Shown here piece after piece: positions 1 to 37,086 of a DNA stretch of 37,086 nucleotides. Each line of letters starts with the position of its first letter. Position 1 is the first letter of the stretch. The position numbers and the translations under genes are program-made. The DNA lies in assembly GCA_022843745.1 (NCBI GenBank), contig JALHNB010000063.1, positions 1 to 37,086 of the forward strand, in the 5' to 3' direction. The stretch is from Anaerolineae bacterium (GTDB lineage: Bacteria; Chloroflexota; Anaerolineae; Aggregatilineales; Phototrophicaceae). The notes below the pieces were generated by a model. The model was not told the origin of the DNA, searched no databases, and saw only the letters and a program-made list of their open reading frames with translations.

Positions 1-101
1 CATTCACAATGGCGATGTTCAACCTCTTGGTTCAATGGCATGGGCTTGTCCCTGATGAGAATGGTTTCGTTCAGCTCTCGCTTGCTGACTTTAGTTTATG
101 A
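1..101 (+). CDS. 3' end of an unidentified gene (partial)
   Basis: Reading in the frame that starts at base 3, the sequence is open from the window edge to a TGA at 99-101. It gives about 32 residues (FTMAMFNLLVQWHG..., ending LADFSL). The peptide has ordinary protein composition and ends 14 bases before the convergent stop of the minus-strand flippase, which fits a genuine gene end. Another frame is also open over this stretch, so the choice rests on composition and on the tail-to-tail layout. Too little is visible to name a family. By position it probably belongs to the neighbouring glycan locus. Confidence 0.4.
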   Translation, partial: FTMAMFNLLVQWHGLVPDENGFVQLSLADFSL

Positions 102-115
102 ACTAGCACCATTGG

Positions 116-1417
116 TTATGTAATTTCGTGGATTTTCATTGACATAATCTGTCGATTAGCATAAACCAAAATGAGTAAAGCAAAGACAAACTGTACGCCA
201 TAGGTCAGAATCATTGCCCAGGCTGCGCCCTTAATTCCATATTGAGGAATAAGTAGTTGGCAGAGAACAATATTGATTATGATACTCACTCCAAACATAA
301 TCGGCTGTATTTTGAAGTAGCGTATAGAAACGGTTCCATAACTGATAAATGATGTGAGGTATGAAACTGCTCCCGCGATTGTGATCCACAAAGCATCAGT
401 GGCGTACTGACTATATTCTGGTTTATAAAGAATAGTCAGTATTGGCTGACCAGCAATCGCCACCACGCCTGCGCCTATAATGCCGAGCGCTAATCCTATC
501 CCAATTAGTTTAATCATTAACCGACGAAAGGCATGTAAATTATGCGTTGCAAAATGCTGTGCTAGTCGAGGTGATGCCGATTGTCCAAGCGCTGAAACAA
601 CAATACTTCCAGCTTGGGTTAAATAGGCAATAGCTGCAAATATGCCTAGTGTTTTCTCCCCCCAGTAACGTTCAACTGCATACCGAGGGATGTTAAAATT
701 TAATGACATCATCATCGTCGCAAGACCGAGGGGTAAAGACAACCAGGCCAATTTCTGAAGTGTTTTCCAGTGAAAACGCGGGCGTGGTGCAACACCAGGA
801 AACTGCTCACGGAAGATTAAATGCACACTCTGAAAATCATAAAAAACAAGTTGTAACCCCCAGACAACAGCCATGCCAACAGTTGCCCAGACAAGGCTAT
901 GAGACACATATAGAATGGCGACCATAACGATTAAGGTAATTGGCCCTTCAATAATCAGTGATTTGGCGATCCGATCCATTCGTTCACGTTGCTGGAGCAG
1001 TCCAAAAGTAATATCACTCACAGCTTCAAATGATTTTGCCAAGCCTATGAGTAAAATGACGAGTGCAGTATCCTGACGATAGCCGGAAGCAACTACAATG
1101 ACAACGATACTGAGGTAAGCGATGAGTGTTGCGCATAAACGCAAGCCCAAATAATCACCAAAGGAATATTCCTGCTGAGTGTCTGTCGTCTGTATTGAAC
1201 GTAGCTGACAATTTGCAAATAAAATAATTGGGGCGGTTACTGCCAACCCTAACGCGAATTGCCCGACAATTTCAGGCGAACCTAGTTTGGCGAGTGCTAC
1301 TAAAATACCGCCCTGTGATGCCGCATAAATCATATTGCCAACAAAAGACCACGAAAAATTTTGCTTCAGGGAAAGACGCTTGACTTTGCTTTCTCTTTTT
1401 GAGGGCGACGCAATCAT
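116..1417 (-). CDS. polysaccharide flippase (Wzx/MATE-like membrane protein)
   Basis: This 433-residue integral membrane protein has about 12 hydrophobic segments spread over its whole length. A short basic N-terminus leads into LKQNFSWSFVGNMIYAASQG, the typical opening of the O-antigen/teichoic-acid flippase family (polysaccharide biosynthesis protein; MOP superfamily). Family members move undecaprenyl-linked oligosaccharides across the cytoplasmic membrane. The ATG at 1417 is used; no clear strong ribosome site is seen. It diverges from the sugar-phosphotransferase gene at 1616 across a 198 bp gap, so the pair may share a control region. Length is normal for the family. The substrate cannot be read from sequence, but the neighbouring initiating transferase points to a lipid-linked glycan. 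A second flippase lies at 17278-18588. Confidence 0.85.
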   Translation of the reverse strand: MIASPSKRESKVKRLSLKQNFSWSFVGNMIYAASQGGILVALAKLGSPEIVGQFALGLAVTAPIILFANCQLRSIQTTDTQQEYSFGDYLGLRLCATLIAYLSIVVIVVASGYRQDTALVILLIGLAKSFEAVSDITFGLLQQRERMDRIAKSLIIEGPITLIVMVAILYVSHSLVWATVGMAVVWGLQLVFYDFQSVHLIFREQFPGVAPRPRFHWKTLQKLAWLSLPLGLATMMMSLNFNIPRYAVERYWGEKTLGIFAAIAYLTQAGSIVVSALGQSASPRLAQHFATHNLHAFRRLMIKLIGIGLALGIIGAGVVAIAGQPILTILYKPEYSQYATDALWITIAGAVSYLTSFISYGTVSIRYFKIQPIMFGVSIIINIVLCQLLIPQYGIKGAAWAMILTYGVQFVFALLILVYANRQIMSMKIHEIT

Positions 1418-1615
1418 ATATACTGCCTAGTAGGTTCTTTCCAGGCCTGAAAAGTTAGCATGTGAGCAAGATGAAAGCATTGAGCATCTGACCTCGACTA
1501 TGGAGGGAATATTCATTGGCTTATTATATATCAATAGACTGAGGTAAATTGTGCCGGATCGCTCTGTTATTTCAATTGTGGCGCGAGTTGAGTATTAGCT
1601 CATGAGATTAAAGGC

Positions 1616-2257
1616 ATGAATAGCGCCGTCCAGATGAATATGATTAATTATTGGTATGTCAGGATAGGTAAACGTTGGCTGGATGTAATGATTGCAACTG
1701 TTGCCTTAGTTATTTTTTTGCCTCTAATTCTCGTTATCAGCGTGATTATACGTATTCATTTCGGTAGCCCCATATTTTTTTGCCAACCTCGACCTGGGCT
1801 AAACACAAAACCGTTCACCATCTACAAATTTCGTACGATGACTGATGAGCATGATAGGGATGGTAATTTGTTGCCCGATGAAAAACGATTGACACGGGTT
1901 GGAAATTTCCTGCGAAGTACCAGCTTAGATGAGCTGCCAGAACTCATAAACGTTCTTCGTGGCGACATGAGTCTGGTCGGCCCTCGCCCCTGGCTTATCA
2001 AATACCTGGAACGATACACACCTGAACAGATGCGCCGTCATGAAGTCAGACCAGGTATTACTGGTTTAGCGCAAATAAGTGGACGTAATGCTCTGGTCTG
2101 GAAAGATCGACTTGAAAAAGATGTATGGTATGTCGATCACCTCACCCCCTGGTTAGATATTAAAATATTAGTCCTGACGATATTTAAGGTGCTGATCCGC
2201 GATGGCATTAATCCAAAAGGACAGGCGACTACAAGTGAATTTACGGGGATAGATTGA
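1616..2257 (+). CDS. initiating sugar phosphotransferase, PglC-like
   Basis: The 213-residue protein is a compact bacterial sugar transferase (PF02397). A basic residue pair and [20 protein letters not shown] form the N-terminal re-entrant membrane helix. [10 protein letters not shown] follows, then SLDELPEL with the Asp105-Glu106 catalytic dyad, then the [11 protein letters not shown] block. The enzyme transfers a phospho-sugar from a UDP-sugar to undecaprenyl phosphate at the inner face of the membrane. It has only the catalytic core and lacks the extra N-terminal membrane domain of WbaP/WcaJ, so it resembles PglC in size. It is followed with a 4-base overlap by a PglD-like acetyltransferase and then by a PglE-like aminotransferase. 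The substrate is therefore plausibly a diacetylated amino sugar (inference). Confidence 0.9.
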
Positions 2258-2868
2258 ATAACATACTTGTACTTGGCGCAGGAGGTCATGGTAAGGTCGT
2301 CGCGGATATTTTGACCTGTTGCGGTCATACCGTTCTGGGCTTTTTAGACGATAATCCAGCCCTTTGGAATACGGAAGTTATGGGTTTTCCAGTATTGGGT
2401 GACACTGAGAAATATCAAAACCTTGACTGTTCTGGTCTTGCGATGGCAATTGGCTCAAACAAAATACGCAGAAAAATTGTTGAGCATTTAGGCAGTCCAG
2501 CCAAGAGCCTCTGGATCAATGCTATTCATCCATCCGCCATCATTGCAAGGAGTGCGCGTATCGGTCATGGCGTTGTTTTAGCAGCGCAATCGGTGGTTAA
2601 TCCTGACGCACAAATTGGCAATTTTGTAATTATTAACACGAGCGCAACAGTGGATCATGATTGCAAAATCGGCGACTTTGCTCACATTGCACCTGGTTCA
2701 CATCTTGCTGGAAACGTCATCATTGGTCAAAGTGTTCTGCTTGGAGTTGGCTCACAGATTATACCGGGTTGTACAGTTGGAGATTGGTCAGTTGTGGGGG
2801 CAGGGGCAACTGTCATTCGGAATATTCCCGAAAATGTCACTGCAAAAGGCACACCAGCACGCTGGTAA
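2254..2868 (+). CDS. sugar O/N-acetyltransferase, PglD/NeuD-like
   Basis: This is a 204-residue acyltransferase of the NeuD/PglD family. The N-terminal Rossmann-like half opens with ILVLGAGGHGKVVADIL. The C-terminal half is a left-handed beta-helix of hexapeptide repeats (IGHGVVLAAQ..., IGNFVIINTS, IGDFAHIAPG, IGQSVLLGVG). His135 in ATVDHDCKIGDFAHI matches the catalytic base position of PglD, which N-acetylates UDP-4-amino-sugars with acetyl-CoA. The start is a TTG at 2254 that overlaps the TGA of the preceding gene (TTGA), the only start that keeps the GAGGHGK motif at the N-terminus. Tight overlap implies translational coupling. NeuD-type sialic-acid O-acetylation is the alternative, but no sialic acid synthesis genes are present here. 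Confidence 0.85.
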   Translation: MNNILVLGAGGHGKVVADILTCCGHTVLGFLDDNPALWNTEVMGFPVLGDTEKYQNLDCSGLAMAIGSNKIRRKIVEHLGSPAKSLWINAIHPSAIIARSARIGHGVVLAAQSVVNPDAQIGNFVIINTSATVDHDCKIGDFAHIAPGSHLAGNVIIGQSVLLGVGSQIIPGCTVGDWSVVGAGATVIRNIPENVTAKGTPARW

Positions 2869-2996
2869 ATGTTACTTGACTATGAGATTTACCTTAAATC
2901 GTATATGTACGGTACAGTAAATACTACAATATTAGCCGTAATTTTGTTGAAACAGAGTCGCTGCCTTTTGAAGATTTAGAGTGAGGTTTAAAGAGT

Positions 2997-4139
2997 ATGA
3001 ATATCTCTATGTCAGCTCCCGATATAACGCAGGCCGAAATAAACTCGGTTATGGAAGTTTTGAACTCGAACTGGCTCAGTTTTGGCCCTAAAATTGGCGC
3101 ATTCGAGGAAACCTTTGCAGAATTCATTGGTTCTCGGCATGGTATTGCTGTTAACTCAGGTACAAGTGGTCTGCACCTCGCAATGATTGCTGCCGGTATT
3201 GATGAAGGCGATGAGGTTATTACTTCATCATTCAGTTTTATTGCCTCAGCGAACTGTGTGCTTTACCAACGCGGAAAGCCTGTCTTTGTCGATATTGACC
3301 CCCTCACAGGGAATCTCGATCCATCGTATATAGAAGGCGCAATTACCGAACGGACGAAGGCTATTATCGTTGTTCATGCCTTTGGACAACCCGCTGATAT
3401 GGACCCCATACTGGCAATTGCTCATCAACATAATTTAATTGTTATCGAAGACGCATGTGAGGCTGTTGGTGCGGAGTATAAAGGACAACGTGTAGGTACG
3501 CTGTCGGATGCGAGTATTTTTGCTTTCTATCCCAACAAGCAGATGACAACAGGAGAAGGGGGAATGGTTGTCACGAACAACGAAATATGGGACACCTTAT
3601 TCCGAAGCCTCCGCAATCAGGGGCGAGATACTTTTAATGACTGGCTCGACCATTCGCGGTTAGGATATAACTATCGTCTGGATGAAATGAGTGCAGCACT
3701 CGGTTTGGTGCAAATTCAGCGTATCGAAGAATTGTTGTCAAAACGCGCCCAGGTTGCCGAATGGTATAACCAACGTATCGCAGAGATTAAGGGAATTCAT
3801 AAACCGCACATTGCAGAATCAACTTCACGTATGAGTTGGTTTGTATATGTCATTCGTTGTGATGTGAATAGAAACACGCTAAAAGAAGAATTGCAAAAGC
3901 AGGGTATTCCTTCAAAACCTTATTTCACGCCTATTCACTTGCAAACGATTTACCAGCAAGGGTTTGGTTGGGAACGCGGTGATTTGCCCTATACTGAAGA
4001 AGCGGGTGATACATTTCTTGCTTTACCTTTTTCCAGCATCATGACTGAAGCGCAAGTGGACTATGTTTGCGGTAAGTTAAAGGATATTTGCCGTGAATTA
4101 CCAACTCAACGCGAATGGCAGCCATTGACGGTGGGATGA
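2997..4139 (+). CDS. DegT/DnrJ/EryC1/StrS aminotransferase, PglE-like
   Basis: This 380-residue PLP-dependent sugar aminotransferase belongs to the DegT/DnrJ/EryC1/StrS family. The N-terminus has the usual PDITQAEINSVMEVLNSNWLS and GSRHGIAVNSGTSGLHLAM signature. The PLP-binding acidic residue lies in VIEDACEAVGA. The Schiff-base lysine is Lys181 in FYPNKQMTTGEGG. Such enzymes transfer an amino group from glutamate to a 4-keto-6-deoxy nucleotide sugar. After a sugar transferase and a PglD-like acetyltransferase it completes a PglC-D-E set for a bacillosamine-type amino sugar. The 4,6-dehydratase (PglF) that would supply its substrate is not in the window. The ATG at 2997 follows a purine-rich stretch and fits family starts. 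Length is typical. Confidence 0.9.
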   Translation: MNISMSAPDITQAEINSVMEVLNSNWLSFGPKIGAFEETFAEFIGSRHGIAVNSGTSGLHLAMIAAGIDEGDEVITSSFSFIASANCVLYQRGKPVFVDIDPLTGNLDPSYIEGAITERTKAIIVVHAFGQPADMDPILAIAHQHNLIVIEDACEAVGAEYKGQRVGTLSDASIFAFYPNKQMTTGEGGMVVTNNEIWDTLFRSLRNQGRDTFNDWLDHSRLGYNYRLDEMSAALGLVQIQRIEELLSKRAQVAEWYNQRIAEIKGIHKPHIAESTSRMSWFVYVIRCDVNRNTLKEELQKQGIPSKPYFTPIHLQTIYQQGFGWERGDLPYTEEAGDTFLALPFSSIMTEAQVDYVCGKLKDICRELPTQREWQPLTVG

Positions 4140-4273
4140 AGCCAGTTTGTGTTGATATTTCAGAGAGAAGGCTTCGATTTCGAGCGATTGCTGATCGCGT
4201 TTATGCAGCAGATTTTATCGATTTAGAATTTGGCTGCATTTCGCGTGGGTGTCGCAACTCACAATCGCCATAG
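4136..4273 (+). CDS. small ORF coupled to the aminotransferase, unidentified
   Basis: An ATG at 4136 overlaps the aminotransferase stop as ATGA and opens 45 codons ending at TAG 4271-4273. The product (MKPVCVDISERRLRFRAIAD...) is not recognised. The ATGA junction is the classic arrangement of a translationally coupled next gene. It may be a real small gene or the 5' remnant of a longer decayed gene of the pgl-like operon. The following 320 bp are AT-rich and contain no good reading frame. It could also be chance. Confidence 0.3.
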   Translation: MKPVCVDISERRLRFRAIADRVYAADFIDLEFGCISRGCRNSQSP

Positions 4274-4594
4274 TAATACCCATCCTCAAATATCTTGCTC
4301 ATGACTGCATCTATCACCTTGACCTATCCATATATGGGTCACATGGGTGATTTTTTATAGATATAAAAAACTATAATGTTGTGGTAAATACAAACTACTC
4401 GCAATTTAAATATAAATATATGAGGGGAAAAACTCATACACAGTAACGGAACAGATGATTTCCGCCGCTATGTTTGTTTTTTATTTTAGTTAGTTTAGAA
4501 GAGATAATTTACAGTAGGTTTATGCGGAGTTATAGGTTTTATGAGCGAGATACCAACAACTATTTCTATAAGAGTCGAATAACCAGGTTAACAA
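4274..4594. other. AT-rich intergenic gap with possible promoter
   Basis: No convincing gene is seen. A consensus TATAAT lies at 4372-4377, but the sequence 17-18 bases upstream is only T-rich (GATTTT), so the -35 is poor. A short inverted repeat, TATGAG (4419-4424) and CTCATA (4433-4438), flanks an 8-base loop. These could serve the operon that starts at 4595. A short open frame at 4474-4656 reads as low-complexity and overlaps the real gene in another frame, so it was not accepted. Confidence 0.35.
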
Positions 4595-6541
4595 ATGGCG
4601 ACACAGCAAATGCTCATAGCACAAGGACAGCGTGCAGTTCCGGTTACAAAAGCTAAGGTGGATACAGGATGGGGATGGTTACAACCCATCATGCTTTTCC
4701 AGGCATTTGCTTTGGTATTGGTTGCGATTGCTTACACTGAAAACAAAAAAGGGACTCCCTGGGCAACAGGCTTGTTCTGGCTCGGTCAGGTCATGATTTT
4801 TGCTCCTACCGCATATCGCGTCTCTCTTACTGCTATCGCGCGTAAAGAACGTATTGGCCTGATTGTCGCAACGGGGTTAGCGCTTTACCTGGTGAAGGTG
4901 CTGTACACGCCTCAGCACTTTCTTTTTCATGATGAATTTCTTCATTGGCGTACCGCAACTGATATTCTTCTGACCGGGCATTTGTTCACAGCCAACCCCA
5001 TCCTGACTGTCAGCCCGCTTTATCCAGGCCTTGAAATCATCACAACAGCCTTCGCAAATGTGAGTGGATTAACTGTGGTAGAGTCTGGTCTGATTACCTT
5101 AGGCGTTGTGCGTGTGATGTTTATGCTGGCGCTTTATCTGTTCTATGAGCAGATCGGGCGTTCAGCACAGATTGGTTCCATCGCAGCTTTGCTCTACTTC
5201 GGAAACTCCAATTTTTTCTACTTCGATTCGCAATTTTCATATGAGTCTTTGTCGCTGCCGCTTGCAACAGCGATTTTGTATATCGTTTTGCTCCAGCAGC
5301 GTGCGCGGGGTCGTGGATTTATAAGATTACTGATTCTGGTATTGCCGCTCATCGTAACCGTTGCCATCACCCATCATCTAACGGCCTATGTTATGGCTGG
5401 CCTGCTGCTTGCTTGGTCACTCGTTGCTTTTATTGCGCCGCGCACCCGGCGGCAGTCGTTGAATATCGGCATTGTCGCCATTTTGACCTTTGTTATTGTG
5501 GCGGCCTGGACACGCTTCACGGGGAACATTGCTGAAGGCTATCTTTTGCCGGTCATCGGCGGCGGTATCGGAGAGTTTATCGCACTCATCCTGAATGAAG
5601 AAGGCGGACGCCAACTCTTTCAAGGCGCGGCAGGACTGATGACACCTTTCTGGGAAAGAATCATTGGCATATTGTCGATTATATTTGTTGTGGGTGTGCT
5701 TCCTTTTGGTCTTCTGGAGATATGGCACTCGCCTTTCAGAAATCCGGTTCACCTAAAAGGCATACGAGTTCTCACGGCGAATGTTCTGCGGGCGTGGTAT
5801 CGTTATAGAAATAACGCCCTGGTCATCGTGTTCGCTGGAATTGTAGTTTTATACCCCATAATGCTCATTTTCCGCTTCACTTCAAGTGGCTGGGAAATTG
5901 CCAATCGTTCGTCAGAGTTCATTTTCTGGGCGATTGCTTTTGTTCTGGCGATTGGTGCTTTAGGTTTGCGTTCCTATAGGCGTCTCCCGCCACAACTTTG
6001 GACTGCGGGCTTTGTGGTCTGGATCACCGTCATTTTTCTGGGTGGTTCGGTTGCGGGTTGGCCCCACTGGGCGCGCTTACCTGGGCCATATATGGTCTCC
6101 GCAGATGCACGATCTATTGAACCGCAAGGTATCGCTGCTGCGACATGGGCGGGCAGTTATCTCGATCCCCAGGATCGCATTGCGGCGGATCGGGTTAATA
6201 CGCTGCTGCTGGCAACTTATGGTCTTTTAATGCCTGTGACCCACCAGTATGACAATCTCTATATATCACCTGTATTTTTGTCGAGCCAGATTGGTTCGAA
6301 TGAATATGATCTGATCCGGCGTACTGATCTGCATTACGCCCTCGTCGATGATCGACTTTCGACGGCGCTTCCTACAGTGGGTGTCTATTTTGAAGCAGGT
6401 GAACCCGGAGCCGATCAATACATTGATCCACCTTCACTGACGAATCTGACAAAATTTGATCGGATGCCAACGATCAGTCGAATTTTCGATAGCGGCCATA
6501 TTAAAATCTATGATGTGAGTGTGCTGAACCGTGACCCGTAA
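4595..6541 (+). CDS. large polytopic membrane protein, GT-C-like
   Basis: The 648-residue protein has roughly 12 or more hydrophobic segments and then a soluble C-terminal region (about residues 500-648) with aromatic and acidic content. The first external loop carries HDEFLHWRTATDILLTGHLF, with Asp113-Glu114. An acidic pair in this loop followed by a helical stretch is the hallmark of GT-C glycosyltransferases such as the PMT/ArnT/AglB types, which use lipid-phosphate sugars. No specific family is recognised, so GT-C is an inference from topology and this motif. The start is the ATG at 4595 with a weak CAGG upstream. Its 3' end overlaps the DUF1616 gene by 11 bases. The pairing suggests the two membrane proteins act together in glycan assembly or protein glycosylation. 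Confidence 0.6.
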   Translation: MATQQMLIAQGQRAVPVTKAKVDTGWGWLQPIMLFQAFALVLVAIAYTENKKGTPWATGLFWLGQVMIFAPTAYRVSLTAIARKERIGLIVATGLALYLVKVLYTPQHFLFHDEFLHWRTATDILLTGHLFTANPILTVSPLYPGLEIITTAFANVSGLTVVESGLITLGVVRVMFMLALYLFYEQIGRSAQIGSIAALLYFGNSNFFYFDSQFSYESLSLPLATAILYIVLLQQRARGRGFIRLLILVLPLIVTVAITHHLTAYVMAGLLLAWSLVAFIAPRTRRQSLNIGIVAILTFVIVAAWTRFTGNIAEGYLLPVIGGGIGEFIALILNEEGGRQLFQGAAGLMTPFWERIIGILSIIFVVGVLPFGLLEIWHSPFRNPVHLKGIRVLTANVLRAWYRYRNNALVIVFAGIVVLYPIMLIFRFTSSGWEIANRSSEFIFWAIAFVLAIGALGLRSYRRLPPQLWTAGFVVWITVIFLGGSVAGWPHWARLPGPYMVSADARSIEPQGIAAATWAGSYLDPQDRIAADRVNTLLLATYGLLMPVTHQYDNLYISPVFLSSQIGSNEYDLIRRTDLHYALVDDRLSTALPTVGVYFEAGEPGADQYIDPPSLTNLTKFDRMPTISRIFDSGHIKIYDVSVLNRDP

Positions 6542-7304
6542 AATTGCTGACCTCCTCCTGGTTATCGCCCTGACCCTGATTGCAATAGTCGTTATATTGT
6601 CAGGGATGCAGAATATCGTGCGTGTTTTGTTCGCGACGACATTAGTATTTGTCTTCCCAGGCTACACGCTTGTCGCTGCAATGTTCGCACATCACCCATT
6701 CCGTATGGAAACCCATCTGGTTTTTGCCATCGCGCTGAGTATTGCAATGGCAGTTCTGTCAGGCTTGTTTCTTCATTTCATGCCCTGGGGATTGCGAACT
6801 GAATCATGGTTAGTGGCATTAGCGTCCATTACGCTTTTCGCGAGTGCGCTTGCCATTATTCGCCGCAGTTTTTCTCCATATTTTAGCAGTGTGAGATTGC
6901 ATCTCAATTTTACGTGGCCTCAACTCGCCATGTCGGGCTTAACCGTCCTTTTAGTGTTTATCGCGATTGGGCTTGCCAGAAATGGAATCGTGAATGAGAC
7001 GCAGGCTGGCTTTACCCAACTCTGGTTATTGCCCCCTGCTTCTGATTCTCCTGATACTGCCCAGGTCGGGATTCGCAATGAAGAGACCACTTTTGTGAGT
7101 TACCGTCTGGTGGTCAGTGATGGAGGCAGTACGCTTCAGAATTGGGATGCCATCGAGCTTGCTCCAGGTGAAGAGTGGCAGAATCAGATCGACATCCAAC
7201 CGTCAGATGACAATATTAACGCCCAACTCTATCGTAATGACTCTCCGGCTTCTGTGTATCGAAGTGTTTCATTGGCTTTGAATGGTGAATCGTCCGGCCC
7301 ATAA
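6531..7304 (+). CDS. DUF1616 family membrane protein
   Basis: This 257-residue protein starts at GTG 6531 inside the end of the previous gene. Four predicted membrane segments lie in roughly the first 165 residues. The second carries VRVLFATTLVFVFPGYTLVAAMFA, the PGY-containing signature of DUF1616. The remaining ~90 residues, from the last segment on, form a beta-rich extracytoplasmic domain (TTFVSYRLVVSDGG..., AQLYRNDSPASVYRSV). DUF1616 proteins have no established biochemical role and are often met in surface polysaccharide loci of archaea and Chloroflexota. The 11-base overlap with the GT-C-like gene argues for coordinated synthesis and perhaps a complex. The GTG start is preferred because it gives a short polar N-terminus before the first helix. 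Confidence 0.7.
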   Translation: MTRKIADLLLVIALTLIAIVVILSGMQNIVRVLFATTLVFVFPGYTLVAAMFAHHPFRMETHLVFAIALSIAMAVLSGLFLHFMPWGLRTESWLVALASITLFASALAIIRRSFSPYFSSVRLHLNFTWPQLAMSGLTVLLVFIAIGLARNGIVNETQAGFTQLWLLPPASDSPDTAQVGIRNEETTFVSYRLVVSDGGSTLQNWDAIELAPGEEWQNQIDIQPSDDNINAQLYRNDSPASVYRSVSLALNGESSGP

Positions 7305-7324
7305 GTTAAGAATTTGGATGAACG

Positions 7325-8326
7325 ATGAATATCTTTATCAGTTACGACAGTGCCAACTCTAATTCGGCTCGGGCATTAGCGGTTCAATTGGGAATCCTGG
7401 GGCATAACGTTCACTTTGAAGAAAAAGTTATTGGCGGGCAGGTTACATGGGATCAAATCTTTGCAGGGATTGAGCAATGCAACCTTTTTGTAGCCTGCAT
7501 AACACGCGAATCCTTCAAGTTAAACGCGCGTGAGGTTGAGTACGATTATGCCTGGGCGCTCGGTAAGTCGATTTTATGTGTGATGCTCGATGGTGTGGAC
7601 GTTGACGCACTTCCGGCGCAGCTCGTCGCGATCCCTCCAATTAATTATCGTGATCGCAAAAGCGCATTGTCACATCTGGCTGACGCTTGTAAATGCGTTT
7701 CTCCAACAAAGGCCGCATCCGATTCATTATCATCTCGCCCGGAATTACAGCCCACGCTCGATAAGCTGCGCAGCAGGGCAATCAGAGCGCCTAAATCGGT
7801 AGCTGCACAATGCCGGCTGTTTTACGATTTAAAACAATTTCTGGAACGGCGTGAAACGTTTCGGGATGCCAAAGATATACTGCAACAATTCCAGTCTCAC
7901 CCGCGTGTCTCGCAAGAAGTTGCCTACATGATCGGACAGACCTTTGAAGAAATCGAACAATTGGACATTAATCGTACTACATCGCGTTGGACACGGCAGA
8001 TTCTGAAAGTCGTCGCGCTTATCATTATCGTGCCTGCATTTTTACTCGCTGCGACCAGAGCACTGCAAGTGATCCCGCCGATGCTTGGCATCAATAATCC
8101 TGCGACCTCGGTATCCGCACAGTCATCACTGTCCGATGAAGGCGCTGCCAATCTGCCTGATGAGGATGCTTCCGAGTCAACAGAAATTGACCCCACCAGT
8201 ATGCCACTCCAAACAAATATCGAAGCATCCAATATCGGTAGCTTGGCAGATACGGCATCCTCGGATTTCACGCAGGTTTCCTCGGATGTGTCCGATGAGC
8301 CAGCAGTAGGCAATGAGGGTTCATAG
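7325..8326 (+). CDS. TIR-domain membrane protein with Ser/Asp-rich tail
   Basis: This 333-residue protein begins with a TIR-type domain (about residues 1-125). It shows the opening strand MNIFISYDSANSNSARAL, a middle block VIGGQVTWDQIFAGIEQCNLF, and SFKLNAREVEYDYAWALGKS. Glu72 falls where the catalytic glutamate of NADase TIR domains lies. The usual Trp-Cys before it is replaced by Ala-Arg. Residues ~145-220 are helical. A single membrane segment (~226-244, LKVVALIIIVPAFLLAATRA) follows. The last ~85 residues are low-complexity, rich in Ser, Asp, Glu and Ala. The TIR domain should be cytoplasmic and the tail outside. It sits 20 bases after the DUF1616 gene, so it is probably in the glycan operon rather than a defence island. 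Signalling, scaffolding and NAD hydrolysis are all possible. Confidence 0.75.
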   Translation: MNIFISYDSANSNSARALAVQLGILGHNVHFEEKVIGGQVTWDQIFAGIEQCNLFVACITRESFKLNAREVEYDYAWALGKSILCVMLDGVDVDALPAQLVAIPPINYRDRKSALSHLADACKCVSPTKAASDSLSSRPELQPTLDKLRSRAIRAPKSVAAQCRLFYDLKQFLERRETFRDAKDILQQFQSHPRVSQEVAYMIGQTFEEIEQLDINRTTSRWTRQILKVVALIIIVPAFLLAATRALQVIPPMLGINNPATSVSAQSSLSDEGAANLPDEDASESTEIDPTSMPLQTNIEASNIGSLADTASSDFTQVSSDVSDEPAVGNEGS

Positions 8327-8469
8327 CTTAAGGACGGTTTCACTTTTTGAGTGACGCTGAAAACTCTTATCCGATCATCACCCCAATTTTCGTGATCCAC
8401 TGTACGATTGGGAAGTATTTCTTAAAGCATTACAGTGTGAGTGGATTTAAACGTAATTTTGGAGTTGTG

Positions 8470-10272
8470 ATGGCGATTGTGAAACGACTTGAGTATCTCT
8501 GGTTGGGAATCTTTACAGCGATTCTGTCTGTGGGATTTATCGGGACACATACATTTTCTGTTCTGCAACAAGAATCCAGTATCCCGGAGGAAGTGCCAGG
8601 GACAACTTATTTTGCAGGCTTTCCGACGAGTGTCACTCTCGATGGCGATTTCTCGGATTGGGATGGCATCCCCTACGCGGCAGTCACCGACGGGCCATTG
8701 CCGCCTGTCAATCCGCAGGATAACGCCATGCGTTTTGCGGCTGTAGCCGATCATGAGAATCTTTACTTTTCGGTATTGGTCACAGATCGAAGCATAGTCG
8801 CTGGGAAGCATGGGATTGATTACTGGAATGAAGATTCTGTCGAAATCTATATCAATGCCACAGGTGATCTGGCGCTAAATAGTTATACGTCAGGCGTAGC
8901 ACAGATCAATATTCCTGCTGCAAATATCGACTTGCCCGTCCAGATTATTATGAGTGGTATTGATGCGGAAACATTGGGTGTACGAGCTATCGTTGTTGCG
9001 ACGGAAGATGGTTATGCCGTCGAAGCGGCAGTTCCATTGGTAACGGATAGATGGAAGATTGTGCCAGGTGATGGTGAGCGCATCGGCTTCCAGATACAGG
9101 TCAACAGCGCCAGCGAGACGGATCGGGACGTGAAGTTAAGTTGGTCGGCGAATGACAAGGTAGACGACCAATCGTACACAAATCCCGGCGTGTTTGGTCA
9201 GCTTGTTTTTGTGCAGACTGGTGAAATTTTGCCCGCTACCACTGCTACCGCCATACCCACGCAGCAGCCGAGCGCAGCAGTATCGACAGTCGCATCGGCA
9301 ACGTCAACTTTTACTGTCGTGGGATCGACGATTTACGACCCGGAAGGCAATAAGTTTGTCGCCAAAGGCGTGAATGTCAGCGGATATAACTGGGTGTGGC
9401 CGAGAAAAACAGTCGATGACGTTGGGTTGATCGTAGATTGCTGGAATTTTAACCTCGTCCGTGTCAACTCCTTTTTGTTTACGGGTCAGGTGCAGTATGA
9501 GCAGTATTCGAACAATAATAATCTTGACGAAATCGTGAATACGTTTACATCGCGTGGTATCGTTGTGGTATTCGAGGCGCATGACCGGATCGGGCATTAC
9601 TACGAGGGTGACGATTTAACCACGCTCGTAAACTGGTTTACCGATCTCGCCGAACGCTACAAAGATAACCCTTATGTCTGGTTCGATGTGATGAATGAAC
9701 CGGGCGCGCAGTACATCATCGACGAAACCAATTGGCTATTGGTTCATCGCGAGGTCATCCGTGCGATCCGCGACGTTGTGGGCGCTCAGAATATCATCAT
9801 CGTAGAGGGTGCGTTCGGCGGACAGGATGTCAGCCTTTGGGATACACAAATCGTCGTCAATGAACGCAGCGCCATTTTGCATCTCGGCGACGAGATTCTC
9901 TCCTTCGATGGCAAAACCTATTCCAATATCGTGTTCAGCATTCATCCTTACGATAAGTGGAATTATGGCGATGAGAAAATGGCAGATTATTTTGACCGCG
10001 TTCTCGCCAAAAATTTTGCGATGATTGTCGGTGAATATGGCATACAGACCAATTTACCAACACGACCTGCGGTAGAATCAATGTTTAATACGGCTTCACC
10101 GCGCGATATTGGACGGATTGTGTGGCATTGGGATGGCAGCGACGACAATGATCTTACAGAGAATACGTCGCGAGGGGGTGGTTGGGAAATTAACGACTGC
10201 GCCAATCCAACCAATTTAAGCTGGATGGGTCAGAAAGTCTGGGATGATAACCACAGCACGGTGAGTCCATAA
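8470..10272 (+). CDS. membrane-anchored CBM9-like + GH5 glycoside hydrolase
   Basis: This 600-residue surface hydrolase starts at ATG 8470, chosen because GGAG sits 5 bases upstream. The frame stays open back to TTG 8347 but without a ribosome site. A signal anchor lies at ~10-30. Residues ~45-255 resemble a CBM9/DOMON-like carbohydrate-binding fold (VTLDGDFSDWDGIPYA, DYWNEDSVEIYINATGD). A Thr/Ala/Pro/Ser linker follows to ~285. The rest is a GH5-type cellulase barrel, with acid/base Glu410 in VMNEPG and nucleophile Glu522 in IVGEYG; HPYD also fits. It should cleave a beta-glycan outside the cell. Hydrolases inside polysaccharide loci often trim or release the polymer, which is the likely role here. 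The substrate is unknown. Confidence 0.85.
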   Translation: MAIVKRLEYLWLGIFTAILSVGFIGTHTFSVLQQESSIPEEVPGTTYFAGFPTSVTLDGDFSDWDGIPYAAVTDGPLPPVNPQDNAMRFAAVADHENLYFSVLVTDRSIVAGKHGIDYWNEDSVEIYINATGDLALNSYTSGVAQINIPAANIDLPVQIIMSGIDAETLGVRAIVVATEDGYAVEAAVPLVTDRWKIVPGDGERIGFQIQVNSASETDRDVKLSWSANDKVDDQSYTNPGVFGQLVFVQTGEILPATTATAIPTQQPSAAVSTVASATSTFTVVGSTIYDPEGNKFVAKGVNVSGYNWVWPRKTVDDVGLIVDCWNFNLVRVNSFLFTGQVQYEQYSNNNNLDEIVNTFTSRGIVVVFEAHDRIGHYYEGDDLTTLVNWFTDLAERYKDNPYVWFDVMNEPGAQYIIDETNWLLVHREVIRAIRDVVGAQNIIIVEGAFGGQDVSLWDTQIVVNERSAILHLGDEILSFDGKTYSNIVFSIHPYDKWNYGDEKMADYFDRVLAKNFAMIVGEYGIQTNLPTRPAVESMFNTASPRDIGRIVWHWDGSDDNDLTENTSRGGGWEINDCANPTNLSWMGQKVWDDNHSTVSP

Positions 10273-10360
10273 GAAGCAATGGTGAAGCAGGGGCCAGCGC
10301 AGGCTGCCCCTCATATACTCGCAATATTGACTCACCCTATTGATGACTTCTAGGGGAGTT

Positions 10361-11227
10361 ATGCCTGGGGAAGTGAAATTGTCAGAAGAAAAGATTGACA
10401 CGTTCGTTTGCGTCCATCGCCGCGATGTGGATTATTTGCTCGATCTGGTTCTGCGCTCCTATCAAGTCAATTTTCTGCCTAAAAACAAGCTGATATTTAT
10501 CACCAACGATCTGCCTTATCTTCAAAAATTTGTCGAGAAGCTGGATTTAGGCACTGAAGTCATCTTTACGAGCGACAATGAGTGGCTCTCAAAACATGAA
10601 CTTGATCTGCCAGGGTGGTATCGACAGCAAATTATCAAACTGCGCTCACCGCAATTTTGCAGTACGCAGAATTTCTGTAATCTGGGGGCGGATACCGTGC
10701 TCTTGCAGCCTCTTAGCGCCAGTGACCTGCTCTGTGATGGCAAGCCGATTCTCTATTACACGAAACACTGGCTGCCAGATCGTCATTTTCTATTTGAACG
10801 AGAGCGTGTCAGACATGTTGCCCAGATTCTGAAAGTGAAGGCTTTAAAGGCGCAGCAGTACGTCGATTTTATTAATGACCTGTTTTGCTTTAACCGCGAC
10901 TATCTCATTCAGTTGGATACCTATCTTCAGGAGCTTTATGGCGGTGAATGCTATTATGAACTCCTGCGCAATCTGAATACTTCAACGGATCAGAACAAAT
11001 TTGGCGAATGGACGTTATACAGCACCTTTGTTTTAGACCGCCTGACGCAAAATATCTCTTTACGAAACACCCGACATGGATTTTTGTATCAGGCTCACAG
11101 CTATCGCTTATTGAAGCTCTACCGTTTCAATACAAAAGTCGTCCATTTTGTGGCGAAAGATTTTAATACCGATTACATCAAACGTCAGATTCAAAAGCAC
11201 AATCTTCCACTGGGGCAATATCTTTAG
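10361..11227 (+). CDS. GT-A-like protein, DUF6492-type
   Basis: This soluble 288-residue protein resembles the DUF6492 group of putative nucleotide-diphospho-sugar transferases. Visible cues are the opening TFVCVHRRDVDYLLDLVLRS, then LPGWYRQQIIKL, and NLGADTVLLQPL, where the Ala-Asp-Thr stretch stands in the DxD position of GT-A folds. ATG 10361 is chosen because AGGGGAG lies just upstream at 10352-10358. An in-frame TTG at 10340 and an ATG at 10343 have no ribosome site. It lies between the GH5 hydrolase and the CysE-like acyltransferase, so it probably adds a sugar to the same glycan. The final codons are part of a tandem duplication that runs past the stop. Confidence 0.6.
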   Translation: MPGEVKLSEEKIDTFVCVHRRDVDYLLDLVLRSYQVNFLPKNKLIFITNDLPYLQKFVEKLDLGTEVIFTSDNEWLSKHELDLPGWYRQQIIKLRSPQFCSTQNFCNLGADTVLLQPLSASDLLCDGKPILYYTKHWLPDRHFLFERERVRHVAQILKVKALKAQQYVDFINDLFCFNRDYLIQLDTYLQELYGGECYYELLRNLNTSTDQNKFGEWTLYSTFVLDRLTQNISLRNTRHGFLYQAHSYRLLKLYRFNTKVVHFVAKDFNTDYIKRQIQKHNLPLGQYL

Positions 11228-11270
11228 GTTGTGCCTTTCTCTGGCGCAATATCTTTAGGATTATGCCTTT
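11210..11270 (+). repeat. tandem duplication across a stop codon
   Basis: Two near-identical ~29-base copies lie head to tail at 11210-11238 and 11241-11270. Both contain GCAATATCTTTAGG followed by a TG/ATGCCTTT end. The first copy holds the last codons and stop of the GT-A-like gene; the second is a noncoding echo 31 bases downstream. It looks like a recent slippage-type duplication. Confidence 0.8.
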
Positions 11271-11320
11271 AGCTTATTGAAATCGCGTTCAACAATTGTG
11301 ATAAGAGGAGTTTAGGCAGG

Positions 11321-12061
11321 ATGAAAGATCAGAGCATATCGCAAGACGATCATACTTTTACATCAAGTTCGATGGCGGAGGCAATCATACAAATGCCTGC
11401 ACAGACTCAAAATCAAAAATCACTCTGGGCCTATATCCGTTCCGACCTTGCCCGACACCATATAACCGATAGACGATCTTATTTAACCATGTTCATTATC
11501 TGTCCAGGTGCATCGGCTGCGGTTGTTTTCCGAATTGGACATTGGCTGTGGACCTATAAAGGGCCTTTCGCCCCATTGGTGCGCCTGGCCTATCCGTTTT
11601 ATATCGTTGTTAAACGCCTCAGTGAAATCGTCAATGGCATCTCGATTCAACCCCAGGCGACTATTGGCGAAGGTTTATATCTTGGTCATGGCGGCAGTGT
11701 GCATATCGGTGGGGGTGCAGTATTAGGCAATAATTGCAATATTTCCCAGGAAGTAACGATTGGCGTGGCAGGACGTGGCGATAAACGCGGTACACCCAAA
11801 ATAGGGGATCGTATTTATATTGGCGCTGGTGCCAAGCTGTTTGGGCCAATTCAGGTTGGGAATGACGTAGCCATTGGCGCAAACGCCGTCGTTACAAAGT
11901 CACTGCCGGATTCTGCTGTAGCTGTCGGTATTCCCGCGCATATCATTTCCTACGAGGGCAGCTTCGAATTCGTGATTTACGAAAACATGGAAAATGATGA
12001 AAATCGTCAGGCAAATCTTAAAAAGCGTGATGAATCGCAGAATATTTTGTCGAGGGATTAA
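11321..12061 (+). CDS. CysE-like serine/sugar O-acetyltransferase
   Basis: This 246-residue acyltransferase has a helical N-terminus (SLWAYIRSDLARHHITDRRS) like serine acetyltransferases. A hexapeptide left-handed beta-helix follows (IGEGLYLGHGGSVHIGGG, GNNCNISQEVTIGVAG, IGDRIYIGAGAKLFG, VGNDVAIGANAVV). His and neighbours in LYLGHGGSVHIG fit the catalytic histidine region. A disordered polar N-terminal ~35 residues and a C-terminal tail of ~40 residues are extra compared with CysE. In this setting it more likely O-acetylates a sugar of the glycan than makes O-acetylserine. The start ATG 11321 has a purine-rich GGCAGG just before it. It ends the first EPS operon; a 14-base palindrome AGGGATTAATCCCT (12053-12066) spans its stop codon. 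Confidence 0.8.
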   Translation: MKDQSISQDDHTFTSSSMAEAIIQMPAQTQNQKSLWAYIRSDLARHHITDRRSYLTMFIICPGASAAVVFRIGHWLWTYKGPFAPLVRLAYPFYIVVKRLSEIVNGISIQPQATIGEGLYLGHGGSVHIGGGAVLGNNCNISQEVTIGVAGRGDKRGTPKIGDRIYIGAGAKLFGPIQVGNDVAIGANAVVTKSLPDSAVAVGIPAHIISYEGSFEFVIYENMENDENRQANLKKRDESQNILSRD

Positions 12062-12234
12062 TCCCTGCTCTTTCCTCCGAGTGCGAAACCCCTACCGCAT
12101 TCGTAATACTTTCCTTGTTTTAACCCCTAGCGCATATATTTCATTGTCGTTAAACCGAGTCCTATATATTTTGTTGGATTATAATAATGATTGTTAGTTT
12201 TGTTAGGAATCCTCTCATGAAATCCTACTGATTT

Positions 12235-12258
12235 AGCCTGAAATTTTAGGCTTTTGTT
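12235..12258 (+). terminator. probable intrinsic terminator
   Basis: AGCCTGAAA and TTTTAGGCT can pair over 12235-12252, with one G-T wobble, and are followed directly by TTTTGTT. It lies about 175 bases after the CysE-like gene and may end that operon. The stem is AT-rich in its upper part, so strength is uncertain. Confidence 0.5.
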
Positions 12259-12445
12259 AGGTTGGTCTGTTAGTATTATTTTAGGGCTAATATATCGTAT
12301 TAGATTTTTTAAGAATTTAGTGAAGATAACCCTTCTAATCTGGTTTAAGCAAATACACATAGATAGGACAGTTGGAGTTGAAGATAATCACCCACCTGAC
12401 CTATAGAGATCAACCAGTTACCCTCTAGAATAAACCTCAAGAACG

Positions 12446-12455
12446 TAAACGTTTA
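12446..12455. promoter_or_regulatory. possible LacI-family operator
   Basis: TAAACGTTTA is a perfect 10-base palindrome with a central CG, the usual core of LacI/GalR-family operators. It lies about 150 bases upstream of the GT2 gene at 12606. No such regulator gene is in the window and no clear promoter overlaps it, so this is tentative. Confidence 0.25.
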
Positions 12456-12605
12456 TCGTGATAATGCTCCAGCATCGTTGCGAAACTCATCAGCCTTCTA
12501 ACCCTTAACTGAATTCCTGTTAGTAATCGCTGTTTTACACATTACATAAATCCCAGATGTGTAGACGCTGGCGAATGTGTTTTATTGTTTATCGGAGTGC
12601 GAACC

Positions 12606-13622
12606 ATGATGATTCAATCGAAGTCGGTAAGTCGCAATTCTGCGCCAGATGCAAATGTCCCTCTTGCCTATCCTTTTGGTATTCCCGTTGTGACCATATC
12701 TGCCGTTATCCCCACGAAAAATGAGGCGAAAAATTTGCCTCATGTTCTGACACGCATCCCCTCGATTGTCGATGAAGTCGTTCTGGTGGATGCCCATTCA
12801 AAAGACGATACGGTAGAGGTCGCTCGTAAGCTGCGCCCTGATATACAAATCGTATATCAAAAAGGACGTGGAAAAGGCGACGCACTCCGCGAAGGATTTG
12901 CAGCCGCGAGTGGTGACATTATCGTGATGCTCGATGCCGATGGTTCGATGTCTCCCGAAGAAATCCCTGCGTTTGTTCAGGCTTTGCTGGATGGCGCAGA
13001 TTACGCGAAAGGCTCTCGCTTTTTACAGGGAGGCGGTACGGACGATATGGAATATCACCGGTACCTGGGCAATTTATTCTTCGTGGTCATGGTTCGCCTT
13101 CTGTATGGCGGAAACTACACGGATCTCTGCTACGGTTACTGCGCATTCTGGTCGCATGTTCTTCCGACGCTTCAACTTGTCTCCGATGGCTTTGAAATCG
13201 AAACGGAAATTAACGTTCGCGCTTTGAAGGCTGGCCTGAATATCAAGGAAGTACCCAGTTTTGAATATAAACGCATTCACGGTCAAAGCAACCTCAACGC
13301 TGTCCGCGATGGCATACGTGTGTTGAATATGATCCTCAAGCAGGGTCTGAACGAGGATGAGATCGCCAAAGGGCTGAATATCCCAAATATGCAGGGTGAA
13401 TTTACACCCGCGATGCGTTTGCTGCTTCAGGAAGCGGCTCACCTGGCGCACCGCCGCAAATCACTTTCCCATTCCAGCTACCAGAACGCAGTCGAATCGA
13501 TTCTGGCTGCCAGTAAGTCACTTTTGACGATGGAAAGCAGCAGCCCGCAGGTGCGTCGCCAGCAGGAATTCTATGAGCGACACAGCGCTAACTTATGGTC
13601 ATTTCTCGATTCAAAGACTTGA
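12606..13622 (+). CDS. GT2 glycosyltransferase, dolichol-phosphate-mannose-synthase-like
   Basis: This is a 338-residue family 2 glycosyltransferase. The nucleotide-binding part reads ISAVIPTKNEAKNLPHVL, then VDEVVLVDAHSKDDTVEVA, and the metal-binding DxD is in VMLDADGSMSPEE. LCYGYCAFW and ETEINVRALKAG are typical of the polyprenyl-phosphate sugar synthase subgroup. The final ~100 residues are an extra soluble helical tail of unknown role. There is no membrane tail, unlike GtrB-type enzymes. ATG 12606 is chosen because GGAG lies 8 bases upstream; a TTG at 12585 in the same frame has none. It opens the second glycosyltransferase block. Confidence 0.85.
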   Translation: MMIQSKSVSRNSAPDANVPLAYPFGIPVVTISAVIPTKNEAKNLPHVLTRIPSIVDEVVLVDAHSKDDTVEVARKLRPDIQIVYQKGRGKGDALREGFAAASGDIIVMLDADGSMSPEEIPAFVQALLDGADYAKGSRFLQGGGTDDMEYHRYLGNLFFVVMVRLLYGGNYTDLCYGYCAFWSHVLPTLQLVSDGFEIETEINVRALKAGLNIKEVPSFEYKRIHGQSNLNAVRDGIRVLNMILKQGLNEDEIAKGLNIPNMQGEFTPAMRLLLQEAAHLAHRRKSLSHSSYQNAVESILAASKSLLTMESSSPQVRRQQEFYERHSANLWSFLDSKT

Positions 13623-13669
13623 AGCTGAATAAACTGACCGCATGTATTTTTTGCTGAACAGGAGCTTCA

Positions 13670-14710
13670 ATGGTCACGAATGAGATTGAGCAGCGGGTTG
13701 CAACCACCTCAGACGAGAAATTAACGTTCTCGGTTGTCATGTGCGCCTACACCGAATCCCGATGGGACGATATGCTTGCGGCAGTCGAGTCCGTAAAAAC
13801 GCAAACATATCCACCGTTTGAGATTATCCTTGTCATTGATCACAACCCGACGCTTCTGGAACGCACCCGCGCACACTTATCAAATACAGGGGTGATCGTC
13901 ATTGAAAATGCGGGTCAGCGCGGCTTGTCGAGCGCCCGTAATAGTGGTATTGCGGTGGCACAAGGCAGCATCATCGCATTTATGGATGAAGATGCGCTGG
14001 CTGCCCCGGATTGGCTGGCTCAACTGAATCGTGTTTATCGCGATCAGGACGTAATGGGGGCTGGTGGTGCAATTCGCCCGAACTGGCTTAGTGAACGTCC
14101 GAAATGGTTTCCAGAAGAATTCGATTGGGTTGTCGGCTGCACCTATCGAGGGATGCCGGAGGCCGAAGCGCCCGTGCGCAACCTGATTGGCTGCAATATG
14201 TCTTTTCGCCGTTATGTCACCGATCTGAATGGTAGCTTCCGGGATGGCATTGGACGTATCGGTACTTTGCCTGTCGGCTGTGAAGAGACAGAATATTGCA
14301 TACGCGCCAATCAAAAGTGGCCGCACAAAAAGATGATCTTCAATCCCCAGGCGCAGGTGTTTCATAATGTGCCTGCGGCACGGGCAAACTGGCGTTACTT
14401 CGTGTCACGCTGTTACGCGGAGGGGATTTCAAAAGCCGTCATTGGGCGCTTTGTCGGTACATCGAGCAGCCTGTCATCCGAAAAAACCTATGTCCTCAAA
14501 ATCCTGCCGAAAGCTATCCTGCGTGGACTTGCTTCCACCGTTTTTCGCTTTGATCTGAACGGCTTAGGGCGGGCGGTGGCGGTTGTCGCCGGATTGGGCT
14601 TTACGGGAGTCGGCTATTTAAAAACCCGAATTTTTTCCAGCGCCGAAGCACCACGCCAACCGATCAACCAACCATCCCGACAACAACGCGAAGAACATGA
14701 GACCGTCTGA
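13670..14710 (+). CDS. GT2 glycosyltransferase
   Basis: This 346-residue GT2 enzyme carries FSVVMCAYTESRWDDMLAAV, then YPPFEIILVIDHNP, GQRGLSSARNSGI, and the DxD-type motif in IIAFMDEDALAAPDWL. The acceptor half has RNLIGCNMSFRR and GCEETEYCIRA, the ED/ET acidic base region of GT2. A moderately hydrophobic C-terminal segment (residues ~285-320) may touch the membrane. CAGGAG lies upstream of ATG 13670. It follows the preceding GT2 gene by 47 bases and so is probably co-transcribed. Acceptor and donor sugars cannot be told from sequence. Confidence 0.85.
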   Translation: MVTNEIEQRVATTSDEKLTFSVVMCAYTESRWDDMLAAVESVKTQTYPPFEIILVIDHNPTLLERTRAHLSNTGVIVIENAGQRGLSSARNSGIAVAQGSIIAFMDEDALAAPDWLAQLNRVYRDQDVMGAGGAIRPNWLSERPKWFPEEFDWVVGCTYRGMPEAEAPVRNLIGCNMSFRRYVTDLNGSFRDGIGRIGTLPVGCEETEYCIRANQKWPHKKMIFNPQAQVFHNVPAARANWRYFVSRCYAEGISKAVIGRFVGTSSSLSSEKTYVLKILPKAILRGLASTVFRFDLNGLGRAVAVVAGLGFTGVGYLKTRIFSSAEAPRQPINQPSRQQREEHETV

Positions 14711-14806
14711 TTAAGATCTGAGTTCAATCAGCGAAATAGGTCACAAGTTGTGCCGCCTGTTTCTTCAATTTTCCGAATTTCCGTGACCGAATAATGTGAG
14801 CTAGTG

Positions 14807-15934
14807 ATGTCTGCCATTAACGAACAACCTCTAAAAGTGCTTCTGGTAACGGCACGTTATTTTCCCTATATGGGTGGTATAGAAACCCACGTTTATGAAG
14901 TAGCTCGGCGTTTTGCAAGGCAGGGGATTCAGACGACTGTTCTGACGACAGATCCTTCACAGGCGCTTCCCACGCGAGAGCAAATTGAAGGTGTCGAAAT
15001 CCTCCGTGTTCCTGCCTATCCAGCAAACCGGGATTATTACCTCGCGCCGGGTGTCTACGATGTCATTATGAAGGGTGACTGGGATGTCGTTCATTGCCAG
15101 GGATTCCACACTTTTGTGCCACCCGTAGCAATGCTGGCTGCCAAACGTCGCAATATTCCCTACATGCTGACGTTTCACAGCGGCGGTCACTCATCAGGGC
15201 TTCGGAACTCGATTCGCTGGCTTCAGTCAAAAATGAATCGTCCGCTGTTGGCAGGCGCTCAGAAGCTCGTAGGCGTCTCGAATTTTGAAGCGAAACTCTT
15301 TCAACAGCGTTTGGCGCTGCCTGCGGAAAAATTTGCTGTGATCCAAAATGGATCGCATCTGCCTAAAGTGACGAGTAAACCTGTAAACAGCGAAAGCGCC
15401 TTGATTTTATCGGTGGGCCGTCTCGAAAAATATAAAGGCCATCATCGTATCCTGGAAGCCATGCCGATGATATTGAAAGAGCGTCCCGATGCGCGTTTGC
15501 GGATTCTCGGCACAGGGCCATATGAAGACGAGCTTCGGCAAATGGCGCAGCAGTTGGGTGTCGCTGAAATCACGGAAATCGGCTCCATTCCCCCCGGCAA
15601 CAGAGAAGGGATGGCGATGGCGATGACAAGCGCCACACTGGTTACGCTCCTGAGCGAATATGAAGCCCACCCGCTTGCGGTGATGGAAGCGCTTTCGTTG
15701 CAGCGTCCTGTACTAGTCGCAGACACCTCCGGCCTGAGTGAACTAGCAGAACGCGGCCTCGTTCGTGCGATTCCGCTAAACAGTTCGGCAGAAGCAGTCG
15801 CGAAATCCGTCCTGGAACAGCTTCGTTCCCCCTTACTCCCTCCTGATATTGAGCTGCCAACATGGGATGGCTGTACCGCATCGTTAGTGTCGCTCTATAA
15901 GTCAATTGCTGAGGAGCGTCCATGCGTATCATGA
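14807..15934 (+). CDS. GT4 glycosyltransferase
   Basis: This is a 375-residue GT-B enzyme of family GT4. The N-terminal domain starts LKVLLVTARYFPYMGGIETHVYEVARRF, with the glycine-rich acceptor loop. The C-terminal domain has ILSVGRLEKYKGHHRILEAM and LLSEYEAHPLAVMEAL, matching the E-x7-E donor-binding motif. It is expected to be a retaining enzyme using a nucleotide sugar at the membrane face. ATG 14807 is preferred over the adjoining GTG at 14804; the ribosome site is weak. Its last 13 bases overlap the next GT4 gene, so the two are probably translated together. Confidence 0.85.
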   Translation: MSAINEQPLKVLLVTARYFPYMGGIETHVYEVARRFARQGIQTTVLTTDPSQALPTREQIEGVEILRVPAYPANRDYYLAPGVYDVIMKGDWDVVHCQGFHTFVPPVAMLAAKRRNIPYMLTFHSGGHSSGLRNSIRWLQSKMNRPLLAGAQKLVGVSNFEAKLFQQRLALPAEKFAVIQNGSHLPKVTSKPVNSESALILSVGRLEKYKGHHRILEAMPMILKERPDARLRILGTGPYEDELRQMAQQLGVAEITEIGSIPPGNREGMAMAMTSATLVTLLSEYEAHPLAVMEALSLQRPVLVADTSGLSELAERGLVRAIPLNSSAEAVAKSVLEQLRSPLLPPDIELPTWDGCTASLVSLYKSIAEERPCVS

Positions 15935-17184
15935 TGCTAGCGCAGTTCTATCCCCCGCTTATTGGCGGCGAAGAACGTTTCGCGCGCGACCTGAGCGTTC
16001 AGCTTGCCGCACGCGGGCATGAGGTGTCGGTGATTACGCTCTGGCAAAAAGGACTGTCTGAATTTGAGAATGACGAGGGGGTTCGTGTCTACCGCGTAAA
16101 GGGGACGATGCAGCGCCTTGAGAGCCTCTACAGCGACAGCGCACGACGACATACGCCTCCATTTCCTGACCCTGAGCTAATGGGTGAAATGCGCCGCGTG
16201 ATTACACTCGAACAGCCAGATATCGTTCATGCCCATAATTGGATTATCCATTCCTTTTTGCCACTGAAGCGCTGGAGTAAAGCGCGTCTGGTATTAAGTC
16301 TGAACGATTACAGCCTGATTTGCGCGAAGAAAAAGTTAATCTTCGCGGATCAACTTTGCAGCGGGCCTGGATTTTTGAAATGCTTAAAGTGCGGCGCGGA
16401 TCATTATGGGGTGGCTAAAGGCATCCCCACCGTCATGGCAAACTGGGGCATGGGATTTCTCGAACAGAACATGGTCGATATGTTTTTACCTGTTAGTAAT
16501 GCCGTTGCTGTAAATAACGGTGTTGTCAAGAACAATTTGCCCTACCAAATTCTGACTCCATTCATTTCGGATGATACTGGGGAGGAAACCTGCGCTTCTG
16601 ATGCCTTTCTCGCACGGTTGCCAAAGGATGACTATATGTTGTTTGTTGGTGCGTTTGGGCGTTATAAAGGCGTGGATGTGCTGCTTCAAGCCCACGCAAA
16701 ACTCGTCAATCCGCCGCCGCTTGTCATCATTGGCTATCAAACGTCGGAACATGCCGTCCGAACTACCGATTTACCCGACAATGTGATCGTGTTGAAAGAT
16801 GTTCCGCATCACGAAGTTATGGAAGCGTGGCGGCATTGCATGTTTGGGCTTGTGCCTTCAACCTGGGCTGAACCGTTCGGGATTGTTGCTTTAGAAGCCA
16901 TGATTTATGGACGTGCTGTCATAGCATCAGATATCGGAGGGTTGAGCGATATTGTGAGTCATGATGAAACAGGCTTTCTCGTTCCTCCCGGCGATGTTGA
17001 GGCATTAAGCCTAGCGATGCAACGCCTTGTGAACTCTCCAGAGCTTCGCAATCAAATGGGCGCTGCCAGTAGACAGAGGGTTAAAAATTTCTCTGCGAAT
17101 GCAGTTGTCCCCCGCTACGAGGCTGTTTATCAGGAACTTGCAGAGAAATATTCGCATCAACATATCGTCCCATCTCAACAGTAA
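15922..17184 (+). CDS. GT4 glycosyltransferase with Cys-rich insert
   Basis: This 420-residue GT4 enzyme starts at ATG 15922 inside the previous gene. The N-terminus is MRIMMLAQFYPPLIGGEERFARDLS. Around residues 135-160 a cysteine-containing insert (LICAKKKLIF, LCSGPGFLKCLKCGADHYG) occurs, as in a subset of GT4 enzymes where it may bind a metal or form a lid. The donor half has LFVGAFGRYKGVDVLLQAH and PSTWAEPFGIVALEAM, the E-x7-E motif. It should add one sugar to the growing glycan. The next gene is the flippase, 93 bases downstream. Confidence 0.85.
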   Translation: MRIMMLAQFYPPLIGGEERFARDLSVQLAARGHEVSVITLWQKGLSEFENDEGVRVYRVKGTMQRLESLYSDSARRHTPPFPDPELMGEMRRVITLEQPDIVHAHNWIIHSFLPLKRWSKARLVLSLNDYSLICAKKKLIFADQLCSGPGFLKCLKCGADHYGVAKGIPTVMANWGMGFLEQNMVDMFLPVSNAVAVNNGVVKNNLPYQILTPFISDDTGEETCASDAFLARLPKDDYMLFVGAFGRYKGVDVLLQAHAKLVNPPPLVIIGYQTSEHAVRTTDLPDNVIVLKDVPHHEVMEAWRHCMFGLVPSTWAEPFGIVALEAMIYGRAVIASDIGGLSDIVSHDETGFLVPPGDVEALSLAMQRLVNSPELRNQMGAASRQRVKNFSANAVVPRYEAVYQELAEKYSHQHIVPSQQ

Positions 17185-17277
17185 ACTGCAAACGCTGAAT
17201 CGGATTGATACTTTCCCGGCCAAACGGTTGAGTAATCGACACATGATAGCAGAAGGAATATCCTTATATTGTCTACA

Positions 17278-18588
17278 ATGAAAGCTCAACTCACATCGCT
17301 CCCCTTGCTTCTAAAAAGCAAAATCGGATCAAACTGGGTGCTGTACGTCAATGCCAGTTCGCTGGTCGCGACAACGGCGGTCACATCCGGGCTGGGCTTT
17401 ATTTATTGGTGGGTAGCCGCCCGTTTATTCCCCCAGCAGTCGGTTGGTTTTGCATCGGCAGCGGTTTCCGCCATGATGCTCCTCGGCGCTTTAGGAATGC
17501 TCGGCCTGGGGACGTTGATTATCACCGAAGTGGGGCGTGAGCGTCATAAGGTGGGTTCAATTGCGATAACCGCGATTTTACTGGTTGGCGGTGTATCAAC
17601 CTTACTCGGTATTCTGTTCGCGCTTGCCGCACCGAACCTGACTTCCGAGCTTGCACCTCTATCAGCCAGCATTGGCAATATCATTATTTTTGCCCTGGGT
17701 GTCGCCTTCACCTCGATCACGCTCATTGTCGATCAGGTGATGATTGCGCTGCTGCGCGGCGGGCTTCAGCTTTGGCGCAATATCCTGTTTGCTGTCGCGA
17801 AACTTGCGCTCCTGTATGGAATCGCGGTTCTGGTATCCGAAAAAGTGGGCATGAATATCTATCTTGCCTGGATGCTGGGGAATGCGCTCTCGCTCGTTGC
17901 GTTGGCCGTTTTTCTCATCAGCAAGCGGACACGCATTCTCTATCGCCCTCAGTTTGGCTTCATCAGGAATTTGGGACGTGCCGCCTTAGCACATCATGCG
18001 ACCAATCTGATCCTGCAAGCGCCGAGTCTGATTATGCCGATTGCGGTAACGACACTGCTTTCCGCTGCGGCGAACGCCAGCTTTTATTCAGCGTGGATGA
18101 TCGCAAGTTTTCTATTCGTTCTGCCTGCCCATTTGACGACGGTACTTCATGCCGTTGGCGCACAGTCTCCGGCTATCGTCATTTCCAAAATGCGCTCGAC
18201 GATGAAGTTAGCTTTTTTCATTGCGCTGCCCGCAAGCTGCGCCCTGTTTATCGGGGCGGGGTTGCTGCTCAGTATATTTGGTAAACAATATGTCGATGAG
18301 GCCGCCTGGAGTCTTCGCATTCTCGGCCTCGGTGTTTTCCCGCTGATTATCAAATATCATTACATCGCGGTTTTAAGAATTTATGATCGGGTTCAAAGCG
18401 CTATTTTATTCCTGCTTTTCGTCAGCATCATGGAAATCAGCTTTTCAATAGTCGGATTAGAGCTTGGTGCGCTCACGGGTTTGAGTATCGGTTGGGTTTT
18501 GGCGTTGTGTCTGGAAGCATCCCTGATGTATTTCAAGATGCGGCAAACAATCTATAGCCAGCGGGCTGCTGCTGAAGTGAGTGTATAA
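17278..18588 (+). CDS. second polysaccharide flippase-like membrane protein
   Basis: This 436-residue protein has 12-14 hydrophobic segments across its length, beginning VNASSLVATTAVTSGLGFIY. It belongs to the broad MOP flippase superfamily (polysaccharide export/Wzx-like) and is not closely similar by eye to the flippase at 116-1417. The start is unclear: ATG 17278 is used, but a TTG at 17269 lies 11 bases after AAGGA and could be the true start. It ends the glycosyltransferase block, as flippases often do. Two flippases in one locus suggest either two glycans or transport of different intermediates. Confidence 0.8.
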   Translation: MKAQLTSLPLLLKSKIGSNWVLYVNASSLVATTAVTSGLGFIYWWVAARLFPQQSVGFASAAVSAMMLLGALGMLGLGTLIITEVGRERHKVGSIAITAILLVGGVSTLLGILFALAAPNLTSELAPLSASIGNIIIFALGVAFTSITLIVDQVMIALLRGGLQLWRNILFAVAKLALLYGIAVLVSEKVGMNIYLAWMLGNALSLVALAVFLISKRTRILYRPQFGFIRNLGRAALAHHATNLILQAPSLIMPIAVTTLLSAAANASFYSAWMIASFLFVLPAHLTTVLHAVGAQSPAIVISKMRSTMKLAFFIALPASCALFIGAGLLLSIFGKQYVDEAAWSLRILGLGVFPLIIKYHYIAVLRIYDRVQSAILFLLFVSIMEISFSIVGLELGALTGLSIGWVLALCLEASLMYFKMRQTIYSQRAAAEVSV

Positions 18589-18634
18589 ACTGCGAGGGTG
18601 TAAAAACCAAAATGCTGGGTGAAGCAACGCCTCG

Positions 18635-18661
18635 CCCCTACAAACACCGGTATCGTAGGGG
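18635..18661. repeat. degenerate GTAGGGG/CCCCTAC palindromic repeat
   Basis: CCCCTAC (18635-18641) and GTAGGGG (18655-18661) form an inverted pair around a 13-base loop, in the outward orientation opposite to the intact copies. It looks like the junction of two decayed members of the palindrome family at 22666, 24179, 26981 and 32108. It lies 47 bases after the flippase stop and could act as a transcript-end hairpin. Confidence 0.5.
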
Positions 18662-18818
18662 TGCATAGCCGCGTGACCAATCAACAAAACCTTCTTCATG
18701 GACTTCTGGCACCGAGCGCGAATTTTCCCATTTCCCATGTTCGCAACTATCTTGGCAGGATAGAGAGGTTGACTTCGAAAATGACGAATTCATTATTGAG
18801 CTAAAACTGAACGTATCC

Positions 18819-18846
18819 TTGACGAGCCTCAAAAAGATTGTAGAAT
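18819..18846 (+). promoter_or_regulatory. strong sigma70-like promoter for the structured RNA
   Basis: TTGACG (18819-18824) and TAGAAT (18841-18846) are separated by 16 bases, each matching the sigma70 consensus at five of six positions. Transcription would start near 18853. No protein gene begins within the next 280 bases, so the transcript starts in a noncoding, hairpin-rich stretch. Confidence 0.6.
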
Positions 18847-18852
18847 TCCACC

Positions 18853-19040
18853 CTATGCATAAAAACACATTTGTAATTCCCATGCCAATCCATCCAACTC
18901 ACGCTGTCAAAAGTGTGTGTTGTGCTTCCACATCATATTCATGTGGAGGGATGCCTGTCTCGCTTATCTCTGGTTCATAACTCTCGTGAGTTTTAACCAG
19001 TTCCAGTTGTTGCCACCCCTTCACGGGGGTTTTTGTTTTC
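18853..19040 (+). ncRNA. candidate structured RNA or leader, ~185 nt, unidentified
   Basis: Downstream of the promoter at 18819 lie four stems in a row. H1 pairs 18895-18904 with 18913-18922 (nine pairs, one U-U mismatch, 8-base loop). H2 pairs 18925-18933 with 18941-18949 (nine pairs, 7-base loop). CATC 18891-18894 and GATG 18950-18953 can close H1 and H2 into a three-way junction. H3 pairs CTGGTT 18970 with AACCAG 18995, enclosing AACTC/GAGTT with a TCGT loop. H4 is a GC stem followed by a T-run. It does not match 6S, tmRNA, RNase P, SRP, T-box or another class I can recognise. It may be a free small RNA or a riboswitch-like attenuator of the ABC transporter operon at 19133. Confidence 0.5.
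19015..19039 (+). terminator. intrinsic terminator
   Basis: ACCCC (19015-19019) pairs with GGGGT (19026-19030) around a 6-base loop and is followed by TTTTTGTTTT. The stem is short but GC-pure. It ends the candidate RNA 94 bases before the permease start codon. Confidence 0.6.
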
Positions 19041-19132
19041 TATGCCGGGATTCATGTGCGCAAGAAAAATACATTAAACTCTTGCTGAACTTGTAGACCT
19101 GTACTTTATAACAAGGATAACGATTTCACTTT

Positions 19133-20107
19133 ATGATTCGCTACATCATCCGCCGCTTGCTTCTGGCAGTGCCATTACTCCTGGTGATTTCCGCGCTGAC
19201 TTTTGTCATCGTCGAGATCGCGCCCGGTGACGCTGCACAGATGTATATTGACCCGGAGAAGGGGACTGACCCGGCCTATATCGAGCAGATACGCCGCAAC
19301 CTCGGCCTCGATCAGCCGATTCACGTGCGTTACGTGGCGTGGCTTGGTCAAACACTGTCGGGTGATTGGGGCTTTTCGTTCCGCAGTCGGCGCGCGGTCA
19401 CGCTGGAAGTGGGGGATCGTTTGCCTAATACGCTGCTGCTGGGTGGAACAGCACTGCTGTTATCGTTTGTGCTGGCAGTGCCGATTGGTGTGATTTCGGC
19501 GTTCAAGCGCTATTCATGGATTGACTACACTGTAACCACTTTATCGCTTGTGGGAACTTCGATACCGATTTTTTGGGTCGCACTGCTGTTTATTCAGGTG
19601 TTTGCTATCCAGATGGATTGGTTTCCGGCTTCAGGGATGCGCTCCGTGCGTGAGCAATATACGGGCTGGCAGTCGGTAATCGACGTGCTGCATCACATGA
19701 TTTTGCCGACGATTGTCCTGGCGCTGGCTCAGATCGCCGGTTGGTCGCGCTATCAACGGTCTGCGCTGCTGGATGTGCTGGGGCAGGATTATATTCGCAC
19801 GGCACGGGGCAAAGGCGTGCGCGAACGCCGCGTCCTGATTTTGCACGCGCTGCGTAACGCGCTGATCCCTATGATTACGCTGGTGGGGATTTCCGTGCCG
19901 AGTGTCGTCACGGGCGCGTTCATCACAGAGACGATTTTTAGCTGGCCGGGTATTGGGCGGTTGGGTGTGGATGCGGTCAGTGGACGCGATTACCCGGTCA
20001 TTATGGCTGTGACGATGCTGTCGGCGGTACTCATTATTCTCAGCAGTTTATTGGCTGATATTGCCTACGCCTGGGCGGATCCGAGAATTCGTTATGAGCA
20101 GTCGTAG
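19133..20107 (+). CDS. ABC transporter permease, DppB/OppB-like
   Basis: This 324-residue inner-membrane permease of the peptide/nickel ABC importer family starts MIRYIIRRLLLAVPLLLVIS. It carries AFIVE/IAPGDAA-type first-loop features (FVIVEIAPGDAAQMYID) and six membrane segments. The cytoplasmic EAA loop reads YIRTARGKGVRERRVLILHAL, followed by RNALIPMITLVG. It forms the channel with the next gene product. AAGGA lies 15 bases upstream of ATG 19133; a TTGCTG/TATAAC pair at 19082 and 19107 with a 19-base spacer could be a weak extra promoter. The candidate leader RNA ends just upstream. It overlaps the next gene by 14 bases. Confidence 0.9.
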   Translation: MIRYIIRRLLLAVPLLLVISALTFVIVEIAPGDAAQMYIDPEKGTDPAYIEQIRRNLGLDQPIHVRYVAWLGQTLSGDWGFSFRSRRAVTLEVGDRLPNTLLLGGTALLLSFVLAVPIGVISAFKRYSWIDYTVTTLSLVGTSIPIFWVALLFIQVFAIQMDWFPASGMRSVREQYTGWQSVIDVLHHMILPTIVLALAQIAGWSRYQRSALLDVLGQDYIRTARGKGVRERRVLILHALRNALIPMITLVGISVPSVVTGAFITETIFSWPGIGRLGVDAVSGRDYPVIMAVTMLSAVLIILSSLLADIAYAWADPRIRYEQS

Positions 20108-20987
20108 TTCAACCCTGCCGCTTTCGCTGGTCTCCGACCAACACCGCAACGAGGTACGCGGTTGGCAATTATTCCGTCGGCATCGTTTGGCGCTTGCCAG
20201 TGGTCTGCTGCTTTTGATGTTCATCGGCATCGCGGTCTTTGCGGATCAGGTTACGCCCTACGACCCGAATGCTACGAACACCGATTATGCCAGAGGCAAG
20301 CCGCAAGCGCCGTCATTCGAATACGCGCTTGGCACGGATAATTATGGGCGCGATTATCTCTCACGCACGATCAGCGGGGTGCGTGTATCGCTGTTTGTGG
20401 GCATCAGCGCCGTGATTTTCCAACTGCTCATCGGCGTGACAATCGGCGCACTGGCGGGCTATTTTGGCGGCTGGCTCGATAACCTCTTAATGAGAATAAC
20501 CGACATTTTTCTGGCAATTCCGGCGTTTATGCTCCTGCTCATTCTGGCGGGGATTCTCGGTGGCACGCTGCTGGCGTTGATTTTTGCCATCGGTGCGCTG
20601 AACTGGATGACGGTTGCCCGTCTCGTGCGCGGTCAATTCTTATCGCTGCGTGAACGCGAATTTGTGATGGCGGGGCAGTGCATCGGCGCGTCCCACTGGC
20701 GTTTAATTGCTGTTTATATCCTGCCCAATACTATCTCTTCGATCATTGTGGCAGCTACCTTATCGATTCCCGGTGCGATTCTGACGGAATCGGCACTCAG
20801 TTTTTTGGGGTTGGGTGTGCCGCCGCCGAATGCCAGCCTGGGCAATATGCTCGGTGGCGCACAGCAGTGGATTCGCACGGCCTGGTGGATGTGGATTGTG
20901 CCGGGGGCGACGATTTCGCTGATCGTCCTGGCTTTTAATTTTGTTGGTGATGGCCTGCGGGATGCCCTTGACCCGCAGTTGCGATAA
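20094..20987 (+). CDS. ABC transporter permease, DppC/OppC-like
   Basis: This 297-residue second permease has the OppC N-terminal extension (GWQLFRRHRLALASGLLLLM, then FADQVTPYDPNA) and the GTDNYGRDYLSRTISGVRVSL block. The EAA loop is REREFVMAGQCIGASHWRLI. LSFLGLGVPPPNASLGNML and the C-terminal FNFVGDGLRDALDPQLR are diagnostic. ATG 20094 is chosen because it overlaps the previous stop by 14 bases; an upstream in-frame TTG at 20061 would add an unlikely N-terminus. It pairs with the product of 19133-20107. The two ATPase subunits are not in the window. Confidence 0.9.
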   Translation: MSSRSSTLPLSLVSDQHRNEVRGWQLFRRHRLALASGLLLLMFIGIAVFADQVTPYDPNATNTDYARGKPQAPSFEYALGTDNYGRDYLSRTISGVRVSLFVGISAVIFQLLIGVTIGALAGYFGGWLDNLLMRITDIFLAIPAFMLLLILAGILGGTLLALIFAIGALNWMTVARLVRGQFLSLREREFVMAGQCIGASHWRLIAVYILPNTISSIIVAATLSIPGAILTESALSFLGLGVPPPNASLGNMLGGAQQWIRTAWWMWIVPGATISLIVLAFNFVGDGLRDALDPQLR

Positions 20988-21077
20988 TTCGACGGGGGTG
21001 AATGATGTTGTGTCGTCGCTAAAAAGCGCTCATGCACACCTTTTTATTGGCTCATCTATAAAAGTGGAGGATTTCCC

Positions 21078-22658
21078 ATGCGAAAACTGAGCCTGATTCT
21101 GATCTTGTTCGTTATTTTGAGTGTCTCGGCTGTTTCTGCTCAGGAGAGCAGTACCCTGATCGTCCAGTCCAACGGCGATCCGCAAACCTTAAGCGGCCTG
21201 TATGCCAATGATGGCAACAGCCTCTCTGTCGTGACTTTTCTGGTAGAGCCGCTGGTTCTTGGTGGCGAAAACTGGGGCGATTCGATTGAACCCGCGCTGG
21301 CTGAAAGCTGGACGGTATCGGACGATGGGTTGGAATATACCTTCAATCTGCGCCAGGGCGTGAAGTGGCATGACGGCGTGGAATTTACCGCTGCCGATGT
21401 GCTGTTCACCTATCAGGTCGTCCTGCTCGAAGAGAATGCCATTGATTGGCGCTCGAATCTGCTACAAAACGGTGAACCATTCGGTTTTGAAGTAGTGGAC
21501 GACTATACATTTAAGGTCATCCTGACCCAGCCGGACGCGACTGTGCTGACCGCCCTGAGCATTCCGATTGTTCCTGCTCATGCTTTTGAAAGCACGAACG
21601 TGGTTGATGCGCCATTCAACACCAATCCTATCGGCACTGGGCCATATCGCTTTGTCGAGTGGAATACGGGTGAGAATATCGTCCTCGAAGCCAACGCCGA
21701 CTACTGGCGCGGCGCACCGAAGATTGGTCGCCTTGTCGTGAGCTTTATCGAAGGCGTTGAAAATTCGGCGAACGCGCTGCTGGCGGGTGAACTGGATTTC
21801 GCGCGGATTGATGGCGCAGACCTGACACCGTTCCAGGACAACCCCGATTTCACTATTGTCGAAGCCCCTCGCGACCTGATGCGCTATGTGGGTTTCAATG
21901 TCCAGAGTGAACTTTATAGCGATCCCGCTGTTCGTCAGGCACTGGCGGTTGGTCTGGATCGTAATGCGGTTATCGACGCTGTGGCTGGTGGATATGGAAT
22001 TTTGCCGGACTCGGTCTTTAATCGTTCCGTATTTGTCTATGAAGAAGGCCGTAATGCCCAGTATGCGTTTGACCCTGAAGCGGCGAAACAACAGTTAGCC
22101 GACCTCGGCTGGACGGACAGCGATGGCAACGGTTTCCTGGACAAGGATGGGCAGGAATTGACGCTCAATCTGGCTTACCTGGGAACATGGTCGCTGATGC
22201 AGAATATCTCGCCGATTGTCTATGACAACTGGCGTGCGCTGGGCGTGAATGTCACACTCGTGCCGCTGGACGATGCCGCTGCCAACACCGAAATTTACGA
22301 TAACCAGAATGTCGAAAAATCGTATGACGCTTTTCTGGGCGGCTGGGGATTGTTTGGGCCAGAGCCGGATCATTACCGGAATTATCTGGCAAGCGAAACA
22401 GGTTTCTTCGCCTATAACAACGCGGATGTGATCGCGCTGTTCGATGAAGGCCGTTCGACCTCAGATGCCGATGCCCGCTATGGCATTTATGAACAGGCCG
22501 ATGCGCTGCTGTGGCAAGACCTGCCTTTGATCCCGATTTTCCAGCCGATTGGTGTCTATGTCTTCCGTTCGGATTTGAACCTGGAAGAAGCGGAGATCAA
22601 CGGTACGTTCCTCACCGGGCTGAAATTCCCCGGTAATGCGTATTTCGTAGAGTCGTAA
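21078..22658 (+). CDS. ABC transporter substrate-binding protein, family 5 (DppA/OppA-like)
   Basis: This 526-residue extracellular solute-binding protein (SBP_bac_5) has a Sec signal peptide (KLSLILILFVILSVSAVSA, cut before QES). No lipobox cysteine is seen, which is unusual if the cell is a monoderm. Family signatures are LAESWTVSDDGLEYTFNLR, GVKWHDGVEFTAADVLFTY, and IGTGPYRFVEW, then a C-terminal lobe with KSYDAFLGGWGLFGPEPDHY. GGAGG precedes ATG 21078 by 8 bases. It delivers peptide-like or other small solutes to the two permeases upstream. The ligand cannot be told from sequence. The gene order B-C-A is typical, but the missing ATPase genes mean they lie elsewhere or are shared. Confidence 0.9.
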   Translation: MRKLSLILILFVILSVSAVSAQESSTLIVQSNGDPQTLSGLYANDGNSLSVVTFLVEPLVLGGENWGDSIEPALAESWTVSDDGLEYTFNLRQGVKWHDGVEFTAADVLFTYQVVLLEENAIDWRSNLLQNGEPFGFEVVDDYTFKVILTQPDATVLTALSIPIVPAHAFESTNVVDAPFNTNPIGTGPYRFVEWNTGENIVLEANADYWRGAPKIGRLVVSFIEGVENSANALLAGELDFARIDGADLTPFQDNPDFTIVEAPRDLMRYVGFNVQSELYSDPAVRQALAVGLDRNAVIDAVAGGYGILPDSVFNRSVFVYEEGRNAQYAFDPEAAKQQLADLGWTDSDGNGFLDKDGQELTLNLAYLGTWSLMQNISPIVYDNWRALGVNVTLVPLDDAAANTEIYDNQNVEKSYDAFLGGWGLFGPEPDHYRNYLASETGFFAYNNADVIALFDEGRSTSDADARYGIYEQADALLWQDLPLIPIFQPIGVYVFRSDLNLEEAEINGTFLTGLKFPGNAYFVES

Positions 22659-22665
22659 CCTTTGC

Positions 22666-22693
22666 GTAGGGGCGGTTCGCGAACCGCCCCTAC
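22666..22693. repeat. perfect 28-base palindrome, GTAGGGGC family
   Basis: The 28 bases begin GTAGGGGCGGTTCG and end with its exact reverse complement. It sits 7 bases after the binding-protein stop and 18 bases before the convergent stop of the GNAT gene, so as RNA it could end transcripts from both sides. It is the cleanest member of the dispersed family seen at 24179, 26981 and 32108. Confidence 0.9.
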
Positions 22694-22711
22694 CCTGCAA
22701 ACCTCTTATTC

Positions 22712-23461
22712 TTAATCGCTTTTGTGCCGCATCCACACGTTCGGCTCGACATAAACGCCGACATCACGTTCGCGATCAATTTCAACAGGCACGAGCGCAC
22801 CGGGTACGATATACGACCCGCTTTCGGGAAACTGCATCTCTGTCCATTGTTCCCATTCGGCGATTGTCCCCGGAATACGCATCGACTCCGGGCAAACGCG
22901 CAAAATTTCCGCGCCCATTTTCCAGTGTGTTCGCAACCAAGGATCGAATGGCGCACCGTCGGCCTGTTTCCACCGGATGTAACGCTCCATCGGCGTGAGG
23001 GGATAACGATGTTTGAGATTGGGACGCACGGGCGCGATGAGCGTGTTCAGGCCGCGTCGCGCGGCATTGCCTTTCATCGCCTGTAAAACGTGCTGGCTGA
23101 GTCCTTTACCGAGATGATCTTTGGCGATGACCACCTGAATCGCTGAAACCACATTCGGCGTGATGCCATTTTGATGATTGGTAACGACCAGTTCGATGAT
23201 GGTATCCCAGCCACCCAACGGCAAGCCCTCAACCGTGCCGTCCCAGGTCGCCGGAACGGTGTTGCCACTGGCGATCACTGTGTCATTTTTATCAGCCAGA
23301 ATGATCTGAAATTCTTGCAGATGGCTGTACAGATAGCCGAAGCAGCGGTTCGCAACCGAGTCATGAAACATAAATTCCGGCCAGCCGGCCATATTGATGT
23401 CGTCCATCGCGTCGAGCAGATCAGGTCGTTCCGCAAGCGTATAAAAGGTGAAGTCAGTCAT
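22712..23461 (-). CDS. GNAT-like N-acetyltransferase
   Basis: This 249-residue protein starts at the ATG at 23461, which overlaps the stop of the preceding GT4 gene as ATGA. It reads MTDFTFYTLAERPDLLDAMD. A GNAT core is suggested by SAIQVVIAKDHLGKGLSQHV, where H-L-G-K-G-L fits the acetyl-CoA motif A, and by the following LQAMKGNAARRGLNTLIAPV. The C-terminal ~90 residues are rich in Trp and Pro and do not match a known domain by eye. The substrate is unknown. Translational coupling to a glycosyltransferase allows a role in sugar or lipid modification, but this is inference. Longer in-frame starts upstream lie inside the GT4 gene and are not favoured. Confidence 0.7.
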   Translation of the reverse strand: MTDFTFYTLAERPDLLDAMDDINMAGWPEFMFHDSVANRCFGYLYSHLQEFQIILADKNDTVIASGNTVPATWDGTVEGLPLGGWDTIIELVVTNHQNGITPNVVSAIQVVIAKDHLGKGLSQHVLQAMKGNAARRGLNTLIAPVRPNLKHRYPLTPMERYIRWKQADGAPFDPWLRTHWKMGAEILRVCPESMRIPGTIAEWEQWTEMQFPESGSYIVPGALVPVEIDRERDVGVYVEPNVWMRHKSD

Positions 23462-24651
23462 CGGGATATGTCCTGATATAAATTTTCGTAAAGCGTGGCG
23501 ACACGCTCCCAACTATAGCGTTCTTCGATCAATTTGCGCCCATTTTCGACGAGTTGGCGCTGCAAATCTGGATTTTTGAGCAAATTGATGACTGTTTCGG
23601 CCATTTCACCAATATCAGCGATCAATACGTCATGACCATTTTGCGCATCGATGCCGTCCACGCTCAGAGGTGTCGCGATCACCGGACAGCCAATCGCCAG
23701 CGCTTCCAAAACTTTATTTTTAATGCCTGCGCCGAGTTGCAGCGGACACACAAAGGCCGCTGCCCGCGCCAGATAAGGTCGCACGTCCGGCACACGCCCC
23801 GTCACTTTGATTGATTCGCTTGCCAACGCCTGCAATTCCGGCGGTGGAGCATTGCCGACGAGCCATAATTTCACATCGGGAATTTGCGCCTGCACTTTTG
23901 GGAAAATCTCATGTGCCAGCCGCAGTGCCGCATCCACATTTGGCGGATATTCGTAGTTGCCGACGAACAGCAGCGCCCGCACTTTGCGGCTGACTCGCGC
24001 TTTGCGGAAGGTATAAAGGTCGATTCCGTTGGGGATTACGTCAATCGAAAGCGCTGGGTTGCTGTCGAGTAGTTCGTTTTTATCCTGCTGCGAGACGACC
24101 ACAATGCGGCGATAGGGCGTGAACATCCATGATTCGAAATTCCGCGCGAGCTGAAATTGAATCATATTCGCGATGGTTGTAGGGGCGACCCGCCGGGTCG
24201 CTCCTACGAGTCTTCGTAGGTATAAACTGTAGCTCTCGTAGGGTGTGATGACCGCCGGAAGACTGCGCAGTGCATGATAAAACTCATAGACCTGGACACC
24301 ACCAAACAGATGAATCGCGTCGTAGTGAGTGCTGTCGAGTCGCGATTCAATCGCCCGCCACATTTCCGGCGACCAGGACTCTTCGGCGTGTTTGGGAAAA
24401 CGAGCAGAGGGGAAAGTCGCCCGTTTCAGATACGAAAGCTGGCTGCGGCGCGGTTCAGCGATGAGTTGAACATGCTCGAAGCGATAATCATAATTGTCCT
24501 GCTCTTGCCAATCTTCGGCGCGGTTGGCGAACGCCAACAGGTCAATCTGGTGTTTGCGCCCTTCGAGTTCCTCTGCGAGGTGATAGACGATAAGCCGATC
24601 ACCCAGGTGCAGCGGATAGGGTGGACAGCGGGAAATGAGCAGTATACGCAC
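23458..24651 (-). CDS. GT4 glycosyltransferase carrying a palindromic repeat in frame
   Basis: This 397-residue GT-B enzyme starts at GTG 24651, eight bases after the NadE stop, and reads VRILLISRCPPYPLHLGDRL. The open frame continues further upstream but overlaps NadE. It resembles the family of sugar transferases with TPYESYSLYL, YRRIVVVSQQDKNELL and LLFVGNYEYPPNVDAALRL, and a donor motif in LQLGAGIKNKVLEALAIGCP. Residues 149-158 (GATRRVAPTT region) are encoded by a copy of the GTAGGGGC palindrome. The copy sits before a helix that starts IANMIQFQLARNFE, and the frame is kept. The enzyme lies apart from the main glycan locus, inside a NAD synthesis operon; its substrate is unknown. Confidence 0.8.
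   Translation of the reverse strand: MRILLISRCPPYPLHLGDRLIVYHLAEELEGRKHQIDLLAFANRAEDWQEQDNYDYRFEHVQLIAEPRRSQLSYLKRATFPSARFPKHAEESWSPEMWRAIESRLDSTHYDAIHLFGGVQVYEFYHALRSLPAVITPYESYSLYLRRLVGATRRVAPTTIANMIQFQLARNFESWMFTPYRRIVVVSQQDKNELLDSNPALSIDVIPNGIDLYTFRKARVSRKVRALLFVGNYEYPPNVDAALRLAHEIFPKVQAQIPDVKLWLVGNAPPPELQALASESIKVTGRVPDVRPYLARAAAFVCPLQLGAGIKNKVLEALAIGCPVIATPLSVDGIDAQNGHDVLIADIGEMAETVINLLKNPDLQRQLVENGRKLIEERYSWERVATLYENLYQDISR
24179..24207. repeat. GTAGGGGC-family palindrome inside a coding sequence
   Basis: Fourteen-base arms GTAGGGGCGACCCG and CGGGTCGCTCCTAC flank one central base, with a single mismatch. It lies within the minus-strand GT4 gene and is translated as part of the protein. 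All other copies seen here are intergenic. Confidence 0.9.
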
Positions 24652-24658
24652 GTCGCAG

Positions 24659-25510
24659 TTATCGCCCCACCCAATCGCGCAGGTATAAGAAATCGTGACC
24701 GATGGTACGGCGGCTGAGTTTGGCGATGTTGGGCATGGTACGCTTGTAGTGGTTCGCCTTGACGCGCTTCCAGACTTTTTCGACAAATGCGCGATCAAAG
24801 CCCTCCTCGACCACTTCGTCTACCGTGTAGCGCTCGTCCACCAGCAGGAAAAGCAACTGGTCAACATCGTTATAGGTGAAGCCGAGTTCGCCCTCATCGG
24901 TCTGGCCTTCCCACAAATCGGCTGATGGCGCTTTGTCGATAATCGGCTGCGGGATGCCCATTGCCTTTGATAACTGCCGCACCTGTGCTTTGTAGAGATC
25001 AGCAATCGGTTGCAAGGCCACGCCGCTGTCTCCATAAATGGTCGAGTAGCCAAGCAAAAATTCGGTTTTATTGCTCGTCCCCATCACCAGCCCGCCCCAG
25101 GCAACTGATTGATCGTAAAGTGTGACCATGCGCAGCCGCGCCATGATGTTGCCTTTGCGCAGGTTGCTCATGTCGGGGAAGCGATCAATCAGCGGGTCGG
25201 CCATATCCGTAATTGGCACATCCAGGCTTGGTAAACCTAAAGCCTCGATCACCAATCCGGCATCATCCAGGCTGGCGGAAGATGAAGTCTTATAGGGCAT
25301 TCGCACGACCAGCACGTTTTCCGGCCCCAGCGCCTCCGCCGAAAGATAGGCCGATAGTGCCGAGTCAATGCCGCCGGAAAGCCCCATGACGGCGCGTTTC
25401 ATGCCGACTTTTTCGATCTGGTCGCGAATAAATCCGGTGAGCATTTTACGCGCGATGTCGGTGTTAATTTCCAGCCGATCCATGATGTCCGGCTGTGTTT
25501 TTGTCGTCAT
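24659..25510 (-). CDS. nadE: NAD+ synthetase (synthetase domain only)
   Basis: This 283-residue enzyme makes NAD+ from nicotinate adenine dinucleotide with ATP and ammonia in the cytosol. The ATP-pyrophosphatase loop is MGLSGGIDSALSAYLSAEAL. GTSNKTEFLLGYSTIYGDSG, PIADLYKAQVRQL and KAPSADLWEGQTDEGELG are diagnostic. It lacks the N-terminal glutaminase domain of the long form. ATG 25510 is chosen because AAGGGG lies 9 bases upstream; an ATG at 25519 is directly on the ribosome site. A nitrilase with the E-K-C triad two genes upstream can supply ammonia from glutamine as a separate subunit (inference). The operon reads nitrilase, small protein, nadE, GT4, GNAT. Confidence 0.95.
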   Translation of the reverse strand: MTTKTQPDIMDRLEINTDIARKMLTGFIRDQIEKVGMKRAVMGLSGGIDSALSAYLSAEALGPENVLVVRMPYKTSSSASLDDAGLVIEALGLPSLDVPITDMADPLIDRFPDMSNLRKGNIMARLRMVTLYDQSVAWGGLVMGTSNKTEFLLGYSTIYGDSGVALQPIADLYKAQVRQLSKAMGIPQPIIDKAPSADLWEGQTDEGELGFTYNDVDQLLFLLVDERYTVDEVVEEGFDRAFVEKVWKRVKANHYKRTMPNIAKLSRRTIGHDFLYLRDWVGR

Positions 25511-25533
25511 TGTTTGCATCCCCTTCGGTAGCT

Positions 25534-25574
25534 AGTCAGCATTTCAGCTTGTCAGCCAGTCAGCATTTCAGCTT
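25534..25574. repeat. 17-base direct repeat before nadE
   Basis: AGTCAGCATTTCAGCTT occurs at 25534-25550 and again exactly at 25558-25574. It lies in the 77-base gap between nadE and the small upstream gene, with further partial GTCAG units between. It may be slippage or a decayed intergenic repeat. Confidence 0.8.
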
Positions 25575-25587
25575 TTGTGAAACCGTT

Positions 25588-25932
25588 TTACATGGCTCGT
25601 TGAATGTAGGCCAGGACTTTATGCGGAAAATCTTCCTCAACGGCGATTTCGGTATAGTACATAGCGTCATTGGCCTGTGCCTGCATGATAACGATGACGC
25701 GGTGCTTGTCCGTCGCCAGCACTTGAAAAATTTTCAGTTTTCCGGTTTGCGCGAAAGCCTCTTGAGCCGACTCGACTCGTTCGCCAACGGCCTGTTGTTC
25801 CAGCGCTTTTGGCGCGTAATTATTGGCGATGAAATCGTGCAGTCGCCGGGTATCGCCACTGTTCAGAATCGTTGTCTGGGCGATCAACCGCATCCCGGCG
25901 TTGCTCAGTTTGAGCGCGGTCTTGTCGTCCAC
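25588..25932 (-). CDS. small conserved-looking protein of unknown function
   Basis: This 114-residue soluble protein starts at GTG 25932, with GAGGA 8-9 bases upstream inside the end of the nitrilase gene (3-base gap). It has a helical first half (TALKLSNAGMRLIAQTTILN, LHDFIANNYAPKAL). A beta-rich second half follows (GKLKIFQVLATDKHRVIVIM, MYYTEIAVEEDFPHKVLAYI), somewhat like a cut-down NTF2/SnoaL fold. No catalytic motif is evident. Its place between the glutaminase and nadE suggests a helper or regulator of the NAD synthetase pair, but a passenger role is equally possible. Composition and codon use resemble the neighbours, so it is likely a real gene. Confidence 0.65.
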   Translation of the reverse strand: MDDKTALKLSNAGMRLIAQTTILNSGDTRRLHDFIANNYAPKALEQQAVGERVESAQEAFAQTGKLKIFQVLATDKHRVIVIMQAQANDAMYYTEIAVEEDFPHKVLAYIQRAM

Positions 25933-25935
25933 GTT

Positions 25936-26793
25936 TTATTCCTCGTTCCGGCGCAGGATGCGTGCCAGTTCGCGCTGAACCATCTCCGGGCGTTCATCAC
26001 GCAAAAGCGGCAGACGGCTGCGAGTGCGATGAACCTCGTTCAAGTCAATCGTTTGGGTGATGAGCGCCTCGTCAAAATACAGCCCGTGTGTCAAAAAATC
26101 GCCATCAGGATTAACCACCGATGAGCCGCCCCAGAAATTTTTACCGTCCTCATAGCCCACGCGGTTGCAATGGATCACATAGTTGGTGAACATGCTGCCG
26201 TAAGCCTGATTGACAAGCTCGACCCAGCGCGAACCGGACAGCCGATCCCCTGAATCAAGTCCCCGGCTGGGGCTGGAACTGCTGAAAATCATGAGGTCAG
26301 CGCCATCCATCCAGAGCAGATAGGCAGGCGACATGTGCCAGAAATCCTCGCAAATGAGCATACCGACACGCCCAAAGCGCGTATCAAAGGCACGTGCCTG
26401 TTCGCCGTGATCGAAATAGCGGCCTTCGTCAAACATCGCATAGGTCGGCAGGTAAATTTTATGGTGGATATGTACGACTTCGCCTTTAGAGAGATAGGCG
26501 CTGGCGATATAAAAACGCTGGCGTTTATCCTCGTGGACAAATCCAAACACCAGGTCCATATTCTGACTGGCATCGAGCAGAGTACGGAAGGTTTCGTCAT
26601 CGCGGTTGGAATGGATAGCGACTTCTGGCACGAGGTCTTGCACCTGATAGCCAGTGAGTGAAAGTTCAGGGAAAATCAGGAGATCAACGCCCATCTGATC
26701 TGCGCGCTGAATGTAATCGAGATGTTTGGCTAGGTTGGCTTTTACATCGCCGAGCTTGGGATAAATCTGCGCCAGTCCAATATTGACGCGCAT
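25936..26793 (-). CDS. nitrilase-superfamily amidohydrolase, probable NAD synthetase glutaminase subunit
   Basis: This 285-residue carbon-nitrogen hydrolase has the E-K-C triad visible as Glu43 (LLIFPELSLTGYQ), Lys112 (HHKIYLPTYAMFDEGRYF) and Cys147 (GMLICEDFWHMSP). The LICED-W context and EGRYF match the glutaminase domain of long NAD synthetases better than general nitrilases or carbamoylputrescine hydrolases. Length fits one complete glutaminase domain. GAAGGAG lies just ahead of ATG 26793. It is the first gene of an operon with nadE. I infer that it hydrolyses glutamine and passes ammonia to NadE as a separate chain. An independent amidase role cannot be excluded. Confidence 0.8.
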   Translation of the reverse strand: MRVNIGLAQIYPKLGDVKANLAKHLDYIQRADQMGVDLLIFPELSLTGYQVQDLVPEVAIHSNRDDETFRTLLDASQNMDLVFGFVHEDKRQRFYIASAYLSKGEVVHIHHKIYLPTYAMFDEGRYFDHGEQARAFDTRFGRVGMLICEDFWHMSPAYLLWMDGADLMIFSSSSPSRGLDSGDRLSGSRWVELVNQAYGSMFTNYVIHCNRVGYEDGKNFWGGSSVVNPDGDFLTHGLYFDEALITQTIDLNEVHRTRSRLPLLRDERPEMVQRELARILRRNEE

Positions 26794-26980
26794 TTTCGCT
26801 CCTTCGAAGCAGTCACAGGTATTTATTTAGTGTAAAACGTACCATAACCCCGTATTTATGGCAAGAACCAAGTTAAGCCGTTGGCTTTTGGTTGATAGTC
26901 TTTAGTCAATAGCTATTAGTCATTAGCAATTAACAATCAATAGTCCGCTGTTCAGTCAGATGGTAAAAAAATGACGGAGC

Positions 26981-27007
26981 AGGGACGACGCGCCGAGTCG
27001 TCCCTAC
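26981..27007. repeat. GTAGGGAC-type palindromic repeat and short TTAGTC repeats
   Basis: AGGGACGAC (26981-26989) and GTCGTCCCTAC (26997-27007) form an imperfect palindrome of the same family as at 22666. The surrounding 280-base gap (26794-27073) also has runs of TTAGTC/TTAGC-like words at 26897-26930 and 27047-27073. No gene is seen in the gap. It lies between the start of the nitrilase operon and the end of the amidohydrolase gene. Confidence 0.7.
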
Positions 27008-27073
27008 AGGAAATACCCATCAAAACATGCTCGATAACTGACCAAACGCTAAAAGCTAACGACTAAAAGCTTT

Positions 27074-29497
27074 CTACCGCTTTTTCTTGCGGTTCAGCTT
27101 GCGGTTTTTATCGGCCTGTTTGCGTTTGGCTTTTTTCTTGGCATCAGCCGAAGAACCACTACGTGATGGTTTGGAAACCTCATGGTCATGGTCGTGGTCA
27201 TGGTCGTGGTCATGGTCATGTGAATGACCCAACAGGCCGTCAGACGCACGAACGCCCAACTTGGTGGCGACATCTTTCCACGTTCCGGCTATGTTTTCAT
27301 CGACCTGTTTGGCATTGTAAGCTGCCCGGATCACCGGAACCGCATTTGTTTCCAACGTGACCAGTGCGCTAACCAGAACTGCATTGAAGGTGGGTCTGTT
27401 TTCATGATATTTTTCGAGTTTGCCGACCAGGATGCCTTCACAGATGGTGTATATTTCGGGCGTTGATGTCTCGGCCAGCGCTCGAATGCAGGCAACGGTG
27501 ACAAAACGATCATACTCAGAGAGGAATTCTTCATCGAGATGGTCAGCCAGCGAGGGGATGGCGCTTGGCCCGATCATGCTGTAAACCATCGGCAGTTCGT
27601 TCATCATGATGAAGGGGTCGCCAATCGCAAAGGTTTCCAGCAAGGGTTTTGCGGCCTCTTTCGCTTCAAGCTGACCAAGCCGTCGCCAGGCGTGCATGGG
27701 TGCCCAGACTTGCGGTTTGTCCGGGTTATAGGCATGAAGACGAATATCCGTTGCCATGCGTATCAGATCAGGGATGTGCGCGTGACCGATGCCAAATTCG
27801 TTATAGGTCCCCTCGTAGTTTTCGCCCAGCGTCAAAAATTTATCCAGCGGGGCGGGATAATCTGAAGTGAAAGGCGATTGTTTCCAGCCCGGCCCACGCA
27901 CCACACGCCCCGGTTTCGCGCCTGTATGCTCACCGTCCTTGAGAACCTGCGTCCCGTTGACAAAGACGTGTACCATGCCTACCGAATATTGATGTGGGTT
28001 TTGCGGCGTAGCATAGTCCTGAACTTTTTCCGGGTCGAAAACGACGACATCGGCGAAATGGCCTGCTTGCAGCGAACCGCGCCGATCCAGGCGGAGATTA
28101 TTGGCCGGGAACGAGGTCAGGCGGCGCACCGCTTCCTCAAGCGGGATGATTTTTTCGTCGCGCACATATTTGGCGAGCAGGCGGGCAAATGAGCCGTAGG
28201 CGCGTGGGTGCGGATTGGCTTTGAGGAACACGCCTTCGGGAGCCATTGATTCGGCATCCGAACAGAAGCTCACCCAGGGCAGCGCGACCTGTTTGCGCAG
28301 ATTATCGTCCGACATGCTGAAATACATCGTGAAAATGCGGCTGTCATCCTCAACGATCAAGTCCATCAGCGTTTCTTCAGGGGGCGTTCCGCGATCATCG
28401 GCAATTTCGATGAGGCGTTTGCCCGTGAGATGCTTCATGGATTCCTGTTTGAACCCCGCCAGCAGGATATTTTCCGGCCCGGTGGAGAGATACATATTTT
28501 CCCAGGTATCGGACTCCGCCAGCATTTCTGCTTTAATACGTTCCCGGTCTGCGGGATTTTTTAAGCGTTCGATCAGCGCCGGATGCCCGCCTTCGTGCGC
28601 CCAGGGTGGGATACAGGCGTTTAATCCCGTGCCGCCGAAGGGGTAGGTATACATATCGGCGGTGATGGGATAATTTTTCGCGCGGGCTTCTTCAACCATC
28701 GCGATGGCCTTATCCATCTGATCCCAATTCGCTTTTCCGGCGGCCTTGAGATGATAAATTTCGGCGCGGATTCCGGCTATTTCAGCGATCTCTAAAAATT
28801 CGCTCAAGGCATCCAGAAAAGCCGTGCCTTCGCTGCGGATATGTGAGATATAGAGGCCGTTATATTCGGAGGCAGCGCTTGCCAACGCGATCAATTCGTC
28901 GGTGCTGGCGTAGTAGGCAGGCGGATAGATGAGCGCTGCTGAGAGGCCAACCGCGCCTTCTTCCATCGCCTCCCGCACCAGATCGCACATTTTCTCAAGT
29001 TCTTCCTCAGTGGGGATGCGGTCTTCATGCCCCATCACATAGACGCGCAGGGTAGACGTGCCAACAAATGAGGAAATATTGGTCGAGACACCGCGTCGTT
29101 CGAGATATTCGAGGTATTCGCCCAGCGTTGACCACTCGACATCGTATTTGATGTCGCCCTGATTCATGTAGATTGTCGGGCCGTTTTTTCTCATTTCTTC
29201 GTTGAGTGGCCCCATTGACGAGCCTTCGCCCATGATTTCGAGCGTCACGCCCTGCCGGATTTCGCTTTGGGAACGACCATCCTCGATCAGCGACTCCACT
29301 GACCAACTGAGCATATTGATGAAACCCGGCGCGACAGCCATTCCTTTAACGTCAATTTCAGTTTTGCCGTGCGCATCGGCAAGCTGCCCCACTGCCGCGA
29401 TGGTGTCGCCGTCAATCGCAACATCACCCTGGAATGGGGCTGCGCCGCTGCCATCATAAATTGTGCCATTGCGAATAATCAGATCATGTTCGGTCAT
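27074..29497 (-). CDS. D-aminoacylase-like amidohydrolase with helical extension and His-Asp tail
   Basis: This is an 807-residue protein. Residues ~1-535 are an amidohydrolase of the N-acyl-D-amino-acid deacylase group: LIIRNGTIYDGSGAAPFQGD, MAVAPGFINMLSWSVESL, YISHIRSEGTAFLDALSE, IYHLKAAGKANWDQM, FCSDAESMAPEG. The usual metal-binding HxH after GFID is absent (NMLSW), and the bridging Cys position reads as GEG. Residues ~540-735 are helical, HEAT-like. Then comes a His-Asp alternating run of about 14 residues and a strongly basic Lys/Arg tail. GAAGGATGA overlaps the preceding stop and precedes ATG 29497. No signal peptide is seen. It is co-transcribed with an SH3 protein and an Lgt-like gene. 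The substrate may be a D-amino acid or peptide derivative (inference). Confidence 0.8.
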   Translation of the reverse strand: MTEHDLIIRNGTIYDGSGAAPFQGDVAIDGDTIAAVGQLADAHGKTEIDVKGMAVAPGFINMLSWSVESLIEDGRSQSEIRQGVTLEIMGEGSSMGPLNEEMRKNGPTIYMNQGDIKYDVEWSTLGEYLEYLERRGVSTNISSFVGTSTLRVYVMGHEDRIPTEEELEKMCDLVREAMEEGAVGLSAALIYPPAYYASTDELIALASAASEYNGLYISHIRSEGTAFLDALSEFLEIAEIAGIRAEIYHLKAAGKANWDQMDKAIAMVEEARAKNYPITADMYTYPFGGTGLNACIPPWAHEGGHPALIERLKNPADRERIKAEMLAESDTWENMYLSTGPENILLAGFKQESMKHLTGKRLIEIADDRGTPPEETLMDLIVEDDSRIFTMYFSMSDDNLRKQVALPWVSFCSDAESMAPEGVFLKANPHPRAYGSFARLLAKYVRDEKIIPLEEAVRRLTSFPANNLRLDRRGSLQAGHFADVVVFDPEKVQDYATPQNPHQYSVGMVHVFVNGTQVLKDGEHTGAKPGRVVRGPGWKQSPFTSDYPAPLDKFLTLGENYEGTYNEFGIGHAHIPDLIRMATDIRLHAYNPDKPQVWAPMHAWRRLGQLEAKEAAKPLLETFAIGDPFIMMNELPMVYSMIGPSAIPSLADHLDEEFLSEYDRFVTVACIRALAETSTPEIYTICEGILVGKLEKYHENRPTFNAVLVSALVTLETNAVPVIRAAYNAKQVDENIAGTWKDVATKLGVRASDGLLGHSHDHDHDHDHDHDHEVSKPSRSGSSADAKKKAKRKQADKNRKLNRKKKR
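27182..27217. repeat. hexanucleotide repeat coding a His-Asp run
   Basis: Six tandem RTGGTC units (ATGGTC or GTGGTC) encode alternating His and Asp on the minus strand near the C-terminus of the amidohydrolase. Copy number may vary by slippage without shifting the frame, since each unit is two codons. Confidence 0.9.
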
Positions 29498-29503
29498 CAG
29501 GAA

Positions 29504-30010
29504 TCATCCTTCATTCGGGGTAATCATATAATCGTCGGGCGCGAACCCCTCGACACTCCAGCCCGTAATTGTGCCATCGAGCGTTCGAATCAACCACCAT
29601 CGCAACTCATCGTCTGCGCAAACTGCTTCAGCGATCAGCGTAAAATCCGTCCCCGGCTGCAACACCGCGATCTCTTCTCCACCCGGTTCGGTACGCACAC
29701 GCAAATTACGGCGCACACCGCTGCCTTCGGTGGGCAGCGCCACATACGCTTGTGACCCAGCTTCGAGACGTGTTGGCGGCGCTTCCTCACAGCCACCCGT
29801 TGATTCAACCGTTAAATTGGCTGGCTGCGAACTCTTGCTGATCGACGTTGCATCAGAGTTTGCATCTGAAGTTGTATTAGATGTTGCATCAGCGCTTGTA
29901 TCCGAAATTGCATCGGGTGACTGGATTGTGGCATTCTCCGACAGTGGCCGCCAGAATCCAAATAAGATCACCAACAAAGCAACCAGCGTGAGAATAACCC
30001 TAATCCGCAT
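29504..30010 (-). CDS. secreted or anchored SH3-domain protein
   Basis: This 168-residue protein starts at ATG 30010, with AAGGG upstream, overlapping the end of the Lgt-like gene by 11 bases. An N-terminal membrane or signal segment (RIRVILTLVALLVILFGFW) leads into a low-complexity Ser/Thr/Asp/Ala linker built on imperfect ~20-base DNA repeats (about 29847-29916). A bacterial SH3-type domain follows (~75-160: RRNLRVRTEPGGEEIAVLQP, then RWWLIRTLDGTITGWSVEGF). Such domains bind cell-wall peptides or other surface ligands. The next gene is the D-aminoacylase-like enzyme 6 bases away, which hints at a shared cell-wall or peptide theme. No lipobox is seen. Confidence 0.75.
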   Translation of the reverse strand: MRIRVILTLVALLVILFGFWRPLSENATIQSPDAISDTSADATSNTTSDANSDATSISKSSQPANLTVESTGGCEEAPPTRLEAGSQAYVALPTEGSGVRRNLRVRTEPGGEEIAVLQPGTDFTLIAEAVCADDELRWWLIRTLDGTITGWSVEGFAPDDYMITPNEG

Positions 30011-30752
30011 GTCGCGCCCTTGCCAACTGCGCCAAACCCAGAAGCAGCAGCCCAGCGTCAAGCCATTGGTCAGCACGCAGCCCTGAGATTATTATCGCGT
30101 AATCGCCGCGCCAGAAGCCGAGAGCGAACATCCCCAGGCTCATCAGGACGAGGATAACAGAAAATTGTCGATATTTGAACCAGCCGCGCCAATGGAGCAG
30201 AAGGGCAAATCCCAATAGAAATATCGACAAAATGAGGCCGAAAAGCTGCGTGTTATAACGGGGCGCAGGCAGGCCATAAACATCGGGTGATTCGGATACC
30301 ATAAATGAGGGATAATTCGCCAGCGTATCGACTTCCGCGCCATAACCGCAGTTCGCCGCCAGACAACCCCACCATGCCGCCAGCGCCATCAAAGGCAGAG
30401 CGATTGCTAAAGAATCGAGCAGCACCGCAGGCTTGATCCGATACCAGCGTGCGGCGAGATGCAGACCGATTAAGCCTCCGATGACCGCGCCATGCCAATC
30501 CATGCCGCCGCTGCTGAGTCGCCAGATTTCGCTTGAGTTGTAGGTGAAGTATTCCCAGTTGAGGAGGATATGACCGGTACGCGCACCAATAGCCCCGCAA
30601 ATGAGCGCTGCCAGATAGACATCTGCCCATTTGCCCCGGTTCTCGCCCGCCCGTACTAGATTAATACCTGTGCTGATAAGGACAGAGATCATCAGAAACA
30701 GGGTGAAGCTCTGCAACGTGAACGGGCCGATAGTCGTATAAAATGTAGGCAT
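30000..30752 (-). CDS. Lgt-like membrane protein (prolipoprotein diacylglyceryl transferase family)
   Basis: This 250-residue membrane protein has about seven hydrophobic segments. SSGGMDWHGAVIGGLIGLHL matches the GG-x-x-x-HG-x-x-GG block of Lgt. AAWWGCLAANCGYGAEVD stands where Lgt has its GRxxNFxNGExxG motif; it resembles the Cys-containing variant subgroup (GC...CCYG) and lacks the usual arginine. The family transfers diacylglycerol to lipoprotein cysteines, but with this change the reaction is uncertain. ATG 30752 is chosen because GGAG lies 8 bases upstream and the TTGACC/TACAAT promoter (30779-30806) is just ahead. Starts further upstream would precede the promoter. It is the first gene of a three-gene operon. 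Confidence 0.7.
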   Translation of the reverse strand: MPTFYTTIGPFTLQSFTLFLMISVLISTGINLVRAGENRGKWADVYLAALICGAIGARTGHILLNWEYFTYNSSEIWRLSSGGMDWHGAVIGGLIGLHLAARWYRIKPAVLLDSLAIALPLMALAAWWGCLAANCGYGAEVDTLANYPSFMVSESPDVYGLPAPRYNTQLFGLILSIFLLGFALLLHWRGWFKYRQFSVILVLMSLGMFALGFWRGDYAIIISGLRADQWLDAGLLLLGLAQLARARHAD

Positions 30753-30778
30753 AAATACTGCTCCACAATTTGAGGTGT

Positions 30779-30806
30779 ATTGTAACATGGGCAGGAGGAT
30801 GGTCAA
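30779..30806 (-). promoter_or_regulatory. sigma70-like promoter of the Lgt-like operon
   Basis: On the minus strand TTGACC (30806-30801) and TACAAT (30784-30779) are 16 bases apart. The transcript would start about 20 bases before ATG 30752, giving a short leader with GGAG. It supports the chosen start. Confidence 0.6.
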
Positions 30807-30904
30807 ACCCATATACTAAATTGGTGAGACGCGCATGAGAAATCAAGCCTATTTACACGATTGCCCTCAATATTGGGGGTTCATTACAGAAAGCAGCATC
30901 AGGG

Positions 30905-30913
30905 TGATATAAT
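30905..30913 (+). promoter_or_regulatory. extended -10 promoter of the SPFH gene
   Basis: TGATATAAT contains a perfect TATAAT (30908-30913) with the TG of an extended -10 element. A weak TTACAG lies 18 bases upstream (30884-30889). It is placed about 77 bases before ATG 30990. Confidence 0.6.
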
Positions 30914-30989
30914 TCGGTCATCCAATTTCATGGAATAAATACTAACTGTCATTCAGGACAGAAATCGCCTACATAAAGGAGTTTTACAT

Positions 30990-32093
30990 ATGGGTGGAAT
31001 TAGTGGTTTACTGGGAGCACTGGCACTGCTGGGCTTCTTGGGCTTCTTAGGAGGCATCGGTCTGGTGGTTGTGTCGGCCTCGCAGGGTAGGCCGGTACGA
31101 AATGGTCTCTTCCTGGCTGCAATCGGCCTCGTTGTTGGCCTCTTATTCAGCGTTATTAGCCAGGGTATCGTTATCGTCGAGCCGACGCAGCGTGCTGTAA
31201 TCGTTAACACGTTGACTGGTGCGTTGGAAACACCGCGTGGCGCTGGCACGTCCATCGTTGTCCCGGTTGTGCAAGCATTTACGATCTATCCGATCAGTCA
31301 GCAGCAGTACACCATGTCCGGCCAGGAAAATGAAGGCCAGGTGCGTGGCAATGACGCAGTAGCAGCACGTACCGTTGATGGTCAGGAAGTCGCGTTGGAT
31401 ATTACAGTGTTGTATAATATCAGCCCTGAAAATGATGAAATTAACAAACTTCACGTGCGTTGGGGGCAGGGCTATCAGGATAACTTTGTCCGACCTACCG
31501 TTCGCGGCCTCGTGCGCGATGCCGTCTCTGGCTACCGGGCAGAGCAAATCTACGGTGCGGAGCGCACTCAAATGGAAGACGATATGCAGGCGCAAATCAG
31601 CGAACGGTTTTTGCAGGAGGGACTGCAATTGACTGATCTTCTGGTGCGCGACATTTCATTCTCTGAACTGTTCCGACAGGCGATTGAAAATAAGCAGATT
31701 GCTGACCAGGAAGCGCAGCAGGCGCAGTTGCGCGTCGTGCAGCGTGAAAACGAAGCGAATCAACTCCGTGCCCAGGCGCAAGGTGAACGTGATGCCGAAA
31801 TTGCCCGCGCTGAAGGTGAAGCCCAGGCTATCGTCCTACGAGCGCAGGCTGAAGCTGAGGCGCTGCGGTTGGTGAGCGAACAAATCGCGGCGAATCCGAG
31901 CCTGATTCAATACCTGTACGTGCAAAACCTAAGCGATAACGTCAACATCGCCCTCGTTCCGGCCAACAGCCCATTCCTGTTCGACTTTAACAGCCTGGCG
32001 GAAGCGAATCCTGATTTCAATGCTCCCGCCGTGCCAGAGGGGGTTGTGCCTGTAGTGCCGACAGCAACTCCGACACCAGAGTCCGGCGGCTAA
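30990..32093 (+). CDS. SPFH/Band 7 (stomatin/prohibitin-like) protein
   Basis: This 367-residue protein has two closely spaced N-terminal membrane segments (~6-28 and ~36-58), then an SPFH domain (~60-230: GIVIVEPTQRAVIVNTLTGA, TVDGQEVALDITVLYNISPE). A long Ala/Glu/Gln coiled coil follows (~225-290: EAQQAQLRVVQRENEANQLR...). After NPSLIQYLYVQNLSDNVNIA the tail is Pro/Thr-rich (VPTATPTPESGG). SPFH proteins form ring oligomers that organise membrane microdomains and modulate proteases. AAGGAG sits 9 bases before ATG 30990. It is monocistronic by layout: its own promoter lies upstream and a palindrome 15 bases after the stop. A DnaJ-HtrA operon follows. Confidence 0.9.
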   Translation: MGGISGLLGALALLGFLGFLGGIGLVVVSASQGRPVRNGLFLAAIGLVVGLLFSVISQGIVIVEPTQRAVIVNTLTGALETPRGAGTSIVVPVVQAFTIYPISQQQYTMSGQENEGQVRGNDAVAARTVDGQEVALDITVLYNISPENDEINKLHVRWGQGYQDNFVRPTVRGLVRDAVSGYRAEQIYGAERTQMEDDMQAQISERFLQEGLQLTDLLVRDISFSELFRQAIENKQIADQEAQQAQLRVVQRENEANQLRAQAQGERDAEIARAEGEAQAIVLRAQAEAEALRLVSEQIAANPSLIQYLYVQNLSDNVNIALVPANSPFLFDFNSLAEANPDFNAPAVPEGVVPVVPTATPTPESGG

Positions 32094-32107
32094 TTTCTTC
32101 AATTTGA

Positions 32108-32134
32108 TAGGGGCAGGTCTCAGACCTGCCCCTA
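32108..32134. repeat. perfect GTAGGGGC-family palindrome
   Basis: Thirteen-base arms TAGGGGCAGGTCT and AGACCTGCCCCTA flank one central C. It lies 15 bases after the SPFH stop, where the transcript could fold into a strong hairpin, though no T-run follows. Confidence 0.9.
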
Positions 32135-32178
32135 CGATATTTCTACATAAACACATCGTAAGAAATCTGTTCGATAAG

Positions 32179-32206
32179 TTGACTTCTGTGGGCATAGCCA
32201 TAAAAT
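32179..32206 (+). promoter_or_regulatory. sigma70-like promoter of the dnaJ-htrA pair
   Basis: TTGACT (32179-32184) and TAAAAT (32201-32206) are 16 bases apart, each one base from consensus. The transcript would start near 32213, about 60 bases before ATG 32272. No CIRCE-type inverted repeat is seen. Confidence 0.55.
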
Positions 32207-32271
32207 TATTACAGAGGAGTGTTTTACTGTTATCAAAAATCAAGTCCTTCCACACTGAATGAGTAAAATCT

Positions 32272-33156
32272 ATGGCAAAGAACTACTATGAAACGCTTGG
32301 CGTCAGCAAGACAGCCAACGACAAAGAAATCAAACAGGCTTTTCGCAAACTGGCGAAAAAGTTTCATCCTGATGCGAACCCCAATGACCCCTCGGCTGAG
32401 GGTAAATTCAAAGAAATCAATGAAGCCTACGAGGTTTTGAGCGATATCGAAAAACGCGCTCAATATGACCAGTTTGGCAGCGCCTATCAGCAGGTTGGTG
32501 GCAACCGACCCGGCGGCGGCTACTACACCAACGTCAATACGCAGGAAAATCCTTTTGGCGATATTCTCGATTCGTTGTTTACCAATTTTGGTCGCGCGGA
32601 ACGGACTCGTGGCCCACAACAACAGCCGTTTGATGCGCGAATGGATGGTCGCGACCTTGAGCAGAAAGTGACGATCAACCTGCAAGAAGCCTATACTGGC
32701 ACGACGCGGCTTGTCAGCAAAGGTGGTCGCAAAGTAAAAGTGACGATCCCACCCGGTGCCACCACTGGAACACGAGTCCGGTTGGGGGGCGAAGGTGAAA
32801 CAGGTAGCTATGGTGGACGTGCTGGGGATCTGTACCTGATTGTCGAGGTTGAGCCGGACTCGCGTTTTGAGCGTGAAGGTGACAATTTGCTGGTGGATGT
32901 CAAGCTGGATATGTTCACGGCGCTGCTTGGTGGCGATCTGGAAGTGCCAACGCTGGATCGTCCTGTTCGACTGAAAATTAAACCGGGAACGCAGTCAGGA
33001 CGTAAATTCCGCATTGCCGGAAAAGGGATGCCTGTAATGCGTAAAGAAGGCGAATTTGGCGATTTATACGCGCGGATATTGATTACTGTGCCGGAAAATC
33101 TGACAGACGAGCAGCGCGAACTGATCGAAAAATTGCAGGCCTCTTTCAGTCCATGA
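32272..33156 (+). CDS. DnaJ-family co-chaperone (CbpA type, no zinc finger)
   Basis: This 294-residue J-protein has a J domain at 1-70 with the HPD motif at residues 32-34 (KLAKKFHPDANPNDPS). It is followed by a Gly-rich linker and a DnaJ C-terminal substrate-binding region (~120-290: LEQKVTINLQEAYTGTTRLV, PPGATTGTRVRLGGEGE, ADKAG-free IKPGTQSGRKFRIAGKGMP). The Cys-rich zinc domain is absent, as in CbpA. It stimulates DnaK ATPase and delivers unfolded clients. The stop overlaps the start of the HtrA gene as ATGA, so chaperone and protease are translationally coupled. The start ATG 32272 has only a weak ribosome site but fits the conserved N-terminus. Confidence 0.92.
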   Translation: MAKNYYETLGVSKTANDKEIKQAFRKLAKKFHPDANPNDPSAEGKFKEINEAYEVLSDIEKRAQYDQFGSAYQQVGGNRPGGGYYTNVNTQENPFGDILDSLFTNFGRAERTRGPQQQPFDARMDGRDLEQKVTINLQEAYTGTTRLVSKGGRKVKVTIPPGATTGTRVRLGGEGETGSYGGRAGDLYLIVEVEPDSRFEREGDNLLVDVKLDMFTALLGGDLEVPTLDRPVRLKIKPGTQSGRKFRIAGKGMPVMRKEGEFGDLYARILITVPENLTDEQRELIEKLQASFSP

Positions 33157-34385
33157 TGAAGCGACTGTCGATTGCCCTTGTGTTGATCGTCGGGTTGTTT
33201 ACGGCCTGCCAGAGTGAGGCGGTTTCTGCGCCTCCGCAGGCCGTCGCCAGCACTCCAATTGCCTCGCTACCACTTAACGTTTCACTTCAGATATCGACTC
33301 CCATATCGCAGGAAATTATTGATTCGGCAGATGCGGAATATGCACTGCTGACCAATATTTATGAGCGACTTGCGCCGTCGGTAGTGAATATTGACGTGAT
33401 CGCGGCTGAGTCCACGACCAATTTGTTGGATATTGGACGCGGTTCCGGCTTTGTATTCGACACAGATGGGCATATCATCACGAATACGCATGTGATTAAT
33501 GGTGCTCAGGAAATCGAGGTGACGTTCAATAACGGCTACATCGTCAGCGCCACAGTGGTCGGCTTTGATGCCTACAGCGATCTGGCAGTTATTAAAGTGG
33601 ACACCGATAAAGAGCGCCTTTTCCCGGTGACACTCGGCAATTCTGACTCGGTGCGCGTGGGCGAACGGGCAATCGCCATTGGCAACCCGTTTGGACTCGC
33701 CAGTTCGATGACACAAGGCATTGTCAGCGGTCTGGGGCGGCAGCTTCCCTCGGCGGAACTGCTTAACAGTGATCTGATTCCGGGCTTCAATAATCCGTCC
33801 ATTATCCAGGTCGATACGGACATTAACCCTGGTAATTCCGGCGGGCCGCTGCTCAATTCTCATGGCGAAGTGATCGGCGTGAATACTGCGATTCGCACCG
33901 ACACGGGTACATTCCAGGGTGTCGGCTTTGCGATTCCGGTCAATACCGTCAAGCGAGTCGTGCCGGAATTGATCGCCAACGGCAAAGTCGATTACGCCTG
34001 GTTGGGCATTTCGACACTAATTGAAGAAGATGGTTTCAGCGTAGCAGGATTAGCCGAACCGCTGAATCTTCCCGTTGAAGCGGGCGTGTTGGTGGATCGG
34101 GTCACGGTGGGTTCGCCAGCCGATAAAGCCGGGCTGCATGGCGGGTCGCAGCGGGTGGTGGTGCGTGGCTCGGAAATCTGCGCAGGTGGTGATATTATCA
34201 TCGCCGTAGACGGCATCTACATCAACAATATGGACGAACTGGTCGCGCATCTGGTGGTGAATACGTCACCTGGCAACGTGGTGAATCTGATGATCGTGCG
34301 GGGCAACGAAACATTTGAAGTGCCGCTGACGCTCGAACCTCGCCCTACCGGCGAGACGGGCGCATCGCAAAACGGCTGTCAATAA
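33153..34385 (+). CDS. HtrA/DegP-like serine protease, lipoprotein
   Basis: This 410-residue trypsin-like protease has one PDZ domain. The signal peptide ends in a lipobox-like FTAC (Cys20), so it is probably lipid-anchored outside the membrane. The triad is His113 (IITNTHVING), Asp143 (YSDLAVIKVD) and Ser229 (NPGNSGGPLLNS). The PDZ domain (~280-390) holds GVLVDRVTVGSPADKAGLHG with an insert GGSQRVVVRGSEICAGGD before IIIAVDGIYI. It degrades or refolds damaged extracytoplasmic proteins. It starts at ATG 33153 overlapping the dnaJ stop. Its stop is only one base from the convergent Nfu_N gene. Insert and length agree with HtrA homologues of one PDZ. Confidence 0.92.
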   Translation: MMKRLSIALVLIVGLFTACQSEAVSAPPQAVASTPIASLPLNVSLQISTPISQEIIDSADAEYALLTNIYERLAPSVVNIDVIAAESTTNLLDIGRGSGFVFDTDGHIITNTHVINGAQEIEVTFNNGYIVSATVVGFDAYSDLAVIKVDTDKERLFPVTLGNSDSVRVGERAIAIGNPFGLASSMTQGIVSGLGRQLPSAELLNSDLIPGFNNPSIIQVDTDINPGNSGGPLLNSHGEVIGVNTAIRTDTGTFQGVGFAIPVNTVKRVVPELIANGKVDYAWLGISTLIEEDGFSVAGLAEPLNLPVEAGVLVDRVTVGSPADKAGLHGGSQRVVVRGSEICAGGDIIIAVDGIYINNMDELVAHLVVNTSPGNVVNLMIVRGNETFEVPLTLEPRPTGETGASQNGCQ

Positions 34386-34386
34386 T

Positions 34387-34668
34387 TCAGAGGAAAAAAT
34401 CGCGCAGGGCATCGCGGACTTCATCGACCAGCGCTTCCCAGGGAACGTCTGAGTCACGCTGAATGATGAGGCTGTTGGGGGTGATGGTGAGGGCAAGAAT
34501 GCCCTCGACCCCGCTGAACAACATCTGAGCGATGGGGGAGCCTTCGTCACCTTCGTCAATGTTGTGATAAATTTCTTCGACTTCGCCCGTCAGTGTTTGA
34601 TTCGTGACAATTTCGAGGATGTCAGGATCATTCGTTGGTCGGGCTTCAACGGTCACATACTCAGACAT
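34387..34668 (-). CDS. Nfu/NifU N-terminal domain protein (Nfu_N)
   Basis: This 93-residue protein consists of the Nfu_N domain only: VEARPTNDPDILEIVTNQTL, then SPIAQMLFSGVEGILALTIT, and IIQRDSDVPWEALVDEVRDA. The PLA.LF..GV pattern and the terminal DW-like PWEALVDEV block are typical. The C-terminal CxxC iron-sulfur scaffold domain of Nfu is absent, so an auxiliary or regulatory role in Fe-S assembly is inferred. ATG 34668 overlaps the end of the MOSC gene by 8 bases, which implies translational coupling; MOSC proteins work with molybdenum cofactor and sulfur. Confidence 0.75.
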   Translation of the reverse strand: MSEYVTVEARPTNDPDILEIVTNQTLTGEVEEIYHNIDEGDEGSPIAQMLFSGVEGILALTITPNSLIIQRDSDVPWEALVDEVRDALRDFFL

Positions 34669-35122
34669 TTTGCAGAATTTTGACCGTATCGCCAATTTTG
34701 ATCGCGCCGCCTGTGACGACCTTTGCCATCACTCCCAGACGATTTTTTGCGTCGTTGCGCGGCTTGCCCTGCAATGCTTCGAAACGATCACAGCCCGTGC
34801 GGTAGCTGGTCACTTCGACGCAGGCTTCGTCGCCCAATTGGATGCGTTCGCCGACGGTCAGGGTGTTCAGGTCAAAGCCTGAAATAACGATTTGTTCGCC
34901 CATTTGCCCCGGCTGAATATTAAAGCCTTCGCTGCCCAGCGTTTGTAGAACTTCATGGGTCATAATATTGATCTGGCGTTCGGGATGCCCACCTTTTTTG
35001 TCACCTTCAATGCCATAATTGGCAACCAGAACGGCAGCTTCCAGCGGTACGCGGGTGTAATGATCGCTCGGTTTGGAGGGTAACGAGTCTGGCTTGTAGA
35101 CGATATGGAGAATTTCGATCAT
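34661..35122 (-). CDS. MOSC-domain protein
   Basis: This 153-residue protein matches the MOSC fold: VLVANYGIEGDKKGGHPERQ, INIMTHEVLQTLGSEGFNIQ, PGQMGEQIVISGFDLNTLTV, and the conserved cysteine in YRTGCDRFEALQG. MOSC proteins carry sulfur from desulfurases or bind molybdenum cofactor; single-domain members have unknown partners. AAGGGG lies 8 bases before ATG 35122. It leads a two-gene operon with the Nfu_N protein. Confidence 0.88.
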   Translation of the reverse strand: MIEILHIVYKPDSLPSKPSDHYTRVPLEAAVLVANYGIEGDKKGGHPERQINIMTHEVLQTLGSEGFNIQPGQMGEQIVISGFDLNTLTVGERIQLGDEACVEVTSYRTGCDRFEALQGKPRNDAKNRLGVMAKVVTGGAIKIGDTVKILQNV

Positions 35123-35159
35123 TTTTGAACCCCTTAATCTTGATGATTATGAAATTATA

Positions 35160-35726
35160 TCAGTTTTTCGCTTCGTTTTGGCGGCGAAGTTCCCGCCAGA
35201 TGACCTCGCCATCCAACGAGGGAAAAGGGGCTAATGCACCAATCCCAAAAGCCAGATTCGCCACGCCGAAAAACATCAGCCCCGCACTGCCGATCCCAAG
35301 CGCCACGATCAGCAAGATCACGCCGATGGTGGTATTCAGCACAGGGCCGCCGAGCGCACGTCCCAGGTGTACCCGGCTGGGCAGATCGAATGGGTCATTG
35401 CGATAAATGTTGACCTGGCGGCTGGCCGTAATTAGAAGTTCGTCCATCGGTGCGCCGACGAATTTGCCGCCGATAATATGGCCGATGCTGTGGATCGAAT
35501 TGGTTGCGATCAATAAGATGCCGAAGAGTACGCCATAGATCAGACGTGTTCCGATGTCCACGAACGGCATAAAAATGAATGTGCCGAGAAAACCAGCGAT
35601 GAGGTTCATGGGAATGACCCTCCAGGCCAGCGGCGTGACATTCCAGGGGATGTCCAGGAATGTAAACAGGTGCATTCGCGGAGTTGTCTCGATGTCTTCC
35701 TGTACGAGCAGCGGGCGATTGGTCAT
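35160..35726 (-). CDS. M50/S2P-like membrane protein with altered HExxH
   Basis: This 188-residue protein has about four membrane segments. NSIHSIGHIIGGKFVG holds H79-S-I-G-H83, the place of the zinc-binding HExxH of site-2 proteases. HLGRALGGPVLNTTIG matches the GP-x-x-N segment. PFPSLDGEVIWRELRR holds the third ligand Asp172 of the LDG motif. All three metal ligands remain, but the catalytic glutamate is serine, so proteolysis is doubtful. ATG 35726 follows AAGGA by 6-7 bases; a preceding TTG is not favoured. It stands alone between the MOSC gene and a divergent GT2 gene. Confidence 0.75.
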   Translation of the reverse strand: MTNRPLLVQEDIETTPRMHLFTFLDIPWNVTPLAWRVIPMNLIAGFLGTFIFMPFVDIGTRLIYGVLFGILLIATNSIHSIGHIIGGKFVGAPMDELLITASRQVNIYRNDPFDLPSRVHLGRALGGPVLNTTIGVILLIVALGIGSAGLMFFGVANLAFGIGALAPFPSLDGEVIWRELRRQNEAKN

Positions 35727-35868
35727 CAAAGTTCCTTAAATATGGGCAAATGTGCGTAGCAACCGGATTAAACCACAGCCGCCTGATAGCGACCTTTGTG
35801 CAGGCTAAATATTACATGAGGCAATGATACTTTTAAAGCTCGTTTGAACTCGAAATCAATATTCTGTG

Positions 35869-35897
35869 TTGACATGCGCAAAATTGGCCTTCAGAAT
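35869..35897 (+). promoter_or_regulatory. sigma70-like promoter of the GT2 gene
   Basis: A perfect TTGACA (35869-35874) is followed after 17 bases by CAGAAT (35892-35897), a weaker -10. Start near 35905 leaves a ~25-base leader before ATG 35930. Confidence 0.55.
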
Positions 35898-35929
35898 TAA
35901 CCAGCAATTATAAAGAAAGCGGAAAGCCC

Positions 35930-36646
35930 ATGTTTCCCAAAACGCTCGTCATCATTCCCGCGCTGAACGAAGCGGAGAGTATCGTGAAAGTGATCGCCAG
36001 TATCCGGCAGTATGTACCCTGGGCGGATATTGCCGTTCTGAACGATGGCTCAACCGACGACACCGGGGAAATTGCCAAAGCGGAGGGAGCGCTAGTGCTG
36101 CACATGCCGTATCGCATCGGGATCGGCGCGACGGTGCAGACAGGTTATATGTTCGCCGATCAATATGGCTACGAAATTGTCGTGCGTGTGGATGGTGATG
36201 GTCAGCATCCGATTGAAGATATTCCCAGGCTGCTCAGTGGACTTGAACAGCAGCAGGTCGATCTGATCGTCGGGTCGCGCTATATCGAAGATCGCGGTTA
36301 TTCCGGCTCAATCGCGCGGCGGGCGGGCAGCCTGATTTTGGCGAGTCTGGTTTCTGCGATTACAGGTGAGCGATTCACCGATCCGACCTCCGGTTTTACC
36401 GCTGCTAACCGCAGGACGATCAAACTGTGCGCGCAGGTTTACCCGCATGATTATCCAGAGCCGGAAGCTTTAGTTATTTTGCACCGCGCAGGGCTGAAAA
36501 TTTGTGAGATTCCGGTGGCGATGAAGCCGCGCCAGGGCGGGCGCTCATCCATTACGATGCTGCGTTCAGGTTACTACATGATTAAAGTGATTCTGGCGAT
36601 TTTGATTGGCCTGCTGCGTCCCGCGCCTCATATCGAACCGACGTAG
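35930..36646 (+). CDS. GT2 glycosyltransferase, polyprenyl-phosphate sugar synthase-like
   Basis: This 238-residue GT2 enzyme carries LVIIPALNEAESIVKVIASI, then IAVLNDGSTDDTGEIAK, and the metal motif in VVRVDGDGQHPIEDIP. SRYIEDRGYSGSIARRAG and the YPEPEALVILHRAG region are typical of dolichol-phosphate-mannose-synthase-like proteins, and a short hydrophobic C-terminus may touch the membrane. It probably makes a polyprenyl-phosphate sugar or extends a surface glycan. GGAAAG lies just before ATG 35930. It precedes a GT4 gene at 36795, after a 148-base gap with repeats. Confidence 0.87.
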   Translation: MFPKTLVIIPALNEAESIVKVIASIRQYVPWADIAVLNDGSTDDTGEIAKAEGALVLHMPYRIGIGATVQTGYMFADQYGYEIVVRVDGDGQHPIEDIPRLLSGLEQQQVDLIVGSRYIEDRGYSGSIARRAGSLILASLVSAITGERFTDPTSGFTAANRRTIKLCAQVYPHDYPEPEALVILHRAGLKICEIPVAMKPRQGGRSSITMLRSGYYMIKVILAILIGLLRPAPHIEPT

Positions 36647-36660
36647 CCGCCAGGAAAAAA

Positions 36661-36758
36661 TTGAACCACAGAGTCACACAGGACACAGAGAAAATGCAAT
36701 TTTCAACGCACAGGTACAAAGAACGCAAAGATTCGCAAAGAATCTTTCTATTTCTCTG
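36661..36758. repeat. CACAGAG-type dispersed repeat with hairpins
   Basis: The segment opens with AACCACAGAG and ACACAGAG words and continues with AAAGAACGCAAAG. CAGAGAAA (36686-36693) pairs with TTTCTCTG (36751-36758), and AAAGATTC (36727-36734) pairs with GAATCTTT (36740-36747). Elements with this wording recur in many bacterial genomes, and this looks like a decayed copy. It lies between the GT2 gene and the truncated GT4 gene. Confidence 0.6.
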
Positions 36759-36794
36759 CACCAGTGTGTTAAATTCTTTGGTGTTTTGATCGCC

Positions 36795-37073
36795 ATGATT
36801 CGTGTTTTGATGATCTCCAAAGCCGTTGTCGTCGGCATTTACCAGCGTAAGTTAGAGGAAATCGCGCGTGCAGGCATTGAACTTCTGGTACTTGTCCCTC
36901 CATCGTGGAAAACGGAGCAAGGCGAGACAAAACTGGAGCGAGTCTACACGGATGGCTATCGTCTGGAAGTCATTCCGATTGCGCTCAACGGAAATTTCCA
37001 TCTCCACTATTACTCTGGGCTGGGGAAAATTATTCGCGATTTTCAGCCGCATGTCGTCCATATTGATGAAGAA
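36795..37073 (+). CDS. GT4 glycosyltransferase, 5' part (cut by contig end)
   Basis: ATG 36795 opens 93 codons that run to the start of the adapter. The protein begins MIRVLMISKAVVVGIYQRKL and reaches DFQPHVVHIDEE. This is the N-terminal Rossmann half of a GT-B enzyme; HIDEE is usually followed by Pro-Tyr in this group, but here the frame goes into adapter sequence. About three quarters of the gene is missing. Confidence 0.8.
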
Positions 37074-37086
37074 AGATCGGAAGAGC
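37074..37086. other. Illumina adapter remnant (assembly artefact)
   Basis: The last 13 bases are AGATCGGAAGAGC, identical to the common start of Illumina TruSeq adapters. They sit exactly at the contig edge and change the expected protein sequence after HIDEE. They are not genomic sequence. Confidence 0.95.

Follow-up and report, generated by a model that had tools for sequence, protein, structure and literature searches.

The window, by which we mean the whole 37,086-nucleotide stretch of Chloroflexota DNA analysed here, carries a segment (18819–19040) ahead of a dppB-type permease gene that begins with a promoter-like site and ends in a terminator-like hairpin. What this segment does for the importer genes behind it is the question raised by the locus. 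The preliminary description took it for a new structured RNA or riboswitch. Our analysis points away from that reading: the segment looks like a translated leader frame, and what the related locus L062 keeps of it is the promoter, a UGU-UGU codon pair, a strand X complementary to the terminator, the arms of hairpin H3 and the terminator itself. We predict that 18819–19040 probably serves the dppBC–solute-binding-protein operon as a ribosome-mediated transcription attenuator that responds to cysteine. The features of the locus are as follows.

18819–18846, plus strand: sigma-70-type promoter TTGACG-16-TAGAAT, from a promoter scan; L062 has the same hexamers and 16-nt spacing
18855–18980, plus strand: leader frame of 41 codons with an ATG start; counterparts in L062, L063, L146 and L064
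18896–18921, plus strand: H1, a hairpin within the leader frame, from the fold; the L062 alignment shows no counterpart
18918–18923, plus strand: UGU-UGU (Cys22, Cys23), the predicted stall site; UGU-UGU at the matching place in L062
18925–18949, plus strand: hairpin 1:2 (CTTCCACAT / ATGTGGAGG), immediately 3' of UGU-UGU, with a 3' arm that can alternatively pair with the terminator; from the fold and the L062 consensus
18936–18953, plus strand: predicted antiterminator X (TATTCATGTGGAGGGA, with core GTGGAGGGATG), a strand complementary to the terminator, from duplex energy and L062
18970–19000, plus strand: hairpin H3, which overlaps the stop codon of the leader (18978–18980), from the fold and the L062 consensus
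19013–19039, plus strand: intrinsic terminator and T-run, from scan and fold; kept in L062
19133–20107, plus strand: dppB-type permease, which opens the predicted regulated operon
20061–20987, plus strand: dppC-type permease, given as the longest frame; the true start may be further in
21078–22658, plus strand: family-5 solute-binding protein; best PDB sequence match Lmo0135 (CtaP)

Promoter, fold and terminator

The two ends of the segment are as first described. The TTGACG-16-TAGAAT promoter is present with 10/12 matches and ranks first among five promoter-like sites in 18000–20000; taken alone, the site is weak because shuffled sequences average 2.3 such sites. The GC stem with its T-run is a terminator-like ACCCCTTCACGGGGGT at 19015–19030, followed by a T-run up to 19039, and it is a weak terminator in the terminator scan (−8.8 kcal/mol). 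Between these ends, the RNA from 18853 to 19040 folds at −49.6 kcal/mol (z = −3.2), with an equally stable fold in 1 of 200 shuffles. H1, H2 and H3 had been drawn as part of a possible three-way junction. All three positions are hairpins in the minimum-energy fold, H2 having seven pairs there and nine in the centroid. The minimum-energy fold of 18853–19040 lacks the CATC/GATG closing, and the junction has no visible counterpart in L062. H3 is predicted to form the tip of an antiterminator rod.

That the preliminary description could not match the segment to a known RNA class agrees with the Rfam covariance models, which returned nothing at either threshold: no gathering-level family in the whole window and no match up to E = 5 in 18560–19200. 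None of the riboswitch, T-box or other RNA models in Rfam was matched in the window. A DNA search of 100 related genomes and the genome of the window itself found no convincing homologue of the segment outside its own genome, the best outside match (E = 0.003) covering 25 bases at the terminator and the others being short and weaker; at E 0.001, the own genome holds no second copy. For this reason, the comparison was built on the upstream regions of dppB orthologues. GTAGGGG-type palindromic short repeats were seen by eye in intergenic DNA at ~18619–18665 of the window and at ~1135–1175 of locus L171, and are possibly a dispersed element.

Leader frames at orthologous dppB loci

A reading frame does use this stretch, contrary to the preliminary description. 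The 41-codon frame at 18855–18980 spans H1, H2 and the start of H3 and encodes MHKNTFVIPMPIHPTHAVKSVCCASTSYSCGGMPVSLISGS. Its ATG lies 8 nt past the −10 box, a predicted leaderless-type start, and it contains three Cys codons, the adjacent UGU-UGU pair and a third at 18942–18944. A frame with two adjacent Cys codons and one further Cys codon falls within the chance background, as a weak Cys-pair frame lies upstream of 67/645 terminators (10.4%) in 1.2 Mb of the own genome. The five dppB leaders described below show no Cys excess in frame, with 19/178 codons versus 16/173 in the +1 frame (p = 0.72). Because of this background and the missing excess over the +1 frame, the window alone is insufficient for the claim. 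A scan of 1.2 Mb (15%) of the own genome for further Cys leaders found none that was convincing.

Nineteen loci were compared with the window; several are one sequence held in two collections, which leaves 13 distinct upstream regions including the window (L033, outside the 19-locus comparison, is L062 again by coordinates and frames). At all five loci with at least 75% dppB identity, namely the window, L062 (89%), L063 (80%), L146 (79%) and L064 (75%), a promoter, a Cys-containing short frame and a terminator precede dppB, with 35–109 nt between the end of the T-run and the gene; promoters outside the window were chosen by eye. The leader peptides of L062, L063 and L146 are MNAFRMLITHPNQSCCPVTTCRCEGISCRLPLVCSVR, MTTLRCKIMLPNMCCMCRTTHIEFCAGGCNG and MKLAVMRPMQCLNACRMCPTHTTVMFARMAKASPTE, respectively. 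The L064 leader is MQTWRNFIKMLVSGNTLKSCGWKFYQTT, with one Cys, and is read only from the second AUG; the frame of the first AUG has no Cys. A clustered Cys pair (two Cys within four codons) occurs in 4/5 dppB leaders versus the 10.4% background (P = 5e-4). The start lies 7 nt past the −10 box in L062 and, for the AUG used in L064, 12 nt past TATACT, a box chosen by eye. In L063 and L146, the AUG is 49 and 42 nt past TATTCT (also by eye), which corresponds to a 5' UTR of ~35–42 nt. Counting the codons after the start, both Cys (19/168, p = 3.2e-6) and Met (12/168, p = 2.5e-5) are enriched in the dppB leaders; since Met is enriched alongside Cys, a sulfur-amino-acid signal is possible.

Among the dppB loci with 68–73% identity (eight distinct; L036 left out), such a leader directly before dppB was found in 0/7. 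An OsmC-like gene lies directly upstream of dppB in L065, L066, L068, L069, L150 and L152, these genes being recognised by eye with Pfam run on L066 only; L067 has neither a Cys leader nor an OsmC-like gene upstream of dppB. Viral contigs yielded no dppB relative.

The comparison of the window with L062 separates conserved from variable parts of the leader. BLASTN finds one 47-bp match between the two. Blocks kept in both are the promoter, TGTTGT, TGTGRAGGGAT (X), CTCTGGT plus AACCAGTTCCRGTTG (H3 and flank) and the terminator, of which CCCCTTC..GGGG and TTTTTGTTT are kept. In the window–L062 consensus fold, 4/20 pairs are changed on both sides. Two of these lie in hairpin 1:2, where they make up 2/6 pairs; the outer arms of H3 are kept, and one of its inner pairs is changed on both sides. 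Beside hairpin 1:2, the consensus holds only four X-to-terminator pairs, all invariant. Judged from sequence, the conserved blocks are the parts that the attenuation mechanism would need.

Cysteine leaders before cysK-cysE and a second importer

When 188 loci (1.32 Mb) were scanned for a paired-Cys short frame followed by a terminator and then a gene, the dppB leaders came up together with two strong new cases and a few weak matches. In L171, the leader MKMYAAYPTCCCPCCDIITESSCGVIRRR precedes a cysteine synthase whose score of 477 bits compares with a cysK cut-off of 351. In L024, the leader MFNQHPMCACCCCATDLWSKGLMICCQVLNT precedes a Peripla_BP_4 binding protein.

Orthologues of this cysK at E 1e-95 or better are present in 39/154 genomes of the order, and 30 loci were fetched. 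A Cys-cluster frame was chosen in 25/30 and is joined by a terminator in 24/30, or 23/30 under a stricter rule that the L212 terminator fails; L192, with a Cys frame but no scripted terminator, stands outside the 24. This frequency exceeds what the 10.4% background gives. The cysK leaders, like those of the Peripla_BP_4 importer, are denser in Cys than the dppB leaders. Five rows were left out of the leader set (L193, L200, L203, L205 and L217), the last of which has a terminator, yet a Cys frame judged unlike the other cysK leaders. The 24 frames hold Cys at 94/641 codons versus 49/617 and 17/617 in the other two frames, figures that describe the frames and are no clean or independent test, since Cys clusters had guided the choice. 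The sequence of the cysK leaders varies widely: residues near the Cys codons differ between genera, and Cys density is kept. X in these leaders mostly coincides with the end of the frame, and it reaches the terminator loop and 3' arm. A cysE-like gene follows cysK in all six loci viewed by eye (L171, recognised by its first codons, and L189, L194, L198, L208 and L215), and 4/4 cysE-like genes tested score over the TIGR01172 cut-off. In L194, the start of a cysteine-desulfurase-like gene (3–515, minus strand; best match NifS, 203 bits) comes after cysE in a frame cut by the end of the locus.

The Peripla_BP_4 importer has orthologues in 3/101 genomes, with a Cys leader and a terminator at 3/3 loci; the leaders (L024 and L218–L220) contain CACCCC or CMCCC. 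This association suggests that the importer may have a so far unrecognised part in supplying sulfur or cysteine. Frames with CxC[PT]xRG occur in a second order of the class, at 7/15 cysK loci of at least 71% identity (L241, L243, L245, L247, L252, L253 and L256, with a variant in L248; an example is AVCCICPGRGHGAASGG), and 6/7 have a terminator-like site before cysK. Conservation beyond the Cys residues in CxC[PT]xRG may reflect a somewhat different mode of sensing.

Four of the five genomes with a dppB leader (G000, G008, G476 and G478) lack a match at E 1e-95 to the cysK that carries a leader, and G479 has both; import may replace cysteine synthesis in these four. The own genome gave 14 PALP matches, and four matched stretches were put through NCBIfam. 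Three resemble threonine dehydratase; the fourth is most like cystathionine beta-synthase and scores only slightly lower against cysteine synthase. None of the four reaches a curated cut-off, and they were dropped as candidates for cysteine synthase.

Antiterminator pairing and the predicted switch

If these leaders are attenuators, X should pair with its own terminator. The X-to-terminator duplex of the window has an energy of −16.5 kcal/mol (p = 0.030, 300 shuffles of X), and the other dppB leaders give p = 0.070 (L062), 0.007 (L063), 0.003 (L146) and 0.007 (L064). Over 32 leaders, cognate pairing beats shuffles with a Fisher value of 1.7e-10, taking one leader from each of 18 groups; the groups are our own, and window/L062 and L063/L146 are counted separately though related. 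The terminators of other groups pair as well with X in 19% of cases (mean over 18) versus 50% expected by chance. For the dppB leaders, the share of non-cognate terminators that pair as well is 45% in the window, 55% in L062, 13% in L063, 6% in L146 and 0% in L064. As 45% of other terminators match the X of the window equally, this control gives the window itself no support.

The complementarity can be followed between related leaders. In L206 (CTCTTGTGGGGTG/CACTCCACAAGAG) and L208 (CGCTTGTG/CACAAGCG), the strand at the end of the frame complements the terminator 5' arm, the loop and the start of the 3' arm, and a T-A pair in L206 is G-C in L208. A second compensating change distinguishes ACCCAT/ATGGGT in L194 from ACCCG/CGGGT in L197; L195 and L196 carry G-U intermediates. 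The terminator loop and the U-run of X co-vary in length between L063 and L146, GCAAAAC occurring with GUUUUGC and GCAAAC with GUUUGC.

We also computed how the position of the ribosome would shift the balance. A first measure used the terminator 5' arm and loop only and placed the 3' edge of the ribosome 12 nt downstream of the A-site codon's first base. The antiterminator gain in the window is ~1 kcal/mol near the frame start, 5.1 at Cys22/Cys23 and 0.1 at the stop; in L062, it is 1.5 near the start, 8.4/7.8 at the Cys pair and 3.3 at the stop. A ribosome at the Cys codons, and not at the stop, is predicted to favour the antiterminator in the window, L062, L063 and L146, and in L064 the stop-codon state still favours it (6.6 versus 9.4). 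Against shuffles, 49/500 do as well as the window, and the measure is suggestive for the dppB set. It is lower at the stop in 22/28 other leaders and gives no signal on 28 other leaders, L217 included (Fisher 0.73). The replacement measure, which was chosen after the sequences had been read, sets X against the arm, the loop and the start of the 3' arm.

The proposed mechanism starts from computed features: the frame with its Cys codons, the complementarity of X to the terminator, the return of this layout at orthologous loci and leaders of the same type before cysK-cysE in the order. Transcription would start near 18853, and a ribosome would initiate on the AUG that lies at the 5' end or right beside it. 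With ample Cys-tRNA, it would reach the stop codon (18978–18980) and block pairing of X (18936–18953), whereupon the terminator (19013–19029) would fold and RNA polymerase would stop. With Cys-tRNA in short supply, the ribosome would stall at UGU-UGU (18918–18923) and cover arm 1 of hairpin 1:2; X would be freed to pair with the terminator 5' arm and loop, and transcription would enter dppB. Translation of the frame, stalling, termination, readthrough and cysteine as the signal are parts of a model, in which the importer may supply cysteine, for example as peptides. The suggestion that the segment is a transcription-attenuation leader for the downstream transporter is supported by the same layout at 5/5 dppB loci and by antiterminator pairing above shuffles. 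We favour attenuation because the leader recurs at one locus in five genomes, because cysK carries such leaders and because of the pairing statistics over all leaders.

Of the other readings, one keeps the leader and changes its signal: it may sense thiols or sulfur amino acids in another way, through a joint shortage of Met and Cys, metal or redox stress, or nascent-peptide arrest. Met enrichment like that of Cys, the OsmC-like gene adjoining dppB in several relatives and the CxC[PT]xRG shared beyond Cys by the second-order leaders would fit this idea. We nevertheless regard it as unlikely, given the association of Cys leaders with cysK and cysE, the persistence of Cys density in cysK leaders while surrounding residues vary by genus, and an X-to-terminator pairing that fits ordinary attenuation. 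If the frame were accidental, a metabolite-binding riboswitch or another structured RNA would account for the stable fold (z = −3.2), the promoter-like site and the terminator. This explanation is quite improbable in view of the empty Rfam search of 18560–19200 up to E = 5, the single 47-bp BLASTN match to L062 with no visible junction, and the Cys frames at 5/5 dppB loci and in sequence-diverse cysK leaders. Least probable is that the segment yields an independent small RNA of ~185 nt with its 3' end at 19039 and that dppB has a promoter of its own. Promoter and terminator do bracket the segment, but the only promoter-like site that the promoter scan gave between the terminator and dppB (19108–19137) overlaps the start codon of dppB, the unit stands immediately before dppB at 5/5 loci with its T-run ending 35–109 nt away, and the own genome has no other copy at E 0.001.

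Attenuators of the trp, his and leu type have a leader peptide with regulatory codons, alternative hairpins and an intrinsic terminator before the first gene. The leaders described here are like them in all these respects and differ in the regulatory residue, which is cysteine, in their Chloroflexota host and in the reach of the cysK-leader X to the terminator loop and 3' arm. Examples of the trp type appear in PMC1262725, which also notes that candidate actinobacterial Cys leader peptides have no obvious terminators. The polycysteine leaderless short ORFs of Mycobacterium (Canestrari et al. 2020), as described in PMC9031893 and PMC13236596, regulate at the level of translation. The present leaders share with the mycobacterial attenuators adjacent Cys codons, a short frame at or near the transcript 5' end, cysteine-tied genes downstream and, in the window and L062, a predicted leaderless-type start. 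Unlike the mycobacterial and actinobacterial Cys leaders as described in those papers, they have an intrinsic terminator (5/5 dppB loci) and a complementary antiterminator strand after the frame. Among the literature matches listed, titles and abstract openings describe no cysteine attenuator of Chloroflexota. Ribosome-mediated attenuation is a known kind of control, and cysteine leaders are known from mycobacteria.

The importer itself resembles the CtaP (Lmo0135) cysteine-transport system of Listeria in having a binding protein and two permeases. Among PDB sequences, Lmo0135/CtaP matches the solute-binding protein best (193 bits), but the match does not settle the substrate because AppA scores nearly equally (186 bits). 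According to PMC10269559, the permeases of CtaP are needed for growth at low cysteine.

On balance, it is likely that the order of the window and at least one further order of the class have a cysteine regulon controlled by Cys-leader attenuation with intrinsic terminators, covering cysK-cysE, the Peripla_BP_4 importer and the peptide importer. If so, this regulon would be the cysteine counterpart of the trp attenuator in Chloroflexota, and cysteine leader-peptide attenuation with intrinsic terminators would extend to another phylum. What had been a structured RNA becomes a testable switch, and the importer gains a likely role in cysteine supply. Cys-run leaders would then be usable as markers of cysteine-related genes in uncultured members.
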